Below, piece after piece: positions 1-50,999 of a stretch of 50,999 bases of DNA. The stretch's first letter is position 1, and every line of letters starts with the position of its first letter. The stretch comes from a virus, in IMG/VR virus record IMGVR_UViG_3300030329_002776, positions 1 to 50,999 of that record. One strand, given 5' to 3'. Under the pieces are notes generated by a model. The model did no database searches, was not told where the DNA came from, and saw only the letters and a program-made list of their open reading frames with translations. A program made the translations under genes and the position numbers.

Positions 1-68
1 ATACCGTAGAAGTAAATGATATAAAAATAATAAAACAAAGAATAGATGAACGAAGACCTAAGAGATAG
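1..68 (+). CDS. 3' end of an unidentified phage gene (partial)
   Basis: An open frame enters from the left edge (frame starting at base 3) and stops at TAG 66-68. The visible 21 residues are rich in Lys, Arg and Ile and end in RRPKR. Its end overlaps the next small gene by 23 bases, the same tight packing seen in the rest of the + strand block. There is too little sequence to assign a function, and it could be a chance open frame. Confidence 0.4.
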   Translation, partial: TVEVNDIKIIKQRIDERRPKR

Positions 69-171
69 AATAAACCAATGGAATGAAATAAAATATCCTA
101 ATGATAATGAAACAAGGATTATTTTTACAACATTAAAACCAGAGGGGACTGTGACAACAGCCCCTAAATAA
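46..171 (+). CDS. Small hypothetical protein, 41 aa
   Basis: ATG at 46 and TAA at 169-171 give a 41-residue protein beginning MNEDLRDRINQWNEIKYP. The first half is charged and probably helical. The second half (TTLKPEGTVTTAPK) looks disordered. It lies head-to-tail with its neighbours on the same strand, 17 bases before the next gene. I recognise no family. Small proteins of this kind are usual in the early region of phages. Confidence 0.4.
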   Translation: MNEDLRDRINQWNEIKYPNDNETRIIFTTLKPEGTVTTAPK

Positions 172-188
172 TATAGAGTAATAGGCTA

Positions 189-809
189 ATGTCACACGAT
201 AGAAATATAAAATACTTAAATGATAAGCGTATCGTTTACAGAAGAGATCCTATTAAAGATAAACCAGACAAAGAAAATAAACACTATATGTTTTATCTTA
301 ATGGCACTTACGAATGCTATACACTATTCGCGTCTAAAGCTAAAATAACCACATATAAGAGTTTAAAATGGCATTTATTAGTATTGTGGTATCTCAATCC
401 ACAATTAGATCAAGATGAGTTTATGAAAATAGCCGAAGTTGTATCTAAAAAAGAAAATGGATTTACTTCGTTTACAATACACTTTGATTTACTTAAGAAA
501 ATGGTATATGAAGTTAGTATGTTAGATTTAGATGAACCACCAAAAAATAAATTACGAAAAGTTATATTTAAATATGGTAATGGTTTAACTAAAGAAGAGA
601 AATTACGCATCGTAGGTGAATTAATAGGTAGATCTAAAAGAATACATCAAGACGATGTTTATCAATGTATGTTAGATTTAAATGATATAGGTAAGAAAAT
701 TACTATCGGAAGAATAGCAGGATTGTTAAACTGCTCAACTAGAACTATACATAGAAATATGTGTACAGAATTAAAAAGAGAAAAAGAATTATTAAACAAA
801 CAATTATGA
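189..809 (+). CDS. Phage protein with C-terminal helix-turn-helix, 206 aa
   Basis: The C-terminal part (about residues 165-195, KKITIGRIAGLLNCSTRTIH) has the pattern of a helix-turn-helix: a helix, a short turn, then a recognition helix with Ser/Thr/Arg followed by a basic tail. DNA binding is therefore likely. The first 150 residues are basic and lysine-rich and match no family I know. The gene sits at the head of the + strand block just before a sigma factor gene, which suits a transcription or replication regulator, but this is inference. Its stop codon overlaps the ATG of the next small gene (ATGA), so the two are translationally coupled. Confidence 0.7.
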   Translation: MSHDRNIKYLNDKRIVYRRDPIKDKPDKENKHYMFYLNGTYECYTLFASKAKITTYKSLKWHLLVLWYLNPQLDQDEFMKIAEVVSKKENGFTSFTIHFDLLKKMVYEVSMLDLDEPPKNKLRKVIFKYGNGLTKEEKLRIVGELIGRSKRIHQDDVYQCMLDLNDIGKKITIGRIAGLLNCSTRTIHRNMCTELKREKELLNKQL

Positions 810-922
810 CAGAAACACAGTACAAAGAATTAACAGAATTATTAACAAAAATACTTGCGGAATTAAAACTTGCTAATCATAAGCATTTTAAATCACCGAT
901 AAGAGCTAAAAACTTTAGATAA
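806..922 (+). CDS. Small hypothetical protein, 38 aa
   Basis: The ATG at 806 overlaps the stop of the preceding gene by four bases (ATGA), and the TAA at 920-922 directly abuts the ATG of the sigma factor gene at 923. This exact fit between two genes is the main evidence that it is real. The product begins MTETQYKELTELLTKILAEL, an amphipathic helix, followed by a short basic tail ending in KNFR. No family is recognised. It could be a small partner or modulator of the neighbouring HTH or sigma protein, but nothing in the sequence proves this. Confidence 0.6.
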   Translation: MTETQYKELTELLTKILAELKLANHKHFKSPIRAKNFR

Positions 923-1681
923 ATGAAACATTATAATATACAGAATTATATAAGATATAAAGAAGATTTAGAAGTTACATTAAAACGAATAGAAAATAAA
1001 GATTGGAAAGATTACACTAGAAATGAGTTAATAATGGTGTTTATGCCACTTGTAGAAAATATAGCTAGAAAATTTGCAACATCACAACAAGCTTCTGGAG
1101 TTATGGCTATAACAGATATGATACAAGAAGGACATTTGAATCTTGTTAAAGCTGTAGATAGAATTTATTGGGAAAAAATTGAACAATCAGAAGATCAAGA
1201 AAAAACATTAAAAAGTTTTTTATCAAAAAGAATAAAAGGAGGAATAAGAAGAGAAATAGATAAAAATAGAGGACAAATGAGATTGCCAGAACATGTAACA
1301 AATAATATACGTAAAAACTTTGGTAAAGATAAGAAAGCTGTAGCTATGTTTTTTAATTCTATATTTTTAAGTATAGATGCTGGAACTAGAGAAGATGACG
1401 ATTTATTTCTACAAATAGAAGATAAATCAGAACCATATAATATAGAATTTTTAAATATGTATTTAACTAGTTTATTAAAACAACATTTGACGGATAAAGA
1501 ATTTCATGTATTAAGATTAAGTTATGGTTTAGACTGCGATAAGCATTCAGCGAAAGAAATAGCAGAATATTTAGATATAGAAGGAAGTGGTGCTTATGTT
1601 AGGGTTTCGCAATTAAAAAAGCAAGCTGTAGATAAATTAATAGAGAATGTAGATCACTCGCAAGTGCTTGATTACCTGTAA
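923..1681 (+). CDS. Phage RNA polymerase sigma factor, sigma-70 family
   Basis: The 252-aa product has the layout of a sigma-70 family protein. Residues ~33-82 resemble region 2 (VENIARKF, then DMIQEGHLNLVKAVDR, the core-binding/-10 helix pattern). The stretch RGQMRLPEHV resembles the region 2.4-3.0 boundary of primary sigmas (R-x-[IL]P-x-H). Residues ~191-241 resemble region 4 (LTDKEFHVLRLSYGL, then a HTH with AKEIAEYL and a VSQLKKQAVDKL recognition helix). Region 1.1 and most of region 3 are missing or reduced, as in alternative and phage sigmas. It would redirect host RNA polymerase to phage promoters, perhaps those of the virion block. Neighbours are early-type genes on the same strand. 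Family assignment is firm; the target promoters are unknown. Confidence 0.88.
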   Translation: MKHYNIQNYIRYKEDLEVTLKRIENKDWKDYTRNELIMVFMPLVENIARKFATSQQASGVMAITDMIQEGHLNLVKAVDRIYWEKIEQSEDQEKTLKSFLSKRIKGGIRREIDKNRGQMRLPEHVTNNIRKNFGKDKKAVAMFFNSIFLSIDAGTREDDDLFLQIEDKSEPYNIEFLNMYLTSLLKQHLTDKEFHVLRLSYGLDCDKHSAKEIAEYLDIEGSGAYVRVSQLKKQAVDKLIENVDHSQVLDYL

Positions 1682-1718
1682 GTTAGAACAAGTGATAAAT
1701 GTAAATTTAATAAAAAAC

Positions 1719-1738
1719 GTGTGATTATATATACACAC
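1719..1738. promoter_or_regulatory. Inverted repeat with TATATATA core before the recombination genes
   Basis: The 72-base gap between the sigma factor gene and the ERF gene is one of the few real gaps in the + strand block. It holds arms GTGTG (1719-1723) and CACAC (1734-1738) around an AT-only core. This could be an operator or part of a promoter for the recombination and replication genes. The arms are short and the spacing is only suggestive, so this is a weak call. Confidence 0.25.
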
Positions 1739-1753
1739 CAAAAGACCAATATT

Positions 1754-2299
1754 ATGAAAGAATTAAACCAAAAATTAGCTATAGTTCAAACAAAACTTAA
1801 AGCTAAAAAATCAAGTTACAACTATTTCCGTAAAGCGGAGGACATCTTAGAGGCTATAAAGCCTTTCCTTTTAGAACAAGGCATCTCTGTAACTCTTAAT
1901 GAAGAGTTAATAATGAACGATCCTGTTCCAACAATTAAATCAACAGCAACAATATCGGATGGCGAGAATGCTATACACGCTACAGCTATAGTCGGTGTAG
2001 ACCTTAATCAAAAAGGTATGCAAACCGCTCAGCAATTTGGCGCTGCATCTTCTTATGGTAAGAAATATGCATTAGGTAATTTATTCTTAATCGATGACAC
2101 TGAAGATGCTGATGCTACTAATGATCACGGTAAAAAATCTAATGTAGTTAATAAAATTAAACAAGCAGCAAAGCCAGCCATTACAGAAGAACAATTAAAG
2201 AAAGCCAAAGAATATGTAGTAGCAGGTGGAAGTATTGATGCTATTGAAACTAAATACAAACTAACAAATGAACAAAAAGCAAATATTACAAAAGCTTAA
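1754..2299 (+). CDS. erf: ERF family single-strand annealing protein
   Basis: The product (181 aa from ATG 1754) matches the ERF recombinase family. It has an N-terminal helical part with YFRKAEDILEAIKPFL, a beta-rich middle, and the family hallmark GAASSYGKKYALGNLFLI followed by DDTEDAD. ERF proteins anneal complementary single strands during phage recombination and genome circularisation. A start at 1721 would add 11 residues (MIIYTHQKTNI) unlike the family and would lie inside the inverted repeat, so 1754 is preferred. The gene overlaps the next one, a RecE-like nuclease, by 32 bases. A nuclease plus annealing-protein pair is the classical two-part phage recombination system. The C-terminal ~45 residues form a separate small helical domain. 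Confidence 0.88.
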   Translation: MKELNQKLAIVQTKLKAKKSSYNYFRKAEDILEAIKPFLLEQGISVTLNEELIMNDPVPTIKSTATISDGENAIHATAIVGVDLNQKGMQTAQQFGAASSYGKKYALGNLFLIDDTEDADATNDHGKKSNVVNKIKQAAKPAITEEQLKKAKEYVVAGGSIDAIETKYKLTNEQKANITKA

Positions 2300-2999
2300 A
2301 AATGACGAAGATTATTATGGAGAATTCGGTAATCAATTTTTATCTAACTCACATGTTGGAAGATTATTAAAAGATCCATTAAATGTCTTTAAACCAAGTA
2401 AACCATCACCAGCATTTCTTATAGGTGGATATTTCCATACTTGTATATTAGAACCAGATAAAATAGATAAGTATAAAGTTGTTAAATCGACAACAAGAAA
2501 TACTAAAGCCTATAAAGATGTTGCAGGTGGCGAACTATGTTTACTACAACAAGAAGTAGATGGAATTGAATTAATGAGAGAAAAAGTAATGGATAATGAT
2601 ATATGTAAAGACCTTATACAAGGTTTACAATGTGAATACGAACAACCTGGGATAATAGATTTGTTCGGAAACCAATGGAAAGGAAAAGCAGATATTGTTA
2701 ATCATGAAGAAAAGTTAGTCATTGATTTAAAAACAACAGCTGACATTAGTAAATTTAAATGGTCAGCGTCTAAGTATAACTATGATTCGCAAGCTTATAT
2801 TTATAGTAAGTTATTTGGATATGAAATGTTATTTATAGTTATCGATAAAACCACGCATCAAATAGGAATGTTTGATTGCTCTCCTCAATTTTATGAAAAA
2901 GGAGAAGATAAGGTGCGTAGAGCAAGTGAAGCTTATGACTTGTTTTATAAGACCAAGGATTTTGACCCTAAACAGTATTTCATAAGCAAAACCCTTTAA
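2268..2999 (+). CDS. RecE-like PD-(D/E)XK exonuclease
   Basis: The 243-aa product resembles the catalytic part of exonuclease VIII/RecE-type nucleases. The sequence WKGKADIV supplies Asp142, and VIDLKTT supplies Asp153 and Lys155, the D...(D/E)xK active site. It is followed by a YDSQAYIY stretch like the Q-x-x-x-Y motif typical of RecB/RecE-type nucleases. The N-terminal half (SNSHVGRLLKDPLNV, then FLIGGYFHTCILEPDK) also fits phage RecE-like proteins. It should resect double-stranded DNA ends to give single strands for the ERF protein encoded just upstream, whose gene it overlaps by 32 bases. Function is inferred from family motifs. Confidence 0.85.
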   Translation: MNKKQILQKLKNDEDYYGEFGNQFLSNSHVGRLLKDPLNVFKPSKPSPAFLIGGYFHTCILEPDKIDKYKVVKSTTRNTKAYKDVAGGELCLLQQEVDGIELMREKVMDNDICKDLIQGLQCEYEQPGIIDLFGNQWKGKADIVNHEEKLVIDLKTTADISKFKWSASKYNYDSQAYIYSKLFGYEMLFIVIDKTTHQIGMFDCSPQFYEKGEDKVRRASEAYDLFYKTKDFDPKQYFISKTL

Positions 3000-3009
3000 A
3001 CCAAAAATT

Positions 3010-3177
3010 ATGGCAAGAACTAAATCAAAAGTATGCTCGGTAACAGGATTAAAAACTAGTGTTAACAATTTTTATGCAAATCAAAATCACGTAAAAGCTG
3101 TAGACAATATGAGAAGAAATACTGGAGCCACTAAGGAGCAGTTAACAAGAATGTTTAATCAATTAAATAATTATTAA
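3010..3177 (+). CDS. Small hypothetical protein, 55 aa
   Basis: ATG 3010 to TAA 3175-3177 encodes 55 residues starting MARTKSKVCSVTGLKTSVNN. The last A of the stop codon is the first base of the next gene's ATG, so it fits exactly into the operon. The product is basic, with a single Cys and a helical second half (EQLTRMFNQLNNY). It lies between the RecE-like nuclease and the SSB-like protein, so a role in recombination or replication is possible. No family is recognised. Confidence 0.6.
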   Translation: MARTKSKVCSVTGLKTSVNNFYANQNHVKAVDNMRRNTGATKEQLTRMFNQLNNY

Positions 3178-3485
3178 TGGCAAGTATTATTAAAACAAGT
3201 ATTAATCTTAATGCAATACCTAAAGACAAAATCTTTGTAGGTAAAAAAGGTAAATACTTACCAATCACAATTACGATTAACGATGAGTTAGATCAATTCG
3301 GTAATCAAGGACCTGTGGTTGTAGAACAAACTAAAGAAGAAAGAGATGCTAAGGCACCTAAGACTTATTTAGGAAATGTAAAGGTAGTTTGGAGTAACGG
3401 TCAAAATGTTGATCCAGCTCCAAGAGATAACAACTCAGCTCCAGCAGCATCAGCTCCTGCGGTTGAAGAAGACCTACCATTTTAG
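3177..3485 (+). CDS. Putative single-stranded DNA-binding protein
   Basis: The 102-aa protein has a beta-rich first part (KGKYLPITITINDE, then GNVKVVWSNG), compatible with a small OB-fold. A low-complexity Ala/Pro/Ser linker follows, and then the acidic tip EEDLPF. An acidic end finishing in Pro-Phe is the hallmark by which bacterial and phage SSB proteins dock their partners. The gene sits between recombination genes and the primase-helicase and abuts the latter's ATG (3486). The tail and the context make SSB the best reading. The core domain is not one I can assign with certainty, and the standard SSB core motifs are not visible. Confidence 0.65.
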   Translation: MASIIKTSINLNAIPKDKIFVGKKGKYLPITITINDELDQFGNQGPVVVEQTKEERDAKAPKTYLGNVKVVWSNGQNVDPAPRDNNSAPAASAPAVEEDLPF

Positions 3486-5198
3486 ATGAGTGTAGAGGAG
3501 ATCAATGGATTTTTGATTGATAAGTTCAATCAATATGGCCTAAAAGAGAATGCAGCGCAAGGCATATGCCCGCTGTGTTCTCATACTAGGAAACCCAAAA
3601 ATCAAAAAGCACAATGTGCTTCATACGATTGGGAACGTGGTCTCGGTACTTGTCACAATTGTGATACTACATTTCAACTTCATACTTATCAACGAAAAGG
3701 CGCTAGTGAAAAAGTTTATATAAGACCTGAAACACCAGAACAATTTAAAGATGTAAGTACAAATGTTGAAACATGGTTTGGCACAAGAGGTATTTCAAAG
3801 AAAACATTAAAAGATCTTCAAGTAACTGAAGGTTCAGAATGGATGCCTCAGACAAGTAAAGTTGAAAACACTATACAGTTTAATTATTTCATGGGTGATC
3901 AATTGATCAACGTGAAATATAGAGATGGTAGAAAGAATTTCAAATTATACAAAGGCGCAGAAAAAGTATTTTATAATATTAATAGTATTGTGGGTTATGA
4001 TTGGTGTGTTATTGTAGAAGGTGAAATGGATGTACTAGCTTTACATGAAGCTGGCATCAAGAATGCAATATCAGTACCTAATGGTGCTACATTGAATTCT
4101 AATAACTTAGATTATTTAGATAATTGTATTGATTATCTTGAGGATAAAACTAAGATAATATTAGCGGTAGATGCTGATGAACCAGGTCAAGCTCTTAAAC
4201 AAGAGTTTGTAAGAAGACTTGGCGCTGAAGTTTGCTACTTAGTAGATTTTAATGGAGAGAAAGATGCTAACGAGTATTTAGTTGAACACGGACATGAGGC
4301 ATTGAGAAATGCTATACACGCCGCGACTCAAGTTCCATTAGAAGGAGTAACAACGTTATATGATATACAAGATGAACTTAAAGACTTTGTACAGAACGGT
4401 TTTAAACCAGGTTACCAAATTGGACTTCAAAACTTCGATCAGATTTTTTCTACTTACACTGGGCAGTTTATTACTGTCACTGGTATCCCTAGTAGTGGTA
4501 AGTCTGACTTTGTTGATCAAATGGTTGTTGGTTACAATAATTTATATGGTTGGAAAACTGCGTTCGCAAGCCCAGAAAATCAACCAACATATCTCCACGC
4601 TCATAAATTAATGCGTAAAACATGGCAAGGTATGCCAAATGTAGGGGATATAGGTAGTGATAAATGGAAACAAGTAGCAGACAAAGTTAATGATAATTAT
4701 TTCTTTATAGATATGGATAGGTATACTTTAGAGTCTGTATTACGTAAAGGAGCAGAATTAGTAAAACGTAAAGGTATTAAATGTTTAGTAATTGATCCTT
4801 ATAATAAAGTTAGAGATGTAGATTGTAAAACTGAGGATGTCAATCGTTATACAATGGAATATTTAACAAAAATAGAGATATTTGCTAAGAAATATGATGT
4901 ATTAGTATTTATTGTTGCCCATCCAACTAAAATGTATAAAGGTTCTGATGGAAAAATTGAAGAACCTACAATGTATAATATTAAAGGTGGAGGTGAATGG
5001 TATGACGCTAGTTATCATGGGCTTTTAGTTCATAGAGATTATGATGCTAAAACTACTAAGGTTAAAGTACTAAAAGTTAAATTCCAAAATCTTGGTGAAA
5101 ACGGCGCTGAATCTCATTTTACTTGGGAACCTAAATCTGGAAGTTTTATTCCTAATGAACCTATAACGCAAGAAACTGATGGCCTTCCGTGGGAATAG
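3486..5198 (+). CDS. T7 gp4-like primase-helicase
   Basis: The 570-aa protein combines DNA primase and replicative helicase. Residues 28-59 carry a zinc-binding site (C28-x2-C31 and C56-x2-C59). A TOPRIM domain follows, with the catalytic Glu in VEGEMD (E178) and the metal-binding DAD at 229-231. The C-terminal half is a RecA-type DnaB/gp4 helicase: Walker A GIPSSGKS at 333-340, a Walker B-like LVIDPYNKV around 437, and later IVAHPTKM and KGGGEWYDASYHGLLVHR, typical of the gp4 end. It would open the fork and lay down primers for a phage polymerase encoded outside this window. The acidic C-terminus (ETDGLPWE) resembles gp4 tails that bind polymerase. The last 20 bases overlap the next gene. 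Confidence 0.93.
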   Translation: MSVEEINGFLIDKFNQYGLKENAAQGICPLCSHTRKPKNQKAQCASYDWERGLGTCHNCDTTFQLHTYQRKGASEKVYIRPETPEQFKDVSTNVETWFGTRGISKKTLKDLQVTEGSEWMPQTSKVENTIQFNYFMGDQLINVKYRDGRKNFKLYKGAEKVFYNINSIVGYDWCVIVEGEMDVLALHEAGIKNAISVPNGATLNSNNLDYLDNCIDYLEDKTKIILAVDADEPGQALKQEFVRRLGAEVCYLVDFNGEKDANEYLVEHGHEALRNAIHAATQVPLEGVTTLYDIQDELKDFVQNGFKPGYQIGLQNFDQIFSTYTGQFITVTGIPSSGKSDFVDQMVVGYNNLYGWKTAFASPENQPTYLHAHKLMRKTWQGMPNVGDIGSDKWKQVADKVNDNYFFIDMDRYTLESVLRKGAELVKRKGIKCLVIDPYNKVRDVDCKTEDVNRYTMEYLTKIEIFAKKYDVLVFIVAHPTKMYKGSDGKIEEPTMYNIKGGGEWYDASYHGLLVHRDYDAKTTKVKVLKVKFQNLGENGAESHFTWEPKSGSFIPNEPITQETDGLPWE

Positions 5199-5451
5199 TT
5201 ATAAACCTAAAACTAAAAAGAAAAAAGCTAATTTATATTATCCATATACTAATGAAGATATAAAGAGAGTTAGTTGGTGTTTGAATAAAAATATAGAAAT
5301 AGCTGTTAGTCCAGGTGATATTAATTGGAAGGTTGAAATTCGAATGAATAAAGGAGTTTGGAAAAGAGATCCAGGTATTTACGAACACGAAGAAGCAATG
5401 AAAAAAATGTACGAATATTATAAATATTATTATGATAAATACAATAAATAA
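5179..5451 (+). CDS. Hypothetical protein, 90 aa, basic and Tyr-rich
   Basis: ATG 5179 overlaps the end of the primase-helicase gene by 20 bases, and the gene itself overlaps the thymidylate-synthase-like gene by 20 bases. The N-terminus is strongly basic (KPKTKKKKA). The middle has a WKVEIRMNKGVWKRDPG stretch, and the end is a Tyr/Lys-rich helix (KKMYEYYKYYYDKYNK). A nucleic-acid binding role is possible from charge alone. No family is recognised. Confidence 0.6.
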   Translation: MAFRGNSYKPKTKKKKANLYYPYTNEDIKRVSWCLNKNIEIAVSPGDINWKVEIRMNKGVWKRDPGIYEHEEAMKKMYEYYKYYYDKYNK

Positions 5452-6088
5452 TAAAGTCTTTAGAAACGCAAATGAAGCATATGAATATGTACACGATCGT
5501 ATATTACAAGATGGCGTAGAGTTTGGAGACACTAAAGCTCTTTTTAACGTTGGGTTTTATATAACAGATCCTAAAGATAGAAAAATAATAAATAAAGAGC
5601 GTAAATGGAATGAAGAGTATGCCGAAGCTGAATGGCAATGGTATTTATCTGGTGATCCTAAAATATCTACACTAGGTGAGATATACGGTAAGATACCTGA
5701 AATATGGAAACGCATGGCTGATGATAAAGGTAAAGTTAATTCTAATTACGGTTATCAATGGGAGCGTAATGGGCAGTTAGATATGGTTATCGAGATATTA
5801 AGACAAAATTCAGATACTAGACAAGCGTGTATATCTATATATGATGGTAAAGAAATTACTGATTATGCTTACGATACCCCATGTACTTATGCTATACAGT
5901 TTACGATAATACACGGAAGACTTGATATGTGTATTACGATGCGTTCTAACGATCTTTGGTACGGTTTTTGTAATGATCAATATCAATTCTCTAAACTGCA
6001 AGAGATGGTCTCTAAACGGTTAGAAATTGAAACTGGTGTGTATTATCATTTTGCACATAACATGCATTTATATAACGACAAGATATGA
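5432..6088 (+). CDS. Thymidylate synthase family, likely dCMP (hydroxy)methylase
   Basis: The 218-aa protein carries the thymidylate synthase fold motifs. They are a WQWYLSGD segment near residue 68, SDTRQACISIYD at ~127-138, the catalytic Cys in DTPCTYAIQF (C151), RSNDLWYGF (R171, the phosphate/Cys-activating Arg) and a C-terminal HLY pair (H212, Y214). In thymidylate synthases the RSxD motif is followed by GLPFN, whose Asn reads the uracil base. Here the ungapped equivalent is D182 (GFCND). Asp at this place is known from T4 dCMP hydroxymethylase and turns the enzyme towards dCMP. The predicted product is therefore 5-hydroxymethyl- or 5-methyl-dCMP. It is shorter than bacterial ThyA (~264 aa). 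The MazG and RNR genes nearby belong to the same nucleotide pathway. Confidence 0.82.
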   Translation: MINTINNKVFRNANEAYEYVHDRILQDGVEFGDTKALFNVGFYITDPKDRKIINKERKWNEEYAEAEWQWYLSGDPKISTLGEIYGKIPEIWKRMADDKGKVNSNYGYQWERNGQLDMVIEILRQNSDTRQACISIYDGKEITDYAYDTPCTYAIQFTIIHGRLDMCITMRSNDLWYGFCNDQYQFSKLQEMVSKRLEIETGVYYHFAHNMHLYNDKI

Positions 6089-6897
6089 CATATTACTTAT
6101 ATCACATACCGGGAAAAAAGGTTGGCGTAACAACTAATCTTGAAGAACGTGTTCATAAACAACAAGGATATTATCCTGGTGAATACGAAATAATAGAAAC
6201 ATCTGATGATATAGATTTTATATCAGCAGGTGAAATAATAATGCAAAAATGCTACGGCTACAAAGTAGACGAAGTATTATATAGTGAACTTAAATTTAAT
6301 AATAAAGAAATGAATATAAATATAACAGAACAAACAACAACATTTCCATGTCCGGTTAATAAACTAAAGGGACAACTTATGGATAATATGGATATGAAAT
6401 GGGAAACAGAGCATGGCTCATGTGTTATAACCGATAAATCTATAGAATGGATAATGAAAAACGTACAAACATCTAAATATAATACAGAAAGATGTTATAT
6501 ATACAATAAAGCATTTGCTAGATATTTTGATAATAATGATCCATATAATGGTAAAACAACTACTGGAGGATTGTTTCCCACTGGCGTTAGACAAGAAAAT
6601 GGCAAGGCTACTAAATTTGATTTAATTAGAGCTTGGGCTGACGAAAGAGGTTTATATGATCAAGGTGACGTTAAAACGCAAACATTAAAATTAATAGAAG
6701 AAGCTGGTGAAATATGCAGAGCTGTATTAAAGTATAATCAAGCAGAAATTAAAGATGGTATTGGTGATTGCGTGGTCGTACTTACGAACTTAGCTAGATT
6801 GGCAGGAACTAGTATTGAAGACTGTATTGATATAGCGTACGATGAAATTAAAGATAGAACAGGTAAAATGAGTAATGGAACATTTAAAAAAGATTAA
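6085..6897 (+). CDS. GIY-YIG-like plus MazG fusion protein
   Basis: This 270-aa protein appears to join two domains. Residues 1-60 (YLYHIPGKKVGVTTNLEERV, then GEIIMQKC) resemble the GIY-YIG nuclease superfamily. There is a degenerate YIG strand, an Arg at R22 where the catalytic Arg falls, and a Glu at E50 in the position of the metal-binding Glu. Residues ~178-262 are a MazG-type all-alpha NTP pyrophosphohydrolase with EExxE (E205, E206, E209) and DGIGD (D224, D228), the magnesium-binding motif. MazG enzymes hydrolyse nucleoside triphosphates, and phage versions prefer dGTP and dCTP. The middle (90-175) is Cys-containing and unassigned. It overlaps the preceding gene by four bases. MazG is firm; the GIY-YIG part is likely but divergent. 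Confidence 0.8.
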   Translation: MTYYLYHIPGKKVGVTTNLEERVHKQQGYYPGEYEIIETSDDIDFISAGEIIMQKCYGYKVDEVLYSELKFNNKEMNINITEQTTTFPCPVNKLKGQLMDNMDMKWETEHGSCVITDKSIEWIMKNVQTSKYNTERCYIYNKAFARYFDNNDPYNGKTTTGGLFPTGVRQENGKATKFDLIRAWADERGLYDQGDVKTQTLKLIEEAGEICRAVLKYNQAEIKDGIGDCVVVLTNLARLAGTSIEDCIDIAYDEIKDRTGKMSNGTFKKD

Positions 6898-6898
6898 T

Positions 6899-7402
6899 AT
6901 GAAAAAAACAATTTTAATATTATTAGTTTCACTTGGACTACAAGCGCAAGCGCAAATTAGTTGGTGTGACTCAATATCATATACAACATTATCTCAACAA
7001 ACGTTAACTGTAGTTGGCAATCCATCAGGTTTTTCGAATGATATGATGGATTCTACAACTTGGTATTGGTCAGCATGTAATTCATCAATGTGTTATTCGG
7101 GTGTAGGACAAACTGTTATTTTTCCAAATATAATGTTAACAGATACAGTTAAACTGTGTTATGAAGCTTATATATATGGTTTGGATACTTACGGTTATTT
7201 CCTTGATATTACGTGCTCGCATTGTGACTCGTTAATATACGATGGTTTTTCATGGGTGTTATTTAGCTCAAGTAATACAGTTGGAATAGTTGAAATAAAA
7301 AATAAAACAAATAATAACAAGATGTACGATCTGTATGGTAGAGAATTATTAAAACCAAAAGGATTATATATTAAAAACAATAAATTATATTATGTCGAGT
7401 AG
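6899..7402 (+). CDS. Secreted protein with T9SS-like C-terminus, 167 aa
   Basis: From ATG 6899 the protein starts with a clear Sec signal peptide (MKKTILILLVSLGLQAQAQ, cleavage near residue 18). The mature part is rich in Ser, Thr, Tyr and Cys with a DSTTWYWSACNSSMC segment. The C-terminus (KMYDLYGRELLKPKGLYIKN) resembles the short sorting domains of Bacteroidetes type IX secretion cargo ('YDLxGR...KGIYI'). I predict export across both membranes and display on or release from the cell. It sits between MazG-type genes on the same strand, only one base after the fusion gene and overlapping the next gene by 11 bases. An in-frame upstream ATG (6875) would place charged residues before the signal, so 6899 is preferred. 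The specific function is unknown. Confidence 0.75.
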   Translation: MKKTILILLVSLGLQAQAQISWCDSISYTTLSQQTLTVVGNPSGFSNDMMDSTTWYWSACNSSMCYSGVGQTVIFPNIMLTDTVKLCYEAYIYGLDTYGYFLDITCSHCDSLIYDGFSWVLFSSSNTVGIVEIKNKTNNNKMYDLYGRELLKPKGLYIKNNKLYYVE

Positions 7403-7709
7403 AGAAATATCAGATGCTAAATCAGGCATCACATCAAGAAAAGAATATGGATTTAGAGATCCTGTAGTTAGAAATGTTGTTGATAAATTTGTATCAAGAT
7501 CAGATATTGGTTATGAAAAGTACGGCTCAACATTAGATGATGAGCGTAGACTTAAAATGAAAAACCTACAAGGTTACCTTAATGATATACAAGAGGAACT
7601 TATGGATGCTGTGCTATACATACAGACCGCACGTGAAGAATTACGTGATTTAAATGAAGAATCATTAATCCAAAGATGCGTAGATGATGACATCCAAGAG
7701 GCGATATAA
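7392..7709 (+). CDS. MazG-like / phage all-alpha protein, 105 aa
   Basis: The sequence VVDKFVSRSDIGYEKYGSTL followed by GYLNDIQEELMDAVLYI resembles small phage proteins annotated as MazG-like or dNTP-pyrophosphohydrolase-like. These have a helix with EExxDA that corresponds to the metal-binding helix of this all-alpha fold. It follows a bona fide MazG domain gene and precedes a nuclease and the ribonucleotide reductase, so a part in dNTP control is plausible. It overlaps both neighbours (11 and 26 bases). The family is moderately sure; activity is not proven by sequence. Confidence 0.65.
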   Translation: MSSREISDAKSGITSRKEYGFRDPVVRNVVDKFVSRSDIGYEKYGSTLDDERRLKMKNLQGYLNDIQEELMDAVLYIQTAREELRDLNEESLIQRCVDDDIQEAI

Positions 7710-8142
7710 GCGAAAAAAAGGTCCTGTTAGAAGTAAAAAAGTTACATTTGACGGGATTACATTTGCTTCTGGTTTAGAAAAATATATGTATATAGCTTTA
7801 AAGAAAGCAAAGATTAAGTCTAAATACGAAGGACAGACTTACGTGTTGCAAGAATCATTTAACTTTGAAATAGATTCGTTTGAAAGACAAGCAAATGGCA
7901 AAGGTGATATGGTAAATAGAGGTCAAAAAAAGATTTTAAATATTAAATATACACCTGACTTTGTAAGTGATTCATTTATAATTGAATGTAAAGGTAGAGC
8001 AAACGAATCATTTCCAATACGATGGAAAATGTTTAAAAAATATGTTAATGATAACTTAAAACATGTGACTTTATATAAACCTCAGAATCAGAAAGAATGC
8101 GACAAAGTAGTAGAATTAATAATTAAAAATAAAATTAAATAA
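7684..8142 (+). CDS. DUF1064-like PD-(D/E)XK nuclease
   Basis: The 152-aa basic protein has the DUF1064 layout. It has a lysine/arginine-rich start, then DGITFASGLEKYMYIAL with Glu32, then YTPDFV (Asp92) and IIECKGR (Glu101, Lys103). Together these make a PD-(D/E)XK active site. The last part (RWKMFKKYV) matches the family's closing helix. Such small phage nucleases are thought to act on branched or replicating DNA in place of RusA or T7 endonuclease I. ATG 7684 and ATG 7687 are both possible starts. The stop directly abuts the ribonucleotide reductase ATG at 8143. Confidence 0.78.
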   Translation: MMTSKRRYKRKKGPVRSKKVTFDGITFASGLEKYMYIALKKAKIKSKYEGQTYVLQESFNFEIDSFERQANGKGDMVNRGQKKILNIKYTPDFVSDSFIIECKGRANESFPIRWKMFKKYVNDNLKHVTLYKPQNQKECDKVVELIIKNKIK

Positions 8143-10017
8143 ATGATTAGCGATTTAAATAAAAAAATATTATCTGACTTAACTGTCCACATGAAATACG
8201 CTAAGTTCATTCCTGAATTAAATAGAAGAGAAACATGGGAGGAGTTAGTCACAAGAAACAAAGAGATGCATCAAAAGAGGTATCCACAATTAACAGATCA
8301 AATACAATTAAATTACAAATATGTTTATGATAAAAAAGTTTTACCAAGCATGCGATCGCTTCAGTTCAGTGGTAAACCGATTGAAATCAGCCCAAATAGA
8401 TTATATAACTGTAGCTACCTACCTATCGACCATACTGATAGTTTTAGTGAGTGTATGTTCCTTTTGTTATCTGGTTGTGGTGTTGGTTATAGCGTTCAAA
8501 AGCATCATACTGCCTCTCTTCCACATATAACAAAACCTTTTGAAGGTAGAACTAGGAGATTTGTTATTGGAGATAGTATAGAAGGTTGGTCAGATTCGAT
8601 TAAAGTTTTAATTAAGTCTTATTTGGGCTCTAAGAGATCATCTAAGATCAAGTTTGACTATTCTGATATTAGACCAAAGGGTGCTAGGCTTGTAACTTCT
8701 GGTGGAAAAGCTCCAGGCCCACAACCGTTAAAAGAATGTATTGTAAAAATTAAAGGAATATTAGATGCAAAAGAAGACGGAACTAAATTATCAACTCTTG
8801 AGGTGCATGACATTGTCTGCCATATTGCTGATGCCGTTTTGGCCGGGGGTATCCGTCGTGCTGCTCTCATATCCTTATTTTCAGCTTATGATGAAGAAAT
8901 GATATCTTGTAAATCAGGAAGTTGGTGGGAGAAAAACCCACAAAGAGGTAGAGCTAATAACTCTGCCGTACTAATGAGACATAAAATAACAAAGGAATTT
9001 TTCTTAGATTTGTGGAAACGTATTGAATTATCCGGAGCTGGAGAGCCTGGTATCTACTTTAACCACGATAAAGATTGGGGAACCAATCCTTGTTGTGAGA
9101 TTGCCTTGCGTCCTTATCAGTTCTGTAATCTGTGTGAAGTTAATGTAAGTGACGTCACAGACCAAGAAGACCTTAACGCCCGCGTTAAAGCCGCAGCATT
9201 CATTGGAACGCTTCAAGCAGGTTATACGGAATTCCACTATCTAAGAGAAATATGGCAAGAAACAACAGAGAAAGACGCGCTTATAGGTGTGTCAATGACA
9301 GGAATCGCGAGTGCCGCTGTGCTCCCGCTGGATATGAAGGCAGCTGCAAGTACAGTAAAGCGAGAAAACACGAGAGTAGCAAAACTAATAGGGATAAACA
9401 AAGCAGCGAGAACGACATGCGTTAAACCTGCTGGGACAACTTCTCTTGTACTTGGAACATCTTCAGGTATTCATGCTTGGCATAACGATTTCTACATTAG
9501 AAGATTACGTGTAGGTAAAAACGAACCTATATATAATTATTTAAAGAAAAATAATCCTGATCTAGTGCAGGATGAATATTTTAGACCACACGACACTGCT
9601 GTTATCGAAATACCACAATCAGCACCAAAAGGTTCTATATTAAGAACTGAATCTGCTTTTGACCTACTTAAAAGAGTTAAAAGAGTTGCTACCGAATGGG
9701 TTAAACCTGGCCATAGAATTGGGTCAAATACTCACAACGTGTCTGCAACAATTAGTTTAAAGGAAGGTGAATGGGATAAAGCTGGTAAGTGGATGTGGGA
9801 TAATAGAGAATGTTACAATGGTTTATCAGTTCTACCTTACGACGGTGGAACATATACTCAAGCTCCGTTTGAAGATATAACAGAGCGAGAGTTTAACAAA
9901 AGAGTTAAGTCTTTAAACGATATAGATTTATCTAGTATTGTTGAAGAAACTGACGAAACAGATCTATCTGGCGAATTGGCTTGCGCTGGTGGTGTCTGCG
10001 AGATTACAAGCCTTTAA
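8143..10017 (+). CDS. nrdJ: Adenosylcobalamin-dependent (class II) ribonucleotide reductase
   Basis: The 624-aa protein matches the monomeric class II reductase family (Lactobacillus RTPR type). YNCSYLPI carries the first redox Cys (C90). GCGVGYSVQ is the conserved glycine-rich loop. TNPCCEIALRPYQFC carries N315, the radical Cys C317, E319 and the second redox Cys C328, with the same spacing as N406/C408/E410/C419 of RTPR. CVKPAGTTSLVLGTSSGIH is the conserved phosphate-binding segment. The C-terminal CAGGVC (C614, C619) is the flexible re-reducing pair. It makes deoxynucleotides with vitamin B12, without oxygen or a second subunit. RTPR is about 739 aa, so this is a compact version. It sits with MazG and TS-family genes as a nucleotide-supply set. 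Confidence 0.94.
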   Translation: MISDLNKKILSDLTVHMKYAKFIPELNRRETWEELVTRNKEMHQKRYPQLTDQIQLNYKYVYDKKVLPSMRSLQFSGKPIEISPNRLYNCSYLPIDHTDSFSECMFLLLSGCGVGYSVQKHHTASLPHITKPFEGRTRRFVIGDSIEGWSDSIKVLIKSYLGSKRSSKIKFDYSDIRPKGARLVTSGGKAPGPQPLKECIVKIKGILDAKEDGTKLSTLEVHDIVCHIADAVLAGGIRRAALISLFSAYDEEMISCKSGSWWEKNPQRGRANNSAVLMRHKITKEFFLDLWKRIELSGAGEPGIYFNHDKDWGTNPCCEIALRPYQFCNLCEVNVSDVTDQEDLNARVKAAAFIGTLQAGYTEFHYLREIWQETTEKDALIGVSMTGIASAAVLPLDMKAAASTVKRENTRVAKLIGINKAARTTCVKPAGTTSLVLGTSSGIHAWHNDFYIRRLRVGKNEPIYNYLKKNNPDLVQDEYFRPHDTAVIEIPQSAPKGSILRTESAFDLLKRVKRVATEWVKPGHRIGSNTHNVSATISLKEGEWDKAGKWMWDNRECYNGLSVLPYDGGTYTQAPFEDITEREFNKRVKSLNDIDLSSIVEETDETDLSGELACAGGVCEITSL

Positions 10018-10031
10018 CTAAAACAATTATT

Positions 10032-10463
10032 ATGAACAAATTATTTTTAACAATGATCTTAGCTTTTAGTACAATGATTGCTTCTGCTCAGTATTCAGTT
10101 CTTACTACAATTACATCTGTAGAAGATGAAGCTGGAGAAACAACTTACAATGCTACTGATAAAATCGGATTAGGTTATCAAGTAAATGATAAACTTATGG
10201 TTGGTTTTACTTTAGACGGTGAGGATAAGTACGAACTGTTAGGTCGTTATGCGTTAATGAATGGAGTTTGGGGAACATGTGTTTATAACCATGAAGCTGA
10301 TTCTGAAGCTGAATTAATGGATAACATGGAAGTAGGTTTAGGATATTCCTTTAAAGTATGGAACAGCTTATATATTGATCCAAACTACACAATGCCTGTA
10401 AAAGAAAATGAGGCTGGTGAAAGAGAAGGAACATTCAACTTAAGTGTATCTTACAAATTTTAA
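10032..10463 (+). CDS. Small outer-membrane beta-barrel-like protein, 143 aa
   Basis: From ATG 10032 the protein opens with a Sec signal peptide (MNKLFLTMILAFSTMIASAQ). The mature part has alternating strands (DKIGLGYQV, DKLMVGFTLDG, NMEVGLGYSFKVW, GTFNLSVSYKF) and ends in Phe, the BAM signature of outer-membrane proteins. About eight short strands fit a small OmpX/OmpW-like barrel. It is near the end of the early block, before a two-TM protein and a histone-like protein. Phage-encoded outer-membrane proteins can block receptors against superinfection; here that is inference. The longer frame from 9981 runs inside the reductase gene and lacks a signal at its start, so it was not used. Confidence 0.75.
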   Translation: MNKLFLTMILAFSTMIASAQYSVLTTITSVEDEAGETTYNATDKIGLGYQVNDKLMVGFTLDGEDKYELLGRYALMNGVWGTCVYNHEADSEAELMDNMEVGLGYSFKVWNSLYIDPNYTMPVKENEAGEREGTFNLSVSYKF

Positions 10464-10485
10464 TTATTAACTAAAAAAAATAACA

Positions 10486-10722
10486 ATGGAAAAAGTAATG
10501 AAGTATTTTACAGGATTTTTTGGTGGAATAGTATCTATATTGATGGCTATTGTACCAGTAACAATCTTATGGGCATTATTAACAGGAACTACAATATTCG
10601 GAATGGATATTATAGCAAATTTTACAACAATGGTAAATGGAATTGGTGAATCTGGATTCTCTGGTTTATTAGCCTTGTTGTTAGTTATGTATTTCTTTCT
10701 GTGTGATAAATGTGTTAAGTAA
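10486..10722 (+). CDS. Small membrane protein with two TM segments (holin candidate)
   Basis: The 78-aa protein has two hydrophobic helices, about residues 13-35 (GIVSILMAIVPVTILWALLTG) and 57-73 (GFSGLLALLLVMYFFLC), joined by a ~20-residue loop, with a short Cys/Lys tail (CDKCVK). Size and topology are those of class II holins, but many small phage membrane proteins look alike. Its place at the end of the early block, away from the DUF5675-like gene beyond the convergent gap, neither proves nor excludes a lysis role. No named family is recognised. Confidence 0.6.
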   Translation: MEKVMKYFTGFFGGIVSILMAIVPVTILWALLTGTTIFGMDIIANFTTMVNGIGESGFSGLLALLLVMYFFLCDKCVK

Positions 10723-10751
10723 TTAAATATATTAACAAAATTAAATTAAAT

Positions 10752-10940
10752 ATGAATCCAATAAATGATACTTTCGATGAATTACAAAATGCAATTAATA
10801 GTTGCCAATCTGATGTTGTTAAATTTATTGAAGGGAATAATTCCGCTGGAACGCGGATAAGAAAAGCTATGCAGACTGTAAAGTCTTTAGCTCAGGATAT
10901 TAGAATTGAGGTTCAAGATCAAAAGAATCAAAAATTCTAA
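10752..10940 (+). CDS. Histone H1-like (Hc1-type) DNA-binding protein
   Basis: The 62-aa protein closely resembles the small histone H1-like proteins of Bacteroidetes. It has an N-terminal helix (FDELQNAINSCQSDVVKFIE), then the signature GNNSAGTRIRKAMQTVKSLA, then QDIRIEVQDQKN. In host versions this is the 'KGNxAAGTRxRKxMQxLKxLAQxIRxEVQ' pattern, which I recall from family knowledge. It should bind DNA without strong sequence preference. It could compact phage DNA, compete with host nucleoid proteins or alter host transcription. It is the last gene of the + strand block, just before the terminator, and was probably captured from a host. Confidence 0.85.
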   Translation: MNPINDTFDELQNAINSCQSDVVKFIEGNNSAGTRIRKAMQTVKSLAQDIRIEVQDQKNQKF

Positions 10941-10956
10941 ATAATCTTAAATTAAT

Positions 10957-10988
10957 AAAGGGGATAACGAAAGTTGTCCCCTTTTTTT
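10957..10988. terminator. Strong intrinsic terminator between convergent blocks
   Basis: A 12-bp stem (arm 10957-10968, arm 10973-10984, one G-T wobble) closes a GAAA tetraloop. Counted on the + strand it runs into a T-run (10982-10988). It lies 16 bases behind the histone-like gene and ends the + strand block. On the - strand the same hairpin is followed by a T-rich stretch (TTTATTAATTT), so it may also stop transcription of the virion block. Confidence 0.92.
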
Positions 10989-11063
10989 ATAATGCTATCA
11001 AAAAGATAGTGATCATTAGTGTTATATATATTAACGGACTAAGATCTATTTGTTGTGTTTCCA

Positions 11064-11089
11064 TATATTTATTATCACTAATAAATATA
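11064..11089. repeat. AT-only perfect inverted repeat in the convergent gap
   Basis: Arms of 11 bases (11064-11074 and 11079-11089) are perfectly complementary around a TCAC loop. The stem is made only of A and T and has no T-run behind it, so it is weaker than a normal terminator. The rest of the 184-base convergent gap (10941-11124) holds the terminator at 10957 and no open frame I would call. It may add to transcription stop for the - strand block or be a protein-binding palindrome. Confidence 0.4.
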
Positions 11090-11124
11090 GTGTATTAACA
11101 ACTATAATATTAAGTAATTGTTAA

Positions 11125-11589
11125 TTAATCTAAATCAACGTATTCAATTGTTACTTTTTCACCATTTTCTATAGCTTCTGCTATTGGCGGATATATACGT
11201 TTATAAGCTTGAGTAGATCTACCTATAAAACCATCTTTCTTTAAAAGATTATTTTCTTGCGAATCACCAACTATAAGACAACCAGCAGTATGCTCGTCTG
11301 TATTACCAGTATGTATAAGTATCCACTTAAAATTTGGCACATCTTGTAACCATAACATTCCTTTGTGCATGTCACCATATTTTTTAATATATCTACTATG
11401 ATGCCCACCTTCTTTACGAAGTAGTATGCTATACACACCAGCTGGAATACGGGTTTCACTCATTACTTTTTCTTCTCTTCTTTCGTCTTCTAATGTATAA
11501 CAAAGAAATTTTGTTTCATTTGTTACATCAAACAACAATCCACTTGTTGAATCGCTTTGACTACTAAATCTAATTACTTTTAACTTCAT
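11125..11589 (-). CDS. DUF5675-like protein, possible peptidoglycan/lysis enzyme
   Basis: The 154-aa protein matches the DUF5675 pattern. It has FLCYTLEDERREE at ~28-40, IPAGVYSILLR at ~48-58, a GMLWLQDVP segment, and WILIHTGNTDEHTAGCLIVG with His93 and Cys104. The HxGN...GC pair recalls the His/Cys catalytic arrangement of YkuD-type L,D-transpeptidases, though I cannot prove that fold here. Such proteins are frequent in phages of Bacteroidetes and are suspected cell-wall enzymes. It is the last gene of the virion block, one base after the giant adhesin gene. No other clear endolysin is seen in the window, so this is the best local lysis candidate. Confidence 0.65.
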   Translation of the reverse strand: MKLKVIRFSSQSDSTSGLLFDVTNETKFLCYTLEDERREEKVMSETRIPAGVYSILLRKEGGHHSRYIKKYGDMHKGMLWLQDVPNFKWILIHTGNTDEHTAGCLIVGDSQENNLLKKDGFIGRSTQAYKRIYPPIAEAIENGEKVTIEYVDLD

Positions 11590-11590
11590 T

Positions 11591-14500
11591 TTAATATTTT
11601 TTATCTTTTAATTTTTCTATTTTTTCTTTTGTTAATTCTTGTTTTTCTTTTTCTTTTTGTTCTTGTTCTTTTTGTTGCTCTTCTTTTTCTTTTTGTTCTT
11701 CTTTTTCTATTTTTTCTTTTATTTCTTCTTCAACTCCTCTAACTACTACTTTTTCATTTTCCGGCAATAAAAACTCACTTATACTTTTGTTTTTATATTC
11801 TTCTTGCCAATATGCTACGCATTGATTATTAAGTCTTTCTACAAAAGTATTTAAAGAAACACTTTCACCATCATTTGGATCTACTATACTTGAACCAGGA
11901 ACGCAATAAGTACCAGTATTAACGGTTAAACATGTTGATAACGAAGCATTTAATGGGTATGCACCTGTTGGCACATAATGCGCAAACCATTCTTCACACC
12001 ATTGATTGCTATATGAAGTACCTTCATCACAAGCACCACATATTGCCCGCCATGAGTTACTAACAGATTGCCCAGGTAAAGTGCGGTTGTTAACACCAGA
12101 ACCTAAATAGTTTTGTAAATCAGCAGTGTCGCCGTATATTGGTGGCCACATGCCAACGTAATTATTATTTGGACGAGTAGCATTAATAGTTACTTTTATA
12201 TAACAGTATTCATTCATCCATGGGAGATCTAAATGGGGACCAGGAGGGCCACTATTTGATGGAGACCATAAATTAACTTGAGTTTGACCACCAACCACTA
12301 CTGGTTGACTAATAAGTGTTAAATCAACAGCTAAACTACACGTATCTACTCCACACTGACCAGTACCAGTTACATCATAATCCCACGTTCCCAAATGTTC
12401 TTCATGTTGACTGTAAACTTCAAATTTTACTGTTTGTGGATCAGCTGGTCCGTTCGATCTCCACATATTGTTAGTTAAACTAGAACCTCCAACAAACCAT
12501 TGATTACCTACAACATCATACTTACTCGCGTGGAATCGCATATAGTTATCACCTATAACATGCTCTTGGTATCCTGGCGTACTAGGATCAAAAATAGGAG
12601 GCATTACCGGTGGTACTGAGTCGCTTTGTAAAGCATTAATTCTTCCAGGACTTTTTTGTTCAAGACTTCCATATGACATCCATCTACTTGTGTATCTAAA
12701 ACTATATTCAATTCCAGGAGGAGTCTCAGGTGATCCACAAGCAAATTTACGCATTGCTCTGATATTATGTTTTTGCGAACCTCTTCTACTAGCTGTTTTC
12801 CATCCTTGATCATCTGGAGTGGCTGGAGGATTTGAAAATACTAATGGGTCTAAACTAACACTATAAGCTATTTCGTTACAATTATTTGCATCGTGTGGAA
12901 TACCAGCCCAAGTAAAATCTTGCATTACATAATTAGACCACCAAAGCCCACCAGTTGGATAATTATAAGAAACTAAATTATTTGCAAATGGTTGGTCTTG
13001 TTCAAAATAATGATCTGTATTGTTAATACCAAAACTATTACACGTCCAGTAATGAGCACTACCAGTTTGCAATTGCGCATTAGAATCGTACCATGTGTTA
13101 GACTGTGATGGCGAAACTCCCGTAGCTGTTGAGTCGTATAAAGTTCCTGGTGTAGTATAATTTCTAGCAAAATCCATTTCACCAACACTAGGTAAAAACC
13201 AATCGCTATACCCATTTAAATTATATATTTCACATGCTTTAAATGCGGTTTCATTATTGTAAGTTATGTTTTGATTGCAAACGCCGGACCATACTACCAC
13301 AGGGTTACTACCATTAGCAAAAATCATAGCATCATGAACGATTTCTCCTTGACCAACTAATTCTGAAGCAACTCCAATTGGACCGTTAACTATAGTAACT
13401 AAAGAACCCGTTGGGACATCATATAATGTCATGTCAGCAAGCCACAAATTAGTATAATCTATTGGTATTGTTGATAGCAAATCACTTCCACCACCGATAG
13501 TAGCAAAACCATCGTAACTACCCCAAGATGGATAATCAGCAGTTGGAGGTGAAGTAGTACAATCATCTTCAACGTTTAAGTTAACTGGAGATAATTCATA
13601 ATAATAATTAGTGGGATTTTGCACGTAAATATCCCCTTGCAGTGGAGCAACTACAGGACCTACCGTCCCGGTAGCAGGGTCGTTTATATTCATATAAGGA
13701 ACAGCAACAATAATTCCACCTGCTGGACCTATGTCTCCAACTTCATAGTGCTCACAACCTTCCTGGGCTTGACAACCATAAGCACCACTATTAGGATCGT
13801 TCATAGCGTCTAAAGCTGTAGTTAAGTTTGAATATAAAGTTAATGTAGTTGAAGCTGGTGGTGGATAGTCTGCATACCAACAAAATAAATAATGTTTAGG
13901 ATAACCTTCATATATACCGTCTGCGGCTGCTGCAGCACCACCCGCTGTATACGCGATATATGCGTCATTACCGTTAGCTGGCAAAATACTTGAGTTTGGA
14001 ACCCAAACATCTAAAGGCTGCGGGTTAATCGCTGTTCCAGGGGCGTTGTTAACTGTAGTATCACCATACGTCAGGTTAAATGTTAGATTACCGTTAGGAT
14101 TTAGCTGAGGCATAAATGCATTAGCCCATCCTCCGCCCCATCCACCCATTCCACCACCAAAACCACCCATACCAATATGACCACCAACCTTTTTGTTGAA
14201 GTTCCAATTATTATTAGTAACCGGATAGTTTTTAAACATAGTTTTTCCAACTAAACTTTGAAGAACCTCTTTAGCGCAAACGACGTTTTTATGTTGAAAA
14301 ACAGTGTTTGAACCAAGACTAACACTTGGAGCCGCGTTTGGTTTTGCATTAAAAGTCGCGCAATCAATTTGTATATAAGCATGGCTAACAGTCTTTCCAC
14401 CCCAAGCCATCTCGTAATACTCATTAACATAGTTTGTATGATGCGTGCTAAAACCTTGTCCACCTAATTCATTCCAAATTTGAGTCCCACTAAATCCGTT

Positions 14501-17500
14501 CCAAGATCCCGCAACAAATCTCTGCCCTCTTTGTGCATCCTCATCAGTAACGGGAGTAAGAGTGGTTGATCTTTTAAATGAATACCCGTAATTAACAATT
14601 TCATGCGGGCCATCAACATGCGTTACATTTGCAAATTCTATAGCCATTTTATCTGGGAAATCTCTTGAAGTTACTTGTGTGGGATCGTCTAGTTGAGGAA
14701 TCTGATCGTACCAACTAAAGTTATTAGTAATCGCCGCACTTTTTAACCAGTTGTCTACTTTTGTTTTAAAAACAACGTTTTGATAGTGCCAAGCGCCTAA
14801 ATATGTTCCGTCTGCTTCCCATATCGAAATAGTATATCCATCTGGGTTATTAGCGTCATCAAAATCACTTAAATCATATTGATTTCCAGCAACATCAGTT
14901 GTCATTAATTGCATGCTATATTGAAACCCACCTATAACAGCCTCAAGTCTATGTAAAGGGGTGGTTTTATTAAAATACGGCATATTAAAAGTACCCCAAC
15001 CGCTACCACAAGAGCCAGGAGAATAAAGAGCACTAAAAAGTGGCTTATACCAACCATCTCCATGAGCTTTAACAAAAGCATCACAAAATTGATAACGATC
15101 AGGATGTGGTTCTGCTGGAATTGTTTCTTGACATTCAAATTTTCTAATTGGTCTCACTGATAACGTAGAACATCTTTTAGCCATAAATGGTCCAGTTGGA
15201 ATTGGTGGTGTAGTTGTTATTGGCCAAGGCACCATTGGATCATGAGTACAATAAGCCCATGCGTAATGAAACCCAGTACCTGAAGGACCACCATCTAAAA
15301 CATCAGAGGAAGTCCAGTAAACATCTTGCATATCTTCAAAATGTTGTTGTAACTGTAAAGTGACACCAAAGGGAGTTGCTGGTCCAACATTTTGAAACAT
15401 TAAATCAAATTCATCTAATGATGGTAAAAACCATTTTTCAGGAGGATATCCAGTTGGAAGCTGTTGGTGGTTAGCGCATAATTCAGCAGCTATATCGTGG
15501 GTTGGCCAAACTGGAGCTGCTGGAAAAGTAATTATATCTTGTGTATTAGTATGACCAGTATCAAATGCCGTCGGCATAAACTGTAGTGGTTGACCATAAG
15601 CGCCCCACTCTGCACCTGTTGTTGAGAATGGTCCACCGGCTACTGTGCCCCCAGTACTTAATATTTTTATTGGTTGGGAAAAAGGTGGTATAGAAGCTAC
15701 TGCATTGTTATTAAATACAAACAAATAAGATGCCTGTAGTAATGGTTGTAGTGTTTGCACAACACCAGAATTTAATGTAATAGACGTAGCTGAGGGACCT
15801 GGTATTAAATGGATTTCTTCTATTACAGTTCCAGGTGGATATATTTGCATAGCATTACTATCAAGCGCTTGAACAGGATCTCCAATATTAACACCTGCTG
15901 GAAGACCTATTGGCGGAGGATTTGTAATTCCTGGTTGAAATGAGTTTAGTCCAAATCCCCAACGACACATATTATTTGGTATATTTGGATCTATAGGTAA
16001 CTGCCAAGGACATTTAAAATCATGAAAAGCCGTGTTAGCCGACGCTATACCACAACTTTCTTCAGCATCATTCGTTGCTAAAACAGTACTATGCGCCAAT
16101 GGCGTATTACCTATACTTAAATCATCTAGAGCAACCTCGTAGTAATAAGGAGTAGGATTCCCAAAGGAAAAAGGTGTTGCAAAAATCATACCACCCGCTC
16201 CACCAAGTGCTGGATCACTTATATCGCCTATTTCAAAACAAGGATCAGGTCTTGGGTCAATTGGATCTGGTATAGGTGCGTCTAAACAATTACTATCCAT
16301 TCCTTGAAAACCAACAACATTCATGGATACAGATGTTGATAGTTGCAAAGGATTAAAACTTATTTCACACTTTCCATAGTAAGATGACGATGGATCGCCA
16401 AGAAACGTTCCAACAGTTTTTCCATCGAAATAATAAATACCATCTGTAGTTGTTATTGGGAAGGCAGGATCTACCGCTCCAATATCAAGACTATCTAATA
16501 TATTACCTGACATATCAAGATGTACCAAGAAGTTTTTAGTTTGATGTTTTACCGACACTAACAGTGTGTCTGCCATACCAGGAACGGTATATTGTGGTGG
16601 GTAGTAATACATATCTCCAGCTGGAAGAAAATCGTTAAACGGAACATTCATCGTGAACGAACTTACCACCGTAGCTGGGGTGGTAGCATTACCTATATCA
16701 ATGACGCGTATCAATCCGTCACTGTTTCTCTGCATTATAATTTCGTTAGGACTTTTCATGGTGTAAGAATTACACTCGGTAATTCCTACTAAGGATTGAA
16801 CCCAACCTCCAGCTGGATATATATCTCTAATAAATGTTAAGGAATTAGTTGTGAAATCTACCTCATACTCTTTAAGCGTTGGGAACGCTGTGCCGCTAGT
16901 AAAATTGTAAACTTTATTACCATATATTGCGACGTCAGATGGGCTTGGTACTATACCAATAGTAGTTTCAATATGGTTTACAGCATCATAATTATATAAA
17001 CGCGTTTGAGGATAAGTACCTTTAACAGCAACAACATTACAACTAGCAGTACTAGGGAAACTAGGATAAGAACAGCAAAGCTCATCAAGACCTGCCGTGG
17101 CAGCCATTTTGCTTATAGTTGTAGTATCATGATTTGGCCAATGCTTTCTACCTTTATATATAAGACATATTTTATTCCAATTCTGACCATAACTTCCAAA
17201 TGATGATGATCCACAAACACCACTAGTTGGGTGAGTTGCACCACTACCTGCAGGAACATACCAAGCCGGTTGTTGTTGGCATATATCAAAAACTATTCTA
17301 TCTCCAATACTTAGGTTTCCTCCAACTTGAGAAACTACCCAATCATAAAAAAAATCCCATATTGACACATTTGGTAACCCATCAGCACCTGGCCCATAGC
17401 CAGCAGCAACACTTATCCAAGGTGGTTGAAAACCACCAGGCGCACTATTACCAAATGGATTACCATGAAAATTAAAACGTCCTTCCCAAGACACGTTTGG

Positions 17501-17773
17501 TGTGGTCCAACCAATTGCGTAAGAACTACCAAGAAATGGTAAAGCAGGGATTGTTGGACCAGTTGTTGGTAAATTACAAGTGTCTGGGGCTGGAAAACCG
17601 TTAAAGACGGTCCACGTAGTACCATTAGCGTTGTATCCATTACCTACAATCTCATGCATTGCGCACAACTCCCACATATGCGAGGGACAGTCTACGCCAG
17701 GGGGACAAGTAGAGACTGACTGTACAGCTTCTGGGCTGTCAAAACCACAAATGTCTTCTAATTCATCTGCCAT
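11591..17773 (-). CDS. Giant adhesin/tail-fibre-like protein with duplicated DUF1566 module, 2060 aa
   Basis: No signal peptide is present, so it is probably a virion protein acting in adsorption. After a Cys-rich N-terminus and a possible propeller-like part (~250-480), two similar modules follow. The first starts near 513 (IGDISDPALGGAGGMIFATP), has WFLPSLDEFDLMF near 779 and ends in RPIRKFEC. The second starts near 1343 (YEVGDIGPAGGIIVAVP), has DWFLPSVGEMDF near 1523 and ends in RAMRKFAC. WFLPSxxE with the closing R-KF is the DUF1566/FISUMP-type pattern of Bacteroidetes surface proteins. Each module is followed by a second related region (DVAGNQY...LGAWHY versus DVVGNQW...LGTWDY). The last ~50 residues are an almost pure Glu/Lys/Gln coiled coil. 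It lies at the end of the virion block, where host-range genes often sit. Confidence 0.75.
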   Translation of the reverse strand: MADELEDICGFDSPEAVQSVSTCPPGVDCPSHMWELCAMHEIVGNGYNANGTTWTVFNGFPAPDTCNLPTTGPTIPALPFLGSSYAIGWTTPNVSWEGRFNFHGNPFGNSAPGGFQPPWISVAAGYGPGADGLPNVSIWDFFYDWVVSQVGGNLSIGDRIVFDICQQQPAWYVPAGSGATHPTSGVCGSSSFGSYGQNWNKICLIYKGRKHWPNHDTTTISKMAATAGLDELCCSYPSFPSTASCNVVAVKGTYPQTRLYNYDAVNHIETTIGIVPSPSDVAIYGNKVYNFTSGTAFPTLKEYEVDFTTNSLTFIRDIYPAGGWVQSLVGITECNSYTMKSPNEIIMQRNSDGLIRVIDIGNATTPATVVSSFTMNVPFNDFLPAGDMYYYPPQYTVPGMADTLLVSVKHQTKNFLVHLDMSGNILDSLDIGAVDPAFPITTTDGIYYFDGKTVGTFLGDPSSSYYGKCEISFNPLQLSTSVSMNVVGFQGMDSNCLDAPIPDPIDPRPDPCFEIGDISDPALGGAGGMIFATPFSFGNPTPYYYEVALDDLSIGNTPLAHSTVLATNDAEESCGIASANTAFHDFKCPWQLPIDPNIPNNMCRWGFGLNSFQPGITNPPPIGLPAGVNIGDPVQALDSNAMQIYPPGTVIEEIHLIPGPSATSITLNSGVVQTLQPLLQASYLFVFNNNAVASIPPFSQPIKILSTGGTVAGGPFSTTGAEWGAYGQPLQFMPTAFDTGHTNTQDIITFPAAPVWPTHDIAAELCANHQQLPTGYPPEKWFLPSLDEFDLMFQNVGPATPFGVTLQLQQHFEDMQDVYWTSSDVLDGGPSGTGFHYAWAYCTHDPMVPWPITTTPPIPTGPFMAKRCSTLSVRPIRKFECQETIPAEPHPDRYQFCDAFVKAHGDGWYKPLFSALYSPGSCGSGWGTFNMPYFNKTTPLHRLEAVIGGFQYSMQLMTTDVAGNQYDLSDFDDANNPDGYTISIWEADGTYLGAWHYQNVVFKTKVDNWLKSAAITNNFSWYDQIPQLDDPTQVTSRDFPDKMAIEFANVTHVDGPHEIVNYGYSFKRSTTLTPVTDEDAQRGQRFVAGSWNGFSGTQIWNELGGQGFSTHHTNYVNEYYEMAWGGKTVSHAYIQIDCATFNAKPNAAPSVSLGSNTVFQHKNVVCAKEVLQSLVGKTMFKNYPVTNNNWNFNKKVGGHIGMGGFGGGMGGWGGGWANAFMPQLNPNGNLTFNLTYGDTTVNNAPGTAINPQPLDVWVPNSSILPANGNDAYIAYTAGGAAAAADGIYEGYPKHYLFCWYADYPPPASTTLTLYSNLTTALDAMNDPNSGAYGCQAQEGCEHYEVGDIGPAGGIIVAVPYMNINDPATGTVGPVVAPLQGDIYVQNPTNYYYELSPVNLNVEDDCTTSPPTADYPSWGSYDGFATIGGGSDLLSTIPIDYTNLWLADMTLYDVPTGSLVTIVNGPIGVASELVGQGEIVHDAMIFANGSNPVVVWSGVCNQNITYNNETAFKACEIYNLNGYSDWFLPSVGEMDFARNYTTPGTLYDSTATGVSPSQSNTWYDSNAQLQTGSAHYWTCNSFGINNTDHYFEQDQPFANNLVSYNYPTGGLWWSNYVMQDFTWAGIPHDANNCNEIAYSVSLDPLVFSNPPATPDDQGWKTASRRGSQKHNIRAMRKFACGSPETPPGIEYSFRYTSRWMSYGSLEQKSPGRINALQSDSVPPVMPPIFDPSTPGYQEHVIGDNYMRFHASKYDVVGNQWFVGGSSLTNNMWRSNGPADPQTVKFEVYSQHEEHLGTWDYDVTGTGQCGVDTCSLAVDLTLISQPVVVGGQTQVNLWSPSNSGPPGPHLDLPWMNEYCYIKVTINATRPNNNYVGMWPPIYGDTADLQNYLGSGVNNRTLPGQSVSNSWRAICGACDEGTSYSNQWCEEWFAHYVPTGAYPLNASLSTCLTVNTGTYCVPGSSIVDPNDGESVSLNTFVERLNNQCVAYWQEEYKNKSISEFLLPENEKVVVRGVEEEIKEKIEKEEQKEKEEQQKEQEQKEKEKQELTKEKIEKLKDKKY

Positions 17774-17785
17774 ATTATATTATAT

Positions 17786-18199
17786 TTAAGAGTTAGCATA
17801 AGCAGCGGCTACAGATATAGTGCCACAAGCAGAAATAGCAGCGCTTATATATTCTGTTCCACCAGAGTCGTTATTAGCTATTACAATAAGAGATGGACCA
17901 TTACTTGTTATAGCATTTATTATATCTTCCATAGCCTCAAGATGTCTATTCTCTCCAATAGTTAAACCAACAGTATCATGATTATCTAAACTATTAGCAC
18001 TATCAACACTTCCTGTAGGATCTCTACGTGTCATTGATTTAAAATATAAAGTTAATCGGGTATCAGACCCTGGCTCCATCCCCATTAAAGATGAAGCTGG
18101 AAATAAAGCACTATCTCCAGTCCCATCATCGTCTGCGTCAGTCGCTGCATTTCTAAAATAAAGATATTTATTATTGTTTACATCTGCTAAGTAACTCAT
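17786..18199 (-). CDS. Small virion-type protein, 137 aa
   Basis: The product begins MSYLADVNNNKYLYFRNAAT, has an Asp-rich loop (DADDDGTGDS), a LTLYFKSMTRRD strand region and a C-terminal alpha/beta part with LEAMEDIINAI and an Ala-rich end. It has no signal peptide and no TM helix. Its place directly beside the giant adhesin and the small paralogous proteins suggests a tail, fibre or capsid surface part. No named family is recognised. Confidence 0.6.
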   Translation of the reverse strand: MSYLADVNNNKYLYFRNAATDADDDGTGDSALFPASSLMGMEPGSDTRLTLYFKSMTRRDPTGSVDSANSLDNHDTVGLTIGENRHLEAMEDIINAITSNGPSLIVIANNDSGGTEYISAAISACGTISVAAAYANS

Positions 18200-18200
18200 A

Positions 18201-18503
18201 TTATGATATTATTACGTCCACCGTTGGACTTGTTCCATTTAATTTTATATACAAACCAAATTGATCGGTTTTATTATCAAAATCAACACCACTATTATAT
18301 ACAAAAGTATTACCCACGGGTATATTTAATCCTTTTAATAAGTAGAATTTACCTGTAAGCCTTTTTTCTATATATAAATCAACTCTACATGAATCACTAC
18401 TACTTATATTAGCCATTGATATTTTAGTTGGAGACACGTTGTCACCAGGAGCTAATAGCTGTTTAGTTAATTCACCCGTTATATTGTGGTGTAATGTTGC
18501 CAT
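18201..18503 (-). CDS. Small beta-rich virion-type protein, 100 aa
   Basis: The protein is almost all beta strand by pattern (KISMANISSSDSCRVDLYIE, then GKFYLLKGLNIPVGNTFVYN, then QFGLYIKLN, then TVDVIIS). A 'strand - LLKGLNIPVG - strand' build like this is common in small trimeric phage decoration or fibre-accessory proteins. It lacks a signal peptide. It sits 1 base from the next gene and 2 bases from the previous one, so it is co-expressed with them. Function is inferred from context only. Confidence 0.6.
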   Translation of the reverse strand: MATLHHNITGELTKQLLAPGDNVSPTKISMANISSSDSCRVDLYIEKRLTGKFYLLKGLNIPVGNTFVYNSGVDFDNKTDQFGLYIKLNGTSPTVDVIIS

Positions 18504-18505
18504 TT

Positions 18506-18991
18506 TTATTCAAAGAATACCATAAATTCGATGCTCATTTTTTCAGCAGTGCTTGGTTTAACCGTTACATCACCAACAGTAGCTTTTAAATGACCTGGAA
18601 TAAGTAGCCAATCACCACCATAAAGTTTACCAAGAGCTAAATGAGTACCACCAATAGCGTCTGAAGTCGCTGTTCCACTACCACTAGAAGTACCTAAGCC
18701 TACCTCAAAATATTCAGTCGAACTAGAGCCTGTATTTTTAATATATATTTTGTTAGCCGCGTTTGAATCAGAAGCCGTAGGTGTTCCGTAGTTTTGAGCA
18801 CCAGATGTGATAAGATCCACGTGGTTTGTAGAAGTAAAAGTTCTTCTAATAAGACCAGACGTAAACTCTAAACCATCTCCAGTTCTAGTAGAAGCAGTAT
18901 GCTTCGTCATAGTCATAGTACGAGATAAACCTAATGAGCTGCTACTAAGATCAGAGCTACTAACATTAATTGTTGCGTTTATTGTTGCCAT
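18506..18991 (-). CDS. Virion-type paralogue C of a tandem family, 161 aa
   Basis: This is one of three adjacent related proteins. It shares the N-terminal MAT(I/L/T)...(S)SSD(L) start, a KIYIKNTGSSSTEYFEV strand pair and the LGKLYGGDWLLIPGHL segment with its neighbours (compare IGRLYAGDFMWMPW and ARLSPGEFCFFPV). It is the longest copy, with a Gly/Ser/Thr-rich insertion (GTSSGSGTATSDAIGG). The beta-rich, Ser/Thr-rich composition with no signal suggests a capsid decoration or fibre subunit. Divergence between copies shows an old duplication. Confidence 0.6.
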   Translation of the reverse strand: MATINATINVSSSDLSSSSLGLSRTMTMTKHTASTRTGDGLEFTSGLIRRTFTSTNHVDLITSGAQNYGTPTASDSNAANKIYIKNTGSSSTEYFEVGLGTSSGSGTATSDAIGGTHLALGKLYGGDWLLIPGHLKATVGDVTVKPSTAEKMSIEFMVFFE

Positions 18992-19020
18992 ATTTATTTA
19001 TTTATTTATATTGTTAGTTA

Positions 19021-19458
19021 TTATGAGTCAGCTGAACTAGTTTTTACTAATCCTTCACCTACAATCATGTGTTCAACCCACATACCAGTTGCTACACTTG
19101 GAGCGATTTCTAAATCACTTAAGTGCTGCGCTTGTTGATTCCAAGGCATCCACATAAAATCACCTGCATATAATCTACCGATAACTTTATCACCTATACT
19201 TACTACTAAATATTCAGATGCAATTTCTGATAAGTTAGCAATGTATACGAAATTCTGCTTACCATCTAAAGTTGCTCCTGGTACTGTAACGATGTCTACA
19301 TTTGTAGTCGCTGTAAGATACACTCTGTTTAATCCTGTGGTTTGATCTAAACCCTCTGTTAATCCCGCTTTTCTTAACGTGTTGCTAGTTGAGATCGATA
19401 AACTATCATCAAACAAATCTGAACTTGTTATAGAAAGCGAGGCCGTTGTTGTTGCCAT
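19021..19458 (-). CDS. Virion-type paralogue B of a tandem family, 145 aa
   Basis: It shares the MATTTASLSITSSDLFDDSL start, then FVYIANLSEIASEYLVV and VIGRLYAGDFMWMPWNQQ with its two neighbours. It is Ser/Thr-rich and beta-rich and has no signal peptide or TM segment. Its N-terminal half (RKAGLTEGLDQTTGLNRVYL) matches GDGLEFTSGLIRRTF of copy C in position. Most likely it is a structural surface protein of the virion. The exact role is unknown. Confidence 0.6.
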   Translation of the reverse strand: MATTTASLSITSSDLFDDSLSISTSNTLRKAGLTEGLDQTTGLNRVYLTATTNVDIVTVPGATLDGKQNFVYIANLSEIASEYLVVSIGDKVIGRLYAGDFMWMPWNQQAQHLSDLEIAPSVATGMWVEHMIVGEGLVKTSSADS

Positions 19459-19496
19459 ATTGTTATTTTTATTTAGTTATTAATTGTTTTTTTATT

Positions 19497-19859
19497 TTAT
19501 GCTTTTTTCCAATAAGCGTATTCTAGAACACAACTAGCTGTATCCGCTCTAGCCTCTAAACCGTTTCCATCATTTACAGGAAAGAAGCAAAATTCTCCTG
19601 GACTTAATCTAGCATATTGTTCACTTGCTGTAGTTTGAAGTATAACGAAATTAGTTGAATCAGTATTTTTTGCGTAAAAGTAAAATACTCCACTTGTCCC
19701 ATCATCTACTAACTCTTGATTATCAGCTGTTGTTATAGTTACTTGAGATATACCTTGAATGGGCGCGCCTATAGTTAAAGAATCTACCGCTGTTAGGCTA
19801 AGATTATCACTAGTTGCATCGCTACTAGATAATGTTAATGTTACATTTAATGTTGCCAT
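19497..19859 (-). CDS. Virion-type paralogue A of a tandem family, 120 aa
   Basis: It is the shortest of the three related proteins. It starts MATLNVTLTLSSSDATSDNL, continues with GVFYFYAKNTDSTNFVILQ and ARLSPGEFCFFPVNDG, and ends CVLEYAYWKKA. The order of motifs is the same as in the other two copies, which supports common descent. It is next to the 1118-aa secreted protein gene (4-base gap), so both should be on one transcript although one is a cytosolic/virion-type protein and the other is exported. Confidence 0.6.
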   Translation of the reverse strand: MATLNVTLTLSSSDATSDNLSLTAVDSLTIGAPIQGISQVTITTADNQELVDDGTSGVFYFYAKNTDSTNFVILQTTASEQYARLSPGEFCFFPVNDGNGLEARADTASCVLEYAYWKKA

Positions 19860-19863
19860 AATT

Positions 19864-22800
19864 TTATTTTTTTATTATTCTTTTATTAACGGTTATTCCG
19901 TTGTGTATTATTTGTAGTGCATACACCCCAGAACTTAATTTAGACATATCTAAGGCGTTTGTATTTGTTTTGGACATAACCATATCCCCGATATAATTAA
20001 ATACGTTTATATCAACGTTTTTGTTTATATTAATTTTACCGTTTGTTGGGTTTGGATAAACCACTAAAGCGTCTTCTATACTCATTCTAGTTGGTATTTC
20101 ACCTATATAAGTACTATCACAGTAATCATAAGTTAATTGGCATATATTATCCCATGCGTTTTCACAGCAATAATCATCTACTGATATTACCCACGCATAG
20201 CATTCATCATTAAGCCAATATGGATTTCCAGGACCAGTGGCACAAGGAGCAGCGAAAAGACAAGAAACACTATCGTGAACATTAGCAAGGATATCATAAT
20301 TAAATGCCGATTGATCCATACATCCCTCAATAATTGTAATACAGCTTCCATTATCTGTGTTTGCAAGCGAATCATAGTTGAGCGCAGTGGAATCCATACA
20401 ACCATATACGTAAGGAATACAACTAAAATTTTCTGTGTTCGCGGTAGGATCATAGTTAAGCATACTAGGGTCAGTACAACCATAGATAAAAGATACGCAA
20501 GAATTATTATCGACATTTGCTAAAGGATTATAATTAAACATAGTACTATCCGTGCATCCATATATTGGAAGTATACAACTAAAATCATCAGTATTGCAAC
20601 TATCACAATAATTAAGAGCTATTGGATTTGTACATCCATATATAAATGGAACACAAGTTCCGTTGTCAGTGTTAGCTAAAGGATCGTAGTTAAACATTGT
20701 AGAATCCATACACCCATAAGAAAATGCTATACACGCGCCATTATCTGTATTAGCCAATGGATCATAATTAAACATAGTTGCATCCATACATCCATAGATA
20801 AATGGAATACAACTTCCGTCGTCTACATTTGCACTAGGAGCATAATTCCACATAGTAGAATCCATACAACCATATGTAACACCTATGCAACTACCATCAT
20901 CAGTATTTGCAAGTGAATCATAATTTATAGCTATAGAGCTCATACAGCCGTATATTACAGGTATACAAGTATCTGGAGTATTCGCGTTAGGATTATAGTT
21001 AAACGCTAAATCATTCATACAACCTAATATAACTGGTATACAACCGCCGTTATCTATATTAGCGTTAATATCGTAATTAAACGCTAAGGAATCTGTACAT
21101 CCAAATACTGCTAAAGTTAAACAACTACCATCATCTATACCCGCTACATATCCTTGGGTGTAATATTCTAAATAACCTGGGTTTGTACAACCTGGATCAT
21201 AATAACAAGTATCGTTAGTGTTTGCTAAAATATCATAATTATAAGCTAATGAATCCATACATCCATACGCTACTGGTTCACAGTAGTTTCCACAAGATGG
21301 CATGGCTGTATATATTTCCCAGAATGGATGACTAAAAGATTGCAGGGCTCCTTGTCCGTTATTAGCAAATGGATTTGTTCCTTCTGACAACAACGTATCT
21401 CCATAAGCGTTAATTAACACAAAAGAGTTTTGCATAGTTTGAAACTCTACCTCTTGCGGAGGTTGTTGTGCTCCGGGAACTTCAAAGTAATAAACCATAA
21501 CTGGCTCATCTGTTTCTAAATTTACTGAAAATGACTGCGAATACGAACCCGGTCCCATTGTATATGCCCAACTATTACCTCCTTGCATAATACCTAAATA
21601 TGAATTACCCCAACCATCAGCAGCGTCATCCTCTATTATTAAAGTATAATCACACACTGGTATTAAATCCATTATAGTTGCGGTAGGATCATAATTAAAC
21701 ATGGTATCATCTGTACATCCATATACATGTAAATTAACACATGTACTATCATCTACGTTCGCTAATGGATTATATTCTTGATAGTTTGGATCAGTACAAC
21801 CAAGTATTGTATCTTGTCCAGCGCAAGCGGTTCCATTTTGAACTGTAGAATATGCTACGTATCCAAAGTTAACACCCACTGTATTTTGACTACCATCTAA
21901 CCAAGTTCCCGATGTAAGGTATGTTATAGTATCTCCATTACAATCATATATAACAACTTCTCCAGCTGAACCAGGTGTTCCATTCCCCATTATTCCATCA
22001 CCATATGAATCATTTAATATTAATTCAAATCCTGATTGTTGAACGCAAAACTCATAAGTATATGTTTGTCCTATATCACCATAATCATACGTTCCTTGTG
22101 GAGCATCTCCCATGGCTTGACCTCCACTCATCATTATCCAAGAAGTTTCACCAGGCCAATTATCCAACCTAATAGTCATTGTTATTTGATACTCATTATT
22201 AGGATCACAAGTAGCGCCAACACAAGAACCATCATCAATATTAGCAAATGGATTATATGATGTTTGAGTTGAATCCGTACAGCCTGGTATACAAGGTGAT
22301 GGTGTATAAGTTATCGTATCTGATAAAGTTCCATCCGCATATTCTAATACTATATAGTGTTCAACGCTCCAGTTAGGAGGCATTTGTCCACTACCAGCAT
22401 TTAAAGCAAAATTATTATAACCGTTAGCTGCTGGCCAATACCCCATATAAGAATAAATAGGATTATTTTCATTACCATAATGTATTTCAACCACATCACA
22501 AGTAGACATCGCAGTGTCAGACCACCATTCAAATGTTATTCCCGCTTGTGTTCCCCAACACTGCCCGTAAGCATTAGCACTTATAAAACCACCACAAGGA
22601 GGATATGTACAAGAACCATCAGGATAAACGGCGTTAGGATCGTAATTTAAAGCTAATGTGTCTGTGCATCCCATTGCCGCGTTAAATGCATCGCTAATCA
22701 TTAAATCATCTATAGCTATATCACTAGTATATAAGTCACCAGTTACAGCTGTAAACTTTATTTTAAATGAATCAGTTGAAGCTATTGGATAATAAGCGAA

Positions 22801-23220
22801 AAGCCACTGATCTCCATAATTACCAGATTTAACATCTAAAACAGTATATCCATTATTATCTAGAACTCCAACTTCTAAATCACCCATTTCCGTACCGTAC
22901 ATATGGTACCAGAATGATAATACTTTACCAGGTGTTGCCGATACGTCAAATGTTGGTGTGTATGTTATAAGTGTTTTGTTCGGGTAATTAGGATATGAAG
23001 ATTCTACGTAGTAATACATACCACTACCCGTGGTGTGATCTCCAGATGGTCCAGTGTTATAGCTATAAGTTGGCCCCTGCCAAACAGTCCAATCACCATC
23101 ATCATTAATTTCTTGCTCTAAAGCTATACCATTATCAAAATCATAAACCCAAGGAAAGGTGTTGATTTGTCCAAAACTAAATATTGGTAATAATAATAGT
23201 ATTAATAGTAGTTTTTTCAT
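19864..23220 (-). CDS. Secreted MAM / cysteine-repeat / T9SS-sorted surface protein, 1118 aa
   Basis: A Sec signal peptide (MKKLLLILLLLPIFSFGQ) comes first. Residues ~20-175 look like a MAM domain (WVYDFDNG, LSFWYHMYG, IAIDDLMISD). Then come about 17 copies of a ~27-residue two-Cys unit, GC(T/M)D...(F/L)NYD..AN.D.G.C, scattered between other beta domains up to ~700 and nearly in tandem at ~703-985. A 'CCENAWDNICQLTYDYC' segment follows (~1015-1032), typical of marine Bacteroidetes secreted proteins. The last ~70 residues (VVYPNPTNGK, VFNYIGDMV, LSSGVYALQI, KRIIKK) are a textbook type-A T9SS sorting domain. The protein should pass the inner membrane by Sec and reach the cell surface by the host's T9SS. 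It lies inside the virion block, four bases upstream of a virion-type gene. The function may be adhesion or receptor shielding. Confidence 0.9.
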   Translation of the reverse strand: MKKLLLILLLLPIFSFGQINTFPWVYDFDNGIALEQEINDDGDWTVWQGPTYSYNTGPSGDHTTGSGMYYYVESSYPNYPNKTLITYTPTFDVSATPGKVLSFWYHMYGTEMGDLEVGVLDNNGYTVLDVKSGNYGDQWLFAYYPIASTDSFKIKFTAVTGDLYTSDIAIDDLMISDAFNAAMGCTDTLALNYDPNAVYPDGSCTYPPCGGFISANAYGQCWGTQAGITFEWWSDTAMSTCDVVEIHYGNENNPIYSYMGYWPAANGYNNFALNAGSGQMPPNWSVEHYIVLEYADGTLSDTITYTPSPCIPGCTDSTQTSYNPFANIDDGSCVGATCDPNNEYQITMTIRLDNWPGETSWIMMSGGQAMGDAPQGTYDYGDIGQTYTYEFCVQQSGFELILNDSYGDGIMGNGTPGSAGEVVIYDCNGDTITYLTSGTWLDGSQNTVGVNFGYVAYSTVQNGTACAGQDTILGCTDPNYQEYNPLANVDDSTCVNLHVYGCTDDTMFNYDPTATIMDLIPVCDYTLIIEDDAADGWGNSYLGIMQGGNSWAYTMGPGSYSQSFSVNLETDEPVMVYYFEVPGAQQPPQEVEFQTMQNSFVLINAYGDTLLSEGTNPFANNGQGALQSFSHPFWEIYTAMPSCGNYCEPVAYGCMDSLAYNYDILANTNDTCYYDPGCTNPGYLEYYTQGYVAGIDDGSCLTLAVFGCTDSLAFNYDINANIDNGGCIPVILGCMNDLAFNYNPNANTPDTCIPVIYGCMSSIAINYDSLANTDDGSCIGVTYGCMDSTMWNYAPSANVDDGSCIPFIYGCMDATMFNYDPLANTDNGACIAFSYGCMDSTMFNYDPLANTDNGTCVPFIYGCTNPIALNYCDSCNTDDFSCILPIYGCTDSTMFNYNPLANVDNNSCVSFIYGCTDPSMLNYDPTANTENFSCIPYVYGCMDSTALNYDSLANTDNGSCITIIEGCMDQSAFNYDILANVHDSVSCLFAAPCATGPGNPYWLNDECYAWVISVDDYCCENAWDNICQLTYDYCDSTYIGEIPTRMSIEDALVVYPNPTNGKININKNVDINVFNYIGDMVMSKTNTNALDMSKLSSGVYALQIIHNGITVNKRIIKK
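20265..21110 (-). repeat. Protein-coding tandem repeats, about 81-base unit
   Basis: About eleven in-frame copies of a ~27-codon unit lie head to tail inside the 1118-aa gene. The coded pattern is YGCMDSTMFNYDPLANTDNG followed by a Cys two residues on; the Cys pair, the NYD/NYN and the AN.D triplets are the fixed positions. Copies near 20680-20800 are the most alike (MFNYDPLANTDNG twice), suggesting recent expansion there, while the flanking copies have drifted. Confidence 0.9.
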
Positions 23221-23369
23221 ATTTCAAATCCAAAATTTAATATTATACATCTGTGCTCAATACCAGGATTGCAGTATAGTTCTAATATTGTAAATCTACC
23301 TATTCTAATAGATATATCATACACGTTATCTTTTTTATTTCCTTTTCTCCAACTATTTATCCAATTCAT
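23217..23369 (-). CDS. Small hypothetical protein, 50 aa
   Basis: ATG at 23369-23367, two bases after the stop of the nuclease gene, and TGA at 23219-23217 overlapping the ATG of the 1118-aa gene (ATGA). This exact fit supports a real gene. The product begins MNWINSWRKGNKKDNVYDIS, then has a strand pair (IRIGRFTILELYCNPG, RCIILNFGFEI). No family is recognised. Through the overlap it may couple translation of the large secreted protein to the upstream genes. Confidence 0.6.
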   Translation of the reverse strand: MNWINSWRKGNKKDNVYDISIRIGRFTILELYCNPGIEHRCIILNFGFEI

Positions 23370-23371
23370 AC

Positions 23372-23740
23372 TTATCTTTTTCCACCGTCATATGGCACGG
23401 CGTGTCCTTCTTTAATTAATAACTCATTTACATTAGCAAGGGTTAAACAATCCTTCCCGTCCAATACATCAACATGCAGTTCACCTAAACATCTCCCGTA
23501 TTTACCAACACCATAAGAATTTAGTTGTATTGTATTAGCACCCTCTAATATAGCTTTCAATCTATCTTTAGCAGCTAAACCTCTAGCTTTTTCTTCTAAA
23601 TCTCTTGTTCTAGATTCTGGTGTATTTATTCCTTTAAATCTTATTCTTTTTTTAACAGATATATTAAATCCTAAATCAATATAAGCATCAATAGTATCAC
23701 CATCAACAACTCTATCTAGTTTTATTTTGTACGTATACAT
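23372..23740 (-). CDS. Staphylococcal nuclease-like (SNase) protein, 122 aa
   Basis: Starting at ATG 23740 the protein follows the SNase fold. It has a YKIKLDRVVDGDTIDAYIDL strand pair with the DGDT metal-site motif, RFKGINTPE with the catalytic Arg34 and Glu42 (spacing of eight as in SNase R35/E43), EEKARGLAAKDRLKAIL as the first helix and GKYGRCLG with Arg83 (SNase R87). SNase Asp40 is replaced by Asn, which is frequent in bacterial relatives. A longer frame from 23782 overlaps the lipoprotein gene and lacks extra conserved residues, so 23740 is preferred; it lies one base after that gene's stop. The chosen start has no signal peptide, so it should act in the cytoplasm, perhaps on host DNA. 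Confidence 0.88.
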   Translation of the reverse strand: MYTYKIKLDRVVDGDTIDAYIDLGFNISVKKRIRFKGINTPESRTRDLEEKARGLAAKDRLKAILEGANTIQLNSYGVGKYGRCLGELHVDVLDGKDCLTLANVNELLIKEGHAVPYDGGKR

Positions 23741-23741
23741 T

Positions 23742-23849
23742 TTACAAGTGTTTTGCACAGCATTTTTTATCTTCTTTATCACAAGCTTTCTCTTGAATAG
23801 AACAACTTGCTAAAAATAATATTAACAATATAAAAAATGTGTTTTTCAT
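23742..23849 (-). CDS. Tiny lipoprotein, 35 aa (o-spanin-like candidate)
   Basis: The frame from ATG 23849 to TAA 23744-23742 encodes MKNTFFILLILFLASC as an exact lipoprotein signal with lipobox LASC. A 20-residue mature part follows, with Lys, Asp, Glu and three further Cys (ACDKEDKKCCAKHL). It fits between the thioredoxin-like gene (2-base gap) and the nuclease gene (1-base gap). Small lipoproteins near exported coiled-coil proteins can be outer-membrane spanin subunits. Here the mature part is very short, so a full spanin is doubtful. Confidence 0.65.
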   Translation of the reverse strand: MKNTFFILLILFLASCSIQEKACDKEDKKCCAKHL

Positions 23850-23851
23850 TA

Positions 23852-24214
23852 TTAAAAGTCGCTCATTAGTTGATTGCTAATTTCTTCTTGAACTTCTTCT
23901 CTCGTTGCTAACATTTTGAAACTTAAATCAGCTTGAAATCTAGCGACTTCTTCTCCGTCTTTAAATATTATTATTGTAGGTACAACCGCTATTTTATATT
24001 TTGATTGTGCTTCTGTATCCTTAGCTATATCCGTATAAGATATTGTCTTGCAGTCTTCTAATTTTTGTACCCAAGAGACGTCGTTAGCACTATTCCAACC
24101 AGCGTTAAATTGAACAACCTTTATTTGAGCAAAAGCGTTGTTAGAAACTAATATAAAAAAGAGTACTAATAAATACCCTGCAAATAACTTCCAAGTTATA
24201 TAGGATTTTTTCAT
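23852..24214 (-). CDS. Exported thioredoxin-fold protein lacking the CxxC motif, 120 aa
   Basis: A signal peptide with a basic start and a long hydrophobic stretch ends near NNAFAQ (residues 1-30). The mature part follows the thioredoxin pattern: IKVVQFNAGW at the strand that usually precedes WCGPC, a helix (VSWVQKLEDCKT), YKIAVVPTIIIFKDGEEVARF with the cis-Pro at P79, and a C-terminal helix. In place of the CxxC there is NSANDV, so there is no disulfide chemistry at the normal site; Cys55 is the only Cys. It probably serves as a binding or chaperone module in the periplasm. It lies in the exported-protein cluster between the coiled-coil membrane protein and the tiny lipoprotein. Confidence 0.8.
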   Translation of the reverse strand: MKKSYITWKLFAGYLLVLFFILVSNNAFAQIKVVQFNAGWNSANDVSWVQKLEDCKTISYTDIAKDTEAQSKYKIAVVPTIIIFKDGEEVARFQADLSFKMLATREEVQEEISNQLMSDF

Positions 24215-24219
24215 TTGAT

Positions 24220-24501
24220 TTATCTATTATATAATTTGTCTTCTATCTTTTCAATAGAATTTTTTATTTCTTTTACATCTTCTTGAGTTTCCATAATAGT
24301 ATTACGGATCATTTGATCTTTCATTTGAAACTCCATGCGTGTTACTTCAGGATCTGGTGGGGCTGGTGATTCCATTGCTTTAGCAATATCTGCCTGAAGC
24401 ATAAACCACATGCTTATTAAAGTTGCCATTGCAAATCCTATACCTATTAATGTCTTTATACTTAACTTAAAAGACGTGTCTTCATTTAATTCTTTTGCCA
24501 T
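24220..24501 (-). CDS. Single-TM protein with coiled-coil tail, 93 aa
   Basis: A short N-terminal part is followed by one TM helix (about 17-35, LIGIGFAMATLISMWFMLQA), a Pro-rich link (ESPAPPDPE) and a predicted coiled coil to the end (MKDQMIRNTIMETQEDVKEI, then KIEDKLYNR). This is the layout of inner-membrane spanins and some small phage membrane proteins. Between an OMP-like gene and a thioredoxin-like gene, it belongs to the envelope-directed cluster. No named family is recognised; an i-spanin role is a hypothesis. Confidence 0.65.
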   Translation of the reverse strand: MAKELNEDTSFKLSIKTLIGIGFAMATLISMWFMLQADIAKAMESPAPPDPEVTRMEFQMKDQMIRNTIMETQEDVKEIKNSIEKIEDKLYNR

Positions 24502-24502
24502 T

Positions 24503-25582
24503 TTAAAAAATCGTGTAATTTAATCCTAATTTAAAATCGTACCACTCTCTATTCCAGTACTTATTATATTTTCCTTCTATAAAATATCCTAAATGCTTGT
24601 TAACTTTTATTCCATAAATTAATCCACCAGAATAATCATACCATTGCCCGTCTACATAATTGTGGTATGAGAATTCACTACCATCATCATAATGATAAGG
24701 CATTAAACTTCCCCAAGCGTGTATCCATGATTTTTTAGAATATTTATAATAATCAAAACCAACAACTATAGAATGTTGGATTGTTTTCTTTAATTCATTT
24801 CTTTTCTTTTGAGTGTAATCAGATAATACTTCTGGTATTACAACTGCTTCCCAAACCTCAGGACTAGTCGCTACTAATTCGCCATCTGGACTATAATACT
24901 CGCTATTATACACGTCAACAGTATAACCTTCTTGTAAAGCTAAATAAGTATAATGTATATTACCATTATCTAACATCCATTCGTCTAAAGCGTTATAACC
25001 ATAAGGTTCAGCAAGTCTATGTGTAAGCCCTATATTCCAAGATAAATTTTTACCTTTACGATGTCTATATCTTTCAGATGCCTCAAAATATTTTATGTCT
25101 GCAAAACCGTCTTCTAAATACTCTAGTTTTAAAGCAAAAAAGTTTACACATATTTCACTGTCACAACCGTCGTCAGAGCTAAATCTAATAAAATGATGTT
25201 GATCCATATAGTCAACACCCTCTTGTCTCTTGTAATCTACCTCAAACAAATACTCAACTCCTCTAACTTTACCTACAGTGGCCGCATCACTATAATTAGA
25301 TTCCGTTCCATCATAAAACGTTTGTGCTTTATTTTCATATCCGAACCTCGCTATCTTACGTAAACCTATGGTAAAATTATAATCATAAGGAGTTGAAATA
25401 GTCTGCGTAGATAAACCATTATCCACGGAGAATACATCAACATCAGATAATGATGTTCCACCATTTACGGCCGCATAAAATGTAGAGTACTTTAACAGCT
25501 TTTTAACATCTTGTATTCCATACGTTTGCGCTACCATTATATTAGATATAAGTAGTAGCAATATTATTAGTCTTTTCACCAT
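24503..25582 (-). CDS. Outer-membrane beta-barrel-like protein, 359 aa
   Basis: A Sec signal (MVKRLIILLLLISNIMVAQ) is followed by a mature protein rich in aromatic residues and amphipathic strands (YNFTIGLRKIARFGYEN, LSWNIGLTHRLAEPYG, HSIVVGFDYYKYS, KHLGYFIEGKYNKYW). It ends in FKLGLNYTIF, the terminal-Phe signature recognised by BAM. A length of about 340 mature residues fits a 12-16 strand barrel. Two close Cys (DDGCDSEIC) sit in a likely loop. As it has a signal peptide it is not a virion tail part but a protein the phage places in the host outer membrane. Receptor masking or permeability change is possible. Confidence 0.75.
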   Translation of the reverse strand: MVKRLIILLLLISNIMVAQTYGIQDVKKLLKYSTFYAAVNGGTSLSDVDVFSVDNGLSTQTISTPYDYNFTIGLRKIARFGYENKAQTFYDGTESNYSDAATVGKVRGVEYLFEVDYKRQEGVDYMDQHHFIRFSSDDGCDSEICVNFFALKLEYLEDGFADIKYFEASERYRHRKGKNLSWNIGLTHRLAEPYGYNALDEWMLDNGNIHYTYLALQEGYTVDVYNSEYYSPDGELVATSPEVWEAVVIPEVLSDYTQKKRNELKKTIQHSIVVGFDYYKYSKKSWIHAWGSLMPYHYDDGSEFSYHNYVDGQWYDYSGGLIYGIKVNKHLGYFIEGKYNKYWNREWYDFKLGLNYTIF

Positions 25583-25612
25583 TGTTATATAGTCACTTAT
25601 TTTTTAAATTCT

Positions 25613-28600
25613 TTACCTAGTAATTGTTTTTCGTTTATATGTTTTTCTTTCAAAAGTTGGTCTACCAAAAGTTTGTTTTTTCTTTTTCTTTTTTTCTTTT
25701 TCTTTAATATCTTCTATTTCTTGACTCTCAATACCAAGATTCCACTGACTCCAACCACTAAACATTAAAACTCTTTCAAGAGCGCTATTTTGACTGTCTA
25801 ATGATTGTCTTACGTTTTGCGTTTTATTATACAGTCTATTAAGCGGTACATTAGTAGTGGCTTCTATATAGTTTGTTACTGCTGACCACTGTGGATTGTC
25901 GATATCAAACACGTCCATTTCGTCTATCACTTTTTTATTGTAATTAAGGGTTCTTTCAGCATTAACTACTTTTCTAGCTTTAATGCCAAGTGGAGGCGAA
26001 ACATTTAGCATCTCCATTAACACCGCACTTTCGTCTGCATTATAACCTTTATCTCTTTGTTCGTGCCATTTAATGGCCATATTTTTTAAAGTAGATACAG
26101 CTGCGCCCCAAACCCCAGTACCTCTCAACACAGAGTCAATACTACCGTTGATCATTCTTTCTTTCTTTTTCAACCACTTTTCGTCTTCTTCGTCTTCATC
26201 AAACATTGCCATAAACAATGCTGATTGTAAAGAGTAAAACACTAAGTTTTGTATCGCGAAGTAATAAGCTATCCTAGAAAGATTAGACATGTCACTTTGT
26301 AATTGCGTTGTATTGCCAGGTGTTATTCTTCTATTCTTAATATCTAAAAACGCTTTTTTACCTAATCTATTAAATTGAGATGTTACATTTTGAAAAGCTA
26401 ATATAATTTTACCAAGAGGAGAAGCTTGTTGTTGCGAAACCATATCAGGTCTTGCGGACTGCTGAGTAGCCTCTGCTAGTATCTGAAAATCAGTCCAAGC
26501 TTTTGATTCAGCCTCTTTCTTACTTAAACCCTGCTTTAAATAAGTATTTATTCTATTTCTTAAAAACGTAGAACCACCAGTAGCAATAGCTATATTATCC
26601 CCAATTTGTGTTGGTAAAAATCCTATTTCTAATAATTTTTTTATCGCTGCTTGAATTGGATTTTTTGCTCCTTTAACGGAGGCTGCTAGTTCAGCTCCAT
26701 TAACATCTGTCTTAATACCACCACGTCTTTGTTTCATAAAATCAGAGTTAAATATATATGCCCAATCCGCCCAGTATTGTTTTTGATTAGCAAAAGCTTT
26801 AGCGGCTGATAATATATTGTTATCTGCAAAGTTTATAAAGTTAACTAAAGACATTTGCTGTAACACGGCTGAACGTATATTAAAGAACATTGTAGAAGCA
26901 ACAGAACCGTTTAAATAATTCATGAATTGATTTACAAGTTTGTTCTGCCCACTAGGTCTATTTCTACCAGTTTTAGTTCTATATAATATATCTTTAAGAG
27001 CACTAACTACTCCAGCTCCATAAGCGGCTTCTATTTTATTAAAATTCTCTTCAGAGAATATTATATCAGCATTTTGAAAGAATTCAGTAAAAAACTCTTC
27101 TCTACCAACTCTACCAGTAGCATCATCTAAATCTGTTCTTATATCTCCAGCTTCCCAGCTTTCAGTTGGACTTATATATGCGTCTTGTTTAGATATTGTA
27201 TTTATACTTTCCGCGTATTGTTGTAGTTTAGGATCAGATTTAACTATTTCAGATAATTCTTTTTGGTCAGTTTTACTTAATCCAGGAACACTATAACCAT
27301 GCTTATCCCACAAATAAACTCTTACAGCATCTTCATATGTAAAATCACCATCTGGAGTTTTTCTCGCTAATCTCTTTTTAACTATTGGAAATTGTTTATT
27401 TAACGATTTGTAATCATTAGCAATAGATTGCTTAGCTGTATTTAACTCTCTATAAGCTCTATTTAATGGTTGTACTAATGCTTTTTCGAAAAAATCTCTA
27501 TGTGCGTTACCTTTTTTACCTTTACCCATAAAGTTATATAACAATCCTACAAAATCCTCATGTGATGGTGGTATAAAAAATCTAAATTTTCCTTTACTAG
27601 CACCACGTTTTCTAGCTTTAACATCTGAAAACCGTTTTTTAGATTCAATACCTGTAACTTCTTCTAATATATTATTAAACTGATCATTCAAAGATTCACT
27701 AAATTGAGCTTTTGCTTGCTGCACCTTAGACTTAACGTCAAATTGGTTTAACATATTTTTAACAGCTTGCACGTTTTGTAAAGCGTCATCTGCAAAATAA
27801 AAGTCATTATATCCTTCTCCAACTTTATCAACTATCCAAAGTGCTTTAGCTTCTGATGTAGAATTAGCTAAGCCAGTAATATTTTTTATTGGTATATTTA
27901 ATCCATTAGCTTTTAAAAAATCAAATATAGCTTTGGCGGCTTGCGGTGGTCTAGCCGTTAATACAAACATGTTCTCAGGACCAAATTTACCTTGTAGTTT
28001 TAAAGCTTTTTGAAATAGCGGGGCTATCTTGCCTTTAACAACTTTATTAAAATCAGAAAAATCAAATGTAAAACCTTGATTTAGTAAATCTTCGTATGTA
28101 TTAGCATATTCTTCAGCATTTAAAGTTCCAGTGGTTCCATCTGGTCGAGTATATTTAACTAAAGACTTGGTTGTGGCTAATGTATCATCAAAATCTAAAA
28201 CTGTAATACCTTTAGGTGATTCTGAAAAACTAGATACTCTAGCGTTTACAACGGCTTTATTAAGAGTTGTAATCTTATTAGTTTCACTTTTAAGATTACT
28301 AATCCTTCCTACCGCGCTAACACTTAAAACTTCAGCAGCGCTTTTATTTGATCCAATTTGTATTAAGTTGTTAGGATTAATGCCGCCTAAATCAGCTATA
28401 GTTTGATTAAAATATCTTTCCCACCAACTATTATTAAATACATCCCAACTACCATCTAAAGACATAACGTTTTTAAAGCCACCGGTATCTATTTTTTTAT
28501 TATCAACTTTAGATATAGCTATTAATTTGTAGTTATTTTTTAAAGCATCTAATGTTTTCCTAAACTCTTTTCTATTTTGATTTTGAGCTGCTTTAATTAA

Positions 28601-31600
28601 AAGTCTATAAGCGCTTGCGTTTTGTAGTGCGTGTTCAAAATATAATTTATCTTTTACTGTTTTGTCTATATACTCAAGAACAGCTCCTAATCTATGTGGA
28701 TGTGTGCCCTCATTAATAGAGCCAGCCAACCAATTAACTACATAAGGAAGTTGACTTGGATCTTTCTTTAACCCATCGAAAATAGCCATCCACATATAAT
28801 CAAAATTATCTATATTTCTTTTGTTTAAAGCTTGCTTTTGGTTATCTGTTGTTTCATTTACTAACTTTGTATTCCATTTAGTTTTAGCAAACTTAGGATC
28901 TCTTGAAAACTTTTTCATATCTGACAAAACCTCTTTAGAATATTTTCTAAGTTCTCTTTTACTTATAGTTGAACTTGTAATAGCTATAGTTTTATTCATA
29001 AAACCATTTACAAACATATCTGTATTGGCAATCCAATTAATATAATTTTCACTTCCAATCGCCGTGTTTGGATCATTATACTCAAATCCAAGTTCTTCAA
29101 CCATTTTTTGATCAACTTCACTAAACATAGTTTCAGATTTACCTTCTTTAATATTTTGTATAATCTCCTGTGAATTGTCTATATTTGCAAGTTGTTGCCT
29201 TACCGCCTGGTTGGTTATCATTTTACCTGTTAAATTAGCTAACGCTAACACTCTAGCCGATGTGTTTCTATCTGTACGGATTGGTTTACCATTTATAATA
29301 CCAAATGTTTCTAAGAAATCAGTTTTCTTTATATTATTTTTTTGTTGAATAGCTAAACCAGCTTTACTACCAGTCTTAGTCATTTTAGCTCTATCAGTTT
29401 TAGTATAAAATGCTTTTAACAATGTGTTAGGCACACCTGTAGCAGTACCACTAACAGTAGCTCCTTCTGGTAGCATTGCTATTAATAAATCAGCATTTTT
29501 ATTAATAAACATTTGCGCTGACTGCAATTCTCCTTTTGTTATATTAGCTAGATTAATTAATTTTTTTGGTGATATACCAAAAAGATTTCCTGTAATCTCT
29601 GGTGTTTGATCTTTTAGAGTTTTAAAAGTTAGTTTTTCAAGATTTAATTTAGATAATTTTTTCTTTACAATTTTATCTACTTTATCTTTTACTCCTAGTC
29701 TTTCTGATAATATGATTTTTTTCTTTTCAACAGGCGTTTTCTTTCTTTCTTCCTTTTGAATCATTATTTCCTCAGGAGATAAAGGTGTTTGTTGTGCTTC
29801 TACAACTCTAGCAACGCCCTCTTCTTGCATTGACACTTGAACATTACCATATTTAGGATGGTTTTCAACGAACTCCTGCAAACGCATATCAAGCATTTTC
29901 CTATCTCTAATAGTTGCGTTAAAGTAACCCATTACGCCTCCCTCAAAATCTTTATCGTATTTCATTAGCAAGCCAACAGCACCTCTATTTTGTAGACTTT
30001 TTGGTAAGCTTTTTCTAGGCCCAGTAAATTGAAGTTGAATATCTTCTAAATCTTTATTTGTAAAACCTTCTATTAACCCAGCATCTTTTAATTTTGTTAA
30101 ACGATCAAAAACAATACCTTGCATCATATCAGCGGTAACATTAGCCGCTAACTCCTTGTCCATGTCAACATATTCATTAAACGTTTCATTGATCTCAGTA
30201 TAAACCTCTGAAGCCAAAGCTTTGTCTTCTGTCTTTTTATCTTCTAACTCAGTGTTTACTTTACCTTTTGACATTCTAAAAGTAGGTCCAGTACTTACGC
30301 CTTGAAATTTGTTAAATTTCTGTATATACTCAAGGGCATTTCCACCATCAAACTTAGACCAATCAAGACCCATTTGAGTTTGTTTTTGAAACATTTTAGC
30401 GAACAATTTGCTAACACCAGATAATGTTGCGTAACTATTTTCATTTAAATCTGTAACACTATAGTATTTAAAAGCGTCAGATAAATTAGAAAACCATTCT
30501 TTATAATACTGTCTATCAGTTAATTTTTTATCTGCATATCTTCTTGAAAATAATTCATTAGCTAATACAGCTATTTTTAAAAGCTTTGGATCAGCGCTTG
30601 TTAATAGTTCTTTTACAACAGACTCTTGTACACTCTTTAGTTTTTCAGTTGACATATTGTCTTGAATCCAATGAAAAGCATCGTGGTGAAAAGCATTTGT
30701 AGATGTAATATCACCTTTATCTATATTATCAATAATATTTTGATCAATTGCCCAAGCTGTGTTACCTAAAACAGCAGCATTAACACCTCCATCATGAAGA
30801 CGTTTCATATCTAACATTTTTTGAAGCTTTTTTGGATCTCCTATATTTTTAAAATCATTAAAGGCTTTTGCTGTGGCGTTATCAATATTTTCACCTTTGT
30901 TTTTATACTCTTCTATCTTATTAAGTATAGATTCAGTATCTTTTAACCAGTTTTTATTTTTAAATGATCTATTGAAATATTTTTTTGCTTGATCTTTATC
31001 TTTAAATCTTTTAAATGTTTTACCTTTAAAATCACCTTCTTGCGTTGTATTTATCCACTCTACAATTCTACCATCTTGAAAAACGTTAGCTTTTAAAAGT
31101 TCTTTAATAACTTTGCTTTCGCTTTCTTGTATTTTTTTCTTATTTTCGTTTATCTTGTTTTGATTTTGAAGCGCTTGCACGGTTCCTGCCCCGCTAACTT
31201 GCTCTTCTTTGATCTTTTTATTGCTTTCCTCTAATTGAGTGTTTTCTCTTTCAAGTATTTTAACGTTGTACAGTTCGTTGACGGTTGTTTGCTTAGCATC
31301 CTTACCAAGGCTTTTATATTTAGGAGTGTTGTTAACCATGTCCTCAACAGATTCAAGATAAGTAAATGCATCGTCTCTTTCATCTATAGTAATTTTTCCG
31401 TTTTTAAAAGCCTCATCAATCGCTGCTTTTTTCTTGTTAATCATGAACCTTGCTTCACGAGGATTTTTAAATAATCTCGCGCTAAATTCTTTTTTTGCAG
31501 AGCTAAGAACTTTACCACCACCCATAAGAAATGGTGTTGTAACTACGGCTTGTGCGCCACCCTCTAACATTCGTCTTATGTTTTCTTCTTTAACTCCAGC

Positions 31601-33772
31601 GTATCCAGTAGCTGCTTCAACACTTTCAAAACCAATTTTTTCTTGAAGTACTTCTGTAATACCTTCAAAGCCAGTAGCCACAGTCGCTCCTTGCGCACCC
31701 TTACCAAGTAGTAATTTTTTCCATCTACCTCTCATGACATCTCTTAAGACACTTTTAGGAATCGCTTTAACTCCTTTAGTGAAAACCAAGAAATTAGAAA
31801 CAAGATCAAGACTAGCGGCACCCGCGCCACCTTTTAATGCTGGTTCAAAGTCAACTTCACCATTAGTAACAACCTCAGTCATTAATCGCGTTCTAGCACT
31901 TTCTGGTAACATTCCAAAAGCCTGTTTAGCTTCTTCGTCGTCCAAATCAGGAGCATATTTTCTAGCTGCCTCTATAGTTATACTTTCCATTGCAATTCCA
32001 CCTGACTCTTGTGCAAAAGTTGGAATTAAAAACATACCAGCAATCATTTGTATCGCTTGAGTACCAATCATTTGTTGAAATTCATCTAACGTGATTTGAG
32101 GGTTAAGTATTCCCTCTCCAAATATTTCTGGTTGACCAAGACGACTTAACTGTTCTTGATATTCATTAGACTTACTTATAATTGCACTTTGTTCTTTTAT
32201 AATATTTTCAACACGTGGTGGTAATGCTTTTTGGAATTCATTTAACTCACTATCTGTTAATGATTTTATATCAATACCACCTACTGTATTAGCTAGAAAA
32301 TCAACTTCAGCAGTCGCAAAATCGAGTCCATCCTCAGTAGTAGTAACGTCTATTTTCTCTTCATCTTTCTTTCTTTTTTGCGAATACCAATTTCTTAAAG
32401 CGTAACTATCAGCCTTGTCTTCATTAATAAAACCCGTCTCAACGTCATAGTCAACAGCTTTTTCTAAAAAACTTATTAAATTTTTTGTAGTTTCATCTAA
32501 TGGTTTTCCAGAAGCTATTTTTTCTTGAATCTCATCGTTCTTTTCTTGGAAATACGGTAAAGGATTGTTTTTTGTTTTTTCTCTTTCTCTTTTTTCCAAG
32601 TCTATTGATGTTGCTACGGCTTGCTCGTCAATAAACCACGAGTTACCAGGCATCACAACACTTAATTCGTTAAATCCTTTTAAGAGCTGTATATACCCTC
32701 TTCCAACACCTCCCATTAGATCACCTAGTATATCACCTCCATATATAAAGTTTTCAAGTTTTCTTACACCTGCCGTTATTGGAAGAATTTCTTCCTCAGC
32801 TTCTTTTACGTATTGCTTACCTATAATAGATTTTTTATCTTCTTCACTACCGTATTTACTCATTACAGCAAGTCCAATGCCATTTTGTATTTTTTTATAT
32901 TCAGGACTAGCGTTTACAAGCTCATCATATTTAGCGCCAATTAATTCGTTTACTTTATCGACATCGCTCTGTTTTGTCATGTCGTAATCAGCTTTTACCT
33001 CTTCAACATAAGACATTAGTTCTGGTTGAATATCTTTTAATACTGGTTGTAAAACGTTTGGATTGTTCATCATTTCTTGCGCTATTTGAGCTTGATGTTG
33101 TTCCAATTCTTTAGAGGTTAAATCTTCTAACTTTTTATCACTACCGTCCTCGTTTTTGAATGATACTGGTCTTGTATCAGAATATTTTATGGTCTCTGCA
33201 TATGCATTAGAATTAAGGTTTCTACCTGTCTCTCCTTTTTGATAATGATTTTGTATAAAATTATTTATTCGGTCGGCTTCTTCTTCAACAGAAGAACCAA
33301 ATAGAGTACTAAGCCCAATGCCAGTGCCTAGAATTCCTTTATCAAAAGAAAACATATCCTGCTTTCTTTCTTCTTTTGGTTGACCTTCGTATTCCGGTGG
33401 AGCAAATACTGTTATATAATCACTACCTCCAGGTCCTCCTTCTTCAAATTCAAAACCCATGCCACCAAACCGTTGTCTTAATCTTCCTATAGCAACTTCT
33501 TCTGTTACCTTAATATCCCTTCCGGTTACTTTTGGTAATTCCAAAGAACCAACTTCCTGCTGCGATTCCATATCTTCTGACTCTACAATTGGATCTACAA
33601 GAGCAGAGTCTACCGTCTTTCCCATGCCTTCTGGATCTACAGTTGAATCTACAAGCTCTTGTTCTACATCTTCTTCCTTTTTTACTGCGTTTGGAAATTT
33701 TTGTAAAAACTCTTCTAGTCTACTTTGTCCAACAGAATATTCTTGACCATCAACTATATAAATTTCATTCAT
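25613..33772 (-). CDS. Giant ejection-type polyvalent protein with HAD domain, 2719 aa
   Basis: A protein this size in a short-tailed phage virion block is most likely packaged and injected with the DNA. The N-terminus (MNEIYIVDGQEYSVGQSRLE, then an acidic VDP-type repeat region) looks like a virion-targeting start. Around residues 1858-2010 there is a HAD-type phosphatase domain: LDFDDTLA (motif I, ~1860), FVLTARPP (motif II, ~1934) and a C-terminal FADDAL (~1990). The last ~700 residues are helical, with hydrophobic stretches (SVASTMFFNIRSAVL, RIAYYFAIQNLVFYSLQSAL) and a Lys/Arg end. No RNA polymerase or lysozyme motif was found by eye. The gene is between the EF-hand protein and the envelope cluster. 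The HAD domain may clear phosphates from nucleic-acid ends or nucleotides, but the substrate is unknown. Confidence 0.75.
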   Translation of the reverse strand: MNEIYIVDGQEYSVGQSRLEEFLQKFPNAVKKEEDVEQELVDSTVDPEGMGKTVDSALVDPIVESEDMESQQEVGSLELPKVTGRDIKVTEEVAIGRLRQRFGGMGFEFEEGGPGGSDYITVFAPPEYEGQPKEERKQDMFSFDKGILGTGIGLSTLFGSSVEEEADRINNFIQNHYQKGETGRNLNSNAYAETIKYSDTRPVSFKNEDGSDKKLEDLTSKELEQHQAQIAQEMMNNPNVLQPVLKDIQPELMSYVEEVKADYDMTKQSDVDKVNELIGAKYDELVNASPEYKKIQNGIGLAVMSKYGSEEDKKSIIGKQYVKEAEEEILPITAGVRKLENFIYGGDILGDLMGGVGRGYIQLLKGFNELSVVMPGNSWFIDEQAVATSIDLEKREREKTKNNPLPYFQEKNDEIQEKIASGKPLDETTKNLISFLEKAVDYDVETGFINEDKADSYALRNWYSQKRKKDEEKIDVTTTEDGLDFATAEVDFLANTVGGIDIKSLTDSELNEFQKALPPRVENIIKEQSAIISKSNEYQEQLSRLGQPEIFGEGILNPQITLDEFQQMIGTQAIQMIAGMFLIPTFAQESGGIAMESITIEAARKYAPDLDDEEAKQAFGMLPESARTRLMTEVVTNGEVDFEPALKGGAGAASLDLVSNFLVFTKGVKAIPKSVLRDVMRGRWKKLLLGKGAQGATVATGFEGITEVLQEKIGFESVEAATGYAGVKEENIRRMLEGGAQAVVTTPFLMGGGKVLSSAKKEFSARLFKNPREARFMINKKKAAIDEAFKNGKITIDERDDAFTYLESVEDMVNNTPKYKSLGKDAKQTTVNELYNVKILERENTQLEESNKKIKEEQVSGAGTVQALQNQNKINENKKKIQESESKVIKELLKANVFQDGRIVEWINTTQEGDFKGKTFKRFKDKDQAKKYFNRSFKNKNWLKDTESILNKIEEYKNKGENIDNATAKAFNDFKNIGDPKKLQKMLDMKRLHDGGVNAAVLGNTAWAIDQNIIDNIDKGDITSTNAFHHDAFHWIQDNMSTEKLKSVQESVVKELLTSADPKLLKIAVLANELFSRRYADKKLTDRQYYKEWFSNLSDAFKYYSVTDLNENSYATLSGVSKLFAKMFQKQTQMGLDWSKFDGGNALEYIQKFNKFQGVSTGPTFRMSKGKVNTELEDKKTEDKALASEVYTEINETFNEYVDMDKELAANVTADMMQGIVFDRLTKLKDAGLIEGFTNKDLEDIQLQFTGPRKSLPKSLQNRGAVGLLMKYDKDFEGGVMGYFNATIRDRKMLDMRLQEFVENHPKYGNVQVSMQEEGVARVVEAQQTPLSPEEIMIQKEERKKTPVEKKKIILSERLGVKDKVDKIVKKKLSKLNLEKLTFKTLKDQTPEITGNLFGISPKKLINLANITKGELQSAQMFINKNADLLIAMLPEGATVSGTATGVPNTLLKAFYTKTDRAKMTKTGSKAGLAIQQKNNIKKTDFLETFGIINGKPIRTDRNTSARVLALANLTGKMITNQAVRQQLANIDNSQEIIQNIKEGKSETMFSEVDQKMVEELGFEYNDPNTAIGSENYINWIANTDMFVNGFMNKTIAITSSTISKRELRKYSKEVLSDMKKFSRDPKFAKTKWNTKLVNETTDNQKQALNKRNIDNFDYMWMAIFDGLKKDPSQLPYVVNWLAGSINEGTHPHRLGAVLEYIDKTVKDKLYFEHALQNASAYRLLIKAAQNQNRKEFRKTLDALKNNYKLIAISKVDNKKIDTGGFKNVMSLDGSWDVFNNSWWERYFNQTIADLGGINPNNLIQIGSNKSAAEVLSVSAVGRISNLKSETNKITTLNKAVVNARVSSFSESPKGITVLDFDDTLATTKSLVKYTRPDGTTGTLNAEEYANTYEDLLNQGFTFDFSDFNKVVKGKIAPLFQKALKLQGKFGPENMFVLTARPPQAAKAIFDFLKANGLNIPIKNITGLANSTSEAKALWIVDKVGEGYNDFYFADDALQNVQAVKNMLNQFDVKSKVQQAKAQFSESLNDQFNNILEEVTGIESKKRFSDVKARKRGASKGKFRFFIPPSHEDFVGLLYNFMGKGKKGNAHRDFFEKALVQPLNRAYRELNTAKQSIANDYKSLNKQFPIVKKRLARKTPDGDFTYEDAVRVYLWDKHGYSVPGLSKTDQKELSEIVKSDPKLQQYAESINTISKQDAYISPTESWEAGDIRTDLDDATGRVGREEFFTEFFQNADIIFSEENFNKIEAAYGAGVVSALKDILYRTKTGRNRPSGQNKLVNQFMNYLNGSVASTMFFNIRSAVLQQMSLVNFINFADNNILSAAKAFANQKQYWADWAYIFNSDFMKQRRGGIKTDVNGAELAASVKGAKNPIQAAIKKLLEIGFLPTQIGDNIAIATGGSTFLRNRINTYLKQGLSKKEAESKAWTDFQILAEATQQSARPDMVSQQQASPLGKIILAFQNVTSQFNRLGKKAFLDIKNRRITPGNTTQLQSDMSNLSRIAYYFAIQNLVFYSLQSALFMAMFDEDEEDEKWLKKKERMINGSIDSVLRGTGVWGAAVSTLKNMAIKWHEQRDKGYNADESAVLMEMLNVSPPLGIKARKVVNAERTLNYNKKVIDEMDVFDIDNPQWSAVTNYIEATTNVPLNRLYNKTQNVRQSLDSQNSALERVLMFSGWSQWNLGIESQEIEDIKEKEKKKKKKQTFGRPTFERKTYKRKTITR

Positions 33773-33791
33773 ATTTTACTTGGATTTATTG

Positions 33792-35873
33792 TTAGTCTTC
33801 AAACTCAGTATTAGTTTTGCTAGCTACCCAGTTCTTTTGTAACCATTTCCATATTTGATTTGATCTCTTTTTATTATCTCCACTTGTTGGATCAACTACA
33901 AATGTTTTTGTAACACCGTGACCAGTAATTGTTATTCTATCACGACCGCCAACTTTAATGCTATACCCACTACCTTCTAATAAAGGCTTTATTACATCAA
34001 CATTTGCCTGAGCATCGTCACCAAAACTACCTTCCATAGCCTCAATCACTTCTACGGGCGCCTCGTCTGCTGAATCAATACCAAATGGATTTTTTGGAAC
34101 TTTAGCTATAGGTTTACCCCAACCTTCAGGAGCGTAATTACCAGGCACCTGTCCATATCTACCACCGTATTGTTGTAAGAATTTAGTTCTACCATATTTT
34201 ATTCCACCCTCAACATCTACCCATCCTTCTTTAGTTAATTGCTCTACCTGTTGGTATGAGCCATCATTTTGAAGTTCAAACTTTTCTTTACCAATTGCAA
34301 TACTTTTTTGGTTTTTTGCCACTCCAAGAGCTAGATTATATTGATCTCTTCCTCTGTCTGTTGTTGGCGCTGCTATAGGAATCATATCTCCTTTAGCATC
34401 TGTTTCCCATGGTAATCTAACCGTTTTACTTGTTCCTTGCTTTTTAAGACCTGCTAAATATGCTTTTCTATTAAACTCTTTAGTAGCTTTGTCTTCTGAT
34501 TTTTTAGTAGCTAATCCCATTCTTTCTCGTCTTTCATCAAAACCTTGTCTCATATAACCAGAAAGATATTTAGAAAATTCTTGCACGGAGGCTTGTTTTT
34601 CTTGATAAGTCTTTGGATTTAATAGTTTATCAATTAATAAGTTTTTAGCCTCCATGTGTTTATCGAGTTCCGCTTGATCTAAAGTTCCAGAATCATCTTC
34701 ATCAATATTCATGATGTCTTCTGCGCTTAGAACATCACTACCTATACCTAATTGACTAGCTATAGCTATATCTATCTGTATATTTTCTGGCAGATCCTTA
34801 CTCCAGTTTATAGTATTTTCTCCTAGTCTTATATCATTATTTGTTAAATTTCTATAACTTTTAGAGCTATTTAATGTTGCTTCGATTGCAGTTAAAGTTT
34901 TTGGCTCTATTTTATCATAATTTTCTATACTTGTTATTTTTAATTTTTGATCTTCACTTGTAGTCATTTCTTGTGCTGCTGAAATCACTGTTCCAAGTGT
35001 TGCTTCAATGTCATTTCTACTTTTATTATCAACTTCTACTAAACCGCCTGTTAATTGTTTGTGGCTTATTTCTCTAAACTCCTGCTTAGTAGGTCCAGCT
35101 AAAATAGGATTATCTTTATTCGGGTCAAACTCAGTTTCTCTTCTATATAAGTTACCAGATAAACCAACGGGATACTTATAATATAATTCGTTATTTTTCA
35201 TATAAGTAGTGACACCTAAACTCTTTAAATCTCCATCTTTATTTAATGACTCTTGAGTTAAAACCATTAAATCAGGATTTTTTTCATGCGATAGTTTTAG
35301 GTCATAGAATCCTTGGTCAAACTTGTCAACAATAGCTTTATCTGATCCTCTTCTTTGGTTCATTTTTTCTCTTAAATCTAAAGTTTGTCTTATTAAATCA
35401 AGTCTTTTATTTTTATCTTTTTTTGTGATAAATAATTTATTACCAATATCTTCTATTTGTTTTTTATACGTTTCATACTCCGCTTGCTCTACGGAAAAAA
35501 TATCTTTATTTGGTGGTTTTCTAAGATTTTCATGGTTTTCTTTCTGTGATCTTATAGACCCATCAGCATGAGCTGTAACCGCTTCATCTAATTGACTGTC
35601 AAAATCAAAATCACTTTCCATTTTGTCAAATAATTCCTCTTGCTCTTTACCTCTTTCTCCTTTACGTTCACCAGCTACCTTAAGCACGTCAGTAACACCT
35701 TCAGCTATTGATCCTACTATAGCGGTTTGTGCTTCTGTTTTAGCTTTAAAAGCGTCTATAAGACCTTCGTATTGCATTTTAAAAATGCCTGTATAATCCG
35801 CAGGACCATAAGATTGTCCTAATCTATATGCCGCTGCTACTAAACTTGCATCTGCCCCGTATCCTTTTGCCAT
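33792..35873 (-). CDS. Internal/ejection-type virion protein with EF-hand loop, 693 aa
   Basis: The 693-residue protein is largely helical and charged, with no signal peptide. It begins MAKGYGADASLVAAAYRLGQ. Residues 391-402 (DEDDSGTLDQAE) form a perfect EF-hand calcium loop (D1, D3, S5, G6, D9, E12) flanked by helices (VLSAEDIMNI and LDKHMEAKNLL). Only one loop was seen. Its gene lies between the Gln/Ala-rich internal protein and the giant 2719-aa protein, the usual place of T7 gp15-like ejection proteins. Calcium could trigger a change during entry. Family assignment rests on position, not on sequence identity. Confidence 0.65.
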   Translation of the reverse strand: MAKGYGADASLVAAAYRLGQSYGPADYTGIFKMQYEGLIDAFKAKTEAQTAIVGSIAEGVTDVLKVAGERKGERGKEQEELFDKMESDFDFDSQLDEAVTAHADGSIRSQKENHENLRKPPNKDIFSVEQAEYETYKKQIEDIGNKLFITKKDKNKRLDLIRQTLDLREKMNQRRGSDKAIVDKFDQGFYDLKLSHEKNPDLMVLTQESLNKDGDLKSLGVTTYMKNNELYYKYPVGLSGNLYRRETEFDPNKDNPILAGPTKQEFREISHKQLTGGLVEVDNKSRNDIEATLGTVISAAQEMTTSEDQKLKITSIENYDKIEPKTLTAIEATLNSSKSYRNLTNNDIRLGENTINWSKDLPENIQIDIAIASQLGIGSDVLSAEDIMNIDEDDSGTLDQAELDKHMEAKNLLIDKLLNPKTYQEKQASVQEFSKYLSGYMRQGFDERRERMGLATKKSEDKATKEFNRKAYLAGLKKQGTSKTVRLPWETDAKGDMIPIAAPTTDRGRDQYNLALGVAKNQKSIAIGKEKFELQNDGSYQQVEQLTKEGWVDVEGGIKYGRTKFLQQYGGRYGQVPGNYAPEGWGKPIAKVPKNPFGIDSADEAPVEVIEAMEGSFGDDAQANVDVIKPLLEGSGYSIKVGGRDRITITGHGVTKTFVVDPTSGDNKKRSNQIWKWLQKNWVASKTNTEFED

Positions 35874-35901
35874 ATTTATATTTGTTTATTATAATTTATT
35901 A

Positions 35902-36780
35902 TTATGCAGTTCCAGCTGTTACCGCTGTTGAAGCAATATTTGTACCCATTTGCATGTAAGCCGCAGACTGCCCATACAAAGAAGCCGCTTGTTGACCCAT
36001 TAAATTAGCCATTCCAGCTCCAGCTGCCATTTGATTAGCGTAAGCTTGTTGTAAAGCTGTATTAGCACCTGTAGTTTGTCCCATTTGAATGCCTAATAAA
36101 GTGGCTTGTCTACTCATCTCCATTTCTTGCCTGGTAGCTTCCCCACCACGCCTTGCCATGTCGGCAGCAGCCTCTCCTTGTGCTATCATAACATCAACTT
36201 GCCCTTGTCCTGCCATTTGCGCTTGTTGTCTCCGTATGACATCTTGAGCTCCTTGAGCTTGTAATCTTTGGTTCATTGCTTCTTGTTGACCTATTTGAGC
36301 TGATATTTGTTGTGTTTGCAAAGCCCCTTGGTTAGCCATTGATTGCGCTAAAGCCGCAACGCCGGATCCACCGGCTGCTCCTTGTAATTGAGTCATAATA
36401 CTAGCTCTCTGTTGATCCGCTTGTTGTTGTTGAAATTGTGCTTGCTGTTGGTTTACAGTTAAATCTTCAAAAACGTTTTCCATACTTAAATTTTCATATG
36501 GATTTCTTAAACTTGCATATTGATTTTTTACTGTCGCATATGGATTTTTAAAAACCATATTTCTATAAACATCTTTTTGCGCTTCAAGTTTAGCTGCTTC
36601 TTCTTTTTGAAAAGCTAGTTGTTTTGCCGCAATACCTGATTGTAAAGTCATATTATCTTGCGCTAGATCCATAGCGTCATCATGAGCTTGACCTGCTTTG
36701 TAAGATTTATAAGCCGAAGCCGCTGCGCCGGCCGCTAGACCAACTCCCGCTACTATTATTGCTGCTGTTGCTACTCCCAT
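35902..36780 (-). CDS. Internal virion protein, T7 gp14-like, 292 aa
   Basis: The N-terminus is a hydrophobic glycine/alanine helix (TAAIIVAGVGLAAGAAASAY). A helical, Gln/Ala-rich body follows (NQQQAQFQQQQADQQ, then AAGGSGVAALAQSMANQ), and the protein ends in an Ala/Gly/Thr-rich tail. The 'hydrophobic start, then Gln-rich helices, then AGGSGVAALAQ' layout is characteristic of gp14-type internal proteins of podoviruses. These are ejected first to form part of the channel across the envelope. The two larger ejection-type genes directly downstream on the same strand support the T7-like gp14-15-16 order. Confidence 0.8.
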   Translation of the reverse strand: MGVATAAIIVAGVGLAAGAAASAYKSYKAGQAHDDAMDLAQDNMTLQSGIAAKQLAFQKEEAAKLEAQKDVYRNMVFKNPYATVKNQYASLRNPYENLSMENVFEDLTVNQQQAQFQQQQADQQRASIMTQLQGAAGGSGVAALAQSMANQGALQTQQISAQIGQQEAMNQRLQAQGAQDVIRRQQAQMAGQGQVDVMIAQGEAAADMARRGGEATRQEMEMSRQATLLGIQMGQTTGANTALQQAYANQMAAGAGMANLMGQQAASLYGQSAAYMQMGTNIASTAVTAGTA

Positions 36781-36781
36781 G

Positions 36782-37192
36782 TTATATATTTTTAATTATT
36801 TCATAAGATGGTTTTTTATCTACATTCCATCCTAATTTTTCATGTGTGTTCATTAAATGTTTACTTCTACCTATGCTAAAAATATATTTTATATTTATAC
36901 TTTTACAAAAATCCTCAACATCAATTAATAACTTTTCAATCGCTTCTTTTCTATCCTCATCTCTATATTTTGGATTTGATACAATCCATTCTAACATTGC
37001 TCCTTTTGAATTTGTTAAATATAAAAACCCAGAAACTATAGGTATATTATTTTTTTCTACCATAAAACCACCTTCACCGTTGTTAGGTAAAAAATCTTTT
37101 GGTAAAACTGGCCATCTCCACCATTTCCACCATTCGCAAATGGTCTCATAGTCCCTCTTGTTCAGAGGTCTAAATATTAATTTATCTTTCAT
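36782..37192 (-). CDS. GNAT-like acetyltransferase, 136 aa
   Basis: The order of elements fits a small GNAT fold. RPLNKRDYETICEWW is strand 1 plus helix 1, GGFMVEKNNIPIVSGFLYLT is the strand 2-3 hairpin, and AMLEWIVSNPKYRDEDRKEA is strand 4 leading into the acetyl-CoA loop (with DRKEAIEKLL as the pyrophosphate-binding helix). YIFSIGRSKHLMNTHEKLGW is strand 5 and the closing 'N...LGW' of GNATs. The Q/RxxGxA loop is degenerate. It is probably a modification enzyme for a phage or host protein, encoded in the tail block beside a 2OG oxygenase. Substrate unknown. Confidence 0.65.
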   Translation of the reverse strand: MKDKLIFRPLNKRDYETICEWWKWWRWPVLPKDFLPNNGEGGFMVEKNNIPIVSGFLYLTNSKGAMLEWIVSNPKYRDEDRKEAIEKLLIDVEDFCKSINIKYIFSIGRSKHLMNTHEKLGWNVDKKPSYEIIKNI

Positions 37193-37198
37193 TTAATT

Positions 37199-37771
37199 TT
37201 ATTTAATTTTATAAAACATTACAAAAACTTGTCTACCTTCTTTCCATGATTTATTTGGATATTTACTATGAAAGTAATTTGCTGGATAAGATATAACTCT
37301 ATTTTCTTCATATCCTAAAACACTACTCAAAGTCCACATATCTAAATTTTCAGATTCTTTTGTTATCATTCTATCATACTCTTCTGGAGTTACATCTTTA
37401 GGTAATGCTTTGCCATAAGTTTTGTGTTCCCAAAGAGCAGTGCCATGAAGTTCTTTAATTTTTTTAGGAGAAATATATAATACCAATGCTCTATCAGGTT
37501 TTTGACCTTCTATTATTAAGTCACTATGTATCCTCCATTCTGTATCAACCTCATTGTTTGATACTCTAAAAAAAGCTAGTATGCTTTCTATTTTTTTATT
37601 TTCTTTATCCTCGAGTTTGCTAATCACATAATTAACAAAAGTATCAGAAGCTGGTTGAACCCAAAAAGATTTGTTAGGTGTTTTGTGTTCTACGTAATTA
37701 TTATTGTTTAACTTTCGTTGTAGAGCTTCAAATAAATATTGCTCTATAAAGTTGTCGACTATATATATCAT
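37199..37771 (-). CDS. 2OG-Fe(II) dioxygenase, 190 aa
   Basis: The double-stranded beta-helix iron-site motifs are clear. WRIHSDLII gives His82 and Asp84 (HxD), YPANYFHSKYP gives the distal His168, and EGRQVFVMFYK gives Arg180, which binds 2-oxoglutarate. The lengths between motifs and the LVLYISPKKIKELHGTAL strand are typical of phage 2OG oxygenases. These hydroxylate or otherwise oxidise amino-acid side chains or nucleobases. With a GNAT-like gene seven bases further on and virion genes on either side, modification of virion or host proteins seems most likely. The acceptor substrate cannot be read from the sequence. Confidence 0.85.
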   Translation of the reverse strand: MIYIVDNFIEQYLFEALQRKLNNNNYVEHKTPNKSFWVQPASDTFVNYVISKLEDKENKKIESILAFFRVSNNEVDTEWRIHSDLIIEGQKPDRALVLYISPKKIKELHGTALWEHKTYGKALPKDVTPEEYDRMITKESENLDMWTLSSVLGYEENRVISYPANYFHSKYPNKSWKEGRQVFVMFYKIK

Positions 37772-37815
37772 AATTTAATTTAATTTATACCTAATATAGT
37801 CACAGTTTTTGCTGT

Positions 37816-38190
37816 TTATTTACTACTGAGCGTTGTTTCAGAGTTAACCATAAACAATTCTGCCTCACGATTATTGTCATCATTTATAAATGTTACTAAA
37901 TTATAATAACCTTTTAAAGATGATTTATTTATAGCACTATTCTTTGCGAATGATATAAACTGAGTACCAGCACATGATAAATCCAATGGAGTTATACCAC
38001 TCACGGTAGTGAAGTGAAATCCTATAACACCAGGATTTACTGACGTTACTACACCGAAAAATACAGGTGAATTAGCATTACTGATACTAAATCCATCTGA
38101 AGAAAATTGGCAAGAACAATATAATTGATCTCCTTCAGAAAGAGATGTGTTTATATTATATGAAACGCTCATTGTAGCTTCTTCTGTCAT
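37816..38190 (-). CDS. Hypothetical virion-type protein, 124 aa
   Basis: The protein is Ser/Asn-rich and beta-rich (MSVSYNINTSLSEGDQLYCS, then VFFGVVTSVNPGVIGFHFTT, then GYYNLVTFINDDNNREAELF). It lacks a signal or TM segment. ATG 38190 is the only start near the upstream gene; an internal Met (residue 7) is an alternative. Position between the 614-aa structural-type protein and the 2OG oxygenase gene suggests a tail accessory part. No family is recognised. Confidence 0.55.
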   Translation of the reverse strand: MTEEATMSVSYNINTSLSEGDQLYCSCQFSSDGFSISNANSPVFFGVVTSVNPGVIGFHFTTVSGITPLDLSCAGTQFISFAKNSAINKSSLKGYYNLVTFINDDNNREAELFMVNSETTLSSK

Positions 38191-38208
38191 GTTTTTTTAT
38201 TTTAATTG

Positions 38209-40053
38209 TTAAGATGTTAATAAAAACTGCTCTACATCAAAAAATATAGTAACATCGTCTTCTCCTATTTTTGAGAACTCAATATCTCCAGTTATAGTTA
38301 CAATTCTACCAGTGTTTTCGATTGTTAAAGTGATACCGCTTTCTAAAGTTTGATTAGCAGCAGCTGTCCAGTTACCAGCTCCATCGGTCTTTCCTCCCGC
38401 TGTCACTACGGGATCTGCTGAAGAAGGATCTATACCAATACCACTGATTCTAGACACGTTATTAAGAATACCCTCTCTATCAGCAACGGGTATTGTTCTA
38501 CTACCACTTACAACAGCGGTTGTAGTAGTGGTAGGTTTAGTTAATTCAGCTTTTATATTTGACACTTTAAATTCATATCCAGTTAAAGACTTTATACGAT
38601 CTGGAGTATAAGCAACAACTTTAATAGTATCGTCTTTAAGAGCGTCGGCTTGCTGTTTATTTAAAACAATATTTCCAGATTGCGCAGTAACAACGCCATT
38701 TGTTACAGTTGGAGAGCCTGTGGTTTGAACACCTGCCTCTGCAACATTTAAATAACCTTGTAAAGATTTTCGACCTCTTGGCACAGCTGTTCTTGAACGT
38801 ATCACTGTCTCATTACCAAATTTTGATGTTCTTGTTGATTCACCTTCTAAATTTGATATTGTTTTTTGTAATTGAATACCACTAGTTGATGATTTCATTT
38901 CGGTAACTTCGCTAGCAGATTTTATAACCTCGCTCTCTTCTTGTGAAATATCTACACTATCTATATAGTCACTTATTTTAGAATTAGCAGTAACATTATT
39001 TCCATAAATTGCCATACCAGTCTTTAAACCAACAACGTTATTAATTGGCCATTTATAATAAGTTGAACCACTAACATCTTCACCTTCTATAGGTATAGCC
39101 GCGCTACCAATTGTTCTTTCCACAAATGTTCCTAAGTTATGCGATCCAGGTTGTTTTCCAATATGGACAGGTTTTGATACGTTTGCCGTCCAAGTGATAG
39201 TAAAAGGCACTTTAATTTTACCACCATATTTAGTTGTGGTAATTTGTTGAGTTGTTATTGTGTTAGAACTAAAAGCAGATAAGGCATTAGGACTAATAGC
39301 ACTTAAGGTTATAGTATTATCTGTATATTGATACAATTTTTTATGTAAAACAGCAGAATCAGAACCACTGCATGAATTTATATCTAAAGTTTTATTTATA
39401 TCGTTAAATCTAACTTCTTTATATGCGGCGTGATGCGTGTTAAATTCTGGATTTGCAAAAACCGTAATATCATAATGATCATCAGCAGCAACTTTTGGGA
39501 AGCGAACTAATATATCTGTGCCATGTTCTTGCATCACAACATCTTTTAATACATATCTAGTCCCGGTAGTCCCGACTTGAAACAGCCTAGTTTCAAAGTT
39601 ATAATATTTTTTTGCAGCATTTTTTATAAAAATATCAAACACACCTCCTTTATCTCCTTTTATAGTAAATGTTCTATCGGCGCCGCCAACGGGAATACTA
39701 CTTTCATCAAATACTATTTCTTTTATTACTTTTGTAAACTTTTTTTTATCAACATCCTCTTCTGAACACTTGCAACTAAATCGTAATTTATCGTAAAAAT
39801 CAATTTTCTCAAGTTGTAATTGATGTTGTAAAGTATTTTTTTTATATCTTCGTAAAGTTACGTTTAAATTTTCAATTGCGCTAACAAATGATTTGCAACT
39901 AGTTTTTTCATAATCACTCCACGCTTTATTTAAAAAATCAACATTAGGAGTGTTATTACCAGATAATAAGAGATTTGCATTTATTTGAGATTGTAAATCT
40001 TTTATCTTTGATCCATTATATATATTTAAAAAAGTATCTTTTGAACAACTCAT
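38209..40053 (-). CDS. Structural-type (tail-associated) protein, 614 aa
   Basis: The first ~120 residues are helical with a few Cys (MSCSKDTFLNIYNGSKIKDL, FSCKCSEED). The rest is beta-rich: FTIKGDKGGVFDIFIKNAAK, FPKVAADDHYDITVFANPEF, and a GLKTGMAIYGNNVTANSKI unit like those in the tail-tube protein further upstream. It ends with DVTIFFDVEQFLLTS. There is no signal peptide. Directly downstream of the 2424-aa tail protein, it is probably a tail or fibre-attachment protein. The family is unknown. Confidence 0.6.
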   Translation of the reverse strand: MSCSKDTFLNIYNGSKIKDLQSQINANLLLSGNNTPNVDFLNKAWSDYEKTSCKSFVSAIENLNVTLRRYKKNTLQHQLQLEKIDFYDKLRFSCKCSEEDVDKKKFTKVIKEIVFDESSIPVGGADRTFTIKGDKGGVFDIFIKNAAKKYYNFETRLFQVGTTGTRYVLKDVVMQEHGTDILVRFPKVAADDHYDITVFANPEFNTHHAAYKEVRFNDINKTLDINSCSGSDSAVLHKKLYQYTDNTITLSAISPNALSAFSSNTITTQQITTTKYGGKIKVPFTITWTANVSKPVHIGKQPGSHNLGTFVERTIGSAAIPIEGEDVSGSTYYKWPINNVVGLKTGMAIYGNNVTANSKISDYIDSVDISQEESEVIKSASEVTEMKSSTSGIQLQKTISNLEGESTRTSKFGNETVIRSRTAVPRGRKSLQGYLNVAEAGVQTTGSPTVTNGVVTAQSGNIVLNKQQADALKDDTIKVVAYTPDRIKSLTGYEFKVSNIKAELTKPTTTTTAVVSGSRTIPVADREGILNNVSRISGIGIDPSSADPVVTAGGKTDGAGNWTAAANQTLESGITLTIENTGRIVTITGDIEFSKIGEDDVTIFFDVEQFLLTS

Positions 40054-40079
40054 ATTACTCGTATTAGTTTAATTTTTAA

Positions 40080-43000
40080 TTATAAAACTACCCAATCATA
40101 AATAGTTATAGTGCCTACGTCTCCAATGCCTTGATTGGCAAAACTATTCGTGTCAAATGTAGTTAAATTTTCACCTTTTATTCTCGAAAACCATTTACTT
40201 TCTTTTTCGCTAAAATAAACTGTTGACCCAGTCTCCATATTAGTACTCATTGTTTCGCAATACCAACCAAGTGTTGGATAAAAATCATCATACTCATTAC
40301 TACCACTTATATGATTAGGAATTTTAGCCTGACTACCTTCATAACCTATTGTTTTAAAACTTTTTATAATACTAGGTTCGTCATTTAATAAAACGTTTAC
40401 AGAAGATTTATATTCATTATTATAAAAAACATTATAACTACTTCCTTGATAATGGTGTTCGTATATCATACCATGTAAAAAAGTATAATATTTATTAGAA
40501 CAACTTATACCATCTTCCATTTCTGCAAAAGATTTAAAACTTACCCAACCTTTAACTCTTTCATCATAGCTAACACATATTTTACCCGAAAGAAGTCCAG
40601 CGACATCATTAAGACTAGTCCAATTAGTATTATCTATTGATGTTAAACTAACATTATATTCTTGTTTTTCATCATCATAAGAACCTATTATCTTATTGTC
40701 AGCAAGCTTTAAGTTATCTTTAAACCAATCTTTCATTCCAGCGTCTGATATAGGTGTTAAACCATCCATAGATAATCTTAGTACCGCACCCCTTGTTCTA
40801 TCTGTAAAATAAGCTCTATATGCTTCAGACGCAAATGATTCTGGATTTTTCGATATACCAAATTCTCCTACAAAAGGTATAGTTTGACCTAATACATTTA
40901 TGTTAGCTGTAAGTTGTGGATTACCATCGGCATTATAAACAGCATCTTTATTAGCTAATATTTTTAAAACTTTATCTTCACATAAAGTAACTAAATCACT
41001 ATTTCTAGAATGTAATTTTTGAATACTACCATATGAAGGATTAACATCTTTTGTTATTTTTTCAGCTTGAATAAATTGATTTAAATTATTCACACCAGAT
41101 ACAGAGTTGTATATTCCAGAAAATATCAATCCATATTGTCTACGCTCTTGTTGATAATCGGAAAGTGTTGTAGATACTCTAACTCCATTAGATATAAATG
41201 GCGTGTTAAAATTATCTCTTATTCTATTTGATTCAACGCCATTTCTAAAAGAATAACAATTATGCCAATTTAAATCTATATTAGCAAAAGATTTCGCATA
41301 GTCAGCACCATAAGTTCTTTTTGTAATTCTAATTCTAAAACTATTTTCAACATCTTTTCCAAAATTTGGAGAATCCCATATTAAATAAGGTTTTAAACCA
41401 CCTTCCACCCCTCCAAAATTCAAAGTAGCAGCAGAAGAAGGATCTGTATTTGCCGACGATACATTGTGTTGTACAACATGTGTTCTAAAAACTATACCAT
41501 CGGGTCTTCTTATACTAATCGCAGTAGCTTCATTTGGATCGCTTGTTACCAATGGATTTGCAACTAAGTTTTGCGTTGCTCCGTATATTATATTTGTTTT
41601 TAGTTCATTTGAATCACATCTCAATGTTAGTATATCACCATCCACATGTACTATTTCCACATCGGTATAAAAAGGGCCTGAAATATTTTTAAGAATAACA
41701 GAATTTTCATAAGAACCATTAAGGTTTGATATAGATTGACCACCATCTAAATCATATGTTATATAATTTTCGTTTGAATATCTAGTAGGTATCCAATCGT
41801 TAGCATTGTCATGGTCTAAAGTTATAGGTATTCTAGGACTCGCTTCGTAGTATATATCTAACTCTGGGCCATCTTTAGGTTCTGTTTCCCAAATAGCAGG
41901 ATTTGTGGAAAGCTCTAACGCTGTATCCTCTTCTGGTTTTAAAAATTGTAAAGTATATTTAGTAGCGTCTAAAGTACCACCAATATTTGATGTTCCTGTA
42001 TCAAAATTAGCACTTTGTATTGCGTTGGCTGATATTTTATGAGTAGAGTTTTTACTATATCCATTCATTATAGCTTGTTCAAAACGAATCGTACCTTCAG
42101 CCGCGAAGTTATATGTATCTTGCGTTGTTAATGGTCTCATATATCCACCTAATTCAACTATATAACTAACTGCCCCAGGAATATTTACAGTAGTAATATC
42201 AACAACCTGTAAGTATAATTTACTCTGATGAATAGTGGTACTAGTTATTTGGTCATCAAAAGTTACATCAAACGTACCATCTGAGGTAGTATCAAACATT
42301 GTTACTATCATACCCGGTGTTAAAACAGCGTTAGTTGTAGAATTTAGTATTGACGACGTTGTAAAAGTATACGCGCCACTATTTAATGTGTTGTTGCCAG
42401 TAGTCACATCTACAACTACATCAACATAACTACCATTAACTATAGGACCAAAGTTAGTACCAGTTCCTCCAACCGGATTCCAAGGCATTAAATTTGGAGT
42501 AGCATCATCAATGTTAACCATTCTTATTTTCCACGATTTACTATAGTTACAAGATAATTGACTACCATGACTAAAGTTTTTAGTCCAACTTATCATGCTG
42601 AGTTCAGCTGCGCCAATCGTAAACTGACCTCCAGTAGTCATCGTGTAGTTATCAGCTGTCTCGCTCTGATAATATAAACCTATAGGTCCAGGCCAATGTG
42701 CCATCGAAGAATCATTCCAATAGTCTCCCCAAAAATCACCGCGCCAATTATTTATATTAGTATCATATATCCATTGCATTCCTTGGTTCGGAAGCAGTGT
42801 ATTGGAAGTAACATCTATTTGAGAGTTGGTCGCGTATCCTGCGTGATGATAATCTTGTAAGATAGTTCCAGCGTTAAGATCAAAAACCCCAAACTCGTTA
42901 TATGAGCTTGCTGCGATAGGCCCAAGATTACCACCAGCAGTTAATGTTCCGTATCCATTGTCATCTTTAGCAAATCTAGCGTAGTTATAGTAATTTCTTT

Positions 43001-46000
43001 CTGAAACAGTTTCTATTACATATATTGTATCTGTTGGATCTTCTTTGAATCTACAATAGGATCCTGGCGCTAAGTTATTTACAATATCTACAGTTGGAGC
43101 ATCTTGATATGAAGGATTTCCATTTAGTTTACCTATCTCAAAAAATCCTTCATCAATCATGGGATCTCCTGGTGGACCATCCATTTCAACTTTAGGCTCA
43201 CCCCAAAGACCACCTAAAGAAATCTCAAGATATATAGCGCTACTACTTATTGTTATACCATGAGCTTGTTGCGCGCCATATAAACTAGACCATTTTTTAT
43301 TATTAGTGTGATATTCTTTACCAGCAGTATAGCCATTATTTATATACCAAACCTCGCTGTCTCTCGCTCTACTATCAGATTTTTTCTTATACCCATCTGT
43401 ACGCCACCAATCTTCCCATAATAAATCGCTATATGATACATTGTACGGTCCATCTGATGGTTTATGCTGCTCCCAAGGAATCGCTTCAACAGGATGCCAA
43501 TATGGTGATGAACCAAAATTCCCCTCCCACAATATAGGATCAAAACTTTTATGCGGAATCCCAGTATATCTATTGTATTCTTCCCTCCACTTATTATCAT
43601 CACTACTAGATCCGTATTCAAACTTGTATAAAGGATCAAAGTAATCTATTTTGTATAATTCATTTGTGTTCCATACCCCTGCTGATCCATAGTTAGAAGG
43701 GTTTATGTTTGACATAGCGTAATGTGGGGTATAATCAAAACCACCGTCGTTCACTACCATATCGGCGGGTAGTCCAGAAATATCACTAGCACTAGTGTAT
43801 TTTCTAAAAAAAGGAGCAAAATGACGTAATCCTAATATAACTGTCGCACCTGTCGCGTCTACTTGACTTGTACGACGAGCTATAGAATACGCGTTTTGTG
43901 TAGCACCTAATGTACCGCCTCCTGAGACTGAGCCGTAGACAGTATTCAAATGATCATTTGCTGAATTAAAAGTACCATTTGATGGGTTATAATAAAGTGT
44001 TTTTACACTGTCACCTAATTCAGACGCAGGAAATCCTGTACCAGCGTGATATGAGTTATTACTTGAATCTTTCCATTGCCCAGCTCCAAAATATTGACCG
44101 CCTTCATGCATTTTATAATGAATATCATTCATGTAATTAAGCTCAATAGAAGTATCTATTATGTAGTTAGTATCTGTTTCTGGATTATAACTCGCTTTAA
44201 TGTGTCGTTCAAATACGTCGTCTGCAAATATTTTAACAAAAAATCTACCTTCAAATTCAGCTTTAGATTCAATTTTACTTCTAAATATTCGAATTTTAGC
44301 CGTCGGAACAACAGCCGTAGGAAAAGTTGGATCATCTAATATTATATCTACATCATCTCCAAAAGCATTTTCTGTTTTAACGTAATACTTCGCTGCACCT
44401 ATGTTGGTAATATTTCCAGTCGTCATATCAATCTTCGCGTCAGAAGTAACAGAACTTAATCTATATTTTTTTGATGTTTTTCCACCTTCTTCGAACTGCA
44501 CGTAAAAATCATCACTACTTTTATTTATGAATTGTTCATGCAAATTTTTAGCATGTGTAGCGTGAAATTCATCATAGTTAAGCTCGAAAGTACTAACTCC
44601 ACTTCTAGGAACGTTTAAAGTACCTGCGTTAAAAACACTGCCAGCATGGGATCTGATATCCATTAATATATATGACCGTTTGATATGCTCTGGCGCTTCG
44701 TTCTTTATTGCTAACACTTTATATCTTGCTGGATCCGCTATAACCGCTGTGTTTGATTCAGCTGCTTTTTTTAATATTAAAAAGTCATCTATTGTTAATT
44801 TATCTCTATCACTTGATGGAAATGACATCCAAACATTACCATCAGCAGCGTCATACCATCTATCCATAGCCATATTATACCACTGTCCAGAAGTCTCTTT
44901 TATATAAAATTTATAATATTTTAGTTTAGCAAAAAGTCCAGATGGTGGTTGAAACTTCATACCAACAGTTAGTCTATTATTATTGTCAGATCGATCTTTT
45001 GCTAATTTAAATGTACCAGTGCTATTTGATAAAACAGGCGTTTCTCTACCAAATTCATCGAGAAATACAATACCTAATTGATATTCTCTAAGTGACTTAA
45101 TAGATCTATCTTTTTTGTTATTACCGTATGCTAATTGATAATCACCTATATAATGAATAAATTGAGGGGAATACTTATCACCAGTAATATTTAATAAGTC
45201 AAAATTTTGTACATAATTACCATAAACTATTCTATTGCCAGTAACGTCTTGAGCCAAAGCTTTTCTAGGCACATTATCATATATTCTTAAAAGTTGATTT
45301 TCAGGTAAAATATATTTTATTTGCTCATCTGTTATTTTATACGCATTTAAATCCCAATGATTATACGGTGGTGCCAAACCAAGAGGAGATGAAGCCCAAT
45401 TAGGCGTGTTTATATGTTTTTTATCATCATAAGAAAGAGTATCAACTACATATATCATTGGAGATGAGTCGTCTTTATACAAAATGTCAACTTGAATAAC
45501 GTCTTCAGGAATAGCATCAGGTTTGAAATTTTTAACAACTATATAAGCTATTCTATTGGCCATTGCTAAATTCCATCCTTTTTTTGGATGATAATCAAAT
45601 GCACCTGGAACAAAAGCTGGTTCAGTAAAAGGTGAGAAATGCGAATATTCACCATCTTGATATTTATATCTATAACCAAATCTAGGATATTTAAACTCGA
45701 ATATATTTTTTTCTTCATCAAATTTATCTAGTATATATTGTAGTTCACCACTGGTATTACCAGCATTCGCATCTGCTGATGGAGGTGTTCCTATAACACT
45801 TGTAACCTCAATTTCAACTACTAAAGAACCACCTGAATAAGCATAGCCATTTGGATCACTCAATGTTAATATTTGACCTTTTATAGTATAATCTGATATT
45901 GGTAAAGCTGGAGGATCGGTGTTTGTTTCATCAAATTCTTTTAACACTACGGTATCACCTACCATCCAATTAAAATCTATATAATCACCACTGCTTGTAT

Positions 46001-47354
46001 CATGTCCAGCGGAATCTCGATAAACATCTAATTTAATTATGGAGTTAGGTACTACGGTGTTAAAGTTGTTTACAGCTGTATTTGTGTCTATTTCTAAAAT
46101 ATCATCTGTTGAGAAAGTAGGATTAGCTCCTCCTGTTGTAATAACACCAGTATAGGATTTATGCCATAATACATTAGCATTAGTATAAGATCCTTCTTCC
46201 CTTCCAGTTACTAATTCTAAAGCTAATGGATTGTTTGGAGCTTTTTTAATCATAGTAACGTGTGACAATTCAGCTCTACCAGTATCACCTAACATATTAT
46301 ATGTAATATTCGAATCCGCCAACTTTGTATGTCTCTGACCGTTAACAGGTGTTCCATCTATAGATCTTGGTATGTTTATTTTTTTAGGTTCATTATAATC
46401 ATCAGTCCAAAAAAGCATATCATCTATAATGTTTACGCCTGTTATATGTCTTACGTATCTAAAATTTAAGGGGGATTTTTTATTTTGAAAGTAAAGTGCT
46501 TTTATTAATCCAAGCGGTCCAATTCCACTATTATTTATATTATCAATAAAGTCATTCCATTGAAATGGTATATATGAAACAGTACCTGTGTCTATGGGTG
46601 GATTATCTTTTAAATTAATAAAAAAGTTACCCAAATCATCTGTTGTTTTCTTGCTAACAGTTACAAATGGTAAACTTATAAGATTTGGGCCAGCGCCATC
46701 AGCTGTAACGCTAAGAGTGTATCCAACTAAATTAAAACCAACACTAATAGCGTTCCAAGCTTCTTCGTCAATTTGCAACACTAATTCACTAAAAGGAGTT
46801 GGAAATGAACCAAGACTACCACTAATTAAAGTTGGCATTGTGTGGTTACCATCTACAACACCACAAGTAACTTCAAATTGATCTACAAATACAGGTCTTA
46901 TTTCACCTCCCTTATATTGTAATATCATGTCTTTACTAATAGTGGTTTTAACAACATGTTCGTTAGGCGCAAGTTCTTTCCACTGCCATAAATTATTAGT
47001 TTCCACCCAGGATCCTGTTGCTGGAGGAGTTTCGTTATAAGTAGCTTTAGACATTAAAACACCTACATCTATTTGGTGCCAATTAGGTCTTACAAACCAG
47101 TATAGTGCATTATCTTTTTCATCGCTAATAGAGCCAATGCAAGTATGTGTAAAATATAAACTATCTTCAAAAGCATTATAAGTATCATCTATAATCTGAT
47201 TTTTAAGTAGATTTTGAAGTACACCAACATTGGCGCCTTCTGACGAAGATACTTGTATGTTAAACGCTTCTCTATACTCCCCATTAGGAACTAATCTCTC
47301 ATCTAAATCGAGATTCATTTTCCCAGCAGAAAACTGGTGTTTAATTTCTGGCAT
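40080..47354 (-). CDS. Giant tail tubular/stabilisation-type protein (gp12/muzzle-like), 2424 aa
   Basis: The N-terminus (KHQFSAGKMNLDLDERLVPN, then GEYREAFNIQVSSSEGANVG) is the typical opening of short-tail nozzle proteins: 'DLDERLVPxGEYRxAxNxxVxxSxGxxxGxxxN'. A long beta-propeller-like and beta-sandwich body follows. The C-terminal ~350 residues (SYGSIQKLHSRNSDLVTLCE, KVLKILANKDAVYN, FGISKNPESFASEAYRAYF, WVSFKSFAEMEDGIS) are also of the tail-nozzle type. Such proteins are about 800 aa in T7-like phages, so this one is greatly enlarged, with inserted adhesin-like domains in the middle (~900-1800). It probably carries host-binding parts itself. Family assignment is good; the inserted domains are unassigned. 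Confidence 0.78.
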   Translation of the reverse strand: MPEIKHQFSAGKMNLDLDERLVPNGEYREAFNIQVSSSEGANVGVLQNLLKNQIIDDTYNAFEDSLYFTHTCIGSISDEKDNALYWFVRPNWHQIDVGVLMSKATYNETPPATGSWVETNNLWQWKELAPNEHVVKTTISKDMILQYKGGEIRPVFVDQFEVTCGVVDGNHTMPTLISGSLGSFPTPFSELVLQIDEEAWNAISVGFNLVGYTLSVTADGAGPNLISLPFVTVSKKTTDDLGNFFINLKDNPPIDTGTVSYIPFQWNDFIDNINNSGIGPLGLIKALYFQNKKSPLNFRYVRHITGVNIIDDMLFWTDDYNEPKKINIPRSIDGTPVNGQRHTKLADSNITYNMLGDTGRAELSHVTMIKKAPNNPLALELVTGREEGSYTNANVLWHKSYTGVITTGGANPTFSTDDILEIDTNTAVNNFNTVVPNSIIKLDVYRDSAGHDTSSGDYIDFNWMVGDTVVLKEFDETNTDPPALPISDYTIKGQILTLSDPNGYAYSGGSLVVEIEVTSVIGTPPSADANAGNTSGELQYILDKFDEEKNIFEFKYPRFGYRYKYQDGEYSHFSPFTEPAFVPGAFDYHPKKGWNLAMANRIAYIVVKNFKPDAIPEDVIQVDILYKDDSSPMIYVVDTLSYDDKKHINTPNWASSPLGLAPPYNHWDLNAYKITDEQIKYILPENQLLRIYDNVPRKALAQDVTGNRIVYGNYVQNFDLLNITGDKYSPQFIHYIGDYQLAYGNNKKDRSIKSLREYQLGIVFLDEFGRETPVLSNSTGTFKLAKDRSDNNNRLTVGMKFQPPSGLFAKLKYYKFYIKETSGQWYNMAMDRWYDAADGNVWMSFPSSDRDKLTIDDFLILKKAAESNTAVIADPARYKVLAIKNEAPEHIKRSYILMDIRSHAGSVFNAGTLNVPRSGVSTFELNYDEFHATHAKNLHEQFINKSSDDFYVQFEEGGKTSKKYRLSSVTSDAKIDMTTGNITNIGAAKYYVKTENAFGDDVDIILDDPTFPTAVVPTAKIRIFRSKIESKAEFEGRFFVKIFADDVFERHIKASYNPETDTNYIIDTSIELNYMNDIHYKMHEGGQYFGAGQWKDSSNNSYHAGTGFPASELGDSVKTLYYNPSNGTFNSANDHLNTVYGSVSGGGTLGATQNAYSIARRTSQVDATGATVILGLRHFAPFFRKYTSASDISGLPADMVVNDGGFDYTPHYAMSNINPSNYGSAGVWNTNELYKIDYFDPLYKFEYGSSSDDNKWREEYNRYTGIPHKSFDPILWEGNFGSSPYWHPVEAIPWEQHKPSDGPYNVSYSDLLWEDWWRTDGYKKKSDSRARDSEVWYINNGYTAGKEYHTNNKKWSSLYGAQQAHGITISSSAIYLEISLGGLWGEPKVEMDGPPGDPMIDEGFFEIGKLNGNPSYQDAPTVDIVNNLAPGSYCRFKEDPTDTIYVIETVSERNYYNYARFAKDDNGYGTLTAGGNLGPIAASSYNEFGVFDLNAGTILQDYHHAGYATNSQIDVTSNTLLPNQGMQWIYDTNINNWRGDFWGDYWNDSSMAHWPGPIGLYYQSETADNYTMTTGGQFTIGAAELSMISWTKNFSHGSQLSCNYSKSWKIRMVNIDDATPNLMPWNPVGGTGTNFGPIVNGSYVDVVVDVTTGNNTLNSGAYTFTTSSILNSTTNAVLTPGMIVTMFDTTSDGTFDVTFDDQITSTTIHQSKLYLQVVDITTVNIPGAVSYIVELGGYMRPLTTQDTYNFAAEGTIRFEQAIMNGYSKNSTHKISANAIQSANFDTGTSNIGGTLDATKYTLQFLKPEEDTALELSTNPAIWETEPKDGPELDIYYEASPRIPITLDHDNANDWIPTRYSNENYITYDLDGGQSISNLNGSYENSVILKNISGPFYTDVEIVHVDGDILTLRCDSNELKTNIIYGATQNLVANPLVTSDPNEATAISIRRPDGIVFRTHVVQHNVSSANTDPSSAATLNFGGVEGGLKPYLIWDSPNFGKDVENSFRIRITKRTYGADYAKSFANIDLNWHNCYSFRNGVESNRIRDNFNTPFISNGVRVSTTLSDYQQERRQYGLIFSGIYNSVSGVNNLNQFIQAEKITKDVNPSYGSIQKLHSRNSDLVTLCEDKVLKILANKDAVYNADGNPQLTANINVLGQTIPFVGEFGISKNPESFASEAYRAYFTDRTRGAVLRLSMDGLTPISDAGMKDWFKDNLKLADNKIIGSYDDEKQEYNVSLTSIDNTNWTSLNDVAGLLSGKICVSYDERVKGWVSFKSFAEMEDGISCSNKYYTFLHGMIYEHHYQGSSYNVFYNNEYKSSVNVLLNDEPSIIKSFKTIGYEGSQAKIPNHISGSNEYDDFYPTLGWYCETMSTNMETGSTVYFSEKESKWFSRIKGENLTTFDTNSFANQGIGDVGTITIYDWVVL

Positions 47355-47358
47355 TTAA

Positions 47359-48702
47359 TTAGTGTTTTATTTGTTTTGATTTACCTCTTAAAATTTGAGT
47401 AATTTCTTCTAATTTAATATTAGATAATCTTAGTTTTGCCTTTCTAGTTTCGGCAAATTTTTCTTTTTTAAATCTTTGTACTAAGTATTCTGGTGTAATT
47501 ATACTTGTAGCTAAAATAGCGTGCGCTATCCATTTATACATTGCCTCTTCCGCGAATTTATGAACCTGCATTTCTCCATCTGTACCAAGACTATCACTTA
47601 TATAATCTAATACTACAGTTTTACCTGAAATATTAGAACTAAAGTGTATTTTTCCTGTATTACAATCTATATAAAACGATCCATTTACTTGGGCGTGTTG
47701 AGGATCTAAACCATATCTTTCTCCATGCCAGGCCCAATAAGTATCATCTTCATAATCTTCATTGTTATTCTCTGATGGAGTTGCTGATTTATAGTTAGCC
47801 CAAGTTGTAGAATCTTTTCCAGTTTCTATAAATGTTATTTCACCATCAGTAACAGCGGTAGTATCAAGTAAATTACTAGAAACAATAATAGTTGTGCCAT
47901 CAATATTAGTTACAGTCGTTCCAACAGAGAAATGATCGTGAGAAACTAACATTCCAACTTTTATATTTTCTATATCACTCGCTGTACTTGCTGTTATTTT
48001 ATTCTCAGGATAGCCAGCCGCCATCCACGTTAAATTTTCTACTATATGAGATGATTTTTTTGGTAATACTAAATCTCCAGATACATTTGTAAAAGTTAAA
48101 GTAGCGTTTGTTAAATTTTCTACTGGTTCTACGTCATTTCCAGCACCATCATCTAAAGTTATAGTTGTAATACCACCTGAGTTAGAAGTAGCTTCAATAA
48201 AAGTTCCATCTGGTATATATGGACCTGTAACAACCATACCTACTAAAATATCTTTATACTCCGCATCTAACACTATAGTATTAACTGTGTTATCTAACGT
48301 ACCAACAGCTTGTAATATAAAATCACCATCGCTATCTTGTAAAGGTACGTTGGTAGGATTTGAAGTTCGATTTGTAGGGTATAAAGGATGTTTAACACCA
48401 GCGCTATCTACCCAAGATATTTTTGTGTAGTTAACGTAATCTTGTGGTAATATCATTTGAAGCGTTGCTGGCACTTCGATTTCTTGAGATTTACAAGATT
48501 TAAATGTATCAAAAGATAATTCTGCTAAAGCTCTCTTAGCGTGAAAAACAACATCTGTTCTTTTTACTTTAGTTATTATTTTACCTTCACCAACATAAGC
48601 AATTATAAATTGATTTATAACATCTTCTAAAGAAACAAATTGATAATTCCCATAGTCATTTCCTTGATAATACTGTTGTTCAGTTTGATTTAGTAATCCC
48701 AT
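47359..48702 (-). CDS. Tail tubular/head-tail ring-type protein with inserted repeats, 447 aa
   Basis: The N-terminal ~120 residues (YQFVSLEDVINQFIIAYVGE, VVFHAKRALAELSFDTF, LPQDYVNYTKISWVDSAG) and the C-terminal ~120 (FYIDCNTGKIHFSSNISGK, VHKFAEEAMYKWIAHAIL, EYLVQRFKKEKFAETRKAKL) look like one ring/tail-tube protein. Between them two copies of a ~65-residue beta unit are inserted (139-206 and 233-292: 'NxI...I.VGM.V......GT.......ITL....(T/A).(L/I)TF'), as seen in other phage surface proteins. It likely forms a ring at the head-tail connector below the portal, with the inserted repeats exposed. It is four bases from the next virion gene. Confidence 0.7.
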   Translation of the reverse strand: MGLLNQTEQQYYQGNDYGNYQFVSLEDVINQFIIAYVGEGKIITKVKRTDVVFHAKRALAELSFDTFKSCKSQEIEVPATLQMILPQDYVNYTKISWVDSAGVKHPLYPTNRTSNPTNVPLQDSDGDFILQAVGTLDNTVNTIVLDAEYKDILVGMVVTGPYIPDGTFIEATSNSGGITTITLDDGAGNDVEPVENLTNATLTFTNVSGDLVLPKKSSHIVENLTWMAAGYPENKITASTASDIENIKVGMLVSHDHFSVGTTVTNIDGTTIIVSSNLLDTTAVTDGEITFIETGKDSTTWANYKSATPSENNNEDYEDDTYWAWHGERYGLDPQHAQVNGSFYIDCNTGKIHFSSNISGKTVVLDYISDSLGTDGEMQVHKFAEEAMYKWIAHAILATSIITPEYLVQRFKKEKFAETRKAKLRLSNIKLEEITQILRGKSKQIKH

Positions 48703-48706
48703 TTAT

Positions 48707-49378
48707 TTATCTTTTTTCTATTTGTTGTTTCGTAGCTTCCAATTGAATAGCCGCTTGTGCTACGTCTAATCTTTGTATTGATATGCCAGCTAGCGTAAGT
48801 ATTCTATTAACTAACTCGCTCTCGTCAGACGCGTGTAACTCAAAATCAACTGATTTAGCTGCGTTATATAAAGCATCTGTACCTACGACATCATAACCCC
48901 AAGCTGCGTTAGATGGCACTTGTATATAAGTGTAAGTTACACCAGTGGTAACAACTGGATAAACTTGTATTGTGTTTTCGCCAGTTCTGACATATACTGG
49001 AGATGATGCTGTTGGTTTAACAAGTGGAGAGTTATTTATATATAAAAATTCATTTTGTTGAATTTCTTGAACCTCTCTACCGTTTAAAATAACTGTTCCT
49101 AATCTATATACATCGCCAGATATAGTACCTCCAGGAGCGAGCGCGCCAACTCTTTCAAATATAGCTATTTTTTCTTGTAATAAATCTACCATATCAGAAT
49201 ACTCCTCAGAGTTACCAGGAATTCTTAAGTATTGGTTTAAATCGTAGAAATATTGTTCAAAAATTTCTTTCTGAGCAAGGTTTGCAAGTAAATTAAACTC
49301 TTGAGGCGTTATATAACCTCTTTGTTCTTTATTTGCTAAAGTTAAAACTCTTTGATATACATCATCTACATTTACCAT
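48707..49378 (-). CDS. Head-tail adaptor/ring-type protein, 223 aa
   Basis: The start VDDVYQRVLTLANKEQRGYI followed by TPQEFNLLANLAQKEIFEQY is a motif I recall from head-tail connector proteins in marine and crAss-like phages. The middle is beta-rich (VYRLGTVILNGREVQEIQQN, YVRTGENTIQVYPV) and the end is helical (LEATKQQIEKR). It lies between the conserved 55-aa gene and the tail-tube-type gene, the usual place of the adaptor that joins portal and tail. Position and motif support the call; the exact ring is not fixed. Confidence 0.7.
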   Translation of the reverse strand: MVNVDDVYQRVLTLANKEQRGYITPQEFNLLANLAQKEIFEQYFYDLNQYLRIPGNSEEYSDMVDLLQEKIAIFERVGALAPGGTISGDVYRLGTVILNGREVQEIQQNEFLYINNSPLVKPTASSPVYVRTGENTIQVYPVVTTGVTYTYIQVPSNAAWGYDVVGTDALYNAAKSVDFELHASDESELVNRILTLAGISIQRLDVAQAAIQLEATKQQIEKR

Positions 49379-49387
49379 AATATTTTT

Positions 49388-49555
49388 TTATTTTTTATAA
49401 GGAAATCTTTTGTTTAAAGCATCCCTTCTTTTTCCACAACCACAATCTTTCTTACCAACCATTTTTGCCCCTGCTTGCGCTAAACTATGGATTCCAGTTG
49501 CTTTTGTAAATTTTTCTATTGAGTCGCCTAATCCTTTTGATTTTTTATCTTCCAT
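49388..49555 (-). CDS. Conserved small phage protein with CGCGKR motif, 55 aa
   Basis: ATG 49555 to TAA 49390-49388 encodes a 55-residue protein starting MEDKKSKGLGDSIEKFTKAT and ending in a DCGCGKRRDALNKRFPYKK-type tail. The pairing 'GLGD.(I/V).K.TKATGI' with 'DCGC..R...LN..FPY' is one I recall from many marine phages. The two Cys and the basic tail suggest a metal- or nucleic-acid-binding element. It lies next to capsid and adaptor genes and so is probably a small virion or assembly factor. Function is unknown. Confidence 0.75.
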   Translation of the reverse strand: MEDKKSKGLGDSIEKFTKATGIHSLAQAGAKMVGKKDCGCGKRRDALNKRFPYKK

Positions 49556-49580
49556 ATAATTGTATTTTAGTTTGTAGTTT

Positions 49581-49604
49581 GTAATCGCCCCGTAGGGCGA
49601 CTAC
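49581..49604. promoter_or_regulatory. GC-rich hairpin between virion genes
   Basis: A 10-base arm (49581-49590) pairs with 49595-49604 around a CGTA loop, with one mismatch and a GC-rich core (TCGCCC/GGGCGA). It stands out in this AT-rich genome and lies in the gap between the capsid-associated gene and the 55-aa gene. No T-run follows on either strand, so it is not a standard terminator. It may slow or protect the mRNA 3' end, or mark an RNA-processing site. Confidence 0.5.
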
Positions 49605-49617
49605 CACTACAGTTAGA

Positions 49618-50469
49618 TTAATTTAATCTTTTTTCGATACTAGAGTAGATCTCCATTCCTTCATCAGTTTTAAACCAAGCGGCTAAAGCTGAATATGGAT
49701 GTTCATCAAAAGGAACATTCATTAGTTTTCTATTATTAGAACCCCAAGTAAATGTTCTTTGATCAGAAGACAACTTAATTATACCCATTTCAGTTGCTTT
49801 AATACCAAAATTTCTAAGAACAACGTTTTCATCGTTTACTAAATCTAAAAATAATTGAGGGTTTTTCTTAGCAAATATAAGTAAATCACGCTTGAGCTCT
49901 TTAGAACTCATGTCAGATACTTTAGAACCGATTTCTACACGCATAACTGCTTCAGCCATATCAACATCTAAACTTCTAGCAGCTGTTAATGCGTCAATTT
50001 CTAATTCTATTGTCTCAACTTCACTAGCCGCTTTTGCAGCTGGTTTTTCTTCATAAAAAGTAACACCTCTTTCTGGATGATATAAAGATAAAAATTTCTG
50101 TAACACAGTTTTTTCTCTTTCTACAACTAGCATACCATTTCTAAAAACGATATGTTCCATTCTTTGATCTCCTTGCATTTCATCTACAAATACTGTTCTT
50201 TGGTTTTGACAATATTTAATTTCTCTTTCGTATCCTTTTTCTTCGTCAAAGTAATAAAGATTTGCAGATTTTATCATTCTAGACAGAGGTTTTTTACTAC
50301 CTTTTAATCTATACATTCTATCTTTTATTTCCCAACCATCTTCTGATTTTTTATAAGTTGGTTCTTTTCTTTTTGGTTTTTCTTCAACTACTGGAGTTTC
50401 AATTACTACCTCCTCTTGAACTTGAGGTTCTTCTACCTCTACTTTTTTTGTTTCTTGTTTTTTTGCCAT
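49618..50469 (-). CDS. Capsid-associated structural protein (crAss-like), 283 aa
   Basis: After an acidic Glu/Val/Pro-rich N-terminal tail (residues 1-45) comes WEIKDRMYRLKGSKKPLSRM, then NLYYFDEEKGYEREIKYCQN and QRTVFVDEMQGDQRMEHIVF, then RNGMLVVEREKTVLQKFLSL with YHPERGVTFYEEK. I recall the block 'L.....PL......R..LYYFD...REIRY..NQ.T.FVDEQ.G......I.F..G.L.V.....LQKFLS..HP' from the gene beside the major capsid protein in crAss-like phages. The position next to the capsid gene agrees. The C-terminal half is helical with an alpha/beta domain (LLIFAKKNPQLFLDLVND). It probably sits on or in the capsid; its precise role is not readable from sequence. Confidence 0.72.
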   Translation of the reverse strand: MAKKQETKKVEVEEPQVQEEVVIETPVVEEKPKRKEPTYKKSEDGWEIKDRMYRLKGSKKPLSRMIKSANLYYFDEEKGYEREIKYCQNQRTVFVDEMQGDQRMEHIVFRNGMLVVEREKTVLQKFLSLYHPERGVTFYEEKPAAKAASEVETIELEIDALTAARSLDVDMAEAVMRVEIGSKVSDMSSKELKRDLLIFAKKNPQLFLDLVNDENVVLRNFGIKATEMGIIKLSSDQRTFTWGSNNRKLMNVPFDEHPYSALAAWFKTDEGMEIYSSIEKRLN

Positions 50470-50490
50470 AATATAATATATAATAAAATT

Positions 50491-50528
50491 AATAAAAAGA
50501 AAGGGTCGAGGCCGAAGCCTCGATCCTT
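50491..50528 (-). terminator. Strong intrinsic terminator behind the capsid gene
   Basis: On the - strand a 12-bp stem (arms 50517-50528 and 50501-50512, one G-T wobble) closes a UUCG tetraloop. It is followed by a U-rich stretch (positions 50500 down to 50491, UCUUUUUAUU). It lies about 14 bases behind the major capsid gene and before the next gene. It should let most transcripts end after the capsid gene, so that capsid protein is made in the greatest amount while part of the transcription reads on into the rest of the virion block. Confidence 0.93.
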
Positions 50529-50542
50529 AATATAATAAGTGC

Positions 50543-50999
50543 TTACTTCATTAACATAAAGTTATTAGCACCTTGAGTAACTAAACATCTTTCAGATAAC
50601 ATATGAATTTCCATCGCATCTAAAGCAGATGTAACAGCTCCAACAGAACCAGTAACCCAAGTTTTGAATTTTCTTGATTCAGTGTTAGAAGCTCTATATC
50701 TAACGTGTAAGAAAGGACGCTTCATATTTTTACCTAAAGCTTGGTCATAAACCGAAGATACACCAGCAGGTATAATTGCACCTCTAATAGCAGCTGTAGT
50801 TGCAACAGAGTTAATCTTACCTCTTGTAGCTTTGTCATTTAGATATTTCCAATCAGATTTGTAGAAGTCATAAGAACCTCTTCGGAATCCAGAGAAACCT
50901 AAATTTAATGCCATATCTTCAGAATTGTCGAATACTCCGTAAGAAGTACCACCAGCTCCATAAGAATTCATTGAAGCTAGCATGTCGTCCATAGCTAAT
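50543..50999 (-). CDS. Major capsid protein, C-terminal part (5' end outside window)
   Basis: The frame is open to the right edge and continues upstream of the internal Met at 50992, so the gene is truncated by the window. The visible ~152 residues include RRGSYDFYKSDWKYLNDKAT, SVATTAAIRGAIIPAGVSSV, YDQALGKNMKRPFLHVRYRA and TWVTGSVGAVTSALDAMEIH, ending SERCLVTQGANNFMLMK. I recall this end as typical of crAss-like/Cellulophaga podovirus capsid proteins of the HK97 fold (about 500 aa). The following strong terminator and the neighbouring capsid-associated gene fit a highly expressed capsid gene. A search with this fragment would settle the lineage. Confidence 0.78.
   Translation of the reverse strand, partial: LAMDDMLASMNSYGAGGTSYGVFDNSEDMALNLGFSGFRRGSYDFYKSDWKYLNDKATRGKINSVATTAAIRGAIIPAGVSSVYDQALGKNMKRPFLHVRYRASNTESRKFKTWVTGSVGAVTSALDAMEIHMLSERCLVTQGANNFMLMK

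Follow-up and report, generated by a model that had tools for sequence, protein, structure and literature searches.

Do the genes for envelope-directed proteins in the virion block of this phage belong together, and does such a set serve the particle or the infected cell? The window (the whole stretch of DNA analysed) comprises the first 51 kb of an IMG/VR record 62,494 bases long. After a gene for a 2719-aa protein, those for OMP, TM93, Trx, a lipoprotein, SNase, gp50 and a T9SS protein (REP) follow each other on the minus strand. The intergenic gaps from OMP to the T9SS protein are 1, 5, 2, 1, 2 and -4 nt, indicating that SNase, gp50 and REP share one tight run, or operon, with the genes before them. 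The features, with the evidence for each, are:

24503..25582, minus strand: OMP, predicted outer-membrane beta-barrel, 359 aa, core (ORF, alignment, AF2 barrel, Foldseek, co-occurrence)
24220..24501, minus strand: TM93, predicted inner-membrane protein, 93 aa, core (ORF, alignment, hydropathy, position upstream of Trx)
23852..24214, minus strand: Trx, exported thioredoxin-fold protein, 120 aa, core (ORF, alignment, fold)
23742..23849, minus strand: 35-aa lipoprotein, accessory, not conserved (sequence, lipobox LASC)
23372..23740, minus strand: SNase-like nuclease, accessory, mobile in the block (Pfam PF00565)
23217..23369, minus strand: gp50, 50-aa gene, accessory (ORF; relatives in other module loci)
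19864..23220, minus strand: REP, T9SS surface protein, 1118 aa, core partner (MAM, PF18962, TIGR04183, repeat count, co-occurrence)
11125..11589, minus strand: DUF5675 protein, at the far end of the same transcription direction (PF18925, E 3.3e-25)

The preliminary description had started from an OMP-like barrel, a single-TM coiled-coil protein, an exported thioredoxin-fold protein and a tiny lipoprotein. All four genes are indeed present at 23742-25582 on the minus strand, the lipoprotein being smaller than the ORF cut-off and found by direct reading of the sequence. The SNase, the 50-aa gene and the T9SS protein follow in the order described, in the same tight run. The 2719-aa protein (window 25613-33772) contains no cysteine and has a VLDFDDTLATT stretch typical of HAD-type phosphatases.

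Searches with the window OMP and the window Trx yielded 426 and 143 IMG/VR stretches, respectively. A distant OMP query with 51% identity, whose contig had been binned in a Flavobacteriales MAG, matched at least 540 stretches, some on contigs of 100-245 kb; part of them were already in the window-OMP set. When 236 loci, some of them from the same contigs, were searched uniformly with profiles, OMP, TM93, Trx and REP all lay within ~8 kb in 177, and in all exceptions the contig or locus broke off at the expected position of the missing gene. Independent occurrence of the genes in relatives, which was sought over the 236 loci and not found, was rejected on these counts, in agreement with the earlier suggestion that the genes belong together. 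The existence of a module is solid. Its core consists of OMP, TM93, Trx and REP, not of the four genes listed first: the membership proposed earlier was right for OMP, TM93 and Trx and wrong for the lipoprotein, while the T9SS protein, left outside the cluster at the time, proved to be conserved. In related phages the gene order takes three forms (REP-OMP-TM93-Trx, OMP-TM93-Trx-REP and TM93-Trx-REP-OMP), with extra genes inserted in some; almost all relatives have TM93 immediately upstream of Trx.

The other genes of the run are accessory. Similar short lipoproteins are present in few relatives only (e.g. L002, L042 and L074), and the lipoprotein was rejected as a core member on this ground. 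The SNase gene moves or is absent in relatives, and gp50 is not constant either. Insertions are concentrated at the position following Trx, where small basic proteins are also frequent; a PAP2-superfamily-like protein of 175 aa was observed in this variable stretch in L006 (10466-10993) and 53 other loci. Many relatives have an M15 peptidase at a place similar to that of the DUF5675 protein, which is a candidate cell-wall enzyme or endolysin. A HTG...GC stretch in the DUF5675 protein is reminiscent of L,D-transpeptidase motifs.

An independent check was made with 21 records of at least 35 kb picked by the head protein gp223 and not by the module, any of which, as IMG/VR records, may be a fragment. 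The module, whole or truncated by a record edge, was present in twelve; one carried TM93 alone, and eight (one of them 66 kb) had none. Phages of the gp223 lineage thus often, but not always, have the module. Two of the genomes, G013 and G015, have divergent versions of OMP, TM93 and Trx and no REP was found in either record; G021 has doubled TM93 and Trx genes without OMP or REP. Nested in the order TM93 > Trx > OMP > REP, these occurrences suggest that TM93-Trx may be the oldest part, to which REP was added.

The carriers belong to more than one type of phage. The window gp223 shares 31-33% identity with its counterparts in Cellulophaga phages phi38:1 and phi40:1, Maribacter phage Panino and the Flavobacterium elemo phages, which makes the window phage a distant relative of that podovirus lineage. 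Together with the T9SS signal this points to a Bacteroidota host with a T9SS. The T4-type major capsid protein Gp23 was found in seven of 12 large carrier contigs and not in the remaining five, among them a contig of 245,646 bases (G022) with two complete modules ~118 kb apart (L332 and L333). In a tree of OMP the window version clusters with those of other small phages, close to the T4-type versions; G013 and G015, which have a head protein of the window's lineage, are far off on long branches. The tree and the mixture of capsids fit an exchange of the module between phage lineages.

It might be supposed from their location that these proteins are parts of the particle, since in the window their genes lie in the structural block, between the 2719-aa gene and fibre-like genes. 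However, OMP, Trx and REP bear signal peptides, the same proteins occur in podovirus-type and T4-type phages with unrelated capsids, and the module is surrounded in some T4-type loci by genes of nucleotide metabolism and lysis. Furthermore, phi38:1 (Pervagoviridae), Panino and the elemo phages have a homologous head protein and a run of structural genes similar to that of the window, but a profile search of the genome stretches compared found no homologue of OMP, TM93 or Trx. A tblastn search with these three proteins and divergent versions against 50,697 phage records and isolates returned generic thioredoxins only. A role in the virion is therefore very improbable and was rejected, as the preliminary description had anticipated in proposing a system not tied to the virion. 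The module appears to act on the envelope of the infected cell rather than in particle assembly, and, as phages with unrelated capsid types inherit its genes together, it stands out as a functional unit.

Capture of a host gene was also considered. Among 296 genomes of the Flavobacteriales-centred order to which MAG G041 belongs, OMP was found in one and TM93 in two; the strong match for both was a viral contig binned in the MAG, and the second TM93 match was a 39-aa fragment at a contig end. OMP and TM93 are thus essentially absent from the 295 other genomes, so that within this sample the set is phage-specific and not a recent host capture. Just four contigs came up among 84,980 species genomes scanned. 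Module contigs were also seen in an archaeal MAG (Nitrosopelagicus) and in Maricaulis MAGs (L164, L166 and L167); these are probably mis-binned phage DNA.

The predicted locations of the four core proteins bear out the earlier statement that every compartment from inner membrane to cell surface is covered. OMP has a signal peptide and a C-terminal Phe. Its AlphaFold2 model shows ~12 strands at a mean pLDDT of only 62 (low confidence), and the Foldseek matches listed are outer-membrane barrels with low TM-scores. With its modelled barrel and signal peptide OMP classifies as a putative outer-membrane beta-barrel, the strand count being of low confidence. Within the window-like group it is 67-91% identical to the window version. 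No Pfam or NCBIfam family was found for it, including the PorP/SprF models, and a PDB sequence search gave nothing useful. About one third of the OMPs (e.g. L048, L066 and L136) have a lipobox-like leader (..SCSAPKKCCSQ) in place of the plain signal peptide; a comparison across loci of separate lipoproteins as substitutes for this lipobox gave no clear pattern.

In TM93 a single hydrophobic segment close to the N-terminus is followed by a Pro-rich linker and then a conserved coiled coil, which is predicted to be periplasmic. Judged by its sequence, TM93 would share its topology with i-spanins or with lysis accessory proteins of the BhlA/XhlA type. TM93 matched no spanin family in PHROGs, NCBIfam or Pfam, the last searched with all TM93 members. 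Lipoproteins of ~70 aa at L268 (3806) and L270 (4626) contain MKEQLLREAI, resembling MKDQMIRNTI of the TM93 coiled coil, and possibly represent an outer-membrane partner.

Trx has a hydrophobic N-terminus ending in ..AFA|Q. Its thioredoxin fold is backed by Pfam, by sequence profiles that find thioredoxins in the PDB, by the predicted structure and by Foldseek. Where WCxxC would be expected the sequence reads FNAxWN (FNAxWNxxN in the window family); this motif, the cis-Pro stretch (VPT/IPT) and MSDF at the C-terminus do not vary across the alignment. A CxxC motif is absent from the window Trx and present anywhere in only eight of 165 family members, indicating that Trx is not a standard disulfide enzyme.

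REP has a hydrophobic N-terminus or signal peptide, a MAM domain (Pfam) and a C-terminal sorting domain (PF18962, Por_Secre_tail, 3.2e-11; TIGR04183, 5.2e-08, above cut-off), and is on these grounds a predicted T9SS type A cargo protein. It contains 17 GC[TM][DN]..C repeats and 52 cysteines. GC-type repeats are common in marine Bacteroidota proteins. The number of cysteines makes a periplasmic partner with a thioredoxin fold plausible, and it may be asked whether OMP, Trx and TM93 help to fold, export or anchor REP via the host T9SS, in a SprF-like manner. Two of the three gene orders indeed place REP immediately before OMP, and the T9SS signal was present in all 12 large contigs tested. Such a role as export helper is nevertheless unlikely, considering the absence of CxxC from most Trx sequences, that of the window included, the lack of a PorP/SprF match for OMP and the loci in which OMP, TM93 and Trx were found without detectable REP.

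The genes surrounding the module suggest another role. In 22 of 58 distant loci an endolysin (PG_binding_1 plus Amidase_2) directly after Trx or a small 2-TM protein was located at most 600 bp from Trx, and 35 of the 58, in genomes of up to 245 kb, had any endolysin or holin-like gene within 6 kb; both counts include near-duplicate loci and indicate a tendency, not a probability. The 2-TM protein, which may be holin-like from its shape, had no family match in Pfam, NCBIfam or PHROGs. Other module loci carry a 3-TM holin family (PHROG 3427, 4e-33) and M15 peptidases, and an XhlA-like gene is located directly upstream of TM93 in several podovirus-type loci. In the reduced versions L328, L329 and L330 the core lies beside an M15 peptidase, a lipoprotein and the gene for this 2-TM protein without REP, and in L330 also without OMP. 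These neighbours, and the reduced versions within lysis cassettes, favour a role at the envelope in lysis.

Our preferred reading, held tentatively, is that the set is a phage-specific trans-envelope module, inherited as one unit by unrelated marine phages and serving a lysis or egress programme in the infected cell. We infer that TM93 in the inner membrane and Trx in the periplasm would form a bridge to OMP in the outer membrane, and that this complex would help to breach the Bacteroidota outer membrane, or to time its breach. REP would be a later addition, exported to the cell surface via the T9SS of the host itself. Several findings argue against a role in lysis. A T9SS-secreted protein is no obvious lysis component, many distant loci show no lysis gene in the stretch examined, and some T4-type loci have the module amid genes of nucleotide metabolism; the neighbours may simply be expressed late together. 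No module member matched a spanin, holin or disruptin family. In one group of large phages the module is flanked by an Rz-like protein distinct from TM93 (c30) and by a lipoprotein of 63 aa (c19), so that in this group TM93 need not be the spanin.

REP itself is best explained by a close rival of the lysis reading, remodelling of the cell surface or superinfection exclusion, in which REP, held or supported by OMP and linked via Trx to TM93, coats or masks the infected cell and either blocks further adsorption or causes progeny to be retained or dispersed. This proposal is possible, if somewhat doubtful. A surface-exposed repeat protein is present in all complete window-like and T4-type loci, and two complete modules in the 245-kb contig would suit two specificities. 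The gp2424 homologues of G003, G005 and G008 (L336, L339 and L337), giant virion structural proteins (PHROG 14478), have 9-21 repeats of the REP type and thus share its GC repeat, an adhesive-looking domain. However, the window gp2424 contains none of these repeats, and OMP, TM93 and Trx are kept without REP in G013 and G015. The high conservation of OMP is also unlike that of typical arms-race surface proteins. No match to known anti-phage defence families was found in PADLOC-DB, which is a defence library and not a test of exclusion as such. Of the "remodelling or exclusion" put forward in the preliminary description, the absence of ties to one type of virion has stood, whereas exclusion was not supported and the neighbouring genes suggest lysis.

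It is also conceivable, although we would not stake much on it, that the four proteins constitute one phage-built machine from the surface to the inner membrane, for instance a sensor coupling events at the surface to the timing of holin and lysis, or a device for surface display. If so, this would be a phage system of a new kind, spread between podovirus-type and T4-type marine phages. The likely functions, lysis or exclusion, are of kinds already known for phage modules acting on the envelope. OMP and TM93 are unnamed in all family libraries searched (Pfam, PHROGs, NCBIfam and PADLOC), and the module is undescribed in the literature found by a search outside subscription journals. Hundreds of IMG/VR contigs of uncultivated marine phages carry the set. 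Breach or remodelling of the envelope by phages of Bacteroidota is poorly described, and the module supplies concrete genes for it.

Among known systems, the two-component spanin of the lambda Rz/Rz1 type resembles TM93 in having an inner-membrane protein with one N-terminal TM segment and a predicted periplasmic coiled coil. As in that system, a small lipoprotein is nearby (in the window and few relatives), and lysis genes adjoin the module in many loci. Unlike Rz/Rz1, however, the module has no conserved cognate lipoprotein and TM93 lacks a spanin family match, the set includes a beta-barrel together with proteins of the thioredoxin-fold and T9SS kinds, and one carrier group has its separate Rz-like protein. 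In SprB/SprF-type pairs of Flavobacterium a large surface T9SS substrate is encoded beside an outer-membrane protein of ~350 aa. Compared by description, REP and OMP resemble these pairs in size and adjacency; they differ in the missing PorP/SprF match of OMP, in the type A signal of the window REP and in the two extra phage-specific partners. Phage-encoded T9SS cargo has been described in Cryophage, where, in the accessible part of the report, it comprises variable genes for endoglucanase, GH39 and PA14 proteins; a role in competition or superinfection was proposed, which would favour surface remodelling here as well (PMC7468147). BACON-domain proteins of phages likewise appear, in the accessible text, as variable cargo of this system (PMC6949934). 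Like REP, these proteins have a type A C-terminal signal and are presumably exported by the host; conserved barrel, TM and thioredoxin partners such as those of REP do not feature in the accessible parts of either report (PMC7468147; PMC6949934). The phage-encoded T9SS cargo described here is part of a conserved module rather than a variable cargo gene.
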